Source: Deltaproteobacteria bacterium
Lineage (GTDB): Bacteria > Desulfobacterota > DSM-4660 > Desulfatiglandales > HGW-15
Assembly: GCA_019310485.1 (NCBI GenBank)
Contig: JAFDEF010000006.1
Coordinates: 1 to 64,000 of the forward strand
Length of the DNA: 64,000 nucleotides
Direction of reading: 5' to 3'
The notes under the pieces are model-generated. The model had not been told where the DNA came from. It saw only the letters and a program-made list of their open reading frames with translations, and made no database searches. Both the position numbers and the translations under genes were made by a program. How positions within the stretch are numbered: position 1 is the first letter of the stretch; each line of letters begins with the position of its first letter. This document shows positions 1 to 64,000 of this stretch, piece after piece.

Positions 1-246
1 TTGGGGCCAATGGTTTTACACTAAAAAGTTCTGCTATTGTAAAGTATTAGGGAGAAAGCAAGTATGGGTGTAAAAAAGTAAAGGGGGAGGGGAGGTGCAG
101 GGAGCAAGGGGAGGATCTAAAGAGAAAATATGCACATTTAGCAGGGTGGGGGGCACAACTTCCTGTGCATTGCAAGATGCCAGAGGTGAATACTTAGGTT
201 AAAAGGTAGAGGGTGGAAGGCACAGGGTAAAAGGGAGAATGTGGTA
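1..246. other. left-edge stretch without a recognisable gene
   Basis: Purine-rich, low-complexity sequence on the plus strand with no open frame of convincing length and no recognisable RNA gene. It lies just downstream of the minus-strand WbqC-like gene, so any terminator for that gene would fall here, but I see no clear stem with a T-run. Confidence 0.5.
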
Positions 247-933
247 TTATCCTGTGATGAGAATGTCGTGTGATTTTGGGCCGCAATTAAACAGGAGGTC
301 AAACGCGGAAAGGTTGGGCAAGAAATTCCCCCAGAGTTGAGGGTATACGGGAGAGGGTGGTTTGAAAAACTCGATGGTTATGCCCTCTTGTTGAAACATT
401 CGGAGATCAAGGTACTTTTTTGCAGACGCCTGTGCTAAGAACTGCGAGGCTCCAAGCCTTTTACATATCTTGATAAGTCGTTTATTGCCGGTTTCATTTA
501 TTTGCAATTCGGAGAGCATCACAATCTTTGTTTGGATCTGGAGATGCTCGAGCAGGTACTTGATGACTCTCATATTGAAATCTATCAGCCTTTCAACTTG
601 CTGTGAAAACAATTCTTGGAGGAAACCCAAGTGTTGATGGAAGTATGGAGCCCTGGCATATGCACTCTTTAAACTCCCGAGATGCTTTTTTGGCCAGCGT
701 CCCTCGTAATATATTCTCACTTCGTTTATCCGCTGCAAGCCAAGCCCTTTTTTCCATACCGGAATGGTCATCCACAGCGTGCCTTGATCGTTTTTGAAGC
801 GATTCCTGGATATCCAGGTCGTTCCTCTGGGAAATTGAACCTCGTCCAAAATAACGAACACGTCTGAGAGATGGGCTTTGAAAAAGTATCCCGGAAACGG
901 AGCAAAATAAGGCTGGGAGGCGGAAAGGATCAT
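247..933 (-). CDS. WbqC family protein
   Basis: About 228 residues. The N-terminus (ILSASQPYFAPFPGYF) and the following LDEVQFPRGTTWISRNR stretch are typical of the WbqC family, found in O-antigen and glycan modification clusters and thought to form or transfer modified sugars; the exact reaction is not established. I placed the start at the ATG at 933 because family members begin with this QPYF block. Reading further upstream would add about 78 proline- and serine-rich residues and overlap the neighbouring deacetylase gene on the same strand. The Shine-Dalgarno sequence is weak. The gene is 115 bp downstream of the deacetylase, so the two could be co-transcribed in a surface-glycan context. 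The family call is good; the function is open. Confidence 0.8.
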   Translation of the reverse strand: MILSASQPYFAPFPGYFFKAHLSDVFVILDEVQFPRGTTWISRNRFKNDQGTLWMTIPVWKKGLGLQRINEVRIYYEGRWPKKHLGSLKSAYARAPYFHQHLGFLQELFSQQVERLIDFNMRVIKYLLEHLQIQTKIVMLSELQINETGNKRLIKICKRLGASQFLAQASAKKYLDLRMFQQEGITIEFFKPPSPVYPQLWGNFLPNLSAFDLLFNCGPKSHDILITG

Positions 934-1048
934 ATCATTTAAATAACCAAAACTGGATCTGGAAATGAAACCATTATCATCCAAAGCGTAACTTATTTCA
1001 AGGTGAGGGAAGAAAAATGGATTAAGGTCAGGCGGTGTTGGCGGCGGA

Positions 1049-1834
1049 TCACTTGGAAAGGACGAGGCTTGAAATATGTACAAGTTTAATATTTGAATGT
1101 TTGATGTCTTCTCCGAGGAAGAGGCCAATGGCACGCGCTGTTTCCGGGAAAGGGTGACCAATTGCAATGGAATGGCCGTATTTCAAAGCGATTTTTTTGA
1201 GGCGTCTTAGTTGATTAAGGATATCAGGGAGATCAAGGCGGTTATCCAGAAAGATATTCCTTGCAGCAGACGGGATGTGAAGTTTCCTGGCGGTCTTGTA
1301 ACCTTTAGACCTGTTGGTGGTGAGGCTATCAACAAAGAAAAGGCCGTTTCCCTTCACTATTTCAAGCGCCTCAAACATCTCGCGCTCGCACGCGGTGAAT
1401 CTGGACCCCATGTGGTTGTTTACGCCTTTTGCAAACGGCACCGCAGATATGTTCTCTTCCAGAACCTTTGTGATTCTTCCGGGTGCATCTCCTGCATAAA
1501 GGGCGCCCGGCCCGGGGTTAATGCGGGAGTCAATTGGCTCCATTGGCTGGTGGAGCATTATTTCGTGGCCTTCTGAGTGTATCTCAAACGCGAGTTTTTC
1601 CGACCAGGAGAGTCGGGGCAAGACAGCAAAAGTGATAGGGGCGCCTAATTCCAAGAACTGTCTAGCCCGACGGACGCTGCACCCGATATCATCAATGATC
1701 AAGGCGATGCAGGGTTGAAGGAGGGAGGTTTTGTAATTTTCATTGCAGGCAAAGGCTCTAGAAAAGGTATTGAGCCCAAGGAGGCTTCCCATGAGAAAAG
1801 AGGCGCCCCTAACAAGAAATTTCCTTCTATCCAT
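1049..1834 (-). CDS. divergent polysaccharide deacetylase (DUF610/YibQ-like)
   Basis: About 261 residues. It opens with DRRKFLVRG followed by a hydrophobic run, which looks like a twin-arginine (Tat) export signal, so the mature enzyme is probably periplasmic. The mature part carries LIIDDIG (the metal-site Asp of the NodB-like fold), LHQPMEP, and NNHMGSRFT, hallmarks of the divergent polysaccharide deacetylase family. Proteins of this type act on polysaccharide or peptidoglycan-linked substrates, but none that I know pins the substrate here. The ATG at 1834 directly precedes the twin-Arg motif; an in-frame ATG seven codons upstream is also possible. The gene precedes the WbqC-like gene on the same strand. 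Confidence 0.82.
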   Translation of the reverse strand: MDRRKFLVRGASFLMGSLLGLNTFSRAFACNENYKTSLLQPCIALIIDDIGCSVRRARQFLELGAPITFAVLPRLSWSEKLAFEIHSEGHEIMLHQPMEPIDSRINPGPGALYAGDAPGRITKVLEENISAVPFAKGVNNHMGSRFTACEREMFEALEIVKGNGLFFVDSLTTNRSKGYKTARKLHIPSAARNIFLDNRLDLPDILNQLRRLKKIALKYGHSIAIGHPFPETARAIGLFLGEDIKHSNIKLVHISSLVLSK

Positions 1835-2362
1835 TAATTTTCGCTTTTCTTCCACTATCCGCCTTCAGAAGGAAATATCCCCAAATTTGTAACTTATGCC
1901 ACAAATACAACAAATTGGGTAGCTTGTCAAGTAAAAATACAATATATTGTATAAGTATTGTAAATAACTGACATTCTGAGTCAAAAAAATTTACATAAAG
2001 CCTAGTAGGGATACAAAAAGCTGACCACATCATGTTGTGGCGCTCCTTTCCCTTGCCATGGGCGGCAGCACACTCTCCTTTTCGCGCTTCCAGGGGCAAG
2101 AAAGTTACGAATGGCAAGTGACAAGTAACAAGAAGATCTAATGCTGGCATGGCTATGGCACCCGATGCCGCCGCCAGCGGCTAGCGAGGGACGGACATGA
2201 AGCCTTTTCTGAGTGACCGGCGGGAGGGGGGCGCTATTTTTGTGACTTGTGAGTCCTAACTTGTCACTTTCTTCTGCGGAGAGGATTGAGTTCTTTTCTT
2301 TAAGCATGTTTTGTTGTAAGGGTAAGAACGCTGTGGATTAAGAATTGCGAAAGGGAAAATAG
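1835..2362. other. gene-free region between divergent genes
   Basis: No credible gene. The AT-rich left half carries a perfect 12-bp palindrome, acaatatattgt, at 1939-1950, a plausible regulator site or part of the deacetylase promoter. The right half contains an 11-bp inverted repeat, AAGTGACAAGT at 2116-2126 and its complement at 2259-2269, enclosing a GC-rich segment. Minus-strand open frames here have composition unlike the neighbours and no start signals. The promoter of the glycerate kinase must lie near 2300, but I cannot identify convincing hexamers. Confidence 0.5.
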
Positions 2363-3724
2363 ATGTCAGGCAAAGACAGGGAGCTACTCGGTAAAATGCG
2401 CTCAGAAGCTGTGGAGCTTTTTAATGCTGCTGTTAAAAGGGTTGATCCATACGAGGCTGTGAGAAATTTTGTACGCTTGAGGCAGGGAACGCTTATTTTG
2501 GGACATGGTGATCAAGCGGAGGTAGAGCTGGAACTCGACTCTTTCGATCGCATCTTCGTTGTTGGGGGCGGCAAGGCTACGGCGCCAATGGCAAGGGCTA
2601 TCGAGGATCTTATGGGCAAAAGGATTGATTGTGGAGTTATAAACGTGAAGTACGGGTTCAAAGAAGAACTCTCTTTTACGGAGATAATAGAGGCAAGTCA
2701 TCCGCTGCCGGATAAAAGAGGGGTGGAGGGAACCGCACAGATTATGGAATTGCTCGAAAAGGCAGGTGAAAATGACCTGGTTTTCTCCCTTATATCAGGG
2801 GGTGGATCTGCCCTCATGCCCTATCCTGCCAATGGCATCAGCCTGGAGGAAAAGCAGGCAGTGACAAGGGAACTTCTTGAGTGCGGTGCCAGCATTGATG
2901 AAATTAATGCCATCCGCAAGCACATTTCCCAATCCAAGGGAGGGCAGATGGCAAGAGCGGCTTTTCCCGCAACAACTGTCAACTTGATGCTATCTGATGT
3001 TGTGGGGGATCGCATGGACGTCATTGCATCAGGGCCCTTTGTTCCCGACAGGAGCAGCTTTCAAGATGCCTGGGCGGTTTTGAGGAAGTACGAGCTAAAG
3101 GATATTCCTGCTTCAATCAAAAGATACCTTCAAGAGGGTAGGGAAGGCAAAGTCCCTGAAACTCCCACTCAAGGGGACCCGATATTTGAGAAGGTTTATA
3201 ACTTTATTGTAGGAAGCAATATACTTGCGCTAGAGGCTGCGAAAGAAGCGGGGGAAAGAATGGGGTACCAATGCCTGATTCTCTCATCAATGGTGGAAGG
3301 TGAAACAAGGGAGGTGGCAAAAGTGCATGCAGCCATAGCAAAGGAAATCCTGAAAAGCGGTCGGCCACTTAATCCGCCTGCCTGCATCATCTCAGGAGGT
3401 GAGACAACCGTTACCATTCACGGACATGGCCTTGGAGGGCGAAATCAGGAATTTTGCCTTGCCTGCGCTCTTGAGCTTGAGGACTTGCCTGCTCGCGTGG
3501 TTATTCTGAGCGGAGGGACTGACGGAAATGATGGGCCCACTGATGCTGCAGGGGCCATGGTGGATCCCCTTACCGTGGAAAGGGGAAAATCGCTGGGACT
3601 GGATGCCTCTTCATTCCTTGAGGAGAACGACTCCTATCACTTTTTTGAAAAAACGCGTGATTTGCTGATAACCGGCCCTACCAGGACGAATGTCATGGAT
3701 GTCCGGCTCGTGCTAGTCAGGTGA
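2363..3724 (+). CDS. glycerate 2-kinase (GckA/MOFRL type)
   Basis: 453 residues, the usual length for the class II glycerate kinase family (once annotated hydroxypyruvate reductase). Visible are VVGGGKAT (about 67-73, with the conserved Lys), SHPLPD (112-117), SGGGSAL (145-151) and, in the C-terminal MOFRL domain, SGGTDGNDGPTDAAGA. The enzyme phosphorylates D-glycerate with ATP, normally to 2-phosphoglycerate, in the cytosol. Its 3' end overlaps the convergent glycosyltransferase gene by 12 bp. The next three genes probably make a glycerate-containing osmolyte, so this kinase may salvage or control the glycerate pool when the solute is degraded; that link is inferred from position only. The start ATG has only a weak upstream GAAAGGGA. 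Confidence 0.9.
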   Translation: MSGKDRELLGKMRSEAVELFNAAVKRVDPYEAVRNFVRLRQGTLILGHGDQAEVELELDSFDRIFVVGGGKATAPMARAIEDLMGKRIDCGVINVKYGFKEELSFTEIIEASHPLPDKRGVEGTAQIMELLEKAGENDLVFSLISGGGSALMPYPANGISLEEKQAVTRELLECGASIDEINAIRKHISQSKGGQMARAAFPATTVNLMLSDVVGDRMDVIASGPFVPDRSSFQDAWAVLRKYELKDIPASIKRYLQEGREGKVPETPTQGDPIFEKVYNFIVGSNILALEAAKEAGERMGYQCLILSSMVEGETREVAKVHAAIAKEILKSGRPLNPPACIISGGETTVTIHGHGLGGRNQEFCLACALELEDLPARVVILSGGTDGNDGPTDAAGAMVDPLTVERGKSLGLDASSFLEENDSYHFFEKTRDLLITGPTRTNVMDVRLVLVR

Positions 3725-4945
3725 GGGTTTACTTTCCATCCACTTCTTTACAAAGTAAGGTTTTGTCATCTCAAATGTCATGCAGTCTTCCTCTATGGTT
3801 TCTTCAGCCTGACGGGTAGACATTCTCTTGGTCTTTTTCACAAAGGAAAAGGTTCTCCCAAAGTAAAGGGGAATCAACGAATCCATCATCAGGTCATGGT
3901 CGCAAACACGGTCGCGGTAGCTGATGGCCGTTTCATAGAGAATCCTTGCCCACATCTGGGTGGGGAAATTAAAAACTTTTCTCTTCATACCTTTTATCTC
4001 ATGAAGCTTGTTAAAAAGCTCTTTTGGTAAGATGTTCTCCCAGACCTCCCTGTAATCATTGAAGCCGTCATGGAAATTCTGGATCAATTTTTCCGTATCC
4101 ACTTCCACTTTCGGCGGCATTTCAACTTCTCCGAGCCCAAAGCCGTATATTGCCGTGGGCTTGCTGTACTTGACCTTGGTCCAGTAAGATTCAAAATGGC
4201 AGGCCAGGGAAAAGATAGTTCCGACAACTTGCCTGAACATGGGGCCAAGGGCAGCGGCCGGGTCTTTTGCCCTGTGGATCTTGGGCCTTCCCATAAAAGA
4301 CTGGCAAATCGGGACATTTTGATTGAGGGCAAGGGTTGTCATCCAGATGTCGATTCCGAAGTTGGCCACAGCTTCATCCCATATTTTGCTTTCCAGGTAA
4401 ACCTTTGCCATTTCACCGCTAAAGCCGAAATCGCCTCCTATGGGCTGGCGAACTCTTCTTCCGTAAAGAGCACGAGAAAGCGGGTATGCTATATTGTTCG
4501 TTATGGTTCCGTCATACTTGTGCCTCACATACAGCGGGGCTACATAGGAGAAATCATTGAAAAGGGGCTCCCCCAGATGCTTTATCCACTCAGGTGTAAT
4601 GCTTTTGAGGTCGGCATCAACGACAACGATTGCCTTTGCTTCGAGTTCAACTATTTTTCGAAACAGGTTCCTGAAGTTATTACCCTTGCCTTTGACGCCT
4701 GGTGGAGTGGAAATATAGATTTTCGGTATTTCAGTGGGCGTGTCCAAAAAGACTTGCTTGGTATTGTCAGGAGAATTGTTGTCGCAATTAATGATGACCG
4801 ATGCGGTGTGGGAAAAATATTTGGCCAGCCCCTTGCTTGCCTGGCGCGTGGGAAAAGCAATGGAGTCAGACTCATTGTAAGAGGGGATACTTACCACGAG
4901 GTCAGCCTTTTGCACTTTTTCGGGATTAACTTCCGCTTCAAACAT
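3713..4945 (-). CDS. glycosyltransferase, probable glucosylglycerate or mannosylglycerate-type synthase
   Basis: 410 residues with a GT-A fold layout: SIPSYNE (19-25), the nucleotide-sugar loop KGKGNN (85-90), the metal-binding DAD (110-112) in VVVDADLKSI, and the acceptor motif IGGDFGFSGE around 168-177. These are seen in GT2/GT81-like enzymes that join a sugar to glycerate or 3-phosphoglycerate. It is the last gene of a minus-strand trio with a phosphoglycosylglycerate phosphatase and a second glycosyltransferase. Two reasonable roles are direct glucosylglycerate synthesis from free glycerate (Persephonella Ggs-like), or addition of a second sugar as in mannosylglucosylglycerate makers such as Petrotoga. 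A good Shine-Dalgarno (AGAAGGAGG) precedes the ATG. The substrate cannot be fixed from sequence alone. Confidence 0.72.
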   Translation of the reverse strand: MFEAEVNPEKVQKADLVVSIPSYNESDSIAFPTRQASKGLAKYFSHTASVIINCDNNSPDNTKQVFLDTPTEIPKIYISTPPGVKGKGNNFRNLFRKIVELEAKAIVVVDADLKSITPEWIKHLGEPLFNDFSYVAPLYVRHKYDGTITNNIAYPLSRALYGRRVRQPIGGDFGFSGEMAKVYLESKIWDEAVANFGIDIWMTTLALNQNVPICQSFMGRPKIHRAKDPAAALGPMFRQVVGTIFSLACHFESYWTKVKYSKPTAIYGFGLGEVEMPPKVEVDTEKLIQNFHDGFNDYREVWENILPKELFNKLHEIKGMKRKVFNFPTQMWARILYETAISYRDRVCDHDLMMDSLIPLYFGRTFSFVKKTKRMSTRQAEETIEEDCMTFEMTKPYFVKKWMESKPSPD

Positions 4946-5004
4946 AGCAGGGAGTTCCTCCTTCTGTTCTTTGCCTTACCTTGACCTTGCGCCGTGAAGC
5001 GCTT

Positions 5005-5856
5005 TTATTCAGTCAGCCCACTCAAGATGTCCAGCACTGCGTGGTTCCATCCCTCGGGCCCCGCATGCGTGCTGATGCGCGCGGCAGGGATTTGCTTCTG
5101 CATTTCCACGAAACTGCTCTGGGATCGAATCAATACTGGAAAATCAACAACTCTCAGCATTTCAAGATCGTTTGGGCTGTCACCCAGGGCAATTGTCCTA
5201 ACATTGTACACTATTGCTTTGTACCATGAAATCAATATTCTGACTGCCTGGCCTTTGTCGTTTTTTCCCTGAAGGTGACAAAAGCGGCCTCCGGGGACTA
5301 CCTTGAGTCCCCTTCGCCATGCAGCATGGGAAATGGCTGCAAAATGAGGGCTATTTTCATGGACCAGTATGGGCTCATCAAATTCCCGCATGATTGCCAG
5401 TTTGCAGGCTGATTTGCCAAGCCCTGTTAGACGCGAAATTTCATCAAGGCTCATATTGGAAAACCCGCGTATTTGCAAGCCAAGCTCTTCACGGATCTCT
5501 TTCAACGACTCCACCAGGCGCCAGTAAGGAGTTCCCAGCGAGAGCTTCCAGGTATCCTGAAGATCAAGTGCACCCTCCGGGGGAGGGGCGACACCGGGCT
5601 TAGGGAAGTAGATGGCGCCTCCGTTCTCTGGGATAAATGGGGTAGAAAGTCCCATTTGATGCCGCAGCACTTCCATTTCAGCCCTGGTCTTGCTGGATGC
5701 GAGAATTACGGGTACGCCAAGGCGTTTACAAAGAGCAAGGGCCGGGCCTGCAGGTTTCCAGGTGTAAGAGTGTGGATCCAGCAGGGTCCCGTCGAGGTCC
5801 GTAAATATCACATAAGAAGGGGCATTCGCTTTTTCCGGTTGGTGGGTGTCTTCCAT
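5005..5856 (-). CDS. glycosyl-3-phosphoglycerate phosphatase (MpgP/GpgP-like, HAD superfamily)
   Basis: 283 residues of the Cof-type HAD family, mannosyl-3-phosphoglycerate phosphatase branch. It has the nucleophile motif DLDGTLL (20-26), motif II within ILASSKTRAE (51-60), the conserved PENGGAI (76-82), and the acidic motif GDSPNDLEML near 239-248. It should remove phosphate from glucosyl- or mannosyl-3-phosphoglycerate to give the neutral osmolyte. It sits 5 bp after the glycosyltransferase that would supply its substrate and about 60 bp before the second one, so the three genes look like one operon. The length and all four HAD motifs are intact. Confidence 0.85.
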   Translation of the reverse strand: MEDTHQPEKANAPSYVIFTDLDGTLLDPHSYTWKPAGPALALCKRLGVPVILASSKTRAEMEVLRHQMGLSTPFIPENGGAIYFPKPGVAPPPEGALDLQDTWKLSLGTPYWRLVESLKEIREELGLQIRGFSNMSLDEISRLTGLGKSACKLAIMREFDEPILVHENSPHFAAISHAAWRRGLKVVPGGRFCHLQGKNDKGQAVRILISWYKAIVYNVRTIALGDSPNDLEMLRVVDFPVLIRSQSSFVEMQKQIPAARISTHAGPEGWNHAVLDILSGLTE

Positions 5857-5861
5857 TCAAG

Positions 5862-7241
5862 CTATAGCCTTCCCTTTTCAGCAAAATGCCTTTTCTCATT
5901 TTCCACGGCCTCGATCAAGTCATAATAGATTCTGGGCAGCTTGTTTGACACCCTTTCCCAGGACACGGTCTGAGGTGTTTCAAACACGCTGGCACCAGCC
6001 TTTTCCTCAACCGACATTATAGCATCTGCAAGCCCTTGCTCCAGGAAAGGTTTGAACTCCGGGTAAGTGTTCACCAGCCTCAAAAATTTCTCCGTCATAC
6101 GGTAGGGGGAAGTGAGCAGGTCGCCTGCGTAAAGGATTGAATTGCGGAAAACGTTTCTTACCATGGACTCTTCTGCGTCGCGATCATATTTCAGGTTGCT
6201 GAAATCAGCGTCGTCGGAGTATTTCTTGATTTGTTCTTCGGCTACGGCCTGGTAAGTAATGGCAAGGTCCCTGAAAAAGGTGTCCGATATCTCCAGCCCT
6301 TCTTCGATAACAAGCGCGTTCATAAGAGTTGTTACTATGTCGACGGCCATACGGTTAAGCCCCCGCGTTTTATCATCTTCAGATACTTCCTGGTGCTTGT
6401 GGTCAAACGGCTGTTGGGCGAACATTACCTGGGCTGCCGAAGACGCCTTCCTGTAAACCTCAATAAGGGTAAATATCTCTACACCCCAGTTGGTGGCAAA
6501 GCGCATTTTTTTCAAAAGATCCACGTGGAAGGCAACTTCCCCGGAGAGCTGGTAGTGGAACCCGAGCAAGAAATCTATAAGCCTGAGCATTCTTTCTTCC
6601 TTGCTCTCAGTGAACTTTCTTTTTAGGGAAAGGAGCAAGGGGTCGAGAAGCAGGCGTTTTACTCTTCCAAACAGTTCTCTTTCTCGGATTCTGGCATAGT
6701 AGGCCTTGGAAAAGTCGTAGTTCAGCACCACCACAGGGTAGAGAAGCCTCTCCAGTTGAACTCGCCTGAAAGTGCGTATGTCGGCATCAATGAGCCCCAC
6801 AGACTCTGCCCCCAGGGCTATGGCAATCCCGAAGCTCAGGAACATGTTCTTGCCCTTCCCGGGCTCTTGAATGTTAAACCCGGCCTCTGCCAGTGATTTG
6901 TAAATGTTGCTAAACCGGGGTCCGTCATTCCACTGGATGATGTAATTCTTGATTCCGTAATCTTTGAGCATGGCCTCCAATTGAAAGGCGTGCTGTTCTG
7001 TAGCACCATCAAGGCCAAAGATGATGCTGGAAAGATACTTGATGTCGGCAAGGTTTTTCAGAATGTTTTGAAACACGGGCACGTTGTCCGGGTCCGTATA
7101 TTCGCTGGCCAGCAAGGGAACAATCAAGACCGTTTTTTTCCATTTACAATGCAGCCTGAGCTGGCTTCTTAGATGTTTCCGATCCTGGTTGAGAATATGA
7201 AAGGTGGTGATTGCCAGACGATTTTGAGAAAAATCAGACAT
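5862..7241 (-). CDS. glucosyl-3-phosphoglycerate synthase-like glycosyltransferase (GT81)
   Basis: 459 residues. A GT-A catalytic region lies in the first half: VLIVPLLASEY (about 38-48), PGKGKNMFLSFG (127-138) and the metal-binding DAD in GLIDADIRTF (149-158). A long mostly helical C-terminal region follows. This arrangement fits GpgS-type enzymes of family GT81 that transfer glucose from a nucleotide sugar to 3-phosphoglycerate, the first step of glucosylglycerate synthesis. It is the first gene of the trio, has a strong Shine-Dalgarno (GGAGGG) before the ATG at 7241, and a promoter-like sequence about 35 bp upstream. Mannosyl-3-phosphoglycerate synthase activity is an alternative. Confidence 0.75.
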   Translation of the reverse strand: MSDFSQNRLAITTFHILNQDRKHLRSQLRLHCKWKKTVLIVPLLASEYTDPDNVPVFQNILKNLADIKYLSSIIFGLDGATEQHAFQLEAMLKDYGIKNYIIQWNDGPRFSNIYKSLAEAGFNIQEPGKGKNMFLSFGIAIALGAESVGLIDADIRTFRRVQLERLLYPVVVLNYDFSKAYYARIRERELFGRVKRLLLDPLLLSLKRKFTESKEERMLRLIDFLLGFHYQLSGEVAFHVDLLKKMRFATNWGVEIFTLIEVYRKASSAAQVMFAQQPFDHKHQEVSEDDKTRGLNRMAVDIVTTLMNALVIEEGLEISDTFFRDLAITYQAVAEEQIKKYSDDADFSNLKYDRDAEESMVRNVFRNSILYAGDLLTSPYRMTEKFLRLVNTYPEFKPFLEQGLADAIMSVEEKAGASVFETPQTVSWERVSNKLPRIYYDLIEAVENEKRHFAEKGRL

Positions 7242-7276
7242 GCGTTTCCCTCCGGCCCTTTTGGGGTTGATTCTCG

Positions 7277-7305
7277 AACTTAGAGAAAAGATATTCCTTT
7301 GTCAA
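7277..7305 (-). promoter_or_regulatory. probable sigma-70 promoter of the osmolyte operon
   Basis: Reading the minus strand, TTGACA (7305-7300) is followed after 17 bp by TAAGTT (7282-7277). The -35 is perfect and the -10 matches TATAAT at three of six positions. It lies between the ruvB stop and the glycosyltransferase start at 7241, the place where a promoter is needed. Confidence 0.45.
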
Positions 7306-7358
7306 CTGCAGAAAGTTCAAGGATGATTTTGATACATTGGAAGGTAAGGCGAATATGA

Positions 7359-8384
7359 TCAGAATAGTTTTCTCTGGGGGTTAATTTGCTCGTCCATTCT
7401 TATACCGAAGTGGGAATAGGCGAGTTTGGTTGCCACTCTTCCTCTGGGAGTCCTCTTTATATATCCAATTTGGATGAGAAATGGCTCGTAAACATCTTCG
7501 AGGGTGTCTTTTTCTTCGCTTACGGCCGCAGACAAGGTGTCAAGGCCAATTGGACCGCCGTTAAACTTTTCTATTATGGTGAGCATGATATGACGATCCA
7601 TCTTATCCAGGCCTCTATCATCAACTCCGAGCATGTCAAGGGCGCTCCTGGCAACCTCTCGCGTGATCACCCCGTCTGCTTCTACCTGCGCATAGTCCCT
7701 AACCCTTCGCAGTATTCTGTTAGCTACCCTGGGGGTTCCTCGAGACCTTCTTGCTATTTCAAAAGCACCGTCCTCTGTTATGGAGATCTCGAGGAGTCTT
7801 GCAGACCTCAAAACAATCTTTTTCAGGTCTTCAGGTCTGTAAAAATCAACCCTTAGAATTACCCCGAACCTTTCCCTCAAGGGGGGCGTCAGAAGCCCGG
7901 CCCTTGTCGTGGCCCCTACAAGTGTAAAGGGTGGTAGGGGGATTTTCATGGTCCTTGCGGAAGGGCCCTGGCCTATTATAATGTCGAGCTGGTAATCTTC
8001 CATGGCAGGATAAAGGATTTCTTCCACCACGTGGTTCAGGCGGTGGACCTCGTCTATGAACAAAACGTCCCTTGGTTGAAGACTTGTGAGGATGGCGGCC
8101 AGATCTCCAGGTCTATCGATCACAGGACCTGAAGTGCTGTTGACGTTGACTCCCAGTTCACGCGCAATTATATGGGCAAGAGATGTCTTACCCAGGCCAG
8201 GGCTTCCGTGGAAAAGCACATGGTCAAGGGCATCTGAGCGTGCCTTGGCCGCCTCAATAAATACTCTCAGGTTTCTCTTGAGTTCTTCCTGGCCCACGTA
8301 TTCATCAAGGCTTCCCGGCCTCAGGCTGGTTTCGGCCCGGATTTCCTCCTGGTCAGGTTCCGGATCTATTATTCTCTCTTTCAC
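7359..8384 (-). CDS. ruvB: Holliday junction branch-migration ATPase RuvB
   Basis: 341 residues if started at the GTG at 8384, which follows a GAGGTG ribosome site at good spacing; an upstream ATG would add 22 residues unlike RuvB. Motifs seen are Walker A GSPGLGKT (60-67), Walker B FIDEVHRL (about 109-116), the sensor block [18 protein letters not shown] and the C-terminal winged-helix region ending [13 protein letters not shown]. RuvB hexamers drive branch migration of Holliday junctions together with RuvA. It is the last gene of the rlmE-yebC-ruvC-ruvA-ruvB series; the 98-bp gap to ruvA contains no other gene. Confidence 0.97.
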
Positions 8385-8482
8385 TAAAAGCACCTCAGAG
8401 AAACAGTTTCCGGCAAGCCACACAGATTCGGGCTTGCGCCAGGGAGGCACCCGAACCCACGATCAAGCCGAACAGAAAAAGC

Positions 8483-9085
8483 CTAGGCAAGCACTTTCAA
8501 TGCTTCCTTAATCAGTGTCTCCAGATTAATATCCTTAATACTGCCACATGCTCTTTCAACTGCATTCCGTGCCGATTTTGTCGGATACCCCAGGTTCAAA
8601 AGAGCTGAGATAGCCTCTTCACGGACCTTTTTGTCATCACCACTAATCACAGGGGAGGGAATAACTTCAGAGTCACCTTTGATTTTCAATGCCTTCTCCC
8701 GTAACTCCAGCGCTATTCTTTCAGCAGTTTTTCTTCCAACACCGGGAATTGATTGGAGATGAGTAGCATCGCCTCTTGCCATTGCCTCAAGCAGCTCCCC
8801 GGGTCCAATCCCGGAGAGGATGTTTATGGCCAACCTGGGGCCTATACCTGTGACCGATATCAGCATCATGAAGATCTCTTTTTCAAGACTCGTGTTAAAG
8901 CCGAAAAGATTCAAGGCATCTTCTCTTACATAGGTGTGGATGTGAAGGCTCACAGTTTCCTCTTTTTCAGGCAGGGCATAGAACGTTGAAAGAGGAATAA
9001 ATACCTCGTAACCTATGCCCGCGTTGTCAACAATGACAGAACGCGGAGTTTTTTCCTTCAGAATTCCATTTAGGTGCGCGATCAT
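8483..9085 (-). CDS. ruvA: Holliday junction DNA-binding protein RuvA
   Basis: 200 residues, normal length. It begins MIAHLNGILKEKTPRSVIVD (OB-fold domain I), has the helix-hairpin-helix segments VTGIGPRLAINILSGI and IPGVGRKTAERIALEL (domain II), and ends in the RuvB-binding domain III (AISALLNLGYPTKSARNAVE). RuvA tetramers hold the Holliday junction for RuvB. It stands between ruvC and ruvB on the same strand. Confidence 0.97.
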   Translation of the reverse strand: MIAHLNGILKEKTPRSVIVDNAGIGYEVFIPLSTFYALPEKEETVSLHIHTYVREDALNLFGFNTSLEKEIFMMLISVTGIGPRLAINILSGIGPGELLEAMARGDATHLQSIPGVGRKTAERIALELREKALKIKGDSEVIPSPVISGDDKKVREEAISALLNLGYPTKSARNAVERACGSIKDINLETLIKEALKVLA

Positions 9086-9225
9086 TTTCTAAATCGTATC
9101 CATGATGGCGTTACAAGGGGCGATTGGCTTTTTTTGCTTATCAAGAAAGGTTTTAGCCTTCAGACTTAGACATAAGCTCCCATATATCCAGATTTCCGAC
9201 CCGGTCCTAGATGATAATGTTTTTT

Positions 9226-9708
9226 CTACCCCTTGATATCATACCTTGTCCAGTTAATATGGCAAATGGCTGTTGCCAATGCGTCTGAGGCATCCAGGTC
9301 GGGCCGGGTCTTAAGGTTTAGGATGACCTGGGCCATGGCACGGACTTGCTCTTTGGTAGCTCTTCCATATCCAACAACCGATTTCTTTATTTCCAGGGGT
9401 GTGTACTCAAAAATCTTAACACCGCACTGAACCGCGGCAATCAGCACAGCCCCTCTGGCGTGGCCGATTTTCAACGAGCTCTTGACGTTTTTTGAAAAGA
9501 AAATGTCTTCAATGGCCATTTCCTGGGGCTGGTAGGAGTTCATGATTTCAATCATTGAGCAGAAAATCTCATGGACTCTTTTGTAGAAAGGCTGCCGGAG
9601 TGAAGTGGTGATGGTTCCTGCGTGTATGCACGTCATGCCTCTTGTCTTTTTCTCTACCAGTCCGTACCCGGTCACTCTCGAGCCAGGATCTACGCCCAGC
9701 ACAAGCAT
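9226..9708 (-). CDS. ruvC: crossover junction endodeoxyribonuclease RuvC
   Basis: 160 residues. The four acidic catalytic residues are visible: D7 in VLGVDPGSRVTGYG, E67 in AIEDIFF, and D139 and D142 in DLDASDALATAICH. RuvC is the dimeric nuclease that resolves Holliday junctions processed by RuvAB. Its ATG overlaps the yebC stop by one base (TAATG), so the two genes are translationally coupled. A 140-bp gap without features separates it from ruvA. Confidence 0.97.
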   Translation of the reverse strand: MLVLGVDPGSRVTGYGLVEKKTRGMTCIHAGTITTSLRQPFYKRVHEIFCSMIEIMNSYQPQEMAIEDIFFSKNVKSSLKIGHARGAVLIAAVQCGVKIFEYTPLEIKKSVVGYGRATKEQVRAMAQVILNLKTRPDLDASDALATAICHINWTRYDIKG

Positions 9709-10454
9709 TAGCTTATTGCCTCAATAACCTCATCAGGGATATCGAAATTAGCATACACATGGCTGATGTCGTCGTTGTCTTCCAGGGCTTCCATCAAATG
9801 TAGCATTTGCTCTGCTTTCTTCCCCTCAAGCCGCACAGTGTTTTGGGGAATCATGCTGATCTCTGCCAGGGTGTAAGAGAGTCCAGCATCGTCAAATGCC
9901 TTCTTGACTTTCTCAAAATCGGCCGGCTCAGTGCGTACTTCGAACTGCCCTCCCTCCTGGATCACGTCCTCGGCCCCGGCATCGAGTGCAATTTCGAGGA
10001 GCTGTTCTTCATCCATGCTATCTGCATCAAAAACGATAAGTCCTTTTTTTACGAACATCCACGAAACGCACCCAGGCTCCCCAAGGTTGCCGCCGTGGCG
10101 GTCGAATATATGCTTGAGATCAGCTACGGTACGATTCTTGTTGTCTGTAAGGCAGTCTATAAGGATTGCGACACCCCCTGGACCGTAAGCCTCGTAGCTC
10201 GTCTCCTCGTAAGAGGTTCCCTCCAGCTCGCCGGTTCCTTTCTTGATTGCTCTTTCGATATTTTCCTTCGGCATGTTTTCGGCCTTGGCTGCTTGAATGG
10301 CTGTCCTCAGGCGTGGATTACCTGCGGGATCTCCTCCCCCAAGCCTTGCCGCCACAGTGATTTCCTTGATAAGCTTTGAAAAAACTTTGCCTCTCTTGGC
10401 ATCCAAGGCGCCTTTCTTGTGTTTGATTGAGGCCCATTTTGAGTGGCCGGACAT
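9708..10454 (-). CDS. yebC: YebC/PmpR family protein
   Basis: 248 residues starting at the ATG at 10454, which has a strong AAGGAGGAG ribosome site and the family's invariant N-terminus [16 protein letters not shown]. An upstream in-frame ATG would only add an unrelated leader. The family has been described as transcriptional regulators (PmpR) and more recently linked to translation of difficult proline stretches; which role applies here is not shown by the sequence. It sits directly before ruvC, as in a great many bacteria. Confidence 0.95.
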
Positions 10455-10531
10455 AACAAATCTCCTCCTTTTGACCCTACGAGGACACCAGGTTCTTTCC
10501 CCGGCGGCCTGCTGTGAAATCAATACCCATG

Positions 10532-11158
10532 CTACTCAAGCAAGTGGAGACCGAGGATATAGACTTCCCTGCTGGTTTTCCGAACTGCCGCAGGGCGGAC
10601 GGTTCGGGTTTGTTCAAAGAGATGTGAAAATTCATTTCTCAACTGTTTTGCGTCTTCATTTTCAAATATTTTACACACAAAATGTCCACCCTTCTTGAGC
10701 ACCTCCAAGGCGATGTCCAGGGCTTTTTGCGCAAGCGCCGTGGAGCGACTGGCATCTGTTACACGGATTCCCGTGGTTGCGGGTGCCAGATCGCTGATTA
10801 CCACGTCCCTTTGCCCGACTTGCTCCGCTATCCAGGCCTCATCCAGGTTAAGAACATCCCCCCTGATAAATCTGAAATTTGGGTGCGAAAGATCTCGCGG
10901 CTCTTTGAGATCTATGCCCACCACGCTGCCTCTTGAGCCGACTTTTGCCAGGCTGTAACGGGACCAGGAGCCCGGGTAACACCCCAGGTCAAGTACGTGG
11001 TCGCCAGCGCGGATTATTCTGTATTTCTTGTCAATCTCTTCGAGCTTATAAACTGACCTGGCCGGCCATTTTTCGTTCCTGGCCCGGCGGGCATAATGAT
11101 CGTGCCATCTGTTCACTTCTTTTACAGCCCCTGGTTGTCCTGGCCCGTGATGAAACAT
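10532..11158 (-). CDS. rlmE: 23S rRNA (uridine-2'-O)-methyltransferase RlmE (FtsJ/RrmJ)
   Basis: 208 residues, family length. It has the N-terminal basic region ([21 protein letters not shown]), the SAM-binding motif [12 protein letters not shown] and the K-D-K-E catalytic set: Lys in RSVYKLEE, Asp in VISDLAP, Lys in HFVCKIF and Glu in SREVYILG. RlmE methylates the A-loop uridine of 23S rRNA at a late step of large-subunit assembly. It is the first gene of the minus-strand group that continues with yebC and ruvCAB, separated from yebC by about 78 bp. Confidence 0.95.
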
Positions 11159-11226
11159 AAAGAATTAGGTTCTTGCCCGACAAGCTAAGCCGAATTTTCC
11201 TCCTTCAGCCTATGCACCCGAATATT

Positions 11227-11340
11227 TAATCCGCCAGAGGCGGATTAATCCGCCAGAGATAATGCCATATGGCACAATTATAGGCGGACGAGCCCGCCAG
11301 AGGCGGACAAGGGATTCATGCCCCGCCCGCTTGCGGCGGG
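11227..11340. repeat. cluster of REP-like palindromes (CCGCC AGA GGCGG type)
   Basis: A perfect hairpin TAATCCGCC-AGA-GGCGGATTA occupies 11227-11247. A partial copy follows at once (TTAATCCGCCAGAG from 11246), then CCCGCCAGAGGCGG at 11293-11306 and a variant core CCCGCCCGCTTGCGGCGGG ending at 11340. The shared core CCGCC-AGA-GGCGG resembles the short dispersed palindromes common in genomes of this lineage. None has a T-run on a side that would make it a normal terminator. Confidence 0.75.
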
Positions 11341-11618
11341 ATAGTTAATTTTTTTACCATATCCACCAAGGGTTTGCAAAACAATATTGGCTGCTCCACA
11401 AAAAGAGCAATCTCTGTGTCGCGAGCATTGATCTTGGTGCTTTTTGCTGTGCCGTCCGCTTGCGGCGGGGAAGTCAATTAAAAGGCCCTTTGACGCGAAG
11501 TACTGATCCGGCGGACGTAGTGCTCATCTGCTAAATGAGCGGGTACCCCTCAGGAAACCATTTAAGCTAAGAGCCTTTCTTCAAAGGAAAAACGGAGCCT
11601 GGGACAAGGGATTTTTTC

Positions 11619-11647
11619 TTGACACCGTGAAACAATTTTTCTATAGT
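11619..11647 (+). promoter_or_regulatory. sigma-70 promoter of the rsbRD-dsrMKJOP operon
   Basis: TTGACA (11619-11624), 17-bp spacer, TATAGT (11642-11647). Both hexamers and the spacing are near ideal. It predicts a transcript starting around 11654 with an untranslated leader of about 110 nt before the RsbRD-N gene. No other promoter-like sequence is seen before dsrM, so all six genes are probably read from here. Confidence 0.8.
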
Positions 11648-11763
11648 CCATGCGCCAAACGGGACGCTCGTAACATTTGTGGCTCATGGCTTTTGCATGC
11701 GTACAGGCAATGAGCTGATTACAAGTGTTTGATATTAGTAACGTAGAAAACGCACGCTGAGTG

Positions 11764-12309
11764 ATGAAACTGGAACAACTTCTATCTCAAAAGGGACCCG
11801 GCATTTTGGGCAAATGGCTCAACCTGGCGCTGGAAACATATCCGTCCGATGCGCACAGGTTCCTGAAAAAGCAGAAGGACCGCTTTGCAAACCCGGTGGG
11901 TACAACGATTGAACGGGAAATCAAGTCCCTGTATGAAGAGCTTCTCAGGGAGATAGACCCTGAAAGGGTATCACCCATTCTTGACAGGATTGTCAGGATC
12001 CGTGCTGTTCAGGAGTTTTCCCCCTCGCAGGCAGTAGCCTTTATTTTTTCCCTAAAATATCTTGTGAGAAGAGAGCTGGAAAAAGAGCTCAGAGAGAACG
12101 AGCTTTTTGATGACCTGCCCGGATTTGAAGCGAGGGTAGACGAGGTAGGCTTGCTTGCTTTTGATATCTATATGAAGTGCAGGGAAAAGCTTTACGAAAT
12201 CAGGGCTAGGGAGGCCAGAGCAGAGGTATCCGGACTGCTTAGAAAAGCAGGCATGATAGGAATGGTCCCTGTATGGAAGGCGGGCATCGAAAAAGATAAT
12301 GGCGGGTAG
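11764..12309 (+). CDS. RsbRD N-terminal domain protein
   Basis: About 181 residues (ATG at 11764; a GTG one codon earlier is also possible). The helical sequence, with ILGKWLNLALETYP, FANPVGTTIEREIKSLYEELL, ERVSPILDRIVRIRAVQEFSPSQAVAFIF and an acidic C-terminal half, matches the RsbRD N-terminal domain (globin-like sensor fold of stressosome-type RsbT co-antagonists). It lacks the STAS domain that full RsbR proteins carry. Genes of this kind precede dsrM in several sulfate reducers. It is 68 bp upstream of dsrM in the same transcript. A role in sensing or assembly of the Dsr complex is inferred from position only. Confidence 0.75.
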   Translation: MKLEQLLSQKGPGILGKWLNLALETYPSDAHRFLKKQKDRFANPVGTTIEREIKSLYEELLREIDPERVSPILDRIVRIRAVQEFSPSQAVAFIFSLKYLVRRELEKELRENELFDDLPGFEARVDEVGLLAFDIYMKCREKLYEIRAREARAEVSGLLRKAGMIGMVPVWKAGIEKDNGG

Positions 12310-12377
12310 CAAATAAAAGGGAGTTTAGGCGTTCGAAATTACAAAGGGGCTTAGTTCACGATACGAGGTAGCTATCC

Positions 12378-13460
12378 ATGAATTTTGTCGTTGGAATTTT
12401 GTTTTCAGGCATTGCAATGATCATACTCATTCTGATTCCATGGGTAGGGGTGGGAGCTTTCGATTTGCGCCTTGTTTTTGGAATAATTGTTCCCTACCTG
12501 GCCCTTGCCACATTCTTTGTGGGGATTGTCCTTCGGGTCATCAACTGGGCACGTTCACCCGTACCGTTCAGGATCCCTACAACCGCCGGACAACAGTGGA
12601 GCCTTCCCTGGATCAAACCAAACCGCATTGATAATCCAAAGGGAACCGGCGGCGTGGTCGTGAGGATGATATTTGAGGTCCTTTTGTTTCGGTCCCTGTT
12701 CAGAAACACGAGACTTGAATTCAGAAAGGGCCCGAAAATTACATATGAGTGGGAAAAATGGCTATGGCTGGCAGCGCTTGTTTTTCACTATTCTTTCCTC
12801 GTCATTTTTCTTAGGCATTTCAGGTTCTTCCTCGATCCCGTTCCTGCCTTTATCCACATTCTTGAAAGGCTGGACGGCTTCCTGCAGATGGGGCCCTTAC
12901 CGGTGAGCGGCCTGGGGGTACCTGAGGTTTACATCACCGATATGCTGCTTTTGTTGGCACTTCTGTACCTGTTTCTGCGAAGGCTGTATGTACATCAGAC
13001 CCGCTATATTTCTCTCCCTGCAGACTATTTTCCGCTTTTCCTGCTGCTTACTCTGGGGCTTACCGGAGTGTTGATGAGATATTTTCTAAGGGTGGATCTC
13101 ACTGCAGTAAAGGAACTTGCAATCGGCCTGGTCAAGTTTCACCCAAAAGTACCTGAGGGGATCGGTGTAATTTTCTACATTCATCTTTTTATGCTTTGCA
13201 CGCTAATTGCCTATTTTCCCTTTAGTAAGCTTGTGCACATGGCTGGAATTTTCCTGAGCCCCACAAGAAACCTATCCAACAACAGCAGGTTTGTACGGCA
13301 TATTAACCCGTGGAACTACCCGGTTAAGGTTCATACCTATGAGGAGTATGAAGATGAGTTCAGGGACAAAATGATAGAAGCGGGGCTCCCGGTTGAAAAG
13401 ATGCCTGAAAAAGCTGAAGAAGGTGCTGGTGCAAAAGAAGAAGAAGAGAAAAAGGAGTAA
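12378..13460 (+). CDS. dsrM: sulfite reduction-associated membrane protein DsrM
   Basis: 360 residues, an NarI-like di-haem cytochrome b with about five to six hydrophobic segments: residues 1-20, 35-52, the FHYSFLVIFLRHFRFF segment, DMLLLLALLYLFL, FPLFLLLTLGLTGVLMRYFLR and FYIHLFMLCTLIAYFPFSKLVHMAG. Histidines in the last two or three segments are probable haem ligands. The C-terminus is a long Lys/Glu-rich tail. DsrM is the quinone-reactive membrane subunit of the DsrMKJOP complex, which feeds electrons to the cytoplasmic sulfite reduction step through DsrC. DsrK starts two bases after its stop. Confidence 0.95.
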   Translation: MNFVVGILFSGIAMIILILIPWVGVGAFDLRLVFGIIVPYLALATFFVGIVLRVINWARSPVPFRIPTTAGQQWSLPWIKPNRIDNPKGTGGVVVRMIFEVLLFRSLFRNTRLEFRKGPKITYEWEKWLWLAALVFHYSFLVIFLRHFRFFLDPVPAFIHILERLDGFLQMGPLPVSGLGVPEVYITDMLLLLALLYLFLRRLYVHQTRYISLPADYFPLFLLLTLGLTGVLMRYFLRVDLTAVKELAIGLVKFHPKVPEGIGVIFYIHLFMLCTLIAYFPFSKLVHMAGIFLSPTRNLSNNSRFVRHINPWNYPVKVHTYEEYEDEFRDKMIEAGLPVEKMPEKAEEGAGAKEEEEKKE

Positions 13461-13462
13461 AT

Positions 13463-15100
13463 ATGTCCGATTTACCCAAACCTGAAGATCTTGCAAAAGT
13501 AAAGCATCTGCCGCCTATCTGGAAGGGGTGGATGCGCACCCCGGTTGAAATCAGAAGCGGTATCTATTGTTATGGCTCCAAGCCAGCCAACCTTGAATAC
13601 GTGGGTATGCCCAACCCTCGGGAGTGGTCGCCTGTCGATGAGGACTGGAAGCTGCCTGATAACTGGAAACAGATCTTTCTGGATGGTTTGCGGGAACGGC
13701 TGGAGAAATTCAGGTCGTTAAAAATATTTATGGATATCTGCGTGCGCTGCGGTGCTTGTGCCGATAAGTGCCATTTCTTCATAGGCAGCGGTGATCCCAG
13801 AAATATGCCTGTTTTGAGAGCCGAGCTCCTTCGCTCCATTTACAGGAAAGAGTACACGACAGCCGGGAAAATCCTCGGCCGATTTGCCGGCGCAAGGGAA
13901 ATGACTTACCAGGTGCTAAAAGAGCTGTGGTACTACTTTTTCCAGTGCACGGAATGCAGGCGGTGCTCGTTGTTTTGCCCGTACGGGATTGACACAGCCG
14001 AGATAACGATCCTGGGTAGAGAGCTTCTCAATCTTCTAGGCTTAAACACTGACTGGATCTCCGCGCCTGTTGCCAACTGTTACAGGACTGGTAATCACCT
14101 TGGTATCCAGCCTCATGCCTACAAGGACATGATAGATTTTTTCGTTGACGACATCGAGGAAATAACAGGGGTGAGACTTAACCCCAGCTTTAACAGAAAA
14201 GGGGCGGAAATTCTTTTCATTACTCCTTCAGGAGATGTGTTTGCCGATCCGGGGACTTACACGTGCATGGGATACCTGATGCTTTTCCACTACCTGGAGA
14301 ATCTCGGCCTGGACCTTACCTGGAGCACTTTTGCCTCTGAAGGAGGAAATTTTGGCTATTTTACCTCCCATGAGATGGCTAAAAGGCTGAACGCAAAAAT
14401 GTATGCCGAGGCAAAGCGTCTTGGTGTCAAATGGATCCTGGGGGGCGAGTGCGGACACATGTGGCGCGTGATTAACCAGTACATGGACACATTTAACGGA
14501 CCTGCGGATTTCCTTGAAGAACCTGTTTCACCAATCACCGGCACGAAATTCGAGAATGCCAAGACAACCAAGATGGTTCATATCACCGAGTTTACCGCTG
14601 ACTTGATAAAGCAAAACAAGTTGAAACTGGATCCAAGCAGAAATGACAACCTTGTGGTTACGTTTCATGATTCATGCAATCCTGCCCGCGGTATGGGTCT
14701 TCTCGAAGAGCCGAGATATATAATCAAGAACACCTGTAATCATTTTTACGAGATGCCGGATACGACCATAAGGGAACAGACTTTTTGCTGCGGAAGTGGT
14801 GCAGGCCTTAATGCGGGTGAAAACATGGAGCTAAGGATGCGGGGAGGGCTTCCAAGAGCGAACGCGGTGAAGTACGTGCACGAAAAATACGGAGTTAACA
14901 TGATGGCCTGCATATGCGCGATTGACAGGGCTGCTCTGCCCACTTTGATGGAATACTGGGTGCCCGAGGTGGGAATCACCGGTGTTCACGAGCTGGTTGG
15001 AAATGCACTGATTCTGGAGGGAGAAAAAGAAAGAAAAACCGATCTTAGAGGTGAGCCACTCCCCGGGATGGAAGAGGAGGAGGAAGAAGAGAATGTATGA
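13463..15100 (+). CDS. dsrK: sulfite reduction-associated iron-sulfur protein DsrK
   Basis: 545 residues. Two [4Fe-4S] ferredoxin motifs are present, CVRCGACADKC (C93, C96, C99, C103) and CTECRRCSLFC (C162, C165, C168, C172). A heterodisulfide-reductase-D-like CCG domain follows, with GGECGHMWR and, near 410-455, FHDSCNPARGMG and EQTFCCGSGAG. In this family the CCG domain carries the special [4Fe-4S] cluster thought to act on the DsrC trisulfide/disulfide on the cytoplasmic face. A strong AAAAAGGAG ribosome site precedes the ATG. The acidic C-terminal tail (EEEEEEENV) overlaps the start of dsrJ by 8 bp. Confidence 0.96.
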   Translation: MSDLPKPEDLAKVKHLPPIWKGWMRTPVEIRSGIYCYGSKPANLEYVGMPNPREWSPVDEDWKLPDNWKQIFLDGLRERLEKFRSLKIFMDICVRCGACADKCHFFIGSGDPRNMPVLRAELLRSIYRKEYTTAGKILGRFAGAREMTYQVLKELWYYFFQCTECRRCSLFCPYGIDTAEITILGRELLNLLGLNTDWISAPVANCYRTGNHLGIQPHAYKDMIDFFVDDIEEITGVRLNPSFNRKGAEILFITPSGDVFADPGTYTCMGYLMLFHYLENLGLDLTWSTFASEGGNFGYFTSHEMAKRLNAKMYAEAKRLGVKWILGGECGHMWRVINQYMDTFNGPADFLEEPVSPITGTKFENAKTTKMVHITEFTADLIKQNKLKLDPSRNDNLVVTFHDSCNPARGMGLLEEPRYIIKNTCNHFYEMPDTTIREQTFCCGSGAGLNAGENMELRMRGGLPRANAVKYVHEKYGVNMMACICAIDRAALPTLMEYWVPEVGITGVHELVGNALILEGEKERKTDLRGEPLPGMEEEEEEENV

Positions 15101-15479
15101 TGCGGGAAAGATCATAGTGGGGCTTATAATCGGCATTGGCCTGCTCCTGTTTCCTTTTTACTATAACGCTGGAAAAGCTGCCAAGGCACCTGAACCACAG
15201 CTAACGCCCAAGGCAAAAGAGGCCAAGGTTTGCGTGGCGGAAACCTCCTACATGAAAACCTCTCACATGCACCTGCTTGAGAGGTGGAGGCAGGAAGTGG
15301 TGCGTGGGGGAGAGAGGTACTATACCGCGAGCAATGGGAAGGTCTATTACAAGAGTGTTGAAGAGACATGCCTTGATTGTCATTCCAATAAGTCAAAATT
15401 CTGTGACCAGTGTCACGACTACATGCGCATATCTCCCTATTGCTGGGACTGCCATATTGCACCTAAGGAGACCAAGTGA
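15093..15479 (+). CDS. dsrJ: triheme c-type cytochrome DsrJ
   Basis: 128 residues from the ATG at 15093, which follows a GAGGAGGAAG ribosome site and overlaps dsrK by 8 bp. A single N-terminal membrane segment (KIIVGLIIGIGLLLFPF) anchors a periplasmic domain with three CxxCH haem sites: CLDCH (93-97), CDQCH (104-108) and CWDCH (117-121). C47 in AKVCVAE lies where the DsrJ family places the cysteine that serves as an unusual axial ligand of one haem. DsrJ is the periplasmic electron-transfer subunit of DsrMKJOP. The last base of its stop is the first base of the dsrO start (TGATG). Confidence 0.94.
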   Translation: MYDAGKIIVGLIIGIGLLLFPFYYNAGKAAKAPEPQLTPKAKEAKVCVAETSYMKTSHMHLLERWRQEVVRGGERYYTASNGKVYYKSVEETCLDCHSNKSKFCDQCHDYMRISPYCWDCHIAPKETK

Positions 15480-16279
15480 TGGACATTGATAGAAGAAAAT
15501 TTTTAAAAATAGCCGGTCTATCAGCGGTCATGGGAATTGGGGGAAAGGCTGCATTCGAGCTGCTTGCCCCAAAGGAACTGGAAGCTTCGCTAAGGGAAGT
15601 TCCCCTCACTCAAGGAAAGAAATGGGGCATGGTCGTAAACATGGCCAAGATGGATGACGAGATCATGAAGCGGTGCATGGAAGCGTGCAACCGCGTTCAC
15701 AATATTCCGAATTTTGGAGACCCCAGGGTGGAAATCAAGTGGATATGGGAAGAAACTTATGAACACAGCTTCCCGGGGCAAGAGCATGAATACATCGGAG
15801 AAAAATATCTGGGGAGGAACTTCCTTCTGATGTGCAACCATTGCACAGACCCCCCATGCTGCAGGGTGTGTCCTACAGGAGCCACATGGAAAAGAGAAGA
15901 CGGTATTGTGATGATGGACTGGCATCGTTGCATCGGCTGCCGGTTTTGCATGGCAGGATGTCCGTATGGCTCCAGGAGCTTCAACTGGGGAGATCCGAGG
16001 AAAGCGCCCAAGGAACTTAACCCGGACTTCCCCACGAATCGCGATTACCCGACAAGATCAAAAGGGGTCGTGGAAAAATGCACCTTTTGTGATGAAAGGA
16101 TCGCCAGAGGACAGATTCCTGCCTGCGTGGAGGCTGCTAACGAGATAAGAGAAGGGGCGCTGGTGTTTGGAGATCTGGATGATCCTGACTCAGATATAAG
16201 AAAAGTCCTGAGGGCCCATTACAGTATTCGGCGCAAACCGGAACTGGGCACCGGACCCAATGTTTATTACATAATATGA
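15479..16279 (+). CDS. dsrO: periplasmic Fe-S protein DsrO
   Basis: 266 residues. The N-terminus DIDRRKFLKIAGLSAVMGIG is a classical Tat signal. The mature protein carries ferredoxin-type cysteine groups: CNHCTDPPCCRVCPTG, CIGCRFCMAGCPYG and CTFCDERIARGQIPAC, plus an upstream CMEACNRVHN, consistent with several [4Fe-4S] clusters as in NrfC/HybA-like proteins. DsrO works in the periplasm between cytochrome DsrJ (and probably cytochrome c3) and the NrfD-like DsrP. It is translationally coupled to dsrJ and lies 7 bp before dsrP. Confidence 0.95.
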   Translation: MDIDRRKFLKIAGLSAVMGIGGKAAFELLAPKELEASLREVPLTQGKKWGMVVNMAKMDDEIMKRCMEACNRVHNIPNFGDPRVEIKWIWEETYEHSFPGQEHEYIGEKYLGRNFLLMCNHCTDPPCCRVCPTGATWKREDGIVMMDWHRCIGCRFCMAGCPYGSRSFNWGDPRKAPKELNPDFPTNRDYPTRSKGVVEKCTFCDERIARGQIPACVEAANEIREGALVFGDLDDPDSDIRKVLRAHYSIRRKPELGTGPNVYYII

Positions 16280-16286
16280 GGGAGTT

Positions 16287-17444
16287 ATGCTTGATAAAGC
16301 GCTAAAAGGAAGTGCGACATACTGGGGGTGGTTGTTATTCCTGCTTGCATTTATTGGGGTTGGCTTTGGATGCTACCTGTACCAATTTTCTGAAGGGTTG
16401 CGCATAACGGGCATGAGCAGGGATGTTTCATGGGGTTTTTACATAGGACAGTTTACCTATCTTGTCGGCGTAGCGGCATCCGGAGTCATGGTTGTCTTGC
16501 CTTATTATATTCACAATTACAAGGCGTTTGCCAGAATCACCATTTTGGGAGAATTCCTGGCTGTCTCTGCGATTGTCATGTGTGGGCTCTTTATTTCGGT
16601 GGATCTTGGGTACCTTCCCAGGGTCATGAACATAATTTTGTACCCCCACCCGAATTCCATCCTGTTCTGGGATATGATTGTTTTAAACGTGTACCTCCTG
16701 CTGAATATCTTTATAGGATGGAATGTCCTTAGCGCAGAAAGAAAAGGTGTTCACTATCCGAAGTGGATCACCCCTTTGATTTACATATCAATTCCGTGGG
16801 CCTTCAGCATTCATACTGTAACGGCGTTTCTTTACGCCGGCCTCCCGGGCAGGCACTTCTGGCTAACAGCTATTATGGCGGCACGGTTTCTGGCCTCGGC
16901 GTTTTGCTCCGGTCCCGCCTTGCTGATTCTCTTGTGTTTCATTGTGAGGAAACTATCCAGGTTTGATCCCGGAAAAGAACAAATCAGGACACTTGGCGGC
17001 ATTGTCGCTTATGCAATGATACTCAATGTGTTTTTCTTCCTCCTTGAGCTCTTTACGGCATTCTACAGCCGGATACCTGAGCACATGCACGCTATCGTAT
17101 ACCTTTTCTTTGGCCTTGAAGGGCACACAAGGCTTGTGCCGTGGATGTGGGGAGCCACCGTATTTGCTGTGATAGCACTTGTGCTTCTTATTATTCCGCA
17201 GTTGCGCCGACGCGAGGGCATACTTGCCATAGCCTGCGGCTCGGTAATTGTGGCTACGTGGATTGATAAGGGCTTGGCCCTGGTTGTCGGGGGTTTCATA
17301 CCAAATCCCTTTGACAGGATCTTTGAATACTGGCCCACGACCCCGGAGGTCTTCATCTCTCTCGGGGTTTATGCAACGGGATTTTTTGTGCTTTCTGTAC
17401 TCTACAAGATTGCGGTCTCTGTTAAGGAGGAAGTTGCTGCCTGA
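16287..17444 (+). CDS. dsrP: NrfD-like integral membrane protein DsrP
   Basis: 385 residues with about ten transmembrane segments, beginning YWGWLLFLLAFIGVGFGCYLYQF and ending FISLGVYATGFFVLSVLYKI. It belongs to the NrfD/PsrC family, which binds quinol without haem. In the Dsr complex DsrP exchanges electrons between menaquinol and periplasmic DsrO/DsrJ. It is the last gene of the dsr operon (ribosome site GAGGGAG). No clear terminator follows directly; the next gene is a ferredoxin 158 bp downstream. Confidence 0.95.
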   Translation: MLDKALKGSATYWGWLLFLLAFIGVGFGCYLYQFSEGLRITGMSRDVSWGFYIGQFTYLVGVAASGVMVVLPYYIHNYKAFARITILGEFLAVSAIVMCGLFISVDLGYLPRVMNIILYPHPNSILFWDMIVLNVYLLLNIFIGWNVLSAERKGVHYPKWITPLIYISIPWAFSIHTVTAFLYAGLPGRHFWLTAIMAARFLASAFCSGPALLILLCFIVRKLSRFDPGKEQIRTLGGIVAYAMILNVFFFLLELFTAFYSRIPEHMHAIVYLFFGLEGHTRLVPWMWGATVFAVIALVLLIIPQLRRREGILAIACGSVIVATWIDKGLALVVGGFIPNPFDRIFEYWPTTPEVFISLGVYATGFFVLSVLYKIAVSVKEEVAA

Positions 17445-17483
17445 GAAGGGCAGCCCGGGCACACTTGAGGGCGACAAAAAGAC

Positions 17484-17511
17484 TTGACACCTATATTTTA
17501 CTTTGTTAAAG
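17484..17511 (+). promoter_or_regulatory. possible promoter of the ferredoxin gene
   Basis: TTGACA at 17484-17489 is perfect; the best downstream hexamer at legal spacing is TTAAAG (17506-17511, 16-bp spacer), which is weak. It lies about 90 bp before the ferredoxin start and could give the ferredoxin its own transcription independent of dsrP. Confidence 0.3.
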
Positions 17512-17602
17512 AATCGTCGCGCCGTTTTCAAAGGCGTTTTTGTTGTTTGCACTAAAGATCTAGTTTTTTAGGTTTACTAATAAATACAGGAGGGTAAGTG
17601 AG

Positions 17603-17791
17603 ATGGCATATGAAGTAACAGTTGATCCGGACAAGTGTGAAGGGTGTGAAGAGTGTGTGGAGGTTTGCCCTGTAGACGTCTACGAAATTCAGGACGGAAA
17701 GTCTGTACCTGTCAACGCGGAAGAATGTCTGGGTTGTGAGAGCTGCGTGGAGGTGTGCGACCAAGAAGCTATAACCGTTACCGAAGTTTAA
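17603..17791 (+). CDS. 2x[4Fe-4S] ferredoxin
   Basis: 62 residues. Two complete cluster motifs are seen: CEGCEECVEVC (C12, C15, C18, C22, followed by Pro) and CLGCESCVEVC (C42, C45, C48, C52, followed by Asp instead of Pro). The protein is strongly acidic, as usual for bacterial low-potential ferredoxins. It is a soluble cytoplasmic one-electron carrier. It directly follows dsrMKJOP, so it may supply or accept electrons around sulfite reduction, although the genes between 17445 and 17602 do not prove co-transcription. An AGGAGG ribosome site lies before the ATG, and a strong terminator follows. Confidence 0.93.
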   Translation: MAYEVTVDPDKCEGCEECVEVCPVDVYEIQDGKSVPVNAEECLGCESCVEVCDQEAITVTEV

Positions 17792-17898
17792 GTTCAAGCA
17801 GAGCCTCTAGGGCTCCGGAAAAGGCATCCTTCAAAGGAGCCCCTCTTTAGAAAGAAAAGACTCTCTTTACAAGCGCATTCTTTAAACCTGGAAATTTA

Positions 17899-17933
17899 AA
17901 AAGGCCGCTTCTTCAGGGGAAGCGGCCTTTTTT
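17899..17933. terminator. bidirectional intrinsic terminator between ferredoxin and cytochrome c3 genes
   Basis: Perfect 13-bp stem AAAAGGCCGCTTC (17899-17911) with its complement at 17919-17931, a 7-nt loop, and T/A runs on both sides. It sits between convergent genes and can stop both transcripts. Confidence 0.93.
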
Positions 17934-17966
17934 CTGGTTCTAAAATACTATTTGCTAGGTTTTCTT

Positions 17967-18362
17967 CTAGTGGCAATTATTACATTTCCTGTAAGGGGCT
18001 TTCTTGTCTTTGTGTTTTCTGTGGCAGCCTTTGCAGTCCCTGTGGTAAGCATCCCGCAGCTTCAACACTTTGCCGACTTTCTTGTTGGGATCGTGACAGC
18101 TGCTGCATTTTTTGACAGGGTCTCCTTCCTTCCAGACATTTTTCCCGTCTTTATAGACATGATGGCATTCAGTGCAGGCATCACCATAGTCGGCAGAATG
18201 CTTCTTGTGATGGAATTTGACAGGGCCCTTTCTGTCAACCTTGTAACCATGGTTTTCAATCATGATCACATCAGGCACGTCAAGAGCAGTGAGAGCTCCC
18301 ACGGCAAGAAAAACAAAGGCAGCAAAGATAAAAATAGCAAGTAGCAGCGTTCTTTTTTTCAT
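17967..18362 (-). CDS. tetrahaem cytochrome c3 family protein
   Basis: 131 residues. An N-terminal signal or anchor (KKRTLLLAIFIFAAFVFLAVGAL) precedes a small domain with four CxxCH sites: CTECH, CSSCH, CKGCH and CNNCH, the last ending the protein. FHHKKHS upstream supplies the extra axial histidines expected of class III cytochrome c. Such proteins are the periplasmic electron pool of sulfate reducers, accepting electrons from hydrogenases and formate dehydrogenases and passing them to membrane complexes. It is convergent to the dsr-ferredoxin unit. Its promoter shares a core with the dsr promoter. With no obvious cleavage site, it might stay membrane-anchored. Confidence 0.92.
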   Translation of the reverse strand: MKKRTLLLAIFIFAAFVFLAVGALTALDVPDVIMIENHGYKVDRKGPVKFHHKKHSADYGDACTECHHVYKDGKNVWKEGDPVKKCSSCHDPNKKVGKVLKLRDAYHRDCKGCHRKHKDKKAPYRKCNNCH

Positions 18363-18416
18363 AAGAGCTTTCCTTCAGCCTCCTTCCTTGGGTCTTTCTA
18401 CCTGAACTTGCGTGTA

Positions 18417-18446
18417 ACTATAGAAAATGAGCTTGAAGCATGTCAA
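18417..18446 (-). promoter_or_regulatory. sigma-70 promoter of the cytochrome c3 gene
   Basis: On the minus strand TTGACA (18446-18441) and TATAGT (18422-18417) are separated by 18 bp, about 55 bp upstream of the cytochrome start. The bases around the -10 (TTTTCTATAGT) are identical to those at the dsr promoter near 11640. Confidence 0.75.
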
Positions 18447-19086
18447 GCCCAAAAAAGCTCACTTGAAGCACCGTGTGTTAAGCGGGGGCATCTCGCTCTT
18501 TTAGAAAGAACCCCATGGCCTGCCAACAAGGACCCCAGAAGAAACAAGTGGTTTGGGGCGCCAGCGCACCCTCTTTTTCGCGCCTCAACATTCGTCCTCG
18601 TACCAGTAACACGCCCCCATGATTCTACTAGGCGTCTGGACCCGTAAGCAATAAACATGAGAGCTTTCATCGGGGCGTTTTTCTTCTGGGGCTGCTCAGG
18701 GAAGAAACAAGAAGACTCTGTTGCCCCCAGGAGCGTCCCCGAAAAGTGTGGTTGAGGCTTTTCAAAAGAGCGTCCCCTGCCGCCCCTTTTTTGCTTCAAA
18801 CCACGAGATGTTGGCAGGGGCATGGGGTTCTTTTTGAAAGAACGAAATAGCGGGTGGCGAGAGGCTTGCGCCGGGTAGTAGGCCTAGGCGGGCGGAAAGC
18901 CTGCAGGGAATCTCCCCTGAAATGCCATGCTTTGAATCAAACGATGAGGGCCACCCGCCCGCCTGAGTGGCACCTTGCTTTGCTTTTGCCAACACCTTCG
19001 TTTCTTGAAAAAAGAGCGCGATGGCCCTGCTGCGAACTTAGTGCAAGAAACAGGTGCTTTGAAACAAGGAAGGGGCTGCAGGGGGC
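18447..19086. other. gene-free region rich in nested inverted repeats
   Basis: About 640 bp between cytochrome c3 and fusA without a convincing gene. Several imperfect inverted repeats nest inside each other: 18484-18502 with 19008-19028 (outer), 18505-18528 with 18809-18833 (AAAGAACCCCATG...TGCCAACA, inner), and AGGCGGGCGG at 18886-18895 with its complement at 18955-18964. The minus strand contains short frames without ribosome sites; one starts with MKALMFIAYGSRR (about 18659 downwards), reminiscent of the CbiX/sirohydrochlorin chelatase N-terminus, but it loses similarity after that. It could be a folded RNA, a decayed gene or an old element. Confidence 0.5.
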
Positions 19087-21120
19087 TCAGGCCTTATCGT
19101 AGTGGCTGAACTGCATGGTAAAGGTGCCTCTGCCCTGGGACAGAGAGCGAAGAGAAGTGGAATAACCAAACATTTTGGAAAGCGGGACACTTGCCGTCAA
19201 AACCTGCACAGGCTCCTTGGTGGTGATCTGCTCGATTTTTCCCTGCCGTGAGTTAAGATCGCCGATTACCTCGCCTAGGAATTCCTCTGGAACGAGAATT
19301 TCTGTTTTGATGATTGGCTCAAGTAAGACGGGCTCTGCTTTTGCGCATGCGTTTCTGAAAGCCATTGAAGAGGCAACTCTAAAGGCCATGGCATCAGAGT
19401 GCATCTCACTGATCTTAACATCCAGAAGGCTTGTTTCTACATCTATTAGCGGATAACCCATGATTGGGCCACTGCTTGCGCCTTCACCCACACCTTGCTT
19501 GATAGCCGCCAGAAAGTCCTCGGTCAGGCCTGGGTTTTCACATCGGTCAACGAACCGGTTGCCGCTGCCGCGAGGCAAGGGTGAAAGCTCAATTTTAACC
19601 CCAGCAAAATGCTGCTGGCCTGCAAGTTCTTTTTGGAAAATCTCCTCGTGTTGAACTTGCCTTGATATAGTTTCTCTGTATACAACCTGGGGCTTGCCCT
19701 GATTTGTGTCCACGAAAAACTCTCTTTTCAATCGGCCGACCAGAACTTCAAGATGAAGTTCCCCCATGCCGGAAATGATAATCTGGCCGGTTTCTTCATC
19801 AATTTTAAATTTGAAGGTCGGATCTTCAGCGGAGAGCTTTTCAAGAGCCTCCATAAGTTTGTCCTGGTCCTGGACCGCTTTTGGTTCAATGGCCATGGAA
19901 ATCACCGGGGCGTTGAATTCTATGGGTTCTAGAAGGATAGGGTGGCTCTCGCTGCAAAGGGTATCACCGGTGGTGGTCAGTTTTAGACCCATGACAGCAA
20001 GTATATCACCGGCAGAGGCCTGTTCTATTCGTTCTCTCTTGTTGGAGTGCATTTTAAGGATTCGAGCAAGCTTTTCTTTTACCTTTTTGCCTGGGTTATA
20101 AGCAGATTCGCCCGCTTTAATCGAACCTGAGTAAACCCGCACGTAGGTCATTTTTCGGCCCTGCTCCATCATTACCTTAAAGGCCAGGGCTGAAAAGGGG
20201 GCTTTGACACTTGGTGGTCTCTGGCCCTTTTTGCCGGTTTCCGGATCGTGGCCAACAACGGCAGGTATGTCGACCGGGGAGGGAAGATAGTCAACTATTG
20301 CATCCAGGAGAGGTTGAATCCCCTTGTTTCGCAAGGCAGCGCCACAGAGCACCGGAACCAGTTCCAGTTTGATTGCAGCTGCACGTATGGCCCGCTTTAG
20401 TTCGTCCGGGCTTAGCTTTTGCTCAGAGAGGTACTTATCCATGATGGCATCGTCTTTGTCGGAGACGGTTTCCAGCAAAAGCTCCCGGTACTTTGTTGCC
20501 TGGTCCATGAGTTCACTAGGTATAGGCACTTGCCTGAATTCAGCGCCTAGAGTTTCCTCTTCCCAAACGATCGCGGTCATTCGCAACAAGTCAATGACGC
20601 CAACAAAAGAATCCTCTGATCCCCAGGGTAATTGCATGATCAGGGGCGTAGCACCAAGGCGGTCTTTCATCATCTCAACAGTCCTGAAAAAATCAGCACC
20701 AATACGGTCCATCTTGTTAACAAAGGCGATCTTGGGCACTCTGTAACGATCAGCCTGGTGCCACACCGTTTCCGATTGGGGTTCCACACCACCAACCCCG
20801 CAAAAAACCCCTATTGCTCCATCCAGCACTCTTAGAGAGCGTTCAACCTCTATGGTGAAGTCCACGTGGCCGGGAGTGTCAATGATGTTTACTGTATGAT
20901 CGCGCCAGTGGCAGGAGGTTACGGCCGAAGTAATTGTAATGCCCCTTTCTTTTTCCTCAAGCATCCAGTCCATAGTTGCTTCGCCATTATGGACTTCTCC
21001 CATTTTGTGGACCCTGCCGGTGTAGTACAAAATCCGTTCCGTGATAGTGGTTTTGCCGGCATCAATATGGGCGATAATGCCTATGTTGCGGGTCTTTGTA
21101 AGTTTATGGTTCGATGCCAT
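19087..21120 (-). CDS. fusA: translation elongation factor G
   Basis: 677 residues from the ATG at 21120 (GGGAA ribosome site six bases upstream; an ATG two codons earlier is also possible). GTPase motifs are intact: AHIDAGKTT (G1), the RGITITSA switch I region, DTPGH (G3) and NKMD (G4). The later EF-G domains are present to the end ([43 protein letters not shown]). EF-G drives ribosomal translocation and, with RRF, recycling. Here it stands alone, not beside rpsL-rpsG-tuf, so the genome may hold another copy and this could be a specialised paralogue; the intact switch regions argue that it is active. Confidence 0.95.
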
Positions 21121-21312
21121 GTTCATTTCCCGCAAAGCACCTGTACCCAAAGGAAACAGGCCAGCTTTGCTCAAGGTGGTGAGGAGTTCCCTTTTGTATG
21201 CTCGAGTAGCTGTATTGAGATTGAGCTAGGTAGACTGAAGGCACGATCATGGAGGAAAAAGCACTTCTGTCTTAACCCTAACTGCGTTCCTGGTTACCAG
21301 ATACGAAGCGTA

Positions 21313-21341
21313 TATCTAAGGCAAATTGGGAAATGTGTCAA
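21313..21341 (-). promoter_or_regulatory. probable promoter of fusA
   Basis: Minus-strand TTGACA (21341-21336), 17-bp spacer, then TAGATA (21318-21313), about 190 bp before the fusA start. The -35 is perfect; the -10 is moderate. The long leader contains no recognisable control structure. Confidence 0.5.
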
Positions 21342-21436
21342 GCGAATATAAGGAACAATGATTCATCGTCAAGACTTGGATAGCAAAGGCTTTTTTGACG
21401 GCAAACCCAGTTTTTCAATAGGTCGAAAGGCCCGCA

Positions 21437-21592
21437 GTGTTATCAGAGAAAACGGTCCAGTTTTTTCTTTCTAAAGCTCAAGGGTCCCTGCGGCCGGACA
21501 CAATCAGCTCTCCAAAGGTGGATAGACCGGAAAAGTTTGGTGCTGAAGAAGTTGACTTCCGTATTGATGAGATATTAAAGTACGAAAAGTAA
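21437..21592 (+). CDS. possible small protein (51 aa), unrecognised
   Basis: A short frame from a GTG at 21437 to TAA at 21592, encoding a charged 51-residue peptide that ends VDFRIDEILKYEK. Codon composition resembles neighbouring genes and a weak GAAAGG lies upstream, but there is no recognised domain and no second line of evidence. It falls in the otherwise gene-free 21121-21699 region between fusA and mltG. The remainder of that region shows only the fusA promoter. Confidence 0.25.
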   Translation: MLSEKTVQFFLSKAQGSLRPDTISSPKVDRPEKFGAEEVDFRIDEILKYEK

Positions 21593-21699
21593 CTTACAGT
21601 AAAGACCGGCATCTTTTTTGACGCGGTGCAAGTTTACCCTTGGACAACCGTTAACCGCAAGAACTGATCTTTAGAGCATTGCACCGAACACGCGTGGCG

Positions 21700-22725
21700 A
21701 TGATTCGTATTTCGCGAAAAACATTTGTATTGAGCATAATTGGTGTTTTTTTCATAGTGGTGGTTTTCCTGGGGCTAGGGCTGTTTCTAATCAGCCCGGC
21801 CAAGAAAGGTGCTGAAAAGGAAACCTTTGTGGTTCGCAAAGGGATGGCACTCAGAGAGGTTGCCACAGGGCTTGAAAAAAGAGAACTGATAAGGAGCAAG
21901 GAGTTTTTCCTTTTGTGGGCAAGATTTAAAGGATACGGCAAGCACATAAAGGCTGGAGAATACTCTCTTGGTGCTTATATGTCGCCAGTGGAGATACTTG
22001 AAAAGCTTCACCGCGGAATTATTATCACTCACCCTGTTACCATACCAGAAGGCTACACAACAGCCCAGATTGCTCAACTGCTTGATGATAAGGGGGTGGT
22101 TAAGAAAGAAGTATTCCTTTCTTTGGCAAGAGATCCTGCTGTCTTAAAACGCTACGGTATTCCGGGACCAAGTCTTGAAGGATATCTTTATCCTGATACT
22201 TACCGGTTCGGTTCCGGAGTGAGTGCAGAAGTTGTGGTAGATACCATGGTGCGGAGATTCTTTCAGGTTGTCAGGCCCCTAAAGGCGAGAATGAGCGAGC
22301 TGGGCTTGAGCATGAAACAAGTCATTACCCTTGCATCCATAGTGGAGAAAGAAACCAGCCGGCCTGAGGAACGCCCGACCATCGCCTCTGTCTTCTTGAA
22401 CCGCTTAAAGCGAGGAATGCGGTTGGAAAGCGATCCCACGGTCATTTACGGGATCAAAAATTTCAACGGCAACCTAACCAGGAAGGACCTAGCAAGAAAG
22501 ACGCCTTACAACACATATGCTATTAGAGGCCTTCCCCCCGGGCCCATCGCAAATCCGGGACTGGAATCTATCAGGGCTGTAGTTTATCCGGCAAAGACTG
22601 ATTACCTGTATTTTGTTTCAAAGAACGATGGTTCTCATCACTTTTCAAGGACCCTTGCCGAGCACAACAGGGCTGTTCAAATTTACCAGAAGCGCAGGAA
22701 GGGGAGACACCCAAAAACCTCTTGA
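21700..22725 (+). CDS. mltG: endolytic murein transglycosylase MltG
   Basis: 341 residues. One N-terminal membrane segment (FVLSIIGVFFIVVVFLGLGLFLI) is followed by a LysM-like region and the YceG/MltG catalytic domain. The latter contains PEGYTTAQIAQLL, LEGYLYPDTYRF, the catalytic Glu in LASIVEKETSRPEERPTIASVF, RLESDPTVIYG and YNTYAIRGLPPGPIANPG. The enzyme cleaves nascent peptidoglycan strands at the inner membrane and sets glycan chain length. The ATG at 21700 is preferred; a TTG seven codons earlier is possible. It is a single gene, followed at once by the promoter of the aromatic-acid cluster. Confidence 0.93.
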   Translation: MIRISRKTFVLSIIGVFFIVVVFLGLGLFLISPAKKGAEKETFVVRKGMALREVATGLEKRELIRSKEFFLLWARFKGYGKHIKAGEYSLGAYMSPVEILEKLHRGIIITHPVTIPEGYTTAQIAQLLDDKGVVKKEVFLSLARDPAVLKRYGIPGPSLEGYLYPDTYRFGSGVSAEVVVDTMVRRFFQVVRPLKARMSELGLSMKQVITLASIVEKETSRPEERPTIASVFLNRLKRGMRLESDPTVIYGIKNFNGNLTRKDLARKTPYNTYAIRGLPPGPIANPGLESIRAVVYPAKTDYLYFVSKNDGSHHFSRTLAEHNRAVQIYQKRRKGRHPKTS

Positions 22726-22750
22726 CACCCAATAGTGTATACAGTATACA
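22722..22750 (+). promoter_or_regulatory. sigma-70 promoter of the indoleacetate-type catabolic cluster
   Basis: TTGACA (22722-22727), 17-bp spacer, TATACA (22745-22750). It lies immediately after the mltG stop and about 100 bp before the CoA-transferase start; its -10 is embedded in the palindrome described next. Confidence 0.8.
22736..22750. promoter_or_regulatory. operator palindrome overlapping the -10 box
   Basis: TGTATAC-A-GTATACA, a perfect 7-1-7 palindrome covering the spacer and the whole -10 hexamer. GTATAC-centred palindromes are typical targets of FCD-type GntR repressors, and a regulator of exactly that type is encoded in the operon at 27298-27996. Binding here would block RNA polymerase, giving autoregulated, inducer-relieved expression. 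The assignment of this site to that protein is inferred. Confidence 0.7.
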
Positions 22751-22851
22751 AAATTTGGCTGTAGCCGATTTGCAGCTACTTTTCTGTTCTTGCTTCATCA
22801 TTTTTTGAGAAAAACCCAATCATTTCTAACCTTTTTCGGCGGAGGAACCCA

Positions 22852-24042
22852 ATGGATCTTTTCAAGAATCTTACTGCATTATCCCTGGAGCAGGCTACGG
22901 TTTTGCCCTATTTGACCTTTAGGCTCGCCCAGGACGGCATGAAAATATACAGGCTGGAGCATCCGGTCTATGGAGACCCAAACCGTCTTATAGGGGACAA
23001 TGTTCTGGGTGAAGAAGGGATGAATTCCTATTTTCTTTGTATTAACGCGGGCAAGAAAGCACTTACCCTTGATCTTTCAAAGCCCGAAGGTCAAGAGATT
23101 TTTCATTCATTGATCAAAAAGCTGAACGTTGATATTTTTGCCACGAATCAACTGCCCAGAAACTACAAAAAACTCGGTATTGACTACGAGACCATGAAAG
23201 CGATAAAGCCCGACATGATATGGATCGGTTTAACAGGCTTTGGTCCGGATAGCAACGAGGCTGCCTATGATCCTATCCTTCAAGCACGATCCGGATTGAT
23301 GGACTTGACCGGTGAGCCGGATGGCGACCCTCAGGTCCTGGGCATTCCGCTTCCTGACATGGGCACGAGCGTTCACAGCTACGGGGAACTGATGAAAGCG
23401 CTTTTCAAAAGACAGGCAACGGGGGAGGGATCATGCATAAACATTTCCATGTTTGAATCATCCGTTTCCTGGCTCACCGTGCCGATCACCATTTCAACTC
23501 TCATGAATAGGAAAATCACTCGCAGGGGAAACACCCACGAATTTTTTTGCCCTGTATCAGTATATAAAACCAGCGATGGTTTTGTCTATGTGGCAGTGGG
23601 TAACGATCGGCAGTGGAAGTCAATGGTTTCCCAGGAGATATTTAAATCCCTGGACAAGCCCGAGTACGAAAAGAATGCGGGCAGAATCGCGGATGTCAAA
23701 AACTTGAACAAGGCTATCAACGATATTACTAAGAACCATTCAACAGAAGAGCTTCTCAAGCTGTTCAACGAAATTACAGTTCCCATAAGCAAAATAAAGA
23801 CAATTCCGGAAGTGGTGTCAGACCCCCTCGTGGAACGCAGGCTGCTGTACGCCGAGGATCCAAAGACGGGTACGAAGCTCACCCTGGCACCTCCCCCGGT
23901 AATGACCGACTTTCTTGAGAAGGCCGGTCGCAAGCTCTCGTTCCCTCCGAGGTTCGGCGAGCACAACCAGGAGGTTTACGGGCAGGTGCTCGGGTATTCA
24001 GAGGAGCAGCTAGCCTCTTTCCGGGAGAACAAGGTCATATAA
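22852..24042 (+). CDS. family III CoA-transferase (CaiB/BaiF), IaaL-type candidate
   Basis: 396 residues, standard family length. The catalytic Asp is D169 in PLPDMGTSVHSYG, where a covalent aspartyl-CoA intermediate forms. Other family segments are the N-terminal ALSLEQATVLPY, AGKKALTLDLSKPEG, and GFGPDSNEAAYDPILQARSGLM. Such enzymes move CoA between acyl groups without ATP. In the anaerobic indoleacetate pathway of Aromatoleum a family III enzyme shifts CoA between carboxylates of aryl-succinate and benzylmalonate-type intermediates; the neighbouring mutase and dehydrogenase make that role likely here. It is the first gene of the cluster, with a GGAGG ribosome site. Confidence 0.88.
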   Translation: MDLFKNLTALSLEQATVLPYLTFRLAQDGMKIYRLEHPVYGDPNRLIGDNVLGEEGMNSYFLCINAGKKALTLDLSKPEGQEIFHSLIKKLNVDIFATNQLPRNYKKLGIDYETMKAIKPDMIWIGLTGFGPDSNEAAYDPILQARSGLMDLTGEPDGDPQVLGIPLPDMGTSVHSYGELMKALFKRQATGEGSCINISMFESSVSWLTVPITISTLMNRKITRRGNTHEFFCPVSVYKTSDGFVYVAVGNDRQWKSMVSQEIFKSLDKPEYEKNAGRIADVKNLNKAINDITKNHSTEELLKLFNEITVPISKIKTIPEVVSDPLVERRLLYAEDPKTGTKLTLAPPPVMTDFLEKAGRKLSFPPRFGEHNQEVYGQVLGYSEEQLASFRENKVI

Positions 24043-24064
24043 CCAATTTAAAGGAGCTGGAAGC

Positions 24065-24856
24065 ATGGATATTATCGTCTTGATTAAGCAAGTACCTGAC
24101 ACGACCGATGTAAAGCTGGACCCAAAGACCGGCAGTCTGATCAGGGAAGGGGTGGAGAGCATAATCAATCCCGACGATCGGCACGCCCTAGAAGCTGCGG
24201 TCAACCTCAAAGAGGAAAAAGGTGGAAAAGTTACCGTTATCTCCATGGGCCCGCCTCAGGCTATTGACGCGATATCAGAGGCGCTTGGAATGGGGGCTGA
24301 TGAGGGCATACTGCTCTCAGACAAAGCGTTTGCCGGCGCTGATACGTGGGCAACCTCTTTCACGCTTGGAAAGGCAATAGAAAAGGTGGGCAAATACGAT
24401 CTTGTGATATGCGGGAGGCAGGCCATAGACGGCGATACCGCGCAAATAGGGCCGCAGGTGGCAGAGTACCTTCGCGTTCCCCAGGTAACGTACGTGTGTG
24501 GAATAGAGAAGGTTGGAAGAAAGAAGATTGTTCTTAAAAGGAGGCTTGAGGACGGCTTTGAAAGGGTCCAGTGCCCGCTCCCTGCCCTGTTAACAGTGAT
24601 CAAGGAGGTAAATGTGCCTAGGTTCCCAAGGCTTGGAGGGTTAATAGATGCTTGCGGTGAAAAGGCGAATATCAAGGTCTGGAATGCAGCAGATATTGGC
24701 GCTCAGACACGAGACGTTGGGCTGGAGGGATCTCTGACGCATGTTATAAAGACTTTTGCTCCCAAGTTCAAAAGGCAGGGGGAGATTCTGGAGGGGGAGA
24801 GCAAGGAGGTTGTGAATACATTAGTGGATAAGTTGGTGGAAAACAACCTCATATAA
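24065..24856 (+). CDS. etfB: electron transfer flavoprotein beta subunit
   Basis: 263 residues. It begins DIIVLIKQVPDTTDVKLDPKTGSLIREGV, the canonical EtfB N-terminus, with the nucleotide-binding region around DLVICGRQAIDGDTAQIGPQVAEYL and the recognition-loop segment ALLTVIKEVNVPRFPRL. EtfB pairs with the ferredoxin-fused EtfA encoded 67 bp downstream to carry electrons from the adjacent acyl-CoA dehydrogenase. Whether its nucleotide site holds AMP or a second FAD (bifurcating type) needs a structural alignment. Confidence 0.93.
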   Translation: MDIIVLIKQVPDTTDVKLDPKTGSLIREGVESIINPDDRHALEAAVNLKEEKGGKVTVISMGPPQAIDAISEALGMGADEGILLSDKAFAGADTWATSFTLGKAIEKVGKYDLVICGRQAIDGDTAQIGPQVAEYLRVPQVTYVCGIEKVGRKKIVLKRRLEDGFERVQCPLPALLTVIKEVNVPRFPRLGGLIDACGEKANIKVWNAADIGAQTRDVGLEGSLTHVIKTFAPKFKRQGEILEGESKEVVNTLVDKLVENNLI

Positions 24857-24923
24857 GTAAGAATGTTGAGGCTCGAAGCAGAGGGGGAGTGTTGGAGTAT
24901 CGCACTTGACAAGGAGATAGAAT

Positions 24924-26123
24924 ATGAGTGTCTGGATTGAAGTTGATCTATGCAATGGTTGCAAGAGATGCCTGAAGGTGTGTCCTTATGGGGCGGTTGA
25001 ACTCAAGGATGGGAAGGCCCACATTACTGAGCGCTGCACCTCGTGTGGGGCGTGTCTGGAGGTGTGCAAGCAGAAAGCCATCCAAAGCGACATTGAGCCT
25101 AAAGTCATACCCGATTTTAGCGAATGGAAAGGGGTGTGGGTTTTTGCAGAGCAAAGGGAGGGCCGACTTCACCAGGTTTCTCTCGAGCTGCTGGGAAAAG
25201 CGCAGGAGCTTGCTTCGACTCTGGGGCAGGATGTCTCTGCCGTGCTTCTTGGCCAAGGGGTTTCCGTGCTGGCCAAAACCCTCATATCCTATGGGGCTGA
25301 AAAGGTCTACGTGGCTGAACACCGGGCGCTCAAGGACTACAGGACTATTGCCTACGCGAAAGTCTTGCAGCAACTGGTAGAAGAACACAAGCCAAATATA
25401 TTGCTCATGGGAGCAACGCATCTGGGACGGGATCTGGCACCGCGGCTTTCCCGCAGGATCGGCGTGGGGCTTACGGCTGATTGTACTGCACTAAGTATTG
25501 ATCCCAAGGAAGGAATTTTGCTCCAGACCAGGCCTGCTTTCGGCGGAAACGTTATGGCCACGATTGCAAATCGTTACTCCAGGCCTCAGATGGCAACCGT
25601 CAGGCCGGGTGTGATGGCGGCAGTGCCCAAGAAAGGGAACAAAGGAAGAACAATAAGGTGCAGGGTTTCCCTCACTGAAAAGGAAATCGTTACAAAGATC
25701 CTGGAAAGAGTGAAGGAGAAGAAAAAGTCGGTCTCCCTTGGCGAGGCCAAAGTGATAGTTGCCGGGGGGAGGGGCGTTGGTTCCCGGGAACGCATGAAAT
25801 CGCTTTTTGCCCTTACAGAAGTCATGGGCGGTGAAGTGGCAGGCACAAGATTGATAGTGGAGGAAGGATGGCTTCCACCGGATAGGCAGGTCGGCCAGAC
25901 CGGTCAGACGGTGAGGCCGGAAATATACATTGCATGCGGCATATCCGGAGCCATACAGCACAGAGCGGGTATGCTTGGATCAAGGTACGTTATCGCTATA
26001 AACAAGGATAGAAGGGCGCCGATTTTCGAGGTGGCTGACTGGGGTATTGTGGGTGATCTTCACGAGGTGGTTCCGGCCTTGACCGAGGCAATAAAGAAAA
26101 CAAGAGCAAAACGGGGGGCATAA
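24924..26123 (+). CDS. etfA: electron transfer flavoprotein alpha subunit with N-terminal 2x[4Fe-4S] ferredoxin domain
   Basis: 399 residues. Residues 1-55 form a ferredoxin domain with CNGCKRCLKVC (C10, C13, C16, C20) and CTSCGACLEVC (C38, C41, C44, C48). The rest is a complete EtfA with the FAD-binding block around 310-345 (RQVGQTGQTVRPEIYIACGISGAIQHRAGM). Ferredoxin-fused EtfA proteins occur in strict anaerobes, for example in the caffeyl-CoA reductase complex of Acetobacterium, where Etf takes part in flavin-based electron bifurcation. The gene overlaps the acyl-CoA dehydrogenase by one base (TAATG), so the two proteins are very likely partners. Confidence 0.93.
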   Translation: MSVWIEVDLCNGCKRCLKVCPYGAVELKDGKAHITERCTSCGACLEVCKQKAIQSDIEPKVIPDFSEWKGVWVFAEQREGRLHQVSLELLGKAQELASTLGQDVSAVLLGQGVSVLAKTLISYGAEKVYVAEHRALKDYRTIAYAKVLQQLVEEHKPNILLMGATHLGRDLAPRLSRRIGVGLTADCTALSIDPKEGILLQTRPAFGGNVMATIANRYSRPQMATVRPGVMAAVPKKGNKGRTIRCRVSLTEKEIVTKILERVKEKKKSVSLGEAKVIVAGGRGVGSRERMKSLFALTEVMGGEVAGTRLIVEEGWLPPDRQVGQTGQTVRPEIYIACGISGAIQHRAGMLGSRYVIAINKDRRAPIFEVADWGIVGDLHEVVPALTEAIKKTRAKRGA

Positions 26124-27256
26124 TGTTACGGTCCGATTCTGAAAAGCTTGTGAGAAAAGTTATGGCCAAGTTCGTGGACGAGGAAGTGATTCCCGTTGCC
26201 ACCGAACTGGACAATAAGGGGGAGTTTCCGTATCACCTTTTCAGGAAGCTCGCCGATATGGGGGTACTGGGCATCAGGTACCCCAAGAAGGTTGGAGGAT
26301 CCGGGGGGAACACGACTCTTTACTGTATATGCGTTGAGGAGCTGGCAAGAGGACTTATGAGCCTTGCCGCTATCACGGCAATGCAGTGTTTGATGGCAAC
26401 AGACGGCCTCTACAGGTATGGCACAAAAGAAATGCATGAAAAGTACCTGAGGCCCGCTTTTCGCGGCGAAAAGATAGGGGCGTTCCAACTTACTGAGCCC
26501 GAGGCCGGATCAGACCTGAGTAACGTGAGGACCCTTGCCACCAAGGTAGAGGATGGTTGGGTTATTAACGGGATGAAGACCTGGTCGACAAGCGGTCCCA
26601 TTGGTTCCTTTCACACAGTGTTGACCCAGACCGATCCCGACAAGGGGCTAAAAGGGTTGATGTTTTTCTTTATCCCTGCCGACACGCCGGGTTTTTCTCA
26701 CAGCAAGAAGTTTGATACTCTGGGCACAAGGACCTCATCGCTTTCAGAGATATATTTTAATAACTGTCACGTGCCGGATGAATATATGCTTGGAGAACTC
26801 GGCAGGGGACTGGACGTGTTGTTGACAATCCTAGCTGAAATCAGGATTATGACGGCGTGCCTGGCCATAGGTCTGCTCCGGGCTGCAATGGATGATTCCA
26901 TCAGGTACTGCAAGGAAAGGGTGCAGTTCGGAAAACAGATAGGGAAATACCAGTTGGTGCAGGCGAAAATCGCGAACATGGCGGTCAATCTCGAAGCAGG
27001 AAAGCTGATGTGCTACAAGGTCACCCACTTGATAGATAATAATGTTCCTTGTTTGAACGAGGCATCCATGGCGAAGTACTTTACCGTGGAATCCGCCTGC
27101 AGCGCTTGTGATGAGGCTACAAGGATTTACGGCGCATATGCCTATTCCATGGAATATGCTGTGCAGAGGTATTACAGGGATAACCGGTTCTTGCTTTACG
27201 GCGGAGGTACTCACGAGGTACTTCAGACCACTATTGCGAGGCAATATCTGCGGTGA
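26123..27256 (+). CDS. acyl-CoA dehydrogenase without the usual catalytic Glu; decarboxylating benzylmalonyl-CoA dehydrogenase (IaaF-type) candidate
   Basis: 377 residues with the complete family fold: FQLTEPEAGSDLSNVRT, the FAD-contacting MKTWSTSG, the ERVQFGKQIGKYQLVQ helix and RIYGAYAYSMEYAVQRYYRD. The general base is missing. The C-terminal YEGT-type site reads YGGGT (Gly361 where Glu is normal), and the alternative isovaleryl-type position on the earlier helix is Ile240 (LAEIRIM, with Glu239 one residue off). Loss of the base fits an enzyme that starts catalysis by losing a 2-carboxyl group, as described for IaaF of Aromatoleum, which turns benzylmalonyl-CoA into cinnamoyl-CoA and CO2. 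It is translationally coupled to etfA. The substrate assignment is inferred. Confidence 0.85.
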   Translation: MLRSDSEKLVRKVMAKFVDEEVIPVATELDNKGEFPYHLFRKLADMGVLGIRYPKKVGGSGGNTTLYCICVEELARGLMSLAAITAMQCLMATDGLYRYGTKEMHEKYLRPAFRGEKIGAFQLTEPEAGSDLSNVRTLATKVEDGWVINGMKTWSTSGPIGSFHTVLTQTDPDKGLKGLMFFFIPADTPGFSHSKKFDTLGTRTSSLSEIYFNNCHVPDEYMLGELGRGLDVLLTILAEIRIMTACLAIGLLRAAMDDSIRYCKERVQFGKQIGKYQLVQAKIANMAVNLEAGKLMCYKVTHLIDNNVPCLNEASMAKYFTVESACSACDEATRIYGAYAYSMEYAVQRYYRDNRFLLYGGGTHEVLQTTIARQYLR

Positions 27257-27297
27257 AAAGGGAGTGATTAAGCGGGTGGGCTTGATTGGCGGTTGAT

Positions 27298-27996
27298 ATG
27301 GCAGGACAAGTACAAACACAGGGTTTTACTTTGAGGTCACTAAAATCTTTGCCGGAGAGAAAATCCCTGGGCCAGCATGTATTTGAAAACCTGAAGCATG
27401 CGATAATCCATGGAGATATTTTGGCCGGAGACCGCCTTGTGGAAAGCCGCATAGCGGATGCGCTTAACATAAGCAGAACTCCGGTGAGGGAGGCGATTCA
27501 CAAGCTGGAAAGAGAAGGCTTGCTCCGCAAGCTGCCTAAAGGGGGTTTTATTGTCGTCAATTTGACGCGAGAGGATATTGAAGAAACCTTTGGGATCAGA
27601 AGTGTTCTGGAGAGTTATGCAGCAAGACTTGCTGCAGAAAAACATCGTAAAGAAGAACTGGAGCCTCTGGAGCAAAAAATTCAGGAGTTCGAGCTTTGCT
27701 TGAAAAAAGGACAGGTGGATGAATTGCCCCGAATAAATACGGAGTTTCACAACCTGTTTTATGCATTGAGTCGAAGCCCTCGCCTTATCAAGATGATCAA
27801 TGATCTAAGCGATCAGATTTATCGCTTCAGGAAGATTATTTTGAGAATGAATAATATGGCAAGAACGAGCAATGAAGATCACCGCAGGATGCTGGAGGCC
27901 ATAAAGAAAAGGGACACGAAGAAAGTTGAGAGATTGGTCAGAGAGCATATTTTGAGAGGGCAGAAAACTGTTTTGAAGGCCCTTGATAACGATTAG
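27298..27996 (+). CDS. GntR family transcriptional regulator, FadR/FCD subfamily
   Basis: 232 residues. The N-terminal winged helix (about 25-90) shows the GntR signature LVESRIADALNISRTPVREAIHKLEREGLL. The C-terminal FCD domain carries the expected metal and ligand residues in RINTEFHNLFYALS, NEDHRRML and VREHILRG. FCD regulators usually repress catabolic operons and release DNA when an organic acid binds. The gene lies inside the cluster between the acyl-CoA dehydrogenase and the mutase, and a matching GTATAC palindrome covers the cluster promoter. A GntR-type regulator is also part of the known iaa cluster of Azoarcus/Aromatoleum. The ATG at 27298 is preferred over a TTG four codons upstream. 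Confidence 0.92.
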   Translation: MAGQVQTQGFTLRSLKSLPERKSLGQHVFENLKHAIIHGDILAGDRLVESRIADALNISRTPVREAIHKLEREGLLRKLPKGGFIVVNLTREDIEETFGIRSVLESYAARLAAEKHRKEELEPLEQKIQEFELCLKKGQVDELPRINTEFHNLFYALSRSPRLIKMINDLSDQIYRFRKIILRMNNMARTSNEDHRRMLEAIKKRDTKKVERLVREHILRGQKTVLKALDND

Positions 27997-28028
27997 AGCT
28001 ATTGAGAGAGCACGGGAGATCGAAGAAA

Positions 28029-28430
28029 ATGACATCTGAAAGAAAAATAAGGGTTCTTTTGGCCAAACCGGGCCTGGATGGCCATGATCGTGGAGCCAAA
28101 GTAGTAGCTCACGCGCTGAAGGAAGCAGGAATGGAAGTTATCTACACCGGACTTCATCAGACCGTACCGAGCATTGTCAAGCAGGCGATTCAGGAAGATG
28201 TTGACGTAATCGGACTTTCAATTATGTCGGGGGCCCATATCCCTATTTGCAGAAAATTGATGGAGCTTGTTAAGAAGGAGAAGTTGGATCAAACGCTGAT
28301 TCTTGTTGGAGGGGTGATTCCCAGCAAGGATATTCCTGTAGTCAAGAAAATGGGGATTGACGGGATATTTCCAGGGGGCACACGCTTTGAAGTGATCACT
28401 GATTTTATCAAGGAAAACGCGAGAAAATAA
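28029..28430 (+). CDS. B12-binding small subunit of acyl-CoA mutase
   Basis: 133 residues, a free-standing cobalamin-binding domain of the methylmalonyl-CoA mutase C-terminal type. It has KPGLDGHDRGAKVVAHALKEAG with the DxHxxG motif (D17, H19, G22; His is the lower cobalt ligand), IGLSIMSGAH and LVGGVIP. It must pair with the 542-residue large subunit encoded next, giving the two-gene architecture of isobutyryl-, hydroxyisobutyryl- and IaaG/H-type mutases. The ATG at 28029 is chosen because the family starts just before the RVLLAKPG strand; a TTG nine codons upstream is possible. Confidence 0.92.
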   Translation: MTSERKIRVLLAKPGLDGHDRGAKVVAHALKEAGMEVIYTGLHQTVPSIVKQAIQEDVDVIGLSIMSGAHIPICRKLMELVKKEKLDQTLILVGGVIPSKDIPVVKKMGIDGIFPGGTRFEVITDFIKENARK

Positions 28431-28572
28431 GGCCTCCATGCAATGCGGAGAGGAGCTTGCGCAAAGATCATTGAGACAAACCTAAACCAGGGTTACAAAG
28501 CATACCCTCCTTTGCTACTGTCAGAATTGCGAGGGCGTAAAGTTCATTTTTCAGCAAGGAGAAGATAGGATC

Positions 28573-30201
28573 ATGGGAGTTGCCACCTATATCAAAGACG
28601 AAAAAGACGCTATTAAGGAGGTCATTCTCCAGTCCGGTATAAAGGTTAAGCCTGTCTATACGGCCGAGGATCTGGAAAGAGTTGGCTTTGATTATTCCAA
28701 AGACCTGGGGGATCCGGGAGAGTTTCCTTTCACCCGGAGCCTTTATCCTTTAGGGTATCGGAGCAGAAACTGGACAACAAGGCAGTATACGGGGTTTGGA
28801 ACGCCGGAGCAAACCAACGAGCGTTTCAAGCTAATGATTTCCCACGGCCAAACCGGCCTGAACGTGGCCTTCGATCTTCCCACTCAGATGGGCTACGACT
28901 CAGACGACCCCATGGCTGAAGGAGAGGTAGGGCGCGTGGGGATGGCAGTGGATTCTTTGAAAGACTTTGAAATTGCATTCAAGGATATTGCCCTGGACAG
29001 AATTGGATCAGGACTTACGATCAATGCCGTGGCCTCAGTGATGCTGGCCATGTATCAGTCGGTGGCAGAAAAATTTGGCTACAGTAAGGAATCCATATCA
29101 GCCACCCCTCAAAACGACATACTGAAGGAGATGGTGGGGCGGGGTGCCTGGATTTACCCGGTAGAGCCTGCCGTCAGGCTCGTTGGTGATGCCATTGAGT
29201 ATGCCATGAAAGAGCTGCCGAGGTGTAACCCGGTCTCGGTTTGCGGTTACCACATCAGGGAGTCGGGGTGCACTCCTGCCCAGGAGATATCGTATGCCTT
29301 CATGATTGCGTTTGCCTACATAGACAATGTTGTGGCGCGGGGCTACAAGGCAGAGGATTTTGTGGGGCGTTTTTCCTTTAACCTGAACATTTACGGAAAC
29401 CTGTGGGAGAACGTTGCCAAGTTCCGCGCTGCTCGGAAACTATGGGCCAAGCTGTTGCGGGAGAGGTACGGTGTTCAAAAAAAGAAAGCGCTTTTCCTTC
29501 GAGGCATCTTCGGCGGAGGGGGTTCCGGGCTCACCAAGCAGCAGCCAGAGAACAATATAGTGCGCGGAGCCTATTATGCCCTTACGGCAGCTCTTTCCGG
29601 CGCCCAAACTACTGCGCTTTGCTCATTTGATGAAGCTTACACAATACCCACTGAAAGAGCAGCACTTCTTTCCCTTAGAACATTCCAGATCCTGATGGAT
29701 GAAATCGGCTTGAGAGATACTGTTGATCCCCTTGGAGGATCGTACTTTATTGAGACTCTGACCAAGGAGATGGAGGAGAAAATCCTGGAAGAGATGGAAA
29801 AAGTGGAAAAAGTGGGCGGCATGATACAGGCAGTTTCCTCAGGTTATGTTCAGGCAGAAGTGGCAAGGCAAGCGTATGAATATGAGAAAAAGTTGCAGGA
29901 GGGAAAGGTTACAAAGGTAGGAGTTAATAAGTATACCGAAGGTGTTGACATGGAAGTTGAGCTTCATGAATACAACGAAGAATGGGCAGAGCAACAAATA
30001 AAAAGGCTAAAGGAACTCAGGAGAACAAGGGATAATAAAGCCGTTAATGAGTGCCTTAAGGCGCTGGAGAAAGCGGCAAGGTCGGAAGAGAATGTAATGC
30101 CTTACCTCGTTGATTGCTGTAAATGCTATGCAACGGTGGGGGAGATGGCCAACGTGTTCAGGGACGTTTTTGGAGAGCACGTGGAGCCGAACATTTTCTG
30201 A
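28573..30201 (+). CDS. B12-dependent acyl-CoA mutase large subunit; aryl-succinyl-CoA mutase candidate
   Basis: 542 residues, the substrate-binding TIM-barrel part of the methylmalonyl-CoA mutase family without its own B12 domain. Characteristic blocks are RNWTTRQYTGFGTPEQTN, GLNVAFDLPTQMGYDSD, QNDILKEMV, VSVCGYHIRESG and DPLGGSYF. By my reading the residue matching Tyr89 of Propionibacterium methylmalonyl-CoA mutase is Tyr62, and the carboxylate-binding Arg207 is Arg190 (KEMVGRGAW). Isobutyryl- and hydroxyisobutyryl-CoA mutases have Gln there. The substrate should therefore carry a free carboxylate, as an aryl-succinyl-CoA/benzylmalonyl-CoA pair would. Ordinary methylmalonyl-CoA is the main alternative. 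Confidence 0.9.
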   Translation: MGVATYIKDEKDAIKEVILQSGIKVKPVYTAEDLERVGFDYSKDLGDPGEFPFTRSLYPLGYRSRNWTTRQYTGFGTPEQTNERFKLMISHGQTGLNVAFDLPTQMGYDSDDPMAEGEVGRVGMAVDSLKDFEIAFKDIALDRIGSGLTINAVASVMLAMYQSVAEKFGYSKESISATPQNDILKEMVGRGAWIYPVEPAVRLVGDAIEYAMKELPRCNPVSVCGYHIRESGCTPAQEISYAFMIAFAYIDNVVARGYKAEDFVGRFSFNLNIYGNLWENVAKFRAARKLWAKLLRERYGVQKKKALFLRGIFGGGGSGLTKQQPENNIVRGAYYALTAALSGAQTTALCSFDEAYTIPTERAALLSLRTFQILMDEIGLRDTVDPLGGSYFIETLTKEMEEKILEEMEKVEKVGGMIQAVSSGYVQAEVARQAYEYEKKLQEGKVTKVGVNKYTEGVDMEVELHEYNEEWAEQQIKRLKELRRTRDNKAVNECLKALEKAARSEENVMPYLVDCCKCYATVGEMANVFRDVFGEHVEPNIF

Positions 30202-30318
30202 ATCAGGCGTTTGCCGGTCAGCTTCAGGTGAACACAGGTGGAAAGGAGGTGAAAAGCAAAAAGGCCATTTATGGACGAGAACTAACTCGCAAACAACCCA
30301 AGAGGAGGATCCAAGACC

Positions 30319-31338
30319 ATGAGAAAAAAAATAGCGTTATTAGTGGCAGGGGTTTTTTTGGCGTCAATATTCAGCCTAACCTTGATTCCGGGGCAAGCCA
30401 ACGCAAAGACGATCAGGCTGAGCTATGCCCAGTTCGCACCTGCGAAGACGTTTGTAGGTGTTCAACTTGAAAGATGGAAGAAAGAAGTAGAAAAGCGAAC
30501 CAATGGTAAAGTAAAGGTAGATGCCTTTCACGGCAGTACTTTGCTCGGCGCAAAAAACATGATGGATGGCGTAATCGCCGGTACTGCTGACATAGGATGT
30601 CTTTGCATGGCGTACCAGCCTGGCCGTTTCCTGATCACCAACGCCACCAGCCTCCCGCTTGGATTTCCGAACGCCCGTGTTGCAAGCCTCACTCTGTGGG
30701 ATCTCTACAATAAGTACAAACCAAAGGCATTTTCCAAAGTGAAGGTTCTCACTATGTTCACCTGCGGGCCATCTAACATTATGTCCAAAGTTCCGGTTAG
30801 AACCCTGGCAGACCTGAAAGGTCTTGATTTGCGGGCCTCGGGAGGTGCCGCAAAAATATTGAAGGCCTGGGGGGCGAATCAAATCGGTATGCCCATGTCT
30901 GCGGTGCCTGAAGCACTGCAAAAGGGGGTGGTGAAAGGTCTTTTCTCCTCACTTGAAGTCATGAAAGATTTCAGGTTTGCGGAGATTTGCAAATACGTGA
31001 CCATTACAAACACGGTGATTTACCCTTTTGCGGTGGTCATGAACCCAGATGTCTGGAATTCTCTGCCCGGGGACGTCCAGAAGGTTATGGACAGTATGGC
31101 TAAGGAGCACGCAGAGTGGACAGGTAGCTACATGGACAGGCATATAATGGAGGCAATTGAATGGTCAAAAAAAGAGGAGGGCGTGGAAGTCATCCATCTT
31201 TCCAAGGAAGAGAAGGCCAAGTGGGACAAGCTTCTTGAGCCCATTACCTCCGGGTGGATCAAAAATGCTAATAAGAAAGGGCTTCCAGGGGAAGCTATAG
31301 TTTCAGACATCAAGGCATTTATGAAGAAGTACGAATAG
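30319..31338 (+). CDS. TRAP transporter substrate-binding protein, DctP family
   Basis: 339 residues. The signal peptide is about residues 1-29 (KKIALLVAGVFLASIFSLTLIPGQANA). The mature protein shows FHGSTLLGAKNMMDGVIAGTADIG and DLKGLDLRASGGAAKI, where Arg172 matches the invariant carboxylate-binding Arg of DctP/SiaP proteins. It captures an organic acid in the periplasm for DctQ/DctM. Inside an aromatic-acid operon the ligand is probably indoleacetate or a related aryl-acetate (inferred). A strong AGAGGAGG ribosome site precedes it and a stable stem-loop follows, which would allow a higher level of this protein than of the membrane subunits. Confidence 0.9.
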   Translation: MRKKIALLVAGVFLASIFSLTLIPGQANAKTIRLSYAQFAPAKTFVGVQLERWKKEVEKRTNGKVKVDAFHGSTLLGAKNMMDGVIAGTADIGCLCMAYQPGRFLITNATSLPLGFPNARVASLTLWDLYNKYKPKAFSKVKVLTMFTCGPSNIMSKVPVRTLADLKGLDLRASGGAAKILKAWGANQIGMPMSAVPEALQKGVVKGLFSSLEVMKDFRFAEICKYVTITNTVIYPFAVVMNPDVWNSLPGDVQKVMDSMAKEHAEWTGSYMDRHIMEAIEWSKKEEGVEVIHLSKEEKAKWDKLLEPITSGWIKNANKKGLPGEAIVSDIKAFMKKYE

Positions 31339-31363
31339 TGGTGCAACAAACCATTGAGGGGCA

Positions 31364-31427
31364 GGGTTGTGGATTTCTGGAAACTGGTCAGGGCAGGGCA
31401 AAATCCACAACCCGAATCTGTCTTTTT
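31364..31427 (+). terminator. stem-loop downstream of the TRAP binding-protein gene
   Basis: A 13-bp perfect stem, GGGTTGTGGATTT (31364-31376) with its complement at 31401-31413, a 24-nt loop, and a short T-run about ten bases later. It sits in the 218-bp gap between dctP and dctQ. This position is typical for a partial terminator or mRNA-stabilising hairpin that lowers expression of the permease genes. Confidence 0.6.
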
Positions 31428-31556
31428 GTAACATTTCGGACTTATGAAATTATGTAATAGGACCTATGAAACACAAGCACATGAAAAAGAGCTAAAGTGA
31501 CATTTTTTTATTTTGCCGGTGCGTTATAGGGTGGTTGAGGCCACTGGAGGGTTGGT

Positions 31557-32048
31557 ATGGAAGCTCTCAAGAAATTAAATCATTTTCTGAACATGGCTCT
31601 GGTCTGGATAGCCGGTTTTTTTCTGGCTGGAATGATTTTTGTCACCTGCGGCAATATCTTCCTCCGAGCGGTATGGTTCCCCTTAAGGGGGACGTTCGAG
31701 CTTATGGGATATTTCGGGGCAATTGTTACAGCCTTTGCTCTTGGCTATGCGCAAATGGGGCGAGCTCATATTGCGGTGGATATCGTTGTAGTTAGGTTCC
31801 CGAAGAGGGTCCGCAAGGTTTTGAGTGGCATTAATTATCTCATTTGCTTTGTTTTCTTTTCCTTTGTTGCGTGGCAAATTGCCAAACATGCGACAACCTT
31901 GTGGAAGAGTGGAGAAGTGAGTGAAACGCTCCGATTTGCATTTTATCCCTTCACATATGGCGTCTCACTGGGTTGCTTTGTGCTCGCGCTGGTTATGCTG
32001 GTTGATTTTGTGCAGCTCTTTGCGCCCGACAAGGGGGAAAATACATGA
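31557..32048 (+). CDS. TRAP transporter small permease, DctQ family
   Basis: 163 residues with four hydrophobic segments: FLNMALVWIAGFFLAGMIFVTCGNIFL, GYFGAIVTAFALGYAQM, ISYLICFVFFSFVAW-like, and YGVSLGCFVLALVMLVDFVQL. The family motif region RGTFELMGYFGAIV and AHIAVDIVV is intact. It is a scaffold for the large DctM subunit. The stop codon overlaps the dctM start (ATGA). A GGAGGG ribosome site lies before the ATG. Confidence 0.9.
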   Translation: MEALKKLNHFLNMALVWIAGFFLAGMIFVTCGNIFLRAVWFPLRGTFELMGYFGAIVTAFALGYAQMGRAHIAVDIVVVRFPKRVRKVLSGINYLICFVFFSFVAWQIAKHATTLWKSGEVSETLRFAFYPFTYGVSLGCFVLALVMLVDFVQLFAPDKGENT

Positions 32049-33349
32049 GCCTTGCTGCCGTGGGAATAATTGGGATAGTCATTCTTCTCTTTGTCCTTTT
32101 TTTCCTGGGAATGCCCGTGGGCTTTGCCATGGCAATAGTGGGGTTTGCAGGCTTTGCATATGTTGTATCGTTCAAGGCCGCTTTGAGCATGGTTGCCATA
32201 GACATATGGGCAACATTTTCAAAATACGGCCTCACAGTCATCCCCCTTTTTATCCTTATGGGGTACCTTGCATTTAATAGCGGAATTGCGGAAAAACTCT
32301 ACAATACGGCCTACAAATGGTTCGGCCACTTCCGGGGCGGGCTTGCGATTGCCACCATAGGGGCTGACGAGCTTTTTGCCGCGATCTGCGGGTCAAACAC
32401 TGCCACGGCTGCGACTATGGGCGCTATAGCAATACCGCAAATGAATAAGTACAACTATGATACGAGGTTGAGCAGCGGGACTGTGGTAACCGGGGGCACC
32501 CTGGGTACTGTCATGCCTCCCAGCGTACTTCTAATCATTATCGGTCTTCAAACAGAACAGTCCATTATTAAGCTCTTTCTGGCAGGTATTTTGCCGGCCA
32601 TTGTTCTTGGAATTTTCTTTGTTGTGACAATCTCTGTTCTTTGCAGGATCTATCCAAATTTTGGCCCGGCCGGACCGAGGACGAGCTTTAGGGAAAAGCT
32701 GAAATCTCTTGCTGGAGTCACAGAGGCAGTAGCGATATTTGTGCTGGTGATCGGCGGTTTGTATGCAGGGGTATTTACGCCTACCGAGGCAGGAGCAGCG
32801 GGCGTTTTGCTGACCCTGATCGTCACGGCTCCTGCCGGAAGGCTGAACTGGAAAGGAATTCTGGATTCTGTAAAAGACACACTAAAGATTTCTTGCATGG
32901 CGTTTGTCCTGGTTACCGGTGCTCTGATTTTTGGGAGGTTCCTGGCCGTAACAAGGCTTCCTTTTATGGTCGCGGATTTTGCAGCCTCGTTGCCTGTCTC
33001 TCCCTATGTGATCCTGATCATTGTTTTACTGATCTATTTGATCGGTGGATGTTTCATGGATGCCCTGGGCTTTTTGGTGCTCACGATTCCCATATTTTTC
33101 CCCCTGGGAAAGGCCCTTGGTTTTGATCCAATATGGTACTCGATAATCATAACAATGGTGACAACACTCGGTGCAATTACGCCGCCTGTCGGAGTGAACA
33201 TATATGTGGTGAAAGCACTGGCGCCGGAAATAGACATCGGCACTATTTTCAAGAGCGCCTCTTATTTTCTGTTGGCCTGTATCGTTTCCATCGCCATATT
33301 GGTGATTTTTCCTCAGATTGTTTTGGTTATACCCAATATGGTGCGCTAG
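32045..33349 (+). CDS. TRAP transporter large permease, DctM family
   Basis: 434 residues, about twelve transmembrane segments in two repeats. Family hallmarks include FFLGMPVGFAMAIVGFAG, VIPLFILMGYLAFNSGIAEKLY, CGSNTATAATMGAIAIPQM, GTLGTVMPPSVLLIIIG and, in the second half, GAITPPVGVNIYVVKALAP. It couples sodium or proton entry to uptake of the acid delivered by the DctP protein. The gene order dctP-dctQ-dctM and the dctQ overlap are standard. Confidence 0.93.
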   Translation: MSLAAVGIIGIVILLFVLFFLGMPVGFAMAIVGFAGFAYVVSFKAALSMVAIDIWATFSKYGLTVIPLFILMGYLAFNSGIAEKLYNTAYKWFGHFRGGLAIATIGADELFAAICGSNTATAATMGAIAIPQMNKYNYDTRLSSGTVVTGGTLGTVMPPSVLLIIIGLQTEQSIIKLFLAGILPAIVLGIFFVVTISVLCRIYPNFGPAGPRTSFREKLKSLAGVTEAVAIFVLVIGGLYAGVFTPTEAGAAGVLLTLIVTAPAGRLNWKGILDSVKDTLKISCMAFVLVTGALIFGRFLAVTRLPFMVADFAASLPVSPYVILIIVLLIYLIGGCFMDALGFLVLTIPIFFPLGKALGFDPIWYSIIITMVTTLGAITPPVGVNIYVVKALAPEIDIGTIFKSASYFLLACIVSIAILVIFPQIVLVIPNMVR

Positions 33350-33390
33350 CGGTCTTGTTTCTGAAAGTTTGAGGAAGGGAAAAGATAAAA

Positions 33391-34683
33391 ATGATGGCCA
33401 GAACTTTTATGCCTTCAATAGGTTCAATAGATGAATTGAGGGAGCTTCAATTAAAAGGATTGCAGTGGACACTCAGTCATGCTTACAAAGGCTCGCCGGC
33501 TTACCGCAAGAAGCTTGACGAAGCAGGTGTTCATCCGGAGTCGGTACGGTCACTTGAAGATATCGCAAAACTGCCCTTTACTACCGCCCAAGACTTACAG
33601 GAAGGATACCCTTTTCCGTTACTCAGCGTGCCTTTTGAAAAGGTGGTCAGAATCCATGCCTCCTCAGGAACCACAGGCAAGAGAAAAGTCCTTTGCTATA
33701 CACAGAAGGACATTGACGACTGGACGCATTTTTTTGCGCGTTGCTACGAGATGGCCCAGTTGAACGCTGAAGACAGGGTCCAGATAGCTGTAGGTTACGG
33801 CTTATGGACAGCCGGCATAAGTTTCCAGATGGGATGTGAGAAATTCGGCGCCATGGCAATTCCTGCCGGCCCTGGAAACCTCGATATGCAATGTCAGTTC
33901 CTTGTCGATTTCCAGAGCAGTGTCATGGTTGCTACAGCATCCATGGGGTTGCTGCTTGCAGAGGAGGTCAATCGCCGGGGGCTTCAGGATAAGATTAACC
34001 TCAAGAAAATGATTTTTGGCTCAGAACGATCAAGTGATGCAATGAGAAAACGAATAAAAGAGCTTCTGGCTTTAGAGCATTTATTCGATATTCCCGGTAT
34101 GACAGAGCTCTACGGCCCGGGCACGGGTTTGGATTGTAAGTACCACACAGGGATTCATTACTGGGCCGATTACTATATTCTTGAGATTCTCGACCCTGAC
34201 ACCCTTAAGCCAGTTCCTGACGGAGAGACTGGAGAGATGGTGGTTACCACCTTGAGGAAAGAGGCGGTTCCACTGATTCGTTACAGGACGAGGGATCTTA
34301 CAAGGATGGTGCCGGGAGAGTGCCCCTGCGGATCCATACTTCCCAGGCATGATCGTATTCTGGGGCGTTCAGACGACATGATCATATTTAGAGCTGTAAA
34401 TATCTATCCGGGTCAAATTGATCATGTTTTGTCCGGGGTTGAGGGCATAGGAAGCGAATACCAGATACATCTTGAACGAAGAGAGGACGGAAGGGACTAC
34501 ATGACGCTCAAAGTCGAGCGCGATGAGGGCACTGATCCGAGCCGTGATCCCGAGCTCAGCAGAAAGATAAAGGAAGAGATAAAGAAGCAGATCCTGGTGA
34601 GTGCCGAGGTGGAGCTCGTTCAATACGGTTCCCTTCCGCGCTCCGAGAGGAAGAGCAAAAGGGTTTTCGACACCAGGGAGTAA
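33391..34683 (+). CDS. AMP-forming aryl-acetate-CoA ligase (phenylacetate-CoA ligase family), IaaB-type candidate
   Basis: 430 residues, the short PaaK-like branch of the adenylate-forming family. The ATP-binding P-loop SSGTTGKRKV is at 91-100, followed by GYGLWTAGISFQMGCEKFGA, the FGSERSSDAMRKRI segment, GMTELYGPGTGLDCKYH, RYRTRDLTR and the C-terminal GRSDDMIIFRAVNIYPGQID. It activates an aromatic acid to its CoA thioester with ATP, giving AMP and pyrophosphate. In Aromatoleum the iaa-encoded member of this family (IaaB) is an indoleacetate-CoA ligase acting right after uptake, which matches its position after a transporter here. Phenylacetate is the alternative substrate. Confidence 0.88.
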   Translation: MMARTFMPSIGSIDELRELQLKGLQWTLSHAYKGSPAYRKKLDEAGVHPESVRSLEDIAKLPFTTAQDLQEGYPFPLLSVPFEKVVRIHASSGTTGKRKVLCYTQKDIDDWTHFFARCYEMAQLNAEDRVQIAVGYGLWTAGISFQMGCEKFGAMAIPAGPGNLDMQCQFLVDFQSSVMVATASMGLLLAEEVNRRGLQDKINLKKMIFGSERSSDAMRKRIKELLALEHLFDIPGMTELYGPGTGLDCKYHTGIHYWADYYILEILDPDTLKPVPDGETGEMVVTTLRKEAVPLIRYRTRDLTRMVPGECPCGSILPRHDRILGRSDDMIIFRAVNIYPGQIDHVLSGVEGIGSEYQIHLERREDGRDYMTLKVERDEGTDPSRDPELSRKIKEEIKKQILVSAEVELVQYGSLPRSERKSKRVFDTRE

Positions 34684-34815
34684 GCCCTCAGGGGACTTTT
34701 ATGGAGCCACGTAGCACTTAACAGTGGAGATCTTTGGAAGGAGCGACATTTAGGTCCTTGATGTCTTTGTAATGGAGTAGAGTTTCTATGCATAAGAAGA
34801 AGGGGGATATGTAGT

Positions 34816-35688
34816 ATGATCGACTATGAGTATAAGATACCGGCAGATCTTCACGAAGTTTTCACCCTTCTAAAAGAGTACGGGGAAAAAGCGACTCTTG
34901 TGGCAGGCGGAACTGATGTAATGGTGAAAATAAGGAACACGCGAAAAGCACCTGAGGTTCTGATTTCCTTAAGAAGGCTTGAAGATCTCCGGTATATCAG
35001 AAAAAACGGCGGGTACCGTATAGGGGGTCTTACCACGCACAGGATGCTGGAGCTCTCCAATCTGGTGAGAACCGAGCTGTCGGCGCTTCACGATGCCGCA
35101 TCCCAGGTGGGATCAGTTCAGGTCAGAAACGTTGCAACCCTGGGAGGGAATATCTGTAATGCAGCCCCATCTGCAGATACGGCTGCCCCTTTGCTGGTTT
35201 TGGATGCAGCCGTGGTTCTCGAGGGACCGGGAGGAAGACGCAGGGTTCCGATTGCTGAATTTTTCAAGGGAACCTACCGGACGGTGAAAGAACCCGATGA
35301 GGTGCTAATTGAGTTTGATATTCCTGAAAAGATGGGCGCCTTCGGAAGTGCTTACTGGAAGCACTCGAGAAGAAAGGCAATGGAACTGCCGCTTATCGGA
35401 ATAGCTGTGTCTGTTAAATTATCTGAAGCAAACGAAATTGAGGATTCTAGAATAGCCTTGACCGTAGCAGCCCCCACCCCCATAAGGGCCTACCTTGCCG
35501 AGGACTTTCTAAGGGGCAAGCCTTTTACCGACCAAGTACTCAAGGAAGCAGGGGAGATCGCATCCTCTTCAGAGTGTTGCACTCTTAGGACCAGCTTACG
35601 CTGCGAAGCGTGGTATCGTGAAGACATGATAAAAATTTTTGTGCCACGCATGGCAAAGCTGGCTGCTGAGCGCATAAAGAGTAGATGA
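34816..35688 (+). CDS. molybdenum hydroxylase, FAD-binding subunit (CoxM/XdhB type)
   Basis: 290 residues. FAD-binding segments of the family are visible: LVAGGTDVMVKIR (30-42) and ATLGGNICNAAPSADTAAPLLVL (about 111-133), with the C-terminal CO-dehydrogenase flavoprotein domain ending in LRTSLRCEAWYREDM. It passes electrons from the 2Fe-2S subunit to NAD or another acceptor. It is the first of three genes (FAD, Fe-S, Mo) encoding a xanthine-oxidase-family hydroxylase. It is preceded by GGGGGA and the 130-bp gap after the ligase gene shows no other feature. Confidence 0.92.
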   Translation: MIDYEYKIPADLHEVFTLLKEYGEKATLVAGGTDVMVKIRNTRKAPEVLISLRRLEDLRYIRKNGGYRIGGLTTHRMLELSNLVRTELSALHDAASQVGSVQVRNVATLGGNICNAAPSADTAAPLLVLDAAVVLEGPGGRRRVPIAEFFKGTYRTVKEPDEVLIEFDIPEKMGAFGSAYWKHSRRKAMELPLIGIAVSVKLSEANEIEDSRIALTVAAPTPIRAYLAEDFLRGKPFTDQVLKEAGEIASSSECCTLRTSLRCEAWYREDMIKIFVPRMAKLAAERIKSR

Positions 35689-35765
35689 ACGCAGTTGTTT
35701 AGAAAAAGAGTCTTGCGTCAGACCGAGGCCCGGAAGTTTTTTAAGTGAACTGGAGGAAACATCTG

Positions 35766-36248
35766 ATGGAGAAAGTGTCTGTGTCTTTCACCTTAAATGG
35801 TGAGCCTGTAACAATAGAGGTCCCGACCACATGGAACCTTCTCAAGGTTTTGCGGGAATGTTTTGAGTTGAATGGCGCGAAAGAAGGTTGTGGTGTCGGG
35901 GAATGTGGTTGCTGCACTGTCATTGTGGACGGGGATGCAGTGAACTCTTGCATTTATCCAATCCCGGAGATCGAGGGCAGATCAGTCCTTAGTGTTGAAG
36001 GGATATCGGGGACGGACGGAGGCTTGCACCCTCTTCAAAAAGCGTTTTTAGAAAACAATGCCGTGCAATGCGGGTTTTGTACCTCGGGGATGATAATGTC
36101 GGCAAAAGCCCTGTTGGACAAAAATCCTGAGCCTACGGAAGACGAGATCAGGACAGGCATCTCGGGCAATTTCTGCCGATGTACGGGTTATGTACAGATA
36201 GTGGAAGCGATTGAAATGGCCGCAAAGAACAAAGAGGGTAATTTCTAG
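35766..36248 (+). CDS. molybdenum hydroxylase, 2x[2Fe-2S] subunit
   Basis: 160 residues. The plant-type [2Fe-2S] cluster ligands are C42, C47, C50 and C62 (GCGVGECGCC...SC), and the second cluster near the molybdopterin uses C102, C105, C137 and C139 (QCGFC...FCRC). This is the standard small subunit of xanthine-oxidase-family enzymes. The ATG at 35766 with an upstream TGGAGGAAA is preferred; a GTG seven codons earlier exists. It lies between the FAD and Mo subunit genes. Confidence 0.95.
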   Translation: MEKVSVSFTLNGEPVTIEVPTTWNLLKVLRECFELNGAKEGCGVGECGCCTVIVDGDAVNSCIYPIPEIEGRSVLSVEGISGTDGGLHPLQKAFLENNAVQCGFCTSGMIMSAKALLDKNPEPTEDEIRTGISGNFCRCTGYVQIVEAIEMAAKNKEGNF

Positions 36249-36259
36249 GGGAGGAGAGG

Positions 36260-38656
36260 ATGAGCGAATATTTATACGTGGGGAAAAGTACGCCACGAAC
36301 GATTGAAACAGACAAAGTGACGGGCAGGGCTGTTTATATAAGTGACTTGAGACGGCCTGGAATGCTGTTTGGAAAAATACTTTACAGTAGATATGCCCAT
36401 GCAAAAATCAAAGGTATTGATACCTCGAAGGCGGAAAAGCTTCAAGGCGTGAGGGCGGTCTTAACAGGCCGTGATATCCCAGAGGTTAGAGTGGGGTTCC
36501 TGAAAGATCAAACAGTGCTGAAAAAAGATGTTGTCCGCCAGTTCAGAGACGAGGTGGCGGCTGTGGCAGCCACAAGTCCGGAAATAGCGGAAGAAGCTCT
36601 GGGCTTGATTGAGGTGGAATACGAGGAGCTTCCGGCAGTTTTTGATCCTATAGAGGCTATGAAGGAAGATGCTCCTCTTGTCCATGAGATAGATGCAAGG
36701 GGGAGACCTGTGAGGAGCAATATTCTTCCACTCCCCTGGAAATTTAGTGCCGGGGACATTGAACAGGGCCGCAAGGATTCGGCTTATATTGCCAAAGATA
36801 ACGTGAGAACCACATGGGTGAATCAATGCTGTATGGGGACCAGCGGGTGCGTGGCTGAGTTTGACATGAACAACAATCTTACTCTTTACAGCCAGACGAA
36901 TGTTCCTTTTCTGGGCAAACAGAGGATTGTGGAGTACCTGAGAAACATCGGATTGAAGGGAAGCAGGGTAAGGGTTGTTAATCCCATTGTGGGGGGCAGT
37001 TTCGGGACAAAGCTGGATACAGATATATACGAATTCATAGCCGTTCAGCTTGCCCTCAGAACCCGGAAGCCCGTAAAAATTCTTTTCACCAGGGAAGAGG
37101 AGTTTCGCGCCCTGCCTCCGAGGCAACCTGCGATATTTGAGATAGAGCAGGGGTGCGACAAGGAAGGAAAGCTAACCTTTAGAAAGGTGGAGGCAATCTT
37201 GGACAATGGAGCCTACACCTCATGGGGAGCAACCACTCCCTCGGTAATGATGATGCCCATTTCTTCCCTGTACCGCGTTCCTAATGTCAGTTTTAATGCA
37301 ACGTGCGTTTACACCAACAACATTTACTGCCAGGCTATGAGAGGATACGGGAATCCTCAGGCCACTTTTGCCGTGGAAACCTCAATGGATAGCCTTGCAG
37401 AGGAGGCGGGGATCGATCCGGCTGAGCTAAGGTTGATCAATTGTAACAAGCCCGGAGAGTTGACCCCCATGAGGCTGAAAATAACCACCTGCCCTCTGGA
37501 CAGATGCATTAAGACGGTGCAGGAAAAAATTAACTGGAAGGAGAAGCGCGGAAAACGCAACGGCAGGGGCATCGGGATGGCATCTTTGATCCACGTGGCA
37601 GGTGGGGCAAGAGTGTACAAATCAGATGGTCACGGAATAATGGTCAAGGTGGATCAGAATGGAAATGTGGATGTGCTGGAAAGCGGAACCGACCAGGGCC
37701 AGGGCTCTCCAACGGTGATTTCCCAGATGGTTGCAGAAGCTCTGGGCTTTAGGCCCGAAGATGTCTCTATCACACTGGGCGATACTGCATTGTGCCTGTG
37801 GGATGCCGGAACGCATGCAAGCAGACATACCTTTATGGCCGGGAACGCTGCAATAAGGGCGTGTGACAAGGCAAAGAAGCAGATCCTGGAAATGGCTGTT
37901 GAGCACATGCCGGAGATTGTGGAGTACAAACTGAAGCGGAAAGAGAGAAAAGACCCGGATTTTCAAATGCCCGACCTTGACTACAGCCTGATAAGTGAGC
38001 CTGATAAGCTGGACATAAAGGACAGGTACATTTTTCCGAAAAATCAGCCAGAGCATCCTTACTTTAGAATGGAAGTGAGTGAGGTGCTCACAAGAGGCTT
38101 GCACGTTGGGACCGGCGAGAGCAAAGTGGTTGTGGGGGAGGCTTTCTACGATCCTCCCACAGAAATGCTGGACAGAGAGATGAAAGGTAATTATTCATGT
38201 ACTTATGCTTTTGGAACTACCGCAGTAGAAGTGGAAGTGGACCGGGAAACCGGGGAGGTGAAGATTCTTAATCTCTTTGCGGCACACGACGTGGGCAGAG
38301 CAATGAATCCAACCCTAGTCAAAGGGCAAATCTATGGTGCCGCGTACATGGGGGTTGGCTACGGTCTTACCGAGCAACTCCAACTGAGAAACGGCAGAGT
38401 GATGAACCCCAATTTCCGGGATTACAAGATGCTCACTGCCAAGGATGTGGTGCCGGTGGTTCCACTCGTAATTGAGGAACCGGATGCCGACGGGCCGTTT
38501 GGCGCAAAAGGGATTGGTGAGCCAGGGCTTGTTCCCACTGCTCCCGCTATTGCCAATGCTATCTACGATGCCATAGGTGTAAGGATTACTGATTTGCCCA
38601 TTACTGCGGAAAAAGTTCTGGTCGCTTTGAAAAAGAAAGCGGGAGAGCAAAGCTAA
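36260..38656 (+). CDS. molybdenum hydroxylase, molybdopterin-binding large subunit; indole-ring C2 hydroxylase candidate
   Basis: 798 residues, the full-length catalytic subunit of the xanthine-oxidase family. It shows TGRDIPEVRVG in the N-terminal domain, GGSFGTKLD, the AMRGYGNPQATFAVE segment (normally FRGFG.PQ), GTDQGQGSPTVISQM, and at the C-terminus KGIGEPGLVPTAPAIANAI, which holds the catalytic Glu of GxGEP. The copper-binding CSFR loop of CO dehydrogenase is absent. Enzymes of this group insert a water-derived oxygen at an electron-poor carbon of N-heterocycles. In anaerobic indoleacetate degradation such an enzyme makes the 2-oxo derivative; the next two genes then open that lactam. 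The substrate is inferred from context. Confidence 0.9.
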   Translation: MSEYLYVGKSTPRTIETDKVTGRAVYISDLRRPGMLFGKILYSRYAHAKIKGIDTSKAEKLQGVRAVLTGRDIPEVRVGFLKDQTVLKKDVVRQFRDEVAAVAATSPEIAEEALGLIEVEYEELPAVFDPIEAMKEDAPLVHEIDARGRPVRSNILPLPWKFSAGDIEQGRKDSAYIAKDNVRTTWVNQCCMGTSGCVAEFDMNNNLTLYSQTNVPFLGKQRIVEYLRNIGLKGSRVRVVNPIVGGSFGTKLDTDIYEFIAVQLALRTRKPVKILFTREEEFRALPPRQPAIFEIEQGCDKEGKLTFRKVEAILDNGAYTSWGATTPSVMMMPISSLYRVPNVSFNATCVYTNNIYCQAMRGYGNPQATFAVETSMDSLAEEAGIDPAELRLINCNKPGELTPMRLKITTCPLDRCIKTVQEKINWKEKRGKRNGRGIGMASLIHVAGGARVYKSDGHGIMVKVDQNGNVDVLESGTDQGQGSPTVISQMVAEALGFRPEDVSITLGDTALCLWDAGTHASRHTFMAGNAAIRACDKAKKQILEMAVEHMPEIVEYKLKRKERKDPDFQMPDLDYSLISEPDKLDIKDRYIFPKNQPEHPYFRMEVSEVLTRGLHVGTGESKVVVGEAFYDPPTEMLDREMKGNYSCTYAFGTTAVEVEVDRETGEVKILNLFAAHDVGRAMNPTLVKGQIYGAAYMGVGYGLTEQLQLRNGRVMNPNFRDYKMLTAKDVVPVVPLVIEEPDADGPFGAKGIGEPGLVPTAPAIANAIYDAIGVRITDLPITAEKVLVALKKKAGEQS

Positions 38657-38707
38657 AGGGAAGCTCCTGCCGGGGAAGAAAGATTCATATGGGACCTGGA
38701 GGAATAG

Positions 38708-40801
38708 ATGGCTGAAAAATTTTATCGGTTGGGCTGCGACATTGGCGGCACATTCACTGACTTTGTTCTGCTTAATGACCGGACAGGGGAGATAAAGATA
38801 AACAAGTGTCTCACGACTCCCAGGGATCCCTCTGATGCTGTTGAACAGGGCATTAGGGAATTACAGGGGGAAGTACCGGAATTCGTGGGCATGCTGGACG
38901 AGGTTATTCACGGGACGACCCTTGTCATTAACTCTATTATAGAGAGAAGAGGTGCAAAGACCGGCCTGATTACCACCAAGGGCTTCCGAGACGTGCTGGA
39001 ACTCGGAAGAGAGATTCGGTACGCCCCTTATGATATTTTTGCCGAATTTCCCAAACCCTTGATCCCCAGGCGACTCCGGCTGGAGGTGGACGAGAGAATC
39101 AGAAGCGATGGCAGCGTTTTGAAGCCTCTGGATCCGGAAGAGGCCAGAAGTGTGGTAAAGACACTGATAAACATGGGAGTAGAATCAATTGCAGTATGCC
39201 TGATTAACTCTTTTGAAAATCCCACCCATGAACTGATGATCAAAGAGATTATAGAAAAGGAGGCCCCCGATGTTTCAGTTTCCATTTCCTACCATGTCCT
39301 CCCCCAGATAAGGGAGTATGAAAGAACAAGCACTACTGTGACAAATGCATACGTTAAACCGTTGACGGGCAGGTACCTTTCGAAGCTTTCAAGCAGGCTT
39401 GAGGCCATTGGATCCAGGGGTAAACTTTTTATTATGCTGTCAAGCGGAGGCATCACTTCGGTGGAAACCGCCGCGGAATTCCCTGTAAGGATAATAGAGT
39501 CAGGACCCACTGCGGCAGTGATTGCAGGGGAGTATTTCGGCAAGCTGTTCAACATTCCCGACATGTTCTGTTTTGACATGGGAGGAACTACGGCCAAGTC
39601 ATGCTTGATACAGGGAGGTGTTGCCGGGGTTGTCCCAACGTTTGAGGTCGGCAGGGTTCAGAGATTCATGAAAGGAAGCGGGCTGACCATCCAGGTGCCT
39701 GTGGTGGACCTGATGGAGATCGGGGCAGGCGGGGGGAGCATCGCCAAGATGAGCAGGATGGGGACGCTCCAGGTTGGCCCAGAAAGCTCAGGTGCTGATC
39801 CCGGGCCTGTTTGTTATGCTCGTGGGGGAACCGAGCCGTGTGTCACGGACGCTGATCTCCTGCTTGGCTATCTTGACGAGAACTACTTCCTCGGTGGAGA
39901 AATGAAGCTTGACAAGGAAGCAGCCAGGCGGAGCGTGGAAGAAAAAATAGCAAAGCCTCTGGGAGTCTCGTTTATAAAGGCAGTTTGGGGGATACATGAT
40001 TTGATAAATGAAACCATGGCCGGGGCAGCCAAGACCCATATTGCGGAGAAAGGGGGCAATCCTAAGATTGTGACGGTCGCTGCATTCGGGGGTGCCGGTC
40101 CCGTGCATGCTTATGGACTTGCCAAGAAGCTCGGGGCTCCACGCCTGATGGTTCCTCCTAATGCTGGAGTCGGCTCTGCGCTCGGGTTTTTCACCGCGCC
40201 CCGTGCCTTTGATCTTGTCAGGAGCCACAAGATTTCTCTCAAAGATGCGGACTTTGGTGAAATTGAGAATATTTTCAAGGAAATGGAACAAGAAGGTGCC
40301 AAAACTTTGCAAAAGGCGGGGGGAGAACAGGAGATCGGGTTTGAACGATCGCTTGACATGAGATTTGTCGGACAGGGATCGGAGACTAATCTTTCAATCT
40401 CTCAAGGGGATTTTAGAACATTCAAGAAAGAAGATATCCGCTCGCTTTTTGATAGTGTCTACAAAAAACTCTACGGGAGAACCTATCCTGACTCAGAGGT
40501 AGAGTTCATTAATTTCAAAGTAAGAGCCAAGCTGCCGGAACGCTTGTTACAATTGCCCGAAATAAAAACCAGATCCGGCGCTCTTGAGGATGCAATCAAG
40601 GGGCAGCGCTCAGCCTATTCCGGGATTGCCGGAGATTTTATCCCGTATACTGTTTATGATAGATACAGACTTTTTCCGGGGGCGGAATTGAAGGGGCCTG
40701 CTATTATTGAAGAAAGGGAATCAACAGTGGTGGTAGGCGAAGATTGCCGGGTATCGGTTGATGGCTATGGGTTCCTGTGGATAGACTTGAGGGCGGCTTA
40801 A
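38708..40801 (+). CDS. hydantoinase/oxoprolinase family protein, A subunit (HyuA); lactam-opening candidate
   Basis: 697 residues, usual HyuA length. The ATPase-type motif LGCDIGGTFTDFVLL starts at residue 8. The family blocks HGTTLVINSIIERRGAKTGLITTKGF, FCFDMGGTTAKSCLI and AAFGGAGPVHAYGLAKKLG follow. HyuA/HyuB complexes hydrolyse cyclic amides (hydantoin, 5-oxoproline) at the cost of ATP, and relatives carboxylate acetone or acetophenone. Next to an N-heterocycle hydroxylase, hydrolysis of the 2-oxo-indole lactam ring is the better guess. The HyuB gene follows after 131 bp. Confidence 0.88.
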   Translation: MAEKFYRLGCDIGGTFTDFVLLNDRTGEIKINKCLTTPRDPSDAVEQGIRELQGEVPEFVGMLDEVIHGTTLVINSIIERRGAKTGLITTKGFRDVLELGREIRYAPYDIFAEFPKPLIPRRLRLEVDERIRSDGSVLKPLDPEEARSVVKTLINMGVESIAVCLINSFENPTHELMIKEIIEKEAPDVSVSISYHVLPQIREYERTSTTVTNAYVKPLTGRYLSKLSSRLEAIGSRGKLFIMLSSGGITSVETAAEFPVRIIESGPTAAVIAGEYFGKLFNIPDMFCFDMGGTTAKSCLIQGGVAGVVPTFEVGRVQRFMKGSGLTIQVPVVDLMEIGAGGGSIAKMSRMGTLQVGPESSGADPGPVCYARGGTEPCVTDADLLLGYLDENYFLGGEMKLDKEAARRSVEEKIAKPLGVSFIKAVWGIHDLINETMAGAAKTHIAEKGGNPKIVTVAAFGGAGPVHAYGLAKKLGAPRLMVPPNAGVGSALGFFTAPRAFDLVRSHKISLKDADFGEIENIFKEMEQEGAKTLQKAGGEQEIGFERSLDMRFVGQGSETNLSISQGDFRTFKKEDIRSLFDSVYKKLYGRTYPDSEVEFINFKVRAKLPERLLQLPEIKTRSGALEDAIKGQRSAYSGIAGDFIPYTVYDRYRLFPGAELKGPAIIEERESTVVVGEDCRVSVDGYGFLWIDLRAA

Positions 40802-40932
40802 AGCCGGCTACTCTAGAACAAGGGGCAGAAAAGACGCCGCAACCAGTCACTGAGGTTATGATGGGATGGGCTTTCTCACCCGCAAATTCCTAGGAGGAGC
40901 GAGCAAACGATTGTCTAGAAGCGGAGGAGTTT

Positions 40933-42657
40933 ATGTCCAGGAAATTTGATCCAATAACTTTGGAGATACTCTGGCGGAGACTCATCTCCATAGTGGATGA
41001 GGCGGACAGCACGGTATCGAGGACTGCGTTTTCAAGCCTTTTGAGAGATGCGCATGATTACACATGCATGTTTACTGATCGAAAGGGGAGGGAGCTGGCC
41101 CAGGGCACGTTTGCAACGCCGGGGCAGTCGGGAGCGATGGCACTCGGGATAAAGAACATCGTGCAAAAGCTTGAACTTGAGAGTTGCAAGGAAGGCGATG
41201 TATTTATCACTAATGATCCCTGGGCCCTGGCAGGGCATTTAAACGATGTGTGTGTAATGAGCCCGATTTTCTACAAGGGTACTCTGACAGCCTTTACAGC
41301 ATGCGTTTTTCACCACTCTGATATAGGAGGCCGGGTTTCCTCCGACAATCACGAAGTATTCGAAGAAGGGCTTTTCATCCCGCTTGTGAAACTTTACGAG
41401 GGGGGCACGCTGAATGAATCTGTCATGGAGATGATCAAGTGGAATGTAAGGACACCGGACGAGGTTGTCGGAGATATCAGGTCTCAGATAGCTGCAAACC
41501 ATGTATGCAGCGAAAAGATATGCCAGATGCTCGAAGACAATAATCTGGATGGCCTTGACGACCTGGCTGATGAAATCATCGAGCGCACCGAGAAAAGCAT
41601 GAGGGGCGCAATAGAAAAGATCCCGGACGGCATTTACAGGGCCGAGGGGATCGTTGAGCAGATGGAAGGCAAAGAAGACATAATAATAAAGGCTGCAGTA
41701 GAGGTGAAGGGAAGTGAAATTATTGTGGATCTGGCCGGATCTTCCCCTCAAGTCGACTGGGGCGGCAATGTCGTTTACAACTTCACCTACGCTTATGTTT
41801 TTATGGCTTTGAAGAGTATGTTTGACCCCGACATCCCGAACAACGACGGCTGTGCCGCTCCGATATCAATGAGGGCACCGGAGGGAACGGTAGTCAATTG
41901 CAAATTTCCGGCAGCGGTTGCAGCCAGGATGCAGGTTGGGCACTTTATGACTGAGATCATTTACAAGGCTCTGGCTGATGCAGTCCCCGACAGGGTCATT
42001 GCTGGAAGTGGAGGGACGCCGGCCACAATGAATGTCTTCTATGGGAAGAGAAACAATGGAAGCCCCTGGCATTCAGTTATCATCAGGGGCGGTGGAATGG
42101 GCGCGAGCGCCAGGGCAGACGGCCACTATGTTTCTATTTTTCCTGCAAACGGCGCAAACACCCCTGTTGAAATATTTGAAAGCGATACCCCGCTCCTGGT
42201 TGAAAAGCGTGAGCTTCTACCGGATTCAGGTGGGCCGGGAAAAATGAAGGGAGGCCTGGGCAGGCGTGTAATCTTTCGGGTTCCTGATGATGAGTATGCT
42301 CCGATTCCTCCTGTAAGCCTGGGCATCCAATCGGGGAGATATCGCTATGCGCCTGAGGGGCTTTTTGGGGGTAAGAATGGAGCAAAAGCGCGGTTCTTGG
42401 TCAACGGTGAGGCTGGGAACCCTTACGGACTCACCCAGCTTGTGCCGGGTGACGAGGTGATCATGGATGCTGCAGGCGGCGGGGGCTATGGCAATCCGTT
42501 TGAGCGTGATCCTGAAATGGTCGAACGAGATGTCGTGGAAGGATACGTGAGCATGGAAAGCGCAAAGGAAGATTATGGCGTTGTTGTCATCCCGGAAACC
42601 ATGAAAGCGGACATTGAACAGACAATGAAACTGCGAAAATCTCTTGCAAGGAGATGA
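40933..42657 (+). CDS. hydantoinase/oxoprolinase family protein, B subunit (HyuB)
   Basis: 574 residues. It has the HyuB signature regions KFDPITLEILWRRLISIVDE, TNDPWALAGHLNDVCVMSPIF with FHHSDIGGR, NVRTPDEVVGDIRSQIAAN, AAVAARMQVGHFMTE, and the C-terminal DSGGPGKMKGGLGRR and DAAGGGGYGNPFERDP. It forms the functional enzyme with HyuA; the two genes are neighbours and in order. The GGAGGAG ribosome site is strong. A third small subunit, as in acetone carboxylase, is not encoded nearby, which favours the hydrolase over the carboxylase reading. Confidence 0.9.
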   Translation: MSRKFDPITLEILWRRLISIVDEADSTVSRTAFSSLLRDAHDYTCMFTDRKGRELAQGTFATPGQSGAMALGIKNIVQKLELESCKEGDVFITNDPWALAGHLNDVCVMSPIFYKGTLTAFTACVFHHSDIGGRVSSDNHEVFEEGLFIPLVKLYEGGTLNESVMEMIKWNVRTPDEVVGDIRSQIAANHVCSEKICQMLEDNNLDGLDDLADEIIERTEKSMRGAIEKIPDGIYRAEGIVEQMEGKEDIIIKAAVEVKGSEIIVDLAGSSPQVDWGGNVVYNFTYAYVFMALKSMFDPDIPNNDGCAAPISMRAPEGTVVNCKFPAAVAARMQVGHFMTEIIYKALADAVPDRVIAGSGGTPATMNVFYGKRNNGSPWHSVIIRGGGMGASARADGHYVSIFPANGANTPVEIFESDTPLLVEKRELLPDSGGPGKMKGGLGRRVIFRVPDDEYAPIPPVSLGIQSGRYRYAPEGLFGGKNGAKARFLVNGEAGNPYGLTQLVPGDEVIMDAAGGGGYGNPFERDPEMVERDVVEGYVSMESAKEDYGVVVIPETMKADIEQTMKLRKSLARR

Positions 42658-42691
42658 GAAACTAAAACGATTTTCCAGAAGGAGTAGAGCC

Positions 42692-44716
42692 ATGAGAGAA
42701 GACAAAAAACTGTACCCATCTGGTTTTAATCCACTTTTTAGAAAACCGGCAAGACCGCTCCCAGAGCAAATGGCAGTGATTGGGGCTGGAACCATCGGAC
42801 CTGATATCGGCTATTATTTGAAGGGTGCGCTGCCTGGCGCAAAACTTTACCTTGTTGACGTCGTGGAAGAGCCACTGAAGAACGCTGAAAAGAGGCTTCA
42901 GGGTTACGCTAAAAAAGCAGTGGAGAGGAAAAAGATGAAGGAGGACAAGGCAAAGGAAGTCCTCGAAAATATCGTTTACACAATGAACTACGATGAAATT
43001 GCGGGCTGCGACCTGGTGATTGAAGCCGCTACTGAAAACATTCCGCTCAAGGAGAAAATCTTTGAAAGAGTCGAAGGTATCGTGGGTGCGGAGGCTATCA
43101 TTACTTCGAATACGAGTTCCATTCCTGCGGACAGGATTTTCTCCAAAATGAAAAAGCCTGAAAGAACTACGATCACCCATTTCTTTGCTCCCGCATGGCG
43201 ATCTCTTCCCGTGGAAGTGATAAGGTGGGAGGGTGCTGATAGCGATGTGGTCGATTACCTTTTCTGGTTTTTCGCACAGACAGGGAAAGTGCCCATTATA
43301 ACTGACAATGCTATTTGTTTTATGCTGGATCGTATTTTTGACAACTGGTGCAATGATGCAGCTTTTCTGCTCTCTCAGGCGACTGCCAGCCAGATTGACA
43401 AGGTGGCTGAGGAGTTCGTTTTTGCGGGCCCATTCTATGTTCTGAACATGGCTAATGGAAATCCAATTATTATTGAAACCAATACGCTCCAAATGGAGGA
43501 GGGAGCCCATTACAGGCCGGCGGGTATCCTGGCCTCGGTAAGCAGGTGGGCCACCCACCGGCCTGGTGCAAAAGTAGAAGTCCCTGATGAGCTGAGGAAT
43601 ATCATAAGGGACAGGATGCTCGGAATCCTTTTTTCCCAGTCTTTCGATATCGTGGACAGGGGTATTGGCACAAAGCAAGATCTGAACTTCGGCTGCCAGA
43701 TAGCCCTTGGGTTCAGGAAAGGGCCTTTTGACATTATGAGGGACCTGGGGGAGTCGGAAGTGTTCCGCATTATGAAAAGGTTTGGCGAAGAAAGGCCCGG
43801 CTTTCCCCAGCCAAAGGCATCGTTTTCCGCTTACCAGGACTTCAAGAGGCATCTCCTTGTGGACGACATGGACGGGGTGAAGGTCATTACTATCAGGAGG
43901 CCTCAGGCCATGAATGCGATAAGCGATGAGATTAATAACGAGATTCTCGAGGTTCTCAAAGAACATGCTGATAAACCTGAAGTAAAAGGCTTTGTTATAA
44001 CTGGTTACGGGACGAGGGCTTTTTCAGCAGGTGCTGATATCGGCAAGTTTCCTCAGACCCTGGGTAACAAAACTGCTGCCTACCAGTATGCCAAGGATTG
44101 TGCAGAAGTTCAGTTGTTCATGGACAGAATGCAGAAGCCCATTGTTGCGGCCGTCAATGGTATGGCCCTGGGCGGGGGATTGGAGATTGCCATAAGGTGC
44201 CACAGTATAGTTGCCACCAAGAATGCAATGTTCCAGTTCCCGGAAATTACACTCGGGATCCTGCCCGGAATAGGAGGCTGCATTGTGCCTTACAGGAAAT
44301 GGCCCCAGGGGGCAAAGCTTTTCAATGAAATGATCTGTTTTGCAAGACCCATCAGCCCTCAGGAGGCAATGGATGTTCGGATGGTTTCAAAGGTTGTTGA
44401 CGACTATCCTGAACTGATCCAGGCAGCAGTAAAAGAAGTTGAAAACCTGGAGGGAAAAATCAAAAGGATTCCAAACGGAAAGGTTGAAGTTCCTGAAATG
44501 GCGATTCCAGACGAACCGAAAGCCGGGAAACTTCCCTTGAGCAAAGAAGCTATCAACATCACGCTAAAGACCATTAAGGCCGGTGCGGCAGCAGACACTT
44601 TTGCAGAAGCGCTTGAAATAGGCTACCGCGGTTCTGCGGAGATTGCGTGCACGGACGCTGCCAGGGAGGGAATAACAGCTTTTCTTGAAAAGAGAAGGCC
44701 GGAGTTCAAGAAGTAG
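42692..44716 (+). CDS. 3-hydroxyacyl-CoA dehydrogenase / enoyl-CoA hydratase fusion
   Basis: 674 residues. The N-terminal half is the NAD-dependent 3-hydroxyacyl-CoA dehydrogenase: GAGTIGPDIG (31-40), SNTSSIPAD and THFFAPAW near the active-site His, and the C-terminal helical domain. The second half (from about 390) is a crotonase: NAISDEINNEIL, SAGADIGKF, the oxyanion-hole region NGMALGGGLEIAIRCH, and FQFPEITLGILPGIGG with candidate catalytic Glu. It would hydrate and oxidise a cinnamoyl-type CoA to the 3-oxoacyl-CoA. A fusion of the same two activities belongs to the iaa gene set of Azoarcus/Aromatoleum. The ATG at 42692 has a good AGAAGGAG site. It is the last gene of the cluster. Confidence 0.92.
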   Translation: MREDKKLYPSGFNPLFRKPARPLPEQMAVIGAGTIGPDIGYYLKGALPGAKLYLVDVVEEPLKNAEKRLQGYAKKAVERKKMKEDKAKEVLENIVYTMNYDEIAGCDLVIEAATENIPLKEKIFERVEGIVGAEAIITSNTSSIPADRIFSKMKKPERTTITHFFAPAWRSLPVEVIRWEGADSDVVDYLFWFFAQTGKVPIITDNAICFMLDRIFDNWCNDAAFLLSQATASQIDKVAEEFVFAGPFYVLNMANGNPIIIETNTLQMEEGAHYRPAGILASVSRWATHRPGAKVEVPDELRNIIRDRMLGILFSQSFDIVDRGIGTKQDLNFGCQIALGFRKGPFDIMRDLGESEVFRIMKRFGEERPGFPQPKASFSAYQDFKRHLLVDDMDGVKVITIRRPQAMNAISDEINNEILEVLKEHADKPEVKGFVITGYGTRAFSAGADIGKFPQTLGNKTAAYQYAKDCAEVQLFMDRMQKPIVAAVNGMALGGGLEIAIRCHSIVATKNAMFQFPEITLGILPGIGGCIVPYRKWPQGAKLFNEMICFARPISPQEAMDVRMVSKVVDDYPELIQAAVKEVENLEGKIKRIPNGKVEVPEMAIPDEPKAGKLPLSKEAINITLKTIKAGAAADTFAEALEIGYRGSAEIACTDAAREGITAFLEKRRPEFKK

Positions 44717-44759
44717 GAAAGCATCCTTCCCACAGTGGGATCTTCCAGAAAGCCGGCTC

Positions 44760-44787
44760 TTGACAACTCGAAAGAGTGTATTATTTT
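44760..44787 (+). promoter_or_regulatory. possible promoter of the Hsp20 gene
   Basis: TTGACA at 44760-44765 is followed by the small inverted repeat ACTC-GAAA-GAGT (44766-44777) and the AT-rich TATTATTTTT. No -10 hexamer at ideal spacing stands out, so this may be a variant or heat-shock promoter; the inverted repeat could be a regulator site. Confidence 0.3.
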
Positions 44788-44864
44788 TGAATGAAGCTGT
44801 TTAAGCCTAAATTTGAAACGCCCTGTTTAGGCAAGAGTCTGTTGAGAAAGGAGGTGTATTGATC

Positions 44865-45308
44865 ATGGCCGATTTGATACCTTGGCGTGGAGAAATTGAT
44901 CGCCTCAGAGACGAGATGGACAGACTTTATGAGCGTTTGTTTGACTGGATGCCTTTTCGCCGCTTTCCGATAGAGGGTGAATGGGTGCCCTCGGTGGATG
45001 TTTCTGAGACAGCAAAGAACATAGTGGTAAGTGCTGAGATCCCGGGTATGGACGCTAAAGACATAGAGGTTTCTCTTGATGGAAATGTGCTGACCCTTCG
45101 CGGTGAAAGGAAGCAGCAGAAGGAAGAAAAAGAAGAAAACTTTCACCGGGTGGAACGAGTCTACGGTAGTTTTTTCAGGTCCATTCAGGTTCCCGCAGAA
45201 GTGGATTCCAGCAAAGTAAAGGCCTCGTACAAGCGGGGTGTTTTAAAGATAACCCTGCCAAAGGTCAAGAAACAGGAAAGCAAGAAGATCGAGGTCAAGA
45301 CGGTCTAA
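44865..45308 (+). CDS. small heat shock protein, Hsp20/alpha-crystallin family
   Basis: 147 residues. After a short N-terminal region (DRLRDEMDRLYERLFDWMPF) comes the alpha-crystallin domain: VDVSETAKNIVVSAEIPGMDAKDIEVSLDG-type strands, FHRVERVYGSFFRSIQVP, and the conserved A-x-x-x-G-V-L motif in ASYKRGVLKITLPK. It is an ATP-independent holdase chaperone in the cytosol. The ATG at 44865 lies ten bases after GGAGG; a TTG two codons earlier is possible. The gene stands alone between the catabolic cluster and the convergent flagellar operon. Confidence 0.93.
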   Translation: MADLIPWRGEIDRLRDEMDRLYERLFDWMPFRRFPIEGEWVPSVDVSETAKNIVVSAEIPGMDAKDIEVSLDGNVLTLRGERKQQKEEKEENFHRVERVYGSFFRSIQVPAEVDSSKVKASYKRGVLKITLPKVKKQESKKIEVKTV

Positions 45309-45379
45309 GCGCGGTATTTCGCCATTTGGAAGCGGTTTCTCAAAGTGGAATTGTGGCTCTAAAATAACAAGGAACTCGA

Positions 45380-45426
45380 GGGGTTGGGTGGTGGCGTAGA
45401 ACATTAAACGCTACACAGCCAACCCC
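45380..45426. terminator. stem-loop between convergent hsp20 and flgL
   Basis: GGGGTTGG (45380-45387) pairs with CCAACCCC (45419-45426), with a partly paired inner stem. It lies in the 205-bp gap between convergent genes, where a terminator is expected, but no T-run follows on either strand, so it is only a candidate. Confidence 0.35.
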
Positions 45427-45513
45427 GTAGATTGAAACTGATATTGCAAAACCTAGGATTCGCCTGGAACGCAGGGAATTCAGGCTCAGCGTGGACAGGG
45501 TTAAAAGATCTCA

Positions 45514-46401
45514 TTATAGAAAGTCCAGCAGGCTCAGTTCCATAATTTTGGCTGAGGAGGCTAGAGCTGCTTGATATGCGACCTGTTTTTCCTTCAGGGT
45601 GGTGATTGCCTCGGCGATGTCAGCGTCCTGGATTCTTGAAAGCCTCTCAGTGTTGGCGAGTTTTAGATCCTGAAAAATCCCCTCTTTGACTTCCATACGA
45701 ACCATCTTGGAACCAATGTCGGAAATCTTGGCGGAGATACGATCAAACTCTTCGTCGAGGCTACAAATTGTCGCTTTAATCCCGCTTACATCATTGTTTT
45801 CCAGGGCAGATTTCAAATCCTTCAGCGTCTGGAAGATGTCATCGGTGCCACCTGCACCAGAAGGCTGGAAGATTTCTTGTCCATCATTTCCAACTTCGGC
45901 CATGGCATCTCTGCCTATTTTCACGGCGAAAGGAGTATTGTTTCCCCTGTAAATTCCATTCTGATCAAAGGGCGCAGTACCAGTTTCGGAACCTGCGAAG
46001 ATGTACCTGCCGTCTACATCAGTGTTTGCCAAGGAAATGATTTCCTCATATATGTTTTGCACTGCTTTAGCTGCAGAGAGCCTCTGTGGAGCACCAGTCG
46101 TAGCCGTAGCCATCTGAATACAGAGGGCTTTAGCATCGGAAATCAGTTTCTGGACATGATTTAAAGAGCTTTCGGAGGCTGAAAGCCACGACTTTCCAAC
46201 TGCAATATTGCGCTCTAGTTGTTCAACATTAGATAGGCTGGATTTTATGCTTAGGACTTGTGTAAGCCCTATTGGGTCATCGGAAGGAGCATTTATGCGT
46301 TTTGCAGTTGAGACAATTTTATTGGCCTTATTAAGATCACTGGTGATATTCGCAAGATTGAATTTTACCATATCGTATACAGTCTTGGTGGCCACCCTCA
46401 T
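45514..46401 (-). CDS. flgL: flagellar hook-filament junction protein FlgL
   Basis: 295 residues, homologous to flagellin at both ends. The N-terminus RVATKTVYDMVKFNLANITSDLNKANKIVSTAKRINAPSDDP and the C-terminal helix DADIAEAITTLKEKQVAYQAALASSAKIMELSLLDFL are typical. The central part contains GRYIFAGSETGTAPF. FlgL (HAP3) joins the FlgK zone to the flagellin filament. It is the last gene of the flg operon, with a strong AAAGGAGGAAG ribosome site after flgK. Confidence 0.94.
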   Translation of the reverse strand: MRVATKTVYDMVKFNLANITSDLNKANKIVSTAKRINAPSDDPIGLTQVLSIKSSLSNVEQLERNIAVGKSWLSASESSLNHVQKLISDAKALCIQMATATTGAPQRLSAAKAVQNIYEEIISLANTDVDGRYIFAGSETGTAPFDQNGIYRGNNTPFAVKIGRDAMAEVGNDGQEIFQPSGAGGTDDIFQTLKDLKSALENNDVSGIKATICSLDEEFDRISAKISDIGSKMVRMEVKEGIFQDLKLANTERLSRIQDADIAEAITTLKEKQVAYQAALASSAKIMELSLLDFL

Positions 46402-46485
46402 ACGAAACTTCCTCCTTTATCCAGTAGTAACACCCCGCAGGAAAGCACGATGTTTGATATCTCATGCGAAGATCCAGAGGGGGAA

Positions 46486-48264
46486 TTACTTTACATTGAG
46501 TAATGTGTTCAACATCTCGTCAGAGATGCTTATTAGCTTTGCCGCAGCCGAGTAAGCGTGCTGGTATTTCATGAGATTGGCAATCTCTTCGTCAAGAGAC
46601 ACCCCTGAAACACTGTCGCGTATTTCGCTCAGCCTGTTAACCATTGCCTCGTTAAAGTCCTTGGCCCTTGAAATATTTTGAGAAACAATTCCTATTGAAC
46701 CTACCATGCTGCGATAGTATCCTTCGATAGTCGCAGTGATGCTGCCTTCCGTGTTTCCGTTAACCCTGTTGCAGGTCCACTCCGGGATGTCTGTGGAGAT
46801 GTGCTGCAGGCCAGCAATAGCTATGGCATTGGTGTTGTCCCCGGAAGTGAAGCTTCCATCTGTGTCTATCTGGGCAGCAGCAATGAAGTCCTTATTATCC
46901 ATCATTGGGTTTACTGCTATAGAACCTGCGCTTGATCCCTGGAAAAAAGTATTAATGCCCAGAGCCGGCAATACATTACTGGTATCATCGGAAAAGGCAA
47001 AAGTAAAACCCGCGTCTGCATTGATTTCCAGCTTCCCTTGGGCGATTGTGGCTGTCAGGTTTTGCAGATTTGGATTAGTAGTTTTGTCATTAATAGTATC
47101 CCTGAGATCTTCGAGGGTCGTTCCGCCTGGATTGGCATCAATAAAAATAGTTGTAGGTCCTTCCCCCACAACATTACCGCTAGAATCATATACCCATATT
47201 TTGAAGGTCCCATCTTTTATTTTATTGTAGTAAGGGAGTCCGGAATCGAGCGTTCCGAGCTCTTCTTGAGTACTGGAGACTGCGTATGTTCCTTCCAGGG
47301 TGCTGAAGCCCTCTAGCCCGACTCCTTGAGCGTGTTGCTGATTTACAGCCCAGATAAATTCTTTCACCAAAGCATCAAGGTCCAAGCTGTATTTAGTTAG
47401 AATTTTGTCCCTCATATCAAGCCACCCGCCAAGCTTTCCGGTAGTTATATAATTGGTAATATCGACAGTTGTATCCCCGGAACTGTGCCATACTACTCTG
47501 TCTCCGTTGTCCCCACTGACTTCCAGATGATAGCTGCTGTTTTGGTTGACCAGTATGCATCCCCTGGCTGTGACGATGGTCAGCGAGCCGTTACTTTGTT
47601 CAAAGGCTTTTATATTGAGATCTTGGGAGAGTTTTGAAAGGAGGACATTTCTTTTATCCCTGAAATCATTGGCTGTGCTGCTGGCCTCCGTTGCCGTTAT
47701 TTGGGCATTGAGCTGAGCGATTTCGTCTGTGATCTGGTTGATTTCATTTATTCCAGCGTTGATGGCGCTAGTTAGGTCGTTCCCGAGCTGTGTCAGGTCT
47801 TCACTTAGCCTGGTAAAGTGTTCTGAGAGCATTTCGCTTTTCCGGTAAAGGGCAATCCTTTCAGAGTCTCCGGAAGGGTTATTTGAAATGTCTTGCCAGA
47901 GGTTCCAAAAATCTGCAAGCATACTGCTTGTGCTGGTTTCCGAGGTTTCGTTGAATAATTGTTCCAGGATCTGAACGTAATTTTCCATCTCCTTATAAGA
48001 TGTCATGCCTGATTTTTTCTGCATGAGTTCATTTTCAACAAACTGATCACATGCCCTTATAACTTGAGTTGTGTCCACACCCCTACCCAGCAGCAGCTTC
48101 CCACAAGGGGCAGGCTCTTTGGTGACCTGCACGGGGCTTTGCCTGGAGTAACCGGGCGTGTTTACATTGGCAATATTGTGGGAAGTAACATCTATGCCAT
48201 AGCGCTGAGCCGCCAGGGCATCTCTAGCAATGCTTAAGACTAATCCTAACCCTGCCATGATCAT
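46486..48264 (-). CDS. flgK: flagellar hook-associated protein FlgK
   Basis: 592 residues. The N-terminal rod/hook motif is GLVLSIARDALAAQRYGIDVTSHNIANVNTPGYSRQ, and the conserved C-terminus is VSLDEEIANLMKYQHAYSAAAKLISISDEMLNTLL. The variable middle domain is large. FlgK (HAP1) forms the first hook-filament junction ring. The start ATG overlaps the flgN stop (ATGA), so the two are translationally coupled; a second in-frame ATG is two codons later. Confidence 0.95.
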   Translation of the reverse strand: MIMAGLGLVLSIARDALAAQRYGIDVTSHNIANVNTPGYSRQSPVQVTKEPAPCGKLLLGRGVDTTQVIRACDQFVENELMQKKSGMTSYKEMENYVQILEQLFNETSETSTSSMLADFWNLWQDISNNPSGDSERIALYRKSEMLSEHFTRLSEDLTQLGNDLTSAINAGINEINQITDEIAQLNAQITATEASSTANDFRDKRNVLLSKLSQDLNIKAFEQSNGSLTIVTARGCILVNQNSSYHLEVSGDNGDRVVWHSSGDTTVDITNYITTGKLGGWLDMRDKILTKYSLDLDALVKEFIWAVNQQHAQGVGLEGFSTLEGTYAVSSTQEELGTLDSGLPYYNKIKDGTFKIWVYDSSGNVVGEGPTTIFIDANPGGTTLEDLRDTINDKTTNPNLQNLTATIAQGKLEINADAGFTFAFSDDTSNVLPALGINTFFQGSSAGSIAVNPMMDNKDFIAAAQIDTDGSFTSGDNTNAIAIAGLQHISTDIPEWTCNRVNGNTEGSITATIEGYYRSMVGSIGIVSQNISRAKDFNEAMVNRLSEIRDSVSGVSLDEEIANLMKYQHAYSAAAKLISISDEMLNTLLNVK

Positions 48265-48746
48265 GCCTCTCTGCTGAAGAAGATATTAGGACGGGGTGCT
48301 GTCTGCCGACACTTGCCGTTATATCCACCGGTGCCCGTGGATTCATATGCTATGATTGATATTATGTCATCGAGAAACCGCAGCGTATCCTCTACGAAGG
48401 CCATATTTTGTTTCCTCAAGTACTCAATCTCGAGTTTTTGCTTTATGATCATATAGCGCAAGTTCTGGAGCCTAGCCATAGTCTTCTCGGGCACTTTTCG
48501 GAGTAAACCTTCAGTACCGAAAGATAGCTGGCCATGTTCCGGCTCTATGGTGGAAATAATTTGCTCCCTGAGAGTTCTTATCCCGGAGCAGATTTTTTCC
48601 TTTGCCGTGGCGATCTGCCACAGGTTATGAAAATCCATGGTAATTAAGCATTTTTGCTCTTCTTCAAGGTAGTGAATCAATTTGTTGTAGAAATCGATTT
48701 TTTTGCATAAGAGCTTTTCAAGGCAGTGGCTGATGGATTCGTTCAT
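48261..48746 (-). CDS. flgN: flagellar export chaperone FlgN-like protein
   Basis: 161 residues, all-helical. It has the layout of FlgN-family proteins: an N-terminal helix (CLEKLLCKKIDFYNKLIHYLEEEQKCLITMD), LWQIATAKEKICSGIRTLREQI, and a long C-terminal helical part. FlgN escorts FlgK and FlgL to the flagellar export gate. Its place directly before flgK supports this strongly; sequence similarity alone is modest. The ATG at 48746 with AGAGGG upstream is used; a TTG two codons earlier is possible. Confidence 0.8.
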   Translation of the reverse strand: MNESISHCLEKLLCKKIDFYNKLIHYLEEEQKCLITMDFHNLWQIATAKEKICSGIRTLREQIISTIEPEHGQLSFGTEGLLRKVPEKTMARLQNLRYMIIKQKLEIEYLRKQNMAFVEDTLRFLDDIISIIAYESTGTGGYNGKCRQTAPRPNIFFSREA

Positions 48747-48853
48747 AAACAAAGCCCTCTTTCTACTTATCGGACTAGCTCGTCATTTGCTTGAGAGCAA
48801 TCTGTTCGCCCAGGGAGTAATAAAAGAATAGATAGTGAGCTGGAGCAATGTTT

Positions 48854-49135
48854 CTACCCTCTTGTCCTGAGCTGTTCAAGGAGTATTTTTCCGAGACCTA
48901 TACCACCATTTTTTGCAATCGATATGGATAGGTTTTCGTCAAACATTGATGTAACAATTTTGCTTTCATAGCTATTTCCAGGAAAACCCTCCACTCCTGT
49001 TGCTTTCCTCATTGATTTCATTAGATATGTTATGAAAATGGACTCAAATTGCGCACAGGTTTCCCTTAGCTTCCTTTCATCTCTATCTTCGCTGTTGCCA
49101 GCTACAGCCGGGTTTGATTGAATTGGGCCAAGCAC
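48854..49135 (-). CDS. flgJ: rod-binding protein, FlgJ N-terminal domain only
   Basis: 93 residues. The rod-binding domain is seen in CAQFESIFITYLMKSMRKAT and ESKIVTSMFDENLSISIAKNGGIGLGKILLEQL. The peptidoglycan-hydrolase domain of gamma-proteobacterial FlgJ is absent, as usual in this lineage, so another enzyme must open the wall for rod growth. The start is a GTG with an AAAGGAG site six bases upstream. It lies between flgI and flgN. Confidence 0.9.
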   Translation of the reverse strand: MLGPIQSNPAVAGNSEDRDERKLRETCAQFESIFITYLMKSMRKATGVEGFPGNSYESKIVTSMFDENLSISIAKNGGIGLGKILLEQLRTRG

Positions 49136-49146
49136 ATTGATCTCCT

Positions 49147-50322
49147 TTAGATGATTTCCAGCTTTGCCTGGAGGGCGCCTGCTGCCTTGATCGCTTGTAA
49201 AATTGCAATCAGGTCCCTTGGCGTAACGCCAATTGCATTCAATGCTTTTATCAGTTCGCCGATTGTATTTCCTTTTGGGATGAGAAGAAGCCTTCTATTC
49301 TCCTCCTCAACTGCCACACTGCTTTCCGGGGTGACCACCGTGCTCCCCCCTGGTGCAATGATGGTGCCCCCCTCGGTCTGTGCAGCCAGGGCACCGCCGG
49401 CGGGGGGCCGGGGTGCGAAAGAGGATGGCTGGGAGACATTTTGTGTCTCTTTTATCTGGATATGTAGATTCCCGTGAGCAATTGCAACAGTAGAAACCCT
49501 GACGTTTTCCCCCATTACCACCGTGCCGGTTTTCTCGCTAACCACAACTTTGGCAATTGAATCTGGAACGACTTCCAGGTCGCCGAGCTCGGCAAGCAGG
49601 TTTACTACGTTTCCTCTAAATAAAGCCGGTACTTTCACCCTTAGGGTACCAGAGTCTAGCGGCATGGCAAGTTGTTGCCTGAATTTGGAGTTAATGGCCT
49701 CCGCGACTCTGGCGGCAGTAACAAAGTCCGGGTTATCCAGTATGAAGGTTAGTTCTTTTTTGTCGTTCAGGGAAAAGGGAACTTCTTTTTCAACGATAGC
49801 TCCTGCGCTAATTCTTGCCACTGTGGGATGATTCTTGGTCACGCCTCCTCCTGCCGCACCACCAGCCCTAAAACCTCCAAGGGACAAAGGCCCTTGAGCA
49901 AGGGCATAGATTTTTCCGTCCACGCCCTTTAAAGGGGTGAGAAGAAGCGTTCCCCCCTGGAGAGTTTTCGCATCGCCAATTGATGAGACAGTAACATCAA
50001 TCTTCTTCCCTACCCTGGCAAATGGGGGAAGTGAAGCGCTCACCATTACAGCGGCAACATTAGTTACCTTGAGGTCTTGGGGGCTTACATGGATTCCCAT
50101 ATGCTCAAGCATGTTCGCCAAGGCCTGAATGGTAAAACTTGTCCCCCCCTTGTCCCCAGTCCCGTTAAGGCCAATGACCAAGCCATAACCAAAAAGCTGG
50201 TTTGCCCTTACCCCTTCAATTGAAACAACATCCTTAATTCTTTCGCCCATGCTCATGGAAGGGGAAAGCATCCCTAGCACTAATACCGCAGCCAGCAGTA
50301 AAGACCTAAAATGGCCACACAT
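49147..50322 (-). CDS. flgI: flagellar P-ring protein FlgI
   Basis: 391 residues with an N-terminal signal (SLLLAAVLVLGMLSPSMSMG). Conserved regions include ERIKDVVSIEGVRANQLFGYGLVIGLNGTGDKG, FTIQALANMLEHMGI and, at the C-terminus, TIGELIKALNAIGVTPRDLIAILQAIKAAGALQAKL. It forms the periplasmic P ring around the rod. The start overlaps the flgH 3' end by 17 bp and has a GGGAGGA ribosome site. Confidence 0.96.
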   Translation of the reverse strand: MCGHFRSLLLAAVLVLGMLSPSMSMGERIKDVVSIEGVRANQLFGYGLVIGLNGTGDKGGTSFTIQALANMLEHMGIHVSPQDLKVTNVAAVMVSASLPPFARVGKKIDVTVSSIGDAKTLQGGTLLLTPLKGVDGKIYALAQGPLSLGGFRAGGAAGGGVTKNHPTVARISAGAIVEKEVPFSLNDKKELTFILDNPDFVTAARVAEAINSKFRQQLAMPLDSGTLRVKVPALFRGNVVNLLAELGDLEVVPDSIAKVVVSEKTGTVVMGENVRVSTVAIAHGNLHIQIKETQNVSQPSSFAPRPPAGGALAAQTEGGTIIAPGGSTVVTPESSVAVEEENRRLLLIPKGNTIGELIKALNAIGVTPRDLIAILQAIKAAGALQAKLEII

Positions 50323-51019
50323 AGTCCACTATCCTCCCGAGCCAACCCGGTTTTTGTTTATCGGACACCGGGCCCCTGCCGGAATAAATTATCCTGGCGT
50401 TAGCCACGTAAGTAGACGATATTTCGTTGGTAGGGCTAATATCTTCAGGTCGTATAATGCCGGAGATACATATGTACTGCGTTTCGCTGTTGACCCTGAT
50501 TTCCCTTTTACCATCTATATAGAGGTTTCCATTTGGAAGTACTTTCAAAATGACGGCAGAAACATAGGCTTTCACATGGCCGTCTCTGTCGCTGCTTCCC
50601 TTTCCATCAAAGGAGGACGCTAGGGAGGCTTTAATCAGATCATCTTCCCCAGGCTTTTGAGCAAGCCTGCTGTTCCTGTCGGCCAGGGCTTTCATGTAAC
50701 CCAAGAATTTGAGCTTTGCAGCCATACTTGACGACCGGCTGGTTTTGGTGTTTGCTTTGAGTTCCGCTTCGGGATCTTCCACAATTCTCACCGTGATAAT
50801 GTCGCCCACCTTTCTTGCCCGTCTGTCCGAGTAGAGCCTGACTCCGTCCAAATCCGACCAAAGGGATCCCTGGGCCCTCTTTGGGGGACTGTATTCAGGT
50901 GACTTAGGTGCGTAAGTAGCTTTGGTTTCCATCAAGCTGGAATTGCCCTTGGTCCACGTCACGCACCCAGACAGGAGCACAAGTGCCGCTGCCAAAAAAA
51001 GGTTACTTTTACCCACCAT
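50306..51019 (-). CDS. flgH: flagellar L-ring lipoprotein FlgH
   Basis: 237 residues. The lipoprotein signal LAAALVLLSGC ends at the lipidated Cys. Then come the FlgH blocks SLWSDLDGVRLYSDRRARKVGDIITVRIVE and LPNGNLYIDGKREIRVNSETQYICISGIIRPEDI. It forms the outer-membrane L ring. It is followed by flgI and preceded by flgA, the common proteobacterial order. Confidence 0.95.
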   Translation of the reverse strand: MVGKSNLFLAAALVLLSGCVTWTKGNSSLMETKATYAPKSPEYSPPKRAQGSLWSDLDGVRLYSDRRARKVGDIITVRIVEDPEAELKANTKTSRSSSMAAKLKFLGYMKALADRNSRLAQKPGEDDLIKASLASSFDGKGSSDRDGHVKAYVSAVILKVLPNGNLYIDGKREIRVNSETQYICISGIIRPEDISPTNEISSTYVANARIIYSGRGPVSDKQKPGWLGRIVDYVWPF

Positions 51020-51028
51020 TTTTACCCT

Positions 51029-51784
51029 CTAAAAATCTGCGACCACCGTCGCTTTATTCACTACTCTGGCGAAAATCTTTTTGCAACTCATTGAATTTTC
51101 TACCCTGACGAGCTTCCCAAGGTATCCCTTTTCTAAGACCTTTCCGGGCACTGTTATTCTAAGGTTTTTCGTTTCAAACAGGATGGTTACCTTATCTCCC
51201 TTCTCCAGTATTGGGGGCCTTTCGAGCATCCAGCTTTCAAGAGGCATGTCTTGTTTGATGCTGTGTCTTACCCTGAGTCCGACTACTTTGTTTGTATCGG
51301 TAAAAATGTTTCGAGAAAGATAAGAAATGTTTTTCTTTGCCAGGTAGAGGTCCTCTCTTTTTATGATATCCCCTTTTGGCAAATTGCGCGAAGAGCAGAC
51401 AACAGAGTCAAATACGTCAATCCAGCCTGAAAGGTAAACACTGTTCCTAACTATGCCGTTTACGCTGATAATAGCAACCAGCCTCACATAAGCTTTAAGC
51501 TCTTTGCTTTGTTTTTGAAATAGTCGGAAAGCTAGCTTTCCCCAGGGAACAGGCTTATTGCCTACCACCTTAAACCTGGAAATCAAAATATCGGATTTTT
51601 CTTTTCTCAGGTGGCAACAAAGATATTCCTTGAAGAGGTTTCGAAATTTTGCCTCCGGTACTATTTGATAGCCTTTGCGCTTTGTTTCCATGAGACGGGA
51701 CTGACTGGATGATCTGGCCGGCCCCGGAACACAAAAAGCCAGGAGGAAAACCAACAAAACCAAAAAGTACATGCGCTTGTTCAT
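51029..51784 (-). CDS. flgA: flagellar P-ring assembly chaperone FlgA
   Basis: 251 residues with a signal peptide (YFLVLLVFLLAFCVPGPARS) and the C-terminal SAF-type region: NLPKGDIIKREDLYLAKKN, GLRVRHSIKQDMPLESWMLE, PPILEKGDKVTILFE and GKLVRVENSMSCKKIFARVVN. FlgA helps FlgI polymerise in the periplasm. The N-terminal half is divergent, as usual for the family. It stands 5 bp after flgG. Confidence 0.9.
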   Translation of the reverse strand: MNKRMYFLVLLVFLLAFCVPGPARSSSQSRLMETKRKGYQIVPEAKFRNLFKEYLCCHLRKEKSDILISRFKVVGNKPVPWGKLAFRLFQKQSKELKAYVRLVAIISVNGIVRNSVYLSGWIDVFDSVVCSSRNLPKGDIIKREDLYLAKKNISYLSRNIFTDTNKVVGLRVRHSIKQDMPLESWMLERPPILEKGDKVTILFETKNLRITVPGKVLEKGYLGKLVRVENSMSCKKIFARVVNKATVVADF

Positions 51785-51789
51785 CTTAG

Positions 51790-52572
51790 TTACCTCTTAA
51801 CGTTGTTGGCCATCTGCATCATACTGTCGGCAGTCTGTATTGCCTTGCTGTTTATCTCGTAAGCTCGCTGTGCCATGATCATGGAGACCATCTCTTCCAC
51901 CACGTCCACATTGGACATTTCAAGAAATCCCTGGGCAATGGTTCCAACTCCGTCCGAGCCAGCGGTGCCGGATATAGGGTCGCCGGATGCATCCGTTGGC
52001 CTATACAGGTTGTGGCCAAGGCTGAAAAGCCCGGATGGGTTGGGGAATGTATATATTTCTATGGTACCAAGGGATGTCCCTGTTCCAGAGGAATCAAAAA
52101 CTGTTACTGTTCCGGTTTTGTCAATATTGATCGACACTGTACCTTGTGGTACCGTCATTTCCGGCTGGAGCCTATCGCCATTAGGCGTGCATATGTTTCC
52201 GTCGGAATCGAGTTTGAAATTTCCCGCCCTGGTATAAAATTCCTCGCCATTGCTGAGCACCTTAAAGAAACCCTTCCCCTCAATTGCGAGGTCAAGTTCG
52301 TTTTCTGTTTGTTTGAAGTCTCCCTGCGTAAACATCTTTTGCACACCAACAGGCATTGTCCCCATGCCGATTTGAATGCCGGTGGGAATTTGGGCGCCAC
52401 TCTCGGTAACTGAGCCAGCTTGCTTAAGCGTCTGGTACATTAAGTCCTGAAAGTCCGATCTACTTTTTTTAAAACCAACAGTGTTCACGTTAGCCAAATT
52501 GTTGGAAATAACATCAATCGTCAATTTTTGAGCAGCCATCCCGGATGCTGCTGACCACAATCCTCTTAGCAT
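51790..52572 (-). CDS. flgG: flagellar distal rod protein FlgG
   Basis: 260 residues, exact family length. The N-terminus is [37 protein letters not shown] and the C-terminus [34 protein letters not shown]. The central YQTLKQAGS and [27 protein letters not shown] regions are typical. FlgG builds the distal rod. A ribosome site AAAAGGGGGG precedes the ATG. Confidence 0.96.
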
Positions 52573-52625
52573 TATTTTCCCCCCTTTTACTTCAGGAATG
52601 CCCCCATGTGAAACCTCAACAGGGT

Positions 52626-53312
52626 TTACTGGATGAGGGCAGGATCATTAACCATTTTACTCATCATTTCATCAATACATTGAACGGCTTTTTCAGATGA
52701 CTCAAATGCTCGCAAGGTCTCGACCATTTTGATCATTTCTTCTGTCATATTCACATTGGATTGCTCTAGGTATCGCTGTTGGATCCTGGGATTTTCCACC
52801 GTGTATATGTCATTGCTGTGCCCTGCATAAGTGAAGTATGTACTTCCTTCCTTTCTCAAGAACCGTGGATGCTTAAAATCAACCACCAATATTGTGCCCT
52901 CCGGCCTGCCATCTACAAGGATCTGGCCGTCAGGTTTTATCAACACGTTTTTTCCGTTTACCCTGATCAGTCCGTTTTGACCCAGCACAGGATTCCCGTT
53001 TTGATCCGTCAACGTATAGTCTGTCTTTAAAGTGAAGGTTCCGTTTCTTGTGTAGCGGATTCCTTTGGGTGTTTGAACTTTAAAAAAACCGCGATTATCA
53101 AGAGCAACGTCCAGATCATTCCCGGTGTAGCGAATCGGCCCCGGGGTGAGGTCCGTAGCGGTTGTGTTATTCATAGAAAGCGCATTGCTAAAGGAAATCA
53201 CGTCTTTTTTGAAGGCCGTTGTTCCGATGTTTGCAAGGTTGTTTGAAATGGTGTCAAATCTAAGCTCATGTGTTAAGGAGCTGTCAATCAGCTGGTATAT
53301 TCCCGGTATCAA
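52626..53312 (-). CDS. flgF: flagellar basal-body rod protein FlgF
   Basis: 228 residues. The rod motif reads [29 protein letters not shown], followed by the central [19 protein letters not shown] block and the C-terminal [31 protein letters not shown]. It is a proximal rod component. The start codon is TTG at 53312 (no in-frame ATG before residue 47), with GGGGG and AGGG just upstream. It is the first gene of the flgFGAHIJNKL operon and lies 88 bp downstream of a sigma-54 promoter. Confidence 0.9.
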
Positions 53313-53399
53313 GTTACCCTACCCCCTTTTCCTGTGGCCTGCCGTGCGCCAGATTCAGAAAGCGGACAAACCCATATCGCACCTCGCGAAGTAGTGTAA

Positions 53400-53414
53400 G
53401 CAATATTGGTGCCA
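53400..53414 (-). promoter_or_regulatory. sigma-54 promoter of the flgF operon
   Basis: On the minus strand, TGGCAC-CAATA-TTGC, an exact -24/-12 match with the required 10-bp distance between the GG and GC doublets. It sits in the 200-bp gap upstream of flgF, where polar-flagellum rod and hook operons are commonly sigma-54 dependent. The enhancer-binding activator is not encoded in this window. Confidence 0.85.
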
Positions 53415-53513
53415 TACAAAGGGCGGGTGCTCGGCCCCGGTAAGCACTTTAAAATTAAGAGAAAATGGAAAAATATCCAGAAAGGAAGAAAAAGATGGAG
53501 AGGAAAAAAATGC

Positions 53514-53792
53514 CTACTTTGAGTCCCCTTCGGCACTAAGCGAGTATACAAAAGCAAGCAAATCCGCTACTACCACATAGAGTTCTGGTGGAATCAGGTC
53601 GTTCAAGTCTAGCTGGGATAAAACCTCGGCCAAGTGCGGGTCATTGTGTATGTAAATGTTATGCGCCTTTGCAAGGCTGAGAATTTTTTCGGCTACCTCC
53701 CCTTTTCCCTTGGCTACCAGCCTTGGCGCGTTATCCAACTTTGGCTGGTACTTTAAGGCTACAGCCTTTCTTTGTTTTCTCGTCCTTTTCAT
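53514..53792 (-). CDS. FlhB C-terminal-domain paralogue (FhlB/FlhX-like)
   Basis: 92 residues. It aligns with the part of FlhB that follows the NPTH autocleavage site: here AVALKYQPKLDNAPRLVAKGKGEVAEKILSLAK, while FlhB in this window has AVALKYDSSSMNAPKLLAKGAGAIARKI. The NPTH motif itself is missing. Such stand-alone FlhB-CC copies occur beside fliK in several lineages and can stand in for cleaved FlhB in the export gate. Its ATG follows the fliK-like stop directly (TAGATG), so the two are translated together. Confidence 0.85.
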   Translation of the reverse strand: MKRTRKQRKAVALKYQPKLDNAPRLVAKGKGEVAEKILSLAKAHNIYIHNDPHLAEVLSQLDLNDLIPPELYVVVADLLAFVYSLSAEGDSK

Positions 53793-54737
53793 CTAGGCAA
53801 CCAAATTTATGGTACTGGCCCCATCCCAGGCAATCTCCTCCAGCAGGGACTGGGAAAACAATTCTGCTTCCCTGAGCACGCACACGGCGGTATGGACGGC
53901 AAAGCCTTTTTTTTCGATAGAATGCACTAAAACTGGGAGCTTCCTTTCAACAAGGGATTTTGTTTCCTTTCTTGCAAGTATAAATTTTGCCATAATTTGT
54001 TTCCTGTGCATTATAATATCTACTTTAAGCGGTCCGAGGCTGGAAAAATGCAAAAGAAATGTTACTTTGTAGAAATCTTTTTTGGCTTCCTTTTCTTTGC
54101 GCCCCTCCTGCCTGTCTTTCCTGCTGGGGAAGAATTGAATTAACAACTGGCCAACGGTAAAGAGACCGTTTTGGAGCTGAATTGGAATGGGGAGGAAAAT
54201 TTTTCCTTTCTGTTTTATCCAGAGGTGATTAAGAAGCTGGATATTATCTATGGCAGAGACTAATGTCTTTAAAGCAAGCGGCTGTTTGTCCTTTGCAGCA
54301 AGAAGCTTCAGGGCTAAGCCTTTCAGGTCGCCCTTGATGAGTTCATCTACCATATTTTTGTCCGCTTCTTTAGTAAGCAGCGCCTTCTTGAGCTTTGCCT
54401 CCCAGGTAAGGCCGGACTTATCAAGAAGTTTAGTTAGAAGTTCAGGGGGCTGGTCCAAGAATAATTGCAAAGACAAATCGTTCATCAAAATCTTGAAAAG
54501 CAGCAGGGGCTTACGAGGGAATTTGTAATGGCCTATGCTCTCAAGCGCCAGTTTCCACACGTTTTCTCTTATGGCGAACAGGATGAGGGGGGTGTTTACC
54601 CGGAGCGAACCAGCAAGCTTAGTTGCTGCCCCCTCAGTAGGTTGATTTCTTAGGAGCCTTGGGAGGGATTCAGAATTGGGCATCTGTTTAAGAAAAAGCC
54701 TTTGCAAAGGAGAAGGGGGATCATTTATTTCTATCAA
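53793..54737 (-). CDS. FliK-like flagellar hook-length control protein
   Basis: 314 residues. The N-terminal two thirds are helical and leucine-rich with no recognised motif. The C-terminal third (FLLHFSSLGPLKVDIIMHRKQIMAKFILAR) matches the Flg_hook pattern in which FliK-family proteins read FlhB. It is shorter than typical FliK. The start appears to be a TTG with AAAGGTAGG upstream. Direct coupling to an FlhB C-terminal paralogue strongly supports a substrate-specificity-switch role. The length-ruler function is inferred. Confidence 0.7.
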   Translation of the reverse strand: MIEINDPPSPLQRLFLKQMPNSESLPRLLRNQPTEGAATKLAGSLRVNTPLILFAIRENVWKLALESIGHYKFPRKPLLLFKILMNDLSLQLFLDQPPELLTKLLDKSGLTWEAKLKKALLTKEADKNMVDELIKGDLKGLALKLLAAKDKQPLALKTLVSAIDNIQLLNHLWIKQKGKIFLPIPIQLQNGLFTVGQLLIQFFPSRKDRQEGRKEKEAKKDFYKVTFLLHFSSLGPLKVDIIMHRKQIMAKFILARKETKSLVERKLPVLVHSIEKKGFAVHTAVCVLREAELFSQSLLEEIAWDGASTINLVA

Positions 54738-54743
54738 GATTGC

Positions 54744-55235
54744 CTACCTTTGCTTCCTCAGCCGGATGAATTTTCTCTTTAACTCGAGCACCAGCTCTAC
54801 TTCTCCCCTAGGGAGCGAAAGCATCTTGGCTATTTCCTTTGCATTGCGGCCCTGTTTTGCCAGTCCTATTATCTGGCTTTGTTGGCTATTTGAGGGAATC
54901 AGGTTGCCGCTGGCTGATGGACGCTCCGACCCGATACCGGAGGAAAGCAGAACATCTGCTCTGTTCAAGAGCACGTTCAGGCTGGCGATCCTTCTATCTA
55001 GCTCTACGTTAAGACTCTTGACGAGGCGATGCTTTTCTTTCAGCTGGAGCCTGAATTGGCCCGCTACCCTTTTTGCTTCGGTAAGAAAAGGACCGACTTT
55101 GTCTGTTGCTGTCTCGAGGAGATTTTCTCTTTGAAAATAGACAAATTTCCTGAGAGCGAAGACAAATACTATGGCAAGGGTAATGTCAATTCCTATCTGA
55201 CCCAGCAACAACCACTTTAAGACAACTGACGACAT
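54744..55235 (-). CDS. DUF2802/DUF6115-type membrane-anchored protein
   Basis: 163 residues. One N-terminal membrane helix (LLLGQIGIDITLAIVFVFALRKF), a coiled coil (about 40-95), a Ser/Pro linker and a C-terminal helix-turn-helix-like segment IIGLAKQGRNAKEIAKMLSLPRGEVELVLELKRKF. The last part is the DUF2802 signature, often found in flagellar operons (compare SwrB of Bacillus). Function is not established. The ATG at 55235 has AAGG seven bases upstream; a TTG two codons earlier would overlap the preceding stop. Confidence 0.65.
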   Translation of the reverse strand: MSSVVLKWLLLGQIGIDITLAIVFVFALRKFVYFQRENLLETATDKVGPFLTEAKRVAGQFRLQLKEKHRLVKSLNVELDRRIASLNVLLNRADVLLSSGIGSERPSASGNLIPSNSQQSQIIGLAKQGRNAKEIAKMLSLPRGEVELVLELKRKFIRLRKQR

Positions 55236-55237
55236 GG

Positions 55238-55543
55238 TCAAACCTTGATATCTATGAAACTGCCCTCTGATAAATAAACGCCTTTCCCCTTTTTCCGCTT
55301 TTTAGGGAATTTTTCACCTTCCGGCTCCCCTTTGTCCTTCCTGTGCTGCTCGTCACTGCTAATCTCCACCTTGTCTCCTTTTTCAGACTTTTGAACCCTT
55401 GATTTATCATCTCGCTTTTTATCTTCTATTTTTTGTGCAATGAGTTGTTGGTTCAGCTCCAAATTTTGCTTTTTGGCATTGTGTACTTCTTTAATAGCGG
55501 CCCCCTGGCCTAGGACAATGTTCATATCTGTTGTCCCGCTCAT
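55238..55543 (-). CDS. small hydrophilic flagellar-operon protein, unrecognised
   Basis: 101 residues, very rich in Lys, Asp and Glu, with no hydrophobic segment and no known domain. An N-terminal part (VLGQGAAIKEVHNAKKQNLELNQQLIAQKI) could form one helix; the rest (KKRDDKSRVQKSEKGDK) looks disordered, and the end YLSEGSFIDIKV is more ordered. It lies between fliL and the DUF2802 gene, and its stop overlaps the latter. Tight packing in the operon argues that it is real. Confidence 0.6.
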   Translation of the reverse strand: MSGTTDMNIVLGQGAAIKEVHNAKKQNLELNQQLIAQKIEDKKRDDKSRVQKSEKGDKVEISSDEQHRKDKGEPEGEKFPKKRKKGKGVYLSEGSFIDIKV

Positions 55544-55569
55544 TTTTCTTTCGCTGCCTCAAAAGATAA

Positions 55570-56136
55570 TTAAACGATCAGGAACTCGACCACATATAAG
55601 TTCTTAATCTGCCCTGCTGTTAGGGCTGTATTAACTTGGCGTATGACCGCTTTTTTTAGTTCCGCCAGGGGAGGAACGGGGCCAGTACCAGATATGTTTT
55701 TCCTCAAAGTGTCGTAGATGATTCCCCTGACTCTTGCTTTGTTTTTCACCACTTCTTCAGCCAATTTCCTGTCTTCCAGCGCAAAAGAGATAGTTAGCAA
55801 AAGGTATGTAGACTTCTCAGTTTTGTCAAACGGGACAACAAAAGGCTTAAGTGTGAATAATTTATTTTTTGTGTCGGCTGCAACCTTCTTGGCAGTAAGT
55901 TTTTCCCGTTCAGCCGTATAATACCCTTCTTGCACGGAAAAGTAGCCTATGCCTGCCGCCCCCATACACAGTGCTGTTGCTAAGAGGAAATAAAGCTTCT
56001 TAGGCCACTGGTGTCGTTTCTCAGGGCCGCTAGGGCGTCTTTTTTCCGGGATCGACTCGCCTGCTTCATCTGCGGGCTCGTCCAGCTCATTTCCGGCAAA
56101 TTGTTTTTCAATTTCTTGCACGTCCTGAGAAGTCAT
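55570..56136 (-). CDS. fliL: flagellar basal body-associated protein FliL
   Basis: 188 residues. A charged cytoplasmic N-terminal tail (about 1-45), one membrane helix (LYFLLATALCMGAAGIGYF) and a periplasmic FliL domain with LKPFVVPF, TYLLLTISFALEDRKLAEEVVKNKARVRGIIYDTL and a C-terminal NLYVVEFLIV. FliL surrounds the stator units and stabilises them. The start overlaps the fliA stop (ATGA). Confidence 0.88.
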   Translation of the reverse strand: MTSQDVQEIEKQFAGNELDEPADEAGESIPEKRRPSGPEKRHQWPKKLYFLLATALCMGAAGIGYFSVQEGYYTAEREKLTAKKVAADTKNKLFTLKPFVVPFDKTEKSTYLLLTISFALEDRKLAEEVVKNKARVRGIIYDTLRKNISGTGPVPPLAELKKAVIRQVNTALTAGQIKNLYVVEFLIV

Positions 56137-56897
56137 AGCCCACCTTCGTAATACGACCTTAGCTTTGCTCTCAGGCTTATTATGGTTTTTGAGTGAATTT
56201 GAGATATCCTCGACTCCGTCAGGCCAAGGACCTTAGCTATCTCCTTTAGGGTCAACTCATCATAGTAGTATAGCGAAATAATCAGTTGTTCTTTTTCAGG
56301 TAGAGTCGACAGGGCACTGGAAACGATTTGTGTGAGCTCCTTTTTTTTCAATGTATTGACGGGGGAACTCATATCGGGGTTTTCATCTGTTAATTCCGTA
56401 CCCGGGTTGTCTTCCATGATCGCTTCAAAGCTAAGGAGGTTTATTCCGCGTGCTTTGTTAAGCATCCTGTAATATGCTTCAATATCGATGCCCATCTCCT
56501 CGGCTACTTCATGGTCTTCAGGTTCCCGGCCAAGTCTGGCTCGGAGAGCTATCATTGCATCTTCAATCCTACGGGTGCCTTCCCTAACAGATCTGGGGGT
56601 CCAGTCCATTTTTCTTAGCTCGTCGAGCATAGCTCCTTTTATCCTGTGCTCGGCATAGGTTTGAAACTTTATTCCTTTATTGAAGTCAAACTTGTCAATG
56701 GCTTCGAGTAAGCCGACAACTCCGGCACCTTCCAGGTCTTCAACTGATATGTGTGGAGGAAGTCTTAGTGCTATTCTTTCAGCCGTATACTTTACAAGAG
56801 GTGCGTATTTTAGGATAAGCTCTTTCCTGAGCTTTGAATCCACTTTGTCCTTCTCTGTGTTGAAGGCTGCCTGGTATTTTTGAATTTCCGCTTTCAC
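56133..56897 (-). CDS. fliA: flagellar sigma factor FliA (sigma-28)
   Basis: 254 residues. Region 2 contains KYAPLVKYTAERIALRLPPHISVEDLEGAGVVGLLEAIDKFD and FQTYAEHRIKGAMLDELRKMDWTPRSVR; regions 3 and 4 include EDHEVAEEMGIDIEAYY and LTLKEIAKVLGLTESRISQIHSKTI. This is the FliA/WhiG-type factor for late flagellar and chemotaxis genes. The start is GTG, overlapping the flhG stop by one base (TAGTG). No anti-sigma factor FlgM is seen in the window. Confidence 0.95.
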   Translation of the reverse strand: MKAEIQKYQAAFNTEKDKVDSKLRKELILKYAPLVKYTAERIALRLPPHISVEDLEGAGVVGLLEAIDKFDFNKGIKFQTYAEHRIKGAMLDELRKMDWTPRSVREGTRRIEDAMIALRARLGREPEDHEVAEEMGIDIEAYYRMLNKARGINLLSFEAIMEDNPGTELTDENPDMSSPVNTLKKKELTQIVSSALSTLPEKEQLIISLYYYDELTLKEIAKVLGLTESRISQIHSKTIISLRAKLRSYYEGGL

Positions 56898-57814
56898 TAG
56901 CTCTGTTCCACTCCTATAGACATGAGTCGTTTCCAGAAGAACTTGATATTGCCATCAACTACGATGTCCTCCGTTCGCTTCAAAATGCAGTCTGCAAGAT
57001 CCCTGAAGTGCGCACTTGAAGAAGCCTCCGGATGAGAGCAGACGATTGGTTCCCTTTTACCTACGGCCTTCTTTAGAAGGCTATCCCATGGAATAAAGCC
57101 AACATACTCAATTGATACGCCTGCCAGAAATCTCGCGGCAACGTTGGTCAAGCTCTCGAAAACTGATTTTGCCTGCTTTTCATCTTTGACCATATTCAGT
57201 AACAAGAAGAAATTTTTTACTCCATGCTGGTAATACATTACTTTCATGAGCGCATAGGCATCGGTAATAGACGTGGGTTCAGGAGTCACAACTACAATCC
57301 TTTCCTGGGCGGCCGCATTGAAATAAACGACATTCGAGGAAATGCCGGCACCAGTATCTATCAACAGCATGTCGAACATTTTGTCTAGGGTGTCAAACTC
57401 ACTCAGAAGGTTTAGCTTATGGCCTTCTGTCAGATGAACAAGCTCCTCCACACCCGAAGATGCCGGTATGATTGCGACGCCTTCCGGACCTCGGACGATA
57501 ATATCAGACAGATCTTTTTCCCCTTTGATTACATGTTCTATATTGAGCTTCGGGTTAAGGCCCATAATGATATCAATGTTTGCAAGGCCGAGATCAGCAT
57601 CGAATATTACAACCCTCTTTCCCTTTCTCTGGCATACGATGGCTAGGTTTCCCACAACATTTGTTTTTCCGACGCCGCCCTTGCCGCTTGTAACAGCGAT
57701 CACTTTTGGCCGGGTTCCACTTGAAAATGACCCACCTTTATAACCATCTGTTATCCTACGAATTCTCGCAGATTCCCCTTTTATCATTGTTCTTAGAGTT
57801 GCAGCCTGGTCCAT
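56897..57814 (-). CDS. flhG: MinD-like ATPase FlhG (FleN/YlxH)
   Basis: 305 residues. Deviant Walker A GKGGVGKTN lies in VIAVTSGKGGVGKTNVVGNLA, with VVIFDADLGLANIDIIMGL (switch/Walker A'-type) and MLLIDTGAGISSNV (Walker B). A short N-terminal helix carries the DQAATLRTMI activation motif that in this family stimulates FlhF GTPase. FlhG limits flagellar number at the pole. It lies between flhF and fliA. Confidence 0.94.
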   Translation of the reverse strand: MDQAATLRTMIKGESARIRRITDGYKGGSFSSGTRPKVIAVTSGKGGVGKTNVVGNLAIVCQRKGKRVVIFDADLGLANIDIIMGLNPKLNIEHVIKGEKDLSDIIVRGPEGVAIIPASSGVEELVHLTEGHKLNLLSEFDTLDKMFDMLLIDTGAGISSNVVYFNAAAQERIVVVTPEPTSITDAYALMKVMYYQHGVKNFFLLLNMVKDEKQAKSVFESLTNVAARFLAGVSIEYVGFIPWDSLLKKAVGKREPIVCSHPEASSSAHFRDLADCILKRTEDIVVDGNIKFFWKRLMSIGVEQS

Positions 57815-57899
57815 TTCGCTTATCTCCCATAATAGTCGGCTTTTTGCTAAGACCCCGCTGTACGCGTGTCGGGGCCATTCCGGAAAGCCAAATGATGTA

Positions 57900-58961
57900 C
57901 TAGTTTCTATTCAGCAGAAGTCTGAGAATTTTGTCTTTTTTCGCTTCCTCAATATCTTCCGGCACGTTTTGGCCTGTAGTAATATAGGAAATAGGTAAGT
58001 TTCGGTTCATTAATAGGTTCAAGATTGATCCATGCCTCTCGGATTCGTCCAGTTTGGTAAAAATGTAGCTTTGAAAACCAAGGGGACTGAAATTGTTAAC
58101 CGTTTTGCTCATTTCAAGTTCTGTTGTGGCAACGCTCAGGAGGAGATGAGAGGTTATGGGTAAATCGTCTGGAATTATTTGCCTTAGTTCCTCTATTCTT
58201 GATAGATCGTACTGGCTTTGACCCGCGGTATCAATCAGAACCACATCCCTATCTTCCATTCTTTTCAGGGCTAGAAGCAAATCCGTTCTGCAAAAAGCCG
58301 GGAAACATGGTACACCAAGTATATTCGCATACGTTTTAATTTGCTCTAAGGCACCAATCCGGTAATTATCAATTGAAACCAGGCCGACTTTTTTCCTGGC
58401 CTTCAGCATCAATTGTGCGGCAAGTTTTGCAATTGTTGTGGTTTTGCCCACTCCCGTTGTGCCGACAAGGGCGGCTACTACCCTATTTTTACCGTTTGAT
58501 TCAAAGGGTTCATTTACTTTTATTACCCGTTTAATTTCTTCAATTATGATTTTTACGGCACGGTCGTTGTTTGCGCCATGAGTGAAGGGCTTGTTGAACA
58601 CACTGGTTCTTGCAAGAAATGTCCTAGCGTAACTTTCGTTAACACCGTTCCTGATTAGCTTTGCATAAAGACTAAGTATGGCAGGGTTCCAGATCAACCT
58701 TTCCACGGTGCCATGGGTATGATCCAAAAGCGTGATCATTTCTTTGATACTCATGAGCTCAGCTTTTAGGTCCGCTATTGAGCTCGAAGGCTCATTTGCA
58801 CCGCCACCATGTGCTGGTGCCGCGGTTATCTCGAATATATCATTTTTGCCGTTTCCCCGGACTTTCTTGGTCGAAATTATCATAGCCTCAGGCCCCAGGA
58901 CGTCCCTGACCTTCCCAACAGCATCTCTAATTGTCTTTGCCCGGTATTTCCTAATCTGCAT
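57900..58961 (-). CDS. flhF: flagellar SRP-like GTPase FlhF
   Basis: 353 residues. The N-terminal B domain starts QIRKYRAKTIRDAVGKVRDVLGPEAMIISTKKV. The NG domain has the P-loop GTTGVGKTTTIAKLA, KVGLVSIDNYRIGALEQIKTYA, DRDVVLIDTAGQSQYD and the TKLDESERHG base-specific motif. FlhF marks the pole where flagellar assembly begins, which suggests polar flagellation. The start overlaps the flhA 3' end by 11 bp. Confidence 0.95.
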   Translation of the reverse strand: MQIRKYRAKTIRDAVGKVRDVLGPEAMIISTKKVRGNGKNDIFEITAAPAHGGGANEPSSSIADLKAELMSIKEMITLLDHTHGTVERLIWNPAILSLYAKLIRNGVNESYARTFLARTSVFNKPFTHGANNDRAVKIIIEEIKRVIKVNEPFESNGKNRVVAALVGTTGVGKTTTIAKLAAQLMLKARKKVGLVSIDNYRIGALEQIKTYANILGVPCFPAFCRTDLLLALKRMEDRDVVLIDTAGQSQYDLSRIEELRQIIPDDLPITSHLLLSVATTELEMSKTVNNFSPLGFQSYIFTKLDESERHGSILNLLMNRNLPISYITTGQNVPEDIEEAKKDKILRLLLNRN

Positions 58962-61038
58962 AGTCTAAACTGACCTCTCCAATGGACTGAAACCTCATAT
59001 CACTCAGAAGCTCACTGTGCGACAATACGATCAAAGATGGAATGAAGTGCTCTATCATCTTCCTTAAATATCTTCGCACCTTGGGCGAGGTAAGAAGAAT
59101 GGGCTGAATATTCTTTGCCATGGCTTTCTCTGCTTCCTTCTTAATGGAGGTGATGATTTGATCTGCGAGTTTCGGATCAAGGGAAAGATATGAGCCGTGC
59201 TCAGTGCTCTGGACTCCTTCGAGGAGTGCTTTTTCAATATCATGCTGCATGGTTATTACTCTCAACACTCCGTCTTGCGCCAGGTGCGGGGTCACAATAG
59301 ACCTGGATAGTTTGTGCCTCACATACTCGGTTAAGAGGTCTGGATCTTTTGTTAAAGGAGCATAGTCGGCCAGTGTCTCCACGATTGTCAGTATGTCACG
59401 AATAGATACCCGTTCCTGTAGCAGGTTCTGCAGTACCTTCTGGACCACACCTAGAGAAAGGAGGTTGGGTACCAGCTCCTCTACCGGCTTTGGGTGCGAT
59501 TTACTCAAATTATCAAGCAGGTCTTGAACCTCTTGCCGTCCTAGGAGTTCGGAAGCATGGGCCCTCAGGATTTCGGTTAGATGAGTTGCCATCACTGTCA
59601 CGTTGTCAACCACTGTATATCCCGCCAGTTTTGCCTCCTCTTTCATTGGTTCAGGTATCCAGATTGCAGGGAGGTTAAAGGCTGGCTCTGTTGTTCCTAT
59701 TCCGTCGAGTTTTCTTGTTGCATCGCCGGGATCGATGGCAAGGAAGTGGTTTAACATCAGCTCGGCGCTTGCGATCGGCACGCCCCTAAGAAGAATCCTG
59801 TATTCTGAGGAGTTGAGCTGGAGATTGTCTCTAATGTGTATCGGCGGTATGATAAGACCCAGTTCAAGCGCGAACTGCCTCCTAATGGAATGGACCCGGT
59901 CAAGAAATTCTCCCCCTTGTTCCTTGTCTACCAGCGGGATAAGACCGTATCCCACCTCGACTTCGAGTGGATCCACTGCCAGCAGGTGTTCTACGGGCTG
60001 AGGGCCAGCCTGAGGTTTTTGCTTTTCTTGCACCTCAGCCAGCTTTATGCTTGCCTGTTCTTTTCTCTTGCCCAAAGTGTAAACACTCCCCCCGATTATA
60101 AGCGAAAGAACAATGAAGGGAAAGTGGGGTAGGCCAGGGATAAGACCGAAGAAAAATACTGTAAAAGCAGCCAGAAGAATTGCTTTTGGGTAACCGGCAA
60201 ATTGTTTACCAAACTCCCTACCCATATTGTCCTGTGATGCTGCTCTGCTTACAACTATGCCCGCTGCCGTTGAAATTGTCAGGGCGGGGATCTGCGACAC
60301 AAGCCCATCCCCCACGGTCAAAAGAGTATAATTCTGGGCGGCGTCAATAACAGACATATTTTTTTGCAGTACCCCGATGACCAGTCCCCCGATAATGTTT
60401 ATAATGGTAATTATTATACCGGCGATAGCGTCTCCCCTGACAAACTTGGCAGCTCCGTCCATGGCACCATGAAACTCGGCTTCTCTAGCAATTATGGCCC
60501 TGCGTTTTTTAGCCTCCTTCTCGTCTATGAGCCCTGCATTAAGATCTGCATCAATACTCATCTGCTTCCCCGGCATAGCATCAAGGGTAAACCTGGCGGC
60601 CACCTCGGCAATCCTTGTGGCACCCTTGGTAATTACGACGAAATTTACAATCACCAGAATGGTAAATACAATCATCCCAACCACGTAATTGCCTTCAACC
60701 ACGAAGCACCCGAAGGATTTGATCACCCTGCCTGCAGCCAGGGCACCTCTGTCACCGTGTAAAAGTATCAAGCGAGTAGAGGCTATATTGAGAGAGAGGC
60801 GATAAAGGGTTGTAATCAAGAGTAGAGAAGGGAATATTGAAAAGTCCAGGGGCTTCAGCGTGTAGATGGCGATCAGGAGAATGCTTATTGCCAGTGTGAT
60901 ATTTAGGGCCAGAAGGAAATCAAGAAGAGCGGGTGGTAATGGAATGATCATAACAACGAGGACCGTTACCACTCCGACAACTGTCAGCAATTCGCTAAGG
61001 GTGGCATGATCTGATTGTCTTATTAGGACCTGTTCCAT
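58951..61038 (-). CDS. flhA: flagellar export gate protein FlhA
   Basis: 695 residues. About eight transmembrane helices fill the first half, including the FHIPEP region (FTLDAMPGKQMSIDADLNAGLIDEKEAKKRR). The large cytoplasmic domain follows (EVEVGYGLIPLVDKEQGGEFLDRVHSIRRQFALELG to the C-terminal SHSELLSDMRF). FlhA forms the nonameric ring that receives chaperone-substrate complexes and uses the proton gradient. It lies between flhB and flhF. Confidence 0.96.
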   Translation of the reverse strand: MEQVLIRQSDHATLSELLTVVGVVTVLVVMIIPLPPALLDFLLALNITLAISILLIAIYTLKPLDFSIFPSLLLITTLYRLSLNIASTRLILLHGDRGALAAGRVIKSFGCFVVEGNYVVGMIVFTILVIVNFVVITKGATRIAEVAARFTLDAMPGKQMSIDADLNAGLIDEKEAKKRRAIIAREAEFHGAMDGAAKFVRGDAIAGIIITIINIIGGLVIGVLQKNMSVIDAAQNYTLLTVGDGLVSQIPALTISTAAGIVVSRAASQDNMGREFGKQFAGYPKAILLAAFTVFFFGLIPGLPHFPFIVLSLIIGGSVYTLGKRKEQASIKLAEVQEKQKPQAGPQPVEHLLAVDPLEVEVGYGLIPLVDKEQGGEFLDRVHSIRRQFALELGLIIPPIHIRDNLQLNSSEYRILLRGVPIASAELMLNHFLAIDPGDATRKLDGIGTTEPAFNLPAIWIPEPMKEEAKLAGYTVVDNVTVMATHLTEILRAHASELLGRQEVQDLLDNLSKSHPKPVEELVPNLLSLGVVQKVLQNLLQERVSIRDILTIVETLADYAPLTKDPDLLTEYVRHKLSRSIVTPHLAQDGVLRVITMQHDIEKALLEGVQSTEHGSYLSLDPKLADQIITSIKKEAEKAMAKNIQPILLTSPKVRRYLRKMIEHFIPSLIVLSHSELLSDMRFQSIGEVSLDYAD

Positions 61039-61061
61039 GTTTTTCTTGAAAAGACCTCACA

Positions 61062-62150
61062 CTATCGAGATCGGGTTTCGCCGTGCAAAGCCCGGGGTTT
61101 CAAACTATAAACGTATGCCAACACTTCAGCTACAATCTGATAAAGGTTGTGTGGAATTTCCTCATCAACCTGAACCAAAGAGTACAAGCTTTGAGCAAGT
61201 CCCTTGTTTTGCACAATGGGGATATGGTTTTTTTCTGCAATTTCTTTGATTTTTCTCGCTATTGCCCCAGCTCCTTTTGCAAGCAGCTTGGGTGCATTCA
61301 TAGAAGAGCTATCGTACTTTAATGCCACAGCAAGATGAGTCGGGTTGGTGATAACCACATCCGCTTCAGGAACAGCCTGCATCATCCTTTTCCTTGCAAT
61401 TTGCGTTTGAATCGTTCTAATCCTTGATTTTACCAGTGGATCGCCTTCAGTCCTTTTAAACTCTTCCTTTACTTCTTTCTTAGTCATCTTGAGTCGCTTT
61501 TCAAACTCCCACCTCTGGAAAGCGTAATCAATGATCACAAGAAGGATCATTGCAAGTGTGCACCTGATAAAAAGCTTGAAGATTGCACGAAGCACGTAAG
61601 AAATGATTGAAACTTTTTCCATCTCACACATATGAGGGACTTGCTTCATCTCGCCCTTTACACTGAGATAAGCGACTCCACCTACAATCGCCAGTTTGAG
61701 CAAGGACTTAAGCAACTCCATAAGGGACTGCTTGGAAAAGAGTCTGCCAAAACCCTTAACGGGGTTGATCTTTGAAAATTTGGGCTTGATGAGTTCACTG
61801 GATAATACGAAGCCTACCTGCATAACGTTGGATAAAATTGCAGTGATGAAAACAGCTGCCACCAAGGGTCCTATTAGCAAAATAAAGAAACTGATTGTTT
61901 TTTGGGCAAATACCATAAAATCGGGGAGACTGAAGTGCTGGAGAGGAAGAAGCGAAAAAGATCTCTTCATTTCGGTCTGGATGCCAGTGTAAATATAGTG
62001 TCCGAAAAAGGAGAGGGTGATCAAACCGGACAGGAGAACGGCAACAGAGGAGAGTTCCCTGCTTTTCGCAACTTCTCCTTTTTTCTTAGCGTCTTCCCGT
62101 TTTTTCGGGGTTGGTTGCTCTGTTTTTTCTTCAAAGGATTCCTCGGCCAT
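61062..62150 (-). CDS. flhB: flagellar export gate switch protein FlhB
   Basis: 362 residues. It begins EESFEEKTEQPTPKKREDAKKKGEVAKS, has four transmembrane helices, and a cytoplasmic domain with the autocleavage motif NPTH in VVITNPTHLAVALKYD. FlhB switches export from rod/hook to filament substrates after cleavage. A separate copy of only its C-terminal cleavage product is encoded at 53514-53792. FlhB is 2 bp after fliR. Confidence 0.96.
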   Translation of the reverse strand: MAEESFEEKTEQPTPKKREDAKKKGEVAKSRELSSVAVLLSGLITLSFFGHYIYTGIQTEMKRSFSLLPLQHFSLPDFMVFAQKTISFFILLIGPLVAAVFITAILSNVMQVGFVLSSELIKPKFSKINPVKGFGRLFSKQSLMELLKSLLKLAIVGGVAYLSVKGEMKQVPHMCEMEKVSIISYVLRAIFKLFIRCTLAMILLVIIDYAFQRWEFEKRLKMTKKEVKEEFKRTEGDPLVKSRIRTIQTQIARKRMMQAVPEADVVITNPTHLAVALKYDSSSMNAPKLLAKGAGAIARKIKEIAEKNHIPIVQNKGLAQSLYSLVQVDEEIPHNLYQIVAEVLAYVYSLKPRALHGETRSR

Positions 62151-62152
62151 CG

Positions 62153-62935
62153 TTAACCCTTCACCTGTGCCATAAGGCTAATTAAGAGCGGCCCTAGGTC
62201 AAAAAGATATTTTTCCATGAATCTGAGCAGCACACTCAGGGATATCGCAAAGAACAGGAGTCCAATAACTATCTGAACAGGAAACGCCACAATCATAATG
62301 TTCATCTGCGGTATTAGCTTTGTGATAAGACCAAAAGCGACATTGGTCAAAAGAAGCACAGCTATAGCTGGCGCGCCTATCTTTAAAGCGATGAGAAACA
62401 TATCGCCCGACGCATGCATAATTTGCTGAAGTATCTGCCTGTTTATGCTTAAGGAGCCCAGGTTTACAATTTCGAAACTTTCCCTGAGTCCTTTAAGCAA
62501 TACATGGTGACCGTTTAAGAGCAGAAAAAGCGTCAAAGCGGAGAGGTAGGCCATGTTGCCCAGAAGTGAAACCTGCGTGCCGCTTTGAGGATCAAGAATA
62601 TTGGCGATAGCAAAGCCTGTCTGAAAGCCTACAAATTCACCCATCATTCTTACACCTTCAAAAAACAACTGGATTGTTAGACCTAAGATCATACCCACAA
62701 TGAACTCTCCCCCTACCAGTTGAACCATGCCCCATAGCGACCCGGGGAGTGCAGGGATATGCTTGTTTATGACCGGGAAGAGAATTATTGTTATAATAAG
62801 AGAAAATCCGGCCTTCACTAAAATCGGTACTATGCGTGCGCTAAAAAAAGGTAGCATGAACAAAATTACACTGACCCTTATGAATATAAGCAAAAATGAT
62901 TCAACTGCTTCACATGACATAGGCCATATTGCCAT
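62153..62935 (-). CDS. fliR: flagellar export gate protein FliR
   Basis: 260 residues with six or more hydrophobic segments and the family pattern FLLIFIRVSVILFMLPFFSARIVPILVKAGFSL, GEFIVGMILGLTIQLFFEGVRMMGEFVGFQTGFAIANILDPQSG and LPQMNIMIVAFPVQIVIGL. It closes the FliPQR core of the export gate. The order fliP-fliQ-fliR-flhB is canonical; a 65-bp gap separates it from fliQ. Confidence 0.95.
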   Translation of the reverse strand: MAIWPMSCEAVESFLLIFIRVSVILFMLPFFSARIVPILVKAGFSLIITIILFPVINKHIPALPGSLWGMVQLVGGEFIVGMILGLTIQLFFEGVRMMGEFVGFQTGFAIANILDPQSGTQVSLLGNMAYLSALTLFLLLNGHHVLLKGLRESFEIVNLGSLSINRQILQQIMHASGDMFLIALKIGAPAIAVLLLTNVAFGLITKLIPQMNIMIVAFPVQIVIGLLFFAISLSVLLRFMEKYLFDLGPLLISLMAQVKG

Positions 62936-63000
62936 CTTAAACCTTTACGAAACCCGAGGGGGCCGGCCTGGAGCAGGCCTTTCCCGTGTTTATTTCACCT

Positions 63001-63270
63001 TTACCTTACATAGAATGGTATCTGCTGAATAGCTGTTATCGTAAAGCCCATCAAATGCTCAATCATCCAGTGCGCAAAAAACAGCAAAGCCAGCAATACG
63101 ACCAAGATCTTGGGTACGAATGTAAGGGTCATTTCCTGGATCTGTGTTACTGCTTGAAAAATACTCACAACCAGGCCCACAATAAGACCAAGAGCAAGCA
63201 TGGGCATGGCTACAAGGATGGTAGTTTTAATCGCCTCCTGCCCAAAACTAACGACAAATTCAGGTGTCAT
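63001..63270 (-). CDS. fliQ: flagellar export gate protein FliQ
   Basis: 89 residues, exact family size, with two transmembrane helices: AIKTTILVAMPMLALGLIVGLVVSIFQAVTQI and ILVVLLALLFFAHWMIEHLMGF. QEMTLTFVPKI between them is the family signature. It belongs to the FliP5Q4R1 core complex. Confidence 0.96.
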   Translation of the reverse strand: MTPEFVVSFGQEAIKTTILVAMPMLALGLIVGLVVSIFQAVTQIQEMTLTFVPKILVVLLALLFFAHWMIEHLMGFTITAIQQIPFYVR

Positions 63271-63285
63271 GTTTTCACCTGCCGC

Positions 63286-63332
63286 TATTTACCCCGTAGG
63301 AATGCCCCGTGCGGGAGCACGGGGATGGTAAA
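63286..63332. repeat. stable hairpin between fliP and fliQ
   Basis: CCCCGTGC-GGGA-GCACGGGG (63305-63324) is a perfect 8-bp stem with a tetraloop, enclosed by a weaker outer pair TTTACC (63286-63291) / GGTAAA (63327-63332). A T-run follows on the plus strand, opposite to the direction of the flagellar genes. It therefore looks more like a REP-type element or an mRNA structure between fliP and fliQ than a terminator of this operon. Confidence 0.65.
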
Positions 63333-63383
63333 TAAAGTTTTTTTCCGCTTTTTCGCATGAGAACCGGGCCTCCTTTCAGCCGT

Positions 63384-64000
63384 TTACCCTCCCGCAAAAC
63401 TTTTTACCAGAGAACCTACTATTAGATACCAGCCGTCAACGAGCACGAAGAGCATCAATTTGAATGGAAGGGATATCAAGATTGGCGGGAGCATCATCAT
63501 GCCCATACTGAGCAAAACGCTTGCCACAACCATATCTATTATCAGGAAAGGAATATACAAAATGAACCCGATAATGAAGGCTGTTTTCAGTTCACTCAAG
63601 ACAAATGCAGGGATGAGGATGGAAGTTGGAATATCTGCTTTAGTTCTTGGTTTTTTCATCCCCGTCATCTGGGCAAACAGAGACAGGTCCTTTTCTCGTG
63701 TCTGCTTGAACATGAAGTGACGAATCGGTTTTATAGCAGCTTTTAGAGCGTCCGCCTGGGAAATTTGCTGATTAAGGTACGGCTGCAGTGCGTCATGATT
63801 TATTTTTTGACACACGGGCATCATAATAAAAAACGTGAGAAACAACGCCAGTCCGGCTATGATCTGGTTTGAAGGGGTTTGGTTGGTGCCTAAAGCGTGT
63901 CGCAAGAAAGCGAAAACTACAATCAGCCGGGTAAAAGATGTCATGAGCGTAAGAATAGCAGGTGCAAGGGATAGAATAGTTAAGAGGAAAATAATCTGGA
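63384..64000 (-). CDS. fliP: flagellar export gate protein FliP (5' end outside the window)
   Basis: At least 205 codons; the frame continues without a stop to the right edge, reading ILSLAPAILTLMTSFTRLIVVFAFLRHALGTNQTP, the known N-terminal core of FliP. The signal peptide and first residues are beyond the edge, so the Met at 63944 is internal. Further FliP blocks are GLALFLTFFIMMPV, FMFKQTREKDLSLF, PTSILIPAFVLSELKTAFIIGFILYIPFLIIDMVVASVLLSMGMMMLPP and PFKLMLFVLVDGW. It is the first visible gene of the minus-strand flagellar operon. Confidence 0.95.
   Translation of the reverse strand, partial: QIIFLLTILSLAPAILTLMTSFTRLIVVFAFLRHALGTNQTPSNQIIAGLALFLTFFIMMPVCQKINHDALQPYLNQQISQADALKAAIKPIRHFMFKQTREKDLSLFAQMTGMKKPRTKADIPTSILIPAFVLSELKTAFIIGFILYIPFLIIDMVVASVLLSMGMMMLPPILISLPFKLMLFVLVDGWYLIVGSLVKSFAGG

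Follow-up and report, generated by a model that had tools for sequence, protein, structure and literature searches.

The locus lies at positions 2363-7241 of the window, by which we mean the whole 64,000-nucleotide stretch of Deltaproteobacteria DNA that was analysed. Reading of the open reading frames gave four full-length frames with ATG starts, which we refer to as GT1, HAD, GT2, and GK:

2363-3724, plus strand: GK, a MOFRL-type glycerate 2-kinase (DUF4147 + MOFRL), 453 aa, convergent with GT2
3713-3724, no strand assigned: overlap of the GK and GT2 3′ ends, 12 nt, from the ORF coordinates
4945-3713, minus strand: GT2, an MGS-fold, Ggs-like glycosyltransferase, 410 aa
4499-4504, minus strand: codons of GT2 Ile148-Thr149
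5856-5005, minus strand: HAD, a HAD phosphatase of the mannosyl-3-phosphoglycerate phosphatase family, 283 aa
7241-5862, minus strand: GT1, a GpgS-related glycosyltransferase, 459 aa, first in the three-gene unit
6657-6659, minus strand: codon of GT1 Lys195

The genes of the minus-strand unit are separated by 5 nt (GT1-HAD) and 59 nt (HAD-GT2), and these frames and coordinates bore out the original prediction of a three-gene unit facing a glycerate kinase with overlapping 3′ ends. Since DsrM, DsrK, DsrO, and DsrP are all encoded in the window, each scoring above its NCBIfam cut-off, the description of the host as a sulfate reducer is well founded. A domain search identified genes for WbqC and a divergent polysaccharide deacetylase adjoining the locus, while an Rfam scan of the window returned 0 matches.

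Family models matched GT2 weakly, at 41 bits for the PRK13915 GpgS model and at 21.4 bits for Pfam MGS_GT (GT78), below the cut-off of 27. Its AlphaFold2 model (pLDDT 93.6) matched the mannosylglycerate synthase (MGS) structure 2y4m with a VIA Z of 36.5 over 353 residues. GT2 is thus like the Rhodothermus marinus MGS (GT78; 2bo4, 2y4m) in its full-length fold and in an Ile-Thr glycerate pair, although it is only 18% identical to that enzyme and scores under the MGS_GT cut-off. The pair, Ile148-Thr149, was aligned against MGS and GpgS structures and is the equivalent of MGS Ile138-Thr139, which PMC2581804 describes as binding D-glycerate. In alignment A1 it is nearly invariant, with I148 in 33/34 and T149 in 34/34 rows of type B, our term for the window kind as opposed to the canonical kind. 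A tree of GT2 sequences placed the window in a 34-row clade (support 84) sister to a 60-row clade (support 95) of Aquificota and Thermotogota rows, which we take to hold the characterised Ggs. Judged from its model, GT2 is an MGS-fold, Ggs-like transferase with a predicted pocket for free glycerate; its fold is GT-A and not GT4, and we rejected its assignment as MggA or MggS on that ground.

GT1, which had been called GpgS-like, is a relative of GpgS but not a plain GpgS. Against the NCBIfam GpgS_Meth model (NF040724) it scored 226 bits over residues 3-380, short of the equivalog cut-off of 700 that Methanolobus vulcani L102 passes with 716 bits, and its mean identity to canonical GpgS-like rows is about 34%; the profile of alignment A2 (GT1) matched GpgS at E 8e-21. 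Like the GpgS enzymes (GT81) of mycobacteria and methanogens, GT1 keeps the GT-A catalytic set of Lys129 (GKG), Asp152 and Asp154 (DxD), Glu235 (xLxGE), and His281, but it is longer and carries Lys195 in place of Thr187 of Mycobacterium tuberculosis GpgS, a binder of the acceptor carboxylate according to PMC2581804. This column holds Lys in 20/20 type-B rows, as well as in 3/3 type-B rows from outside the order, whereas canonical rows have Thr in 22/29 and Lys in none among the states listed. Thr187 is not defining for all GpgS, since M. vulcani, which scores above the cut-off, has Phe at this position. At matched loci, type-B and canonical sequences differed at 22/92 columns of GT1 and 10/99 of GT2, counting columns conserved in both groups; an earlier tally (18 fixed differences for GT1, 3 for GT2) was unfair because the row sets were unequal, and is superseded. 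The quick tree that gave a stem of 2.82 for type-B GT1 had long branches, so we gave that value no weight, and the GT1 structure model was poor (pLDDT 63.7), rendering its PDB matches (best E 0.02) meaningless. At the level of sequence, then, GT1 is most simply a GpgS relative, its substrate made less certain by the invariant Lys, and a Lys fixed in the predicted acceptor site may signal a new acceptor or donor. Both the shortfall in bits and the Lys found in every type-B row count against the reading that we favour below, a locus for a hexosyl-glycerate, most likely alpha-glucosylglycerate (GG).

HAD passed the cut-off of TIGR01486, the "MPGP family" model (242.2 bits; cut-off 164.75), fell below that of the MPGP equivalog TIGR02461 (207.5 bits; cut-off 244.35), and matched the Thermus thermophilus MpgP structure 3ztw at E 3.7e-33. 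We propose that its substrate is the GT1 product, which it would dephosphorylate. GK scored above both Pfam cut-offs (285 bits for PF13660, DUF4147; 137 bits for PF05161, MOFRL), below the NCBIfam equivalogs NF041176 (236 of 550 bits) and NF040791 (211 of 670 bits), and matched the PH0495 structure 1x3l at E 5.4e-101. The gene identities, the fold of GT2, and the retention of the catalytic residues are in our view established.

Comparison with 61 related genomes identified type-B GT2 orthologues (at least 62% identity) in 53 of them, with HAD and GT1 beside GT2 on the same strand at 28 of these 53 places and GK within 470 bp of GT2 at 25. This recurrence shows that the gene linkage is more than chance, and both conservation and linkage can be regarded as established. 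A second GT2 accompanies the type-B one in 27 genomes, and 16 carry both kinds of GT1, so redundancy between the type-B and second sets is improbable. The window's genome contains neither a canonical GT1 nor a canonical GT2 and therefore has no backup for GG synthesis if the type-B set makes something else. In family f4 the locus genes are scattered, and GK is not linked to GT2 in 20 of the 45 genomes carrying it; these two observations, the full-cluster genomes without a MOFRL-type GK described below, and the missing canonical pair also count against the hexosyl-glycerate reading.

Of the 12 Hydrogenothermaceae loci that could be read, 10 carry these four families as a single operon in the order HAD-GK-GT2-GT1, among them that of G072, which presumably is Persephonella marina EX-H1. 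That organism reportedly has two published routes to GG, GpgS/GpgP and Ggs. The operon of G014 likewise has GK inside. All four families are common to the Persephonella-type locus and the window, and in the window GK is instead convergent and outside the operon, GT1 carries Lys195, and identity to the G014 operon is about 35-40%; the G014 operon in turn is 52-67% identical to that of G072. With GT2 of MGS fold and Ggs-like, the parallel with Persephonella drawn in the original prediction was sustained. In a cross-phylum scan, all four genes were adjacent in 3 of 48 loci, two of them from Bathyarchaeota. HAD, GT1, and GK occur together in a Desulfofervidaceae genome, and in L057 and L063 a gene resembling that for ADP-glucose pyrophosphorylase (named by reading) is found close to the GT2 homologues. 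Our literature search returned no title describing this locus in Desulfobacterota among the matches listed.

A second predicted parallel, with the mannosylglucosylglycerate (MGG) pathway of Petrotoga and Thermotoga (Ggs, MggS, MggA), failed for the window, as neither of its transferases is a GT4 enzyme like MggS. MggS takes GG as its acceptor. Homologues of GT2 do occur in six Thermotogota loci, one of them (Pseudothermotoga L118) near an MggS-family gene (405 bits), but the window locus is without a GT4 gene, and the MggS model NF041101 (cut-off 640) had no match listed among the six window proteins scanned. The six Thermotogota genomes, which were picked for their GT2 homologue, contain no GT1 relative at E 1e-5; this speaks against GT2 acting mainly as a second transferase (GG to GGG or MGG), an idea weakened also by the retained free-glycerate pocket.

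We read the locus as one for the synthesis and probable turnover of a hexosyl-glycerate, most likely GG, in a variant of the Persephonella type (probability about 0.7). We infer the substrates, the sugar, and the direction of GT2 as follows. In the GpgS-GpgP route, GT1 would use a nucleotide sugar to glycosylate an acceptor of the phosphoglycerate type, after which HAD would remove the phosphate from the product; in the Ggs route, GT2 would join nucleotide sugar and D-glycerate directly, a step reversible in principle. GK would convert D-glycerate to 2-phosphoglycerate, returning it to glycolysis. GG phosphorylase genes often occur together with glycerate kinase, GpgS, or GpgP genes, according to PMC7178133. 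Of the predicted "glycerate-based compatible-solute locus", the reading as a glycerate-based glycoside locus is supported. A role of the product as a compatible solute is a possibility, but given the near-universal presence of the set across the order, the product may instead belong to core metabolism and not be a specialised response to stress. Recycling of glycerate by GK, also predicted, is plausible, although the GG sinks that we looked for, GH13_18 and MGH1-like enzymes, were not found in the window's genome.

As neither of these sink families was found, there is room for GT2 working in reverse. In a GG cycle resembling the sucrose cycle, which we put forward tentatively as a possible but rather unlikely arrangement, GT1 and HAD would synthesise the solute from a phosphorylated acceptor, GT2 would, like sucrose synthase, run mainly in reverse in vivo (solute + NDP to NDP-sugar + D-glycerate), and GK would salvage the glycerate in the way that fructokinase recovers fructose. 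The gene sets for sucrose in bacteria (sucrose-phosphate synthase, phosphatase, sucrose synthase or amylosucrase, fructokinase), as outlined in PMC4463540 and PMC11046441, follow the same logic: the product is made in two steps on an acceptor that carries a phosphate, another enzyme works with the free acceptor, and a kinase acts on the acceptor once it is released. Their enzymes and product are unrelated, however, and the likeness is one of analogy only. The GH13_18 phosphorylase model also had no match in the 16 GT2-bearing Hydrogenothermaceae genomes tested. If true, such a cycle would account for these missing matches, in the window's genome as in the Hydrogenothermaceae, and for the "two routes" to one product and the operonic glycerate kinase of Persephonella-like organisms.

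The alternative that survives best, though we consider it doubtful, is that the product of the type-B set is some other glycerate glycoside, perhaps a larger one, with a non-glucose hexose or with a disaccharide as in MGG or GGG, the acceptor or donor of GT1 having changed. The divergence of type-B GT1 relative to GT2, the invariant Lys195, and the improbable redundancy of the two sets all favour this, as does an MggS-family GT4 match in 26 of the 61 genomes, one of them that of the window (237 bits, at G000:C68). That match, however, is far below the cut-off of 640 (0/61 above) and is present too in G051, a genome without GT1, GT2, or HAD, and the glycerate pocket is kept in GT2.

Much less probable is that GK is an unrelated housekeeping neighbour, serving serine or glycerate metabolism and ending against GT2 by chance. 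Besides the unlinked copies, a MOFRL-type GK is missing from four of the 28 genomes in which the GT1-HAD-GT2 cluster is complete (G017, G018, G021, G043), and the 3′ overlap is not conserved, the gap ranging from 2 to 467 bp at the other 24 GK-linked places. Against chance, all 25 linked copies are on the opposite strand and convergent; G004, G009, and G016 retain GT2 and GK at places that lack GT1 and HAD; GK sits inside the operon in Hydrogenothermaceae and G014; and it adjoins GT2 in Bathyarchaeota, Paceibacterota, and one further bacterium, and GT1 in Desulfofervidaceae and Syntrophaceae genomes. We rejected GK as a strict partner of GT2, as it also lies next to GT1 without GT2 and is missing from the four full-cluster genomes. 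Least probable of all is that the transferases begin a longer chain, either a methylglucose-type polysaccharide with reducing-end glucosylglycerate or a cell-surface glycan: GpgS starts the mycobacterial MGLP (PMC2674218), and the WbqC and deacetylase genes beside the window locus recur in several f1 loci, but the neighbours in 12 Hydrogenothermaceae loci gave no WbqC or deacetylase match (matches to the query set only), and an MpgP-family phosphatase with a glycerate kinase suits a free small molecule.

Returning to the hexosyl-glycerate reading, a gene set that is near-universal within one order of sulfate-reducing bacteria would supply a marker for sugar-glycerate solutes. Such compounds have been described chiefly in a few thermophiles, methanogens, marine cyanobacteria, and mycobacteria. 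Why a single operon should hold two parallel routes to GG also becomes a testable question, that of the reversibility of GT2. If the near-universal set holds, sugar-glycerate solutes would be a normal component of metabolism in anoxic sediments.

All four genes of the original prediction were found where it had placed them. We list them below as open reading frames (ORFs) read from the window, together with the dsr genes of the same stretch:

7241-5862, minus strand: GT1, a GpgS-related glycosyltransferase
5856-5005, minus strand: HAD, an MpgP/GpgP-like phosphatase
4945-3713, minus strand: GT2, a glucosylglycerate synthase (Ggs)-like glycosyltransferase
2363-3724, plus strand: GK, a MOFRL-type glycerate 2-kinase
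12378-17444: dsrM, dsrK, dsrO and dsrP, each above its NCBIfam cut-off

GT1, HAD and GT2 follow one another on the minus strand with spacers of 5 nt (GT1-HAD) and 59 nt (HAD-GT2), and GK converges on GT2 with a 12-nt overlap of their 3′ ends. Upstream lies ruvCAB, named from reading the window ORFs, a placement that recurs in relatives' loci. The genome is a 3.64-Mb draft, 94% complete, and because DsrM, DsrK, DsrO and DsrP pass their cut-offs, we regard the host as a sulfate (or sulfite) reducer. At 247-1855, a WbqC-like protein and a divergent polysaccharide deacetylase overlap at their ends, and they occur near the locus again in several relatives of family f1. Among the papers listed in our literature searches on glucosylglycerate (GG) and its synthase, with sulfate reducers, glycerate kinase and Desulfobacterota (20 of 433 for the last), none was seen to describe the locus from a sulfate reducer.

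GT1 matched the GpgS_Meth equivalog at 226 bits across residues 3-380 (cut-off 700), and its sole match in the PDB sequence search was R. xylanophilus MpgS (E 0.11). HAD exceeded the cut-off of the MPGP subfamily model (242 bits vs 164.75), did not reach that of the MPGP equivalog in the profile search, and matched T. thermophilus MpgP in the PDB (3.7e-33). GK exceeded the cut-offs of DUF4147 and MOFRL, matched two glycerate 2-kinase equivalogs below theirs, and retrieved PH0495 (5e-101). For GT2, the profile matches were PRK13915 GpgS (41 bits) and Pfam MGS_GT (21.4, below the cut-off of 27), and the PDB match was mannosylglycerate synthase (MGS; E 2e-5). An AlphaFold2 model of GT2 built from 46 window and scan sequences (pLDDT 93.6) retrieved MGS far first in a structure search (Z 36.5, 353 residues, rmsd 2.9), with GpgS entries next (Z about 20-21 across 220-230 residues); the GT1 model was poor, and its structure search gave no fold evidence. 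In MtGpgS, Val186 N and Thr187 contact the carboxylate of 3-phosphoglycerate, the MGS equivalents being Ile138 and Thr139 (PMC2581804). GT2 has Ile148-Thr149, with Ile in 33/34 and Thr in 34/34 rows of type B, the GT1/GT2 group of the window. In a 101-row tree from a quick search, the window row fell within a 34-row clade (84) adjoining a 60-row clade (95, starred) with Aquificota and Thermotogota rows, a position that makes GT2 a Ggs-like protein in a clade sister to that group.

GT1 retains the catalytic set. Lys195 was present in 20/20 type-B rows, as well as in all three from outside the order, and most rows of the more distant, canonical group have Thr there (n = 29; T 22, F 3, V 2 and C 1 among the states listed, at most four). 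An M. vulcani protein scoring over the cut-off has Phe at this position, so a GpgS can do without the Thr. Across jointly conserved columns (threshold 0.85) of matched loci, type B differed from canonical at 22/92 in GT1 and 10/99 in GT2.

Four gene families already known to occur together thus recur here as a variant found across the order. Among 61 related genomes, own genome included, GT2 had a match in 56, GT1 and HAD in 54 each, and GK in 47. Type-B GT2 (rows with at least 62% identity) occurred in 53 genomes, beside HAD in 33, GT1 in 30, GK in 25 (convergent in 25/25), GT1 and HAD in 28, and all three in 16; it had none of them beside it in 15, mostly of family f4. Three genomes (G004, G009 and G016) had GT2 and GK together, with GT1 and HAD absent there. 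Twelve had GT1-HAD-GT2 without an adjoining GK, which lay elsewhere in eight and was not found in the remaining four (G017, G018, G021 and G043). G025, of the same order, is placed in Thermodesulfobacteriota by NCBI ranks.

A second, more distant GT2 (39-55% identity) was found in 27 of these genomes; our own genome has type B only, with no second GT1/GT2 set. In G014 (L065) the second GT2 lies within a single operon, HAD'-GK'-GT2'-GT1'; its counterparts in G013 and G015 have an ADP-glucose-pyrophosphorylase-like gene nearby, so named by reading sequences. A gene named in this way is divergent from a canonical GT1-GT2 pair at L057 (4679-8873) and L063 (5290-9557), a hint of ADP-glucose as donor. 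Two same-order genomes encode proteins of ~1212 aa (L053, 5271-8909; L054, 3220 onward) whose N-terminal domain resembles GT2 and whose C-terminal domain, scanned in L053 only, resembles GH130 mannoside phosphorylases.

Beyond the order, we scanned genome_contigs, one genome per species (84,980 species), with a two-part GT2 DNA motif limited to A+T-rich codons against flooding by near relatives, a biased sample and no census. Of the 48 stretches retrieved, 11 held a GT1 relative, six HAD and six GK, with all three in L098 and L119 (both Bathyarchaeota) and L112. Counted by genome behind 46 of the 48 loci (L079 and L120 left out), GT1 relatives occurred in 4/10 and 26/36 genomes, and in none of the six Thermotogota genomes of the scan. 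A Petrotoga paper reportedly treats MggA, MggS and Ggs. In Pseudothermotoga (L118), the genes after the GT2 homologue are those of an RpiR-type regulator and an MggS-family protein (405 bits, cut-off 640). A Desulfofervidaceae genome has a run of HAD, canonical GT1 and GK, and a Syntrophaceae genome has GK convergent with type-B GT1; this GK (L162, 8732-10041) is split between two successive frames, which match at 60% and 36%, and may therefore be broken or mis-assembled.

Among 31 evenly drawn genomes of Hydrogenothermaceae, the family of L076, 20 had a match and 16 a full-length GT2, and ten of the 12 readable loci (L137, L139-L149) read HAD-GK-GT2-GT1, the other two GK-GT2-GT1 without HAD alongside. 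The parallel drawn earlier with Persephonella was thus borne out. G072, which we take to be P. marina EX-H1, has a single GT2 match in its whole genome; we infer that this match corresponds to the published Ggs, and the neighboring gene to the published GpgS. For P. marina GpgS, ~24% identity to Rv1208 is reported (PMC2674218).

Reports of mannosylglucosylglycerate cover both Petrotoga and the mesophile Rhodopirellula baltica (PMC3694870). Contig C68 of our own genome carries a tandem pair of GT4 transferases (18862-21149; L150, 8719-11378), the first of them related to the MggS family (237-244 bits, against 23.5 for the next NCBIfam match); such matches occurred in 26/61 relatives, including G051, which lacks GT1, GT2 and HAD. 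On the same contig (L150, 3104-5528), inositol-3-phosphate synthase adjoins an inositol-1-phosphate cytidylyltransferase fused to a phosphotransferase (306 bits to NF041135, cut-off 580), a pair that could serve inositol lipids or, alternatively, a solute resembling di-myo-inositol phosphate.

We searched for GG turnover with the GH13_18 model TIGR03852 and with PF22422, presumably the model fitting GG hydrolase. Neither matched our own genome at E 1e-10, which is no proof of absence because about 5% of the genome is missing; among the 61 relatives they matched 22 and 10 genomes, respectively. TIGR03852 matched none of the 16 GT2-bearing Hydrogenothermaceae and gave one weak match across the 43 genomes that included them. 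GH13_18 phosphorylase and glucosylglycerate hydrolase are the known GG sinks (PMC7178133; PMC11009771). Two published sucrose gene sets, one termed "sucrose synthesis and degradation/reutilization", combine a phosphate-route synthase, a free-sugar enzyme and fructokinase (PMC4463540, PMC11046441). GT1, HAD, GT2 and GK correspond to these one for one in logic, and by this analogy the locus may support a GG cycle, in which GT1 and HAD would make GG, GT2 would run mainly backwards, and GK would salvage the glycerate.
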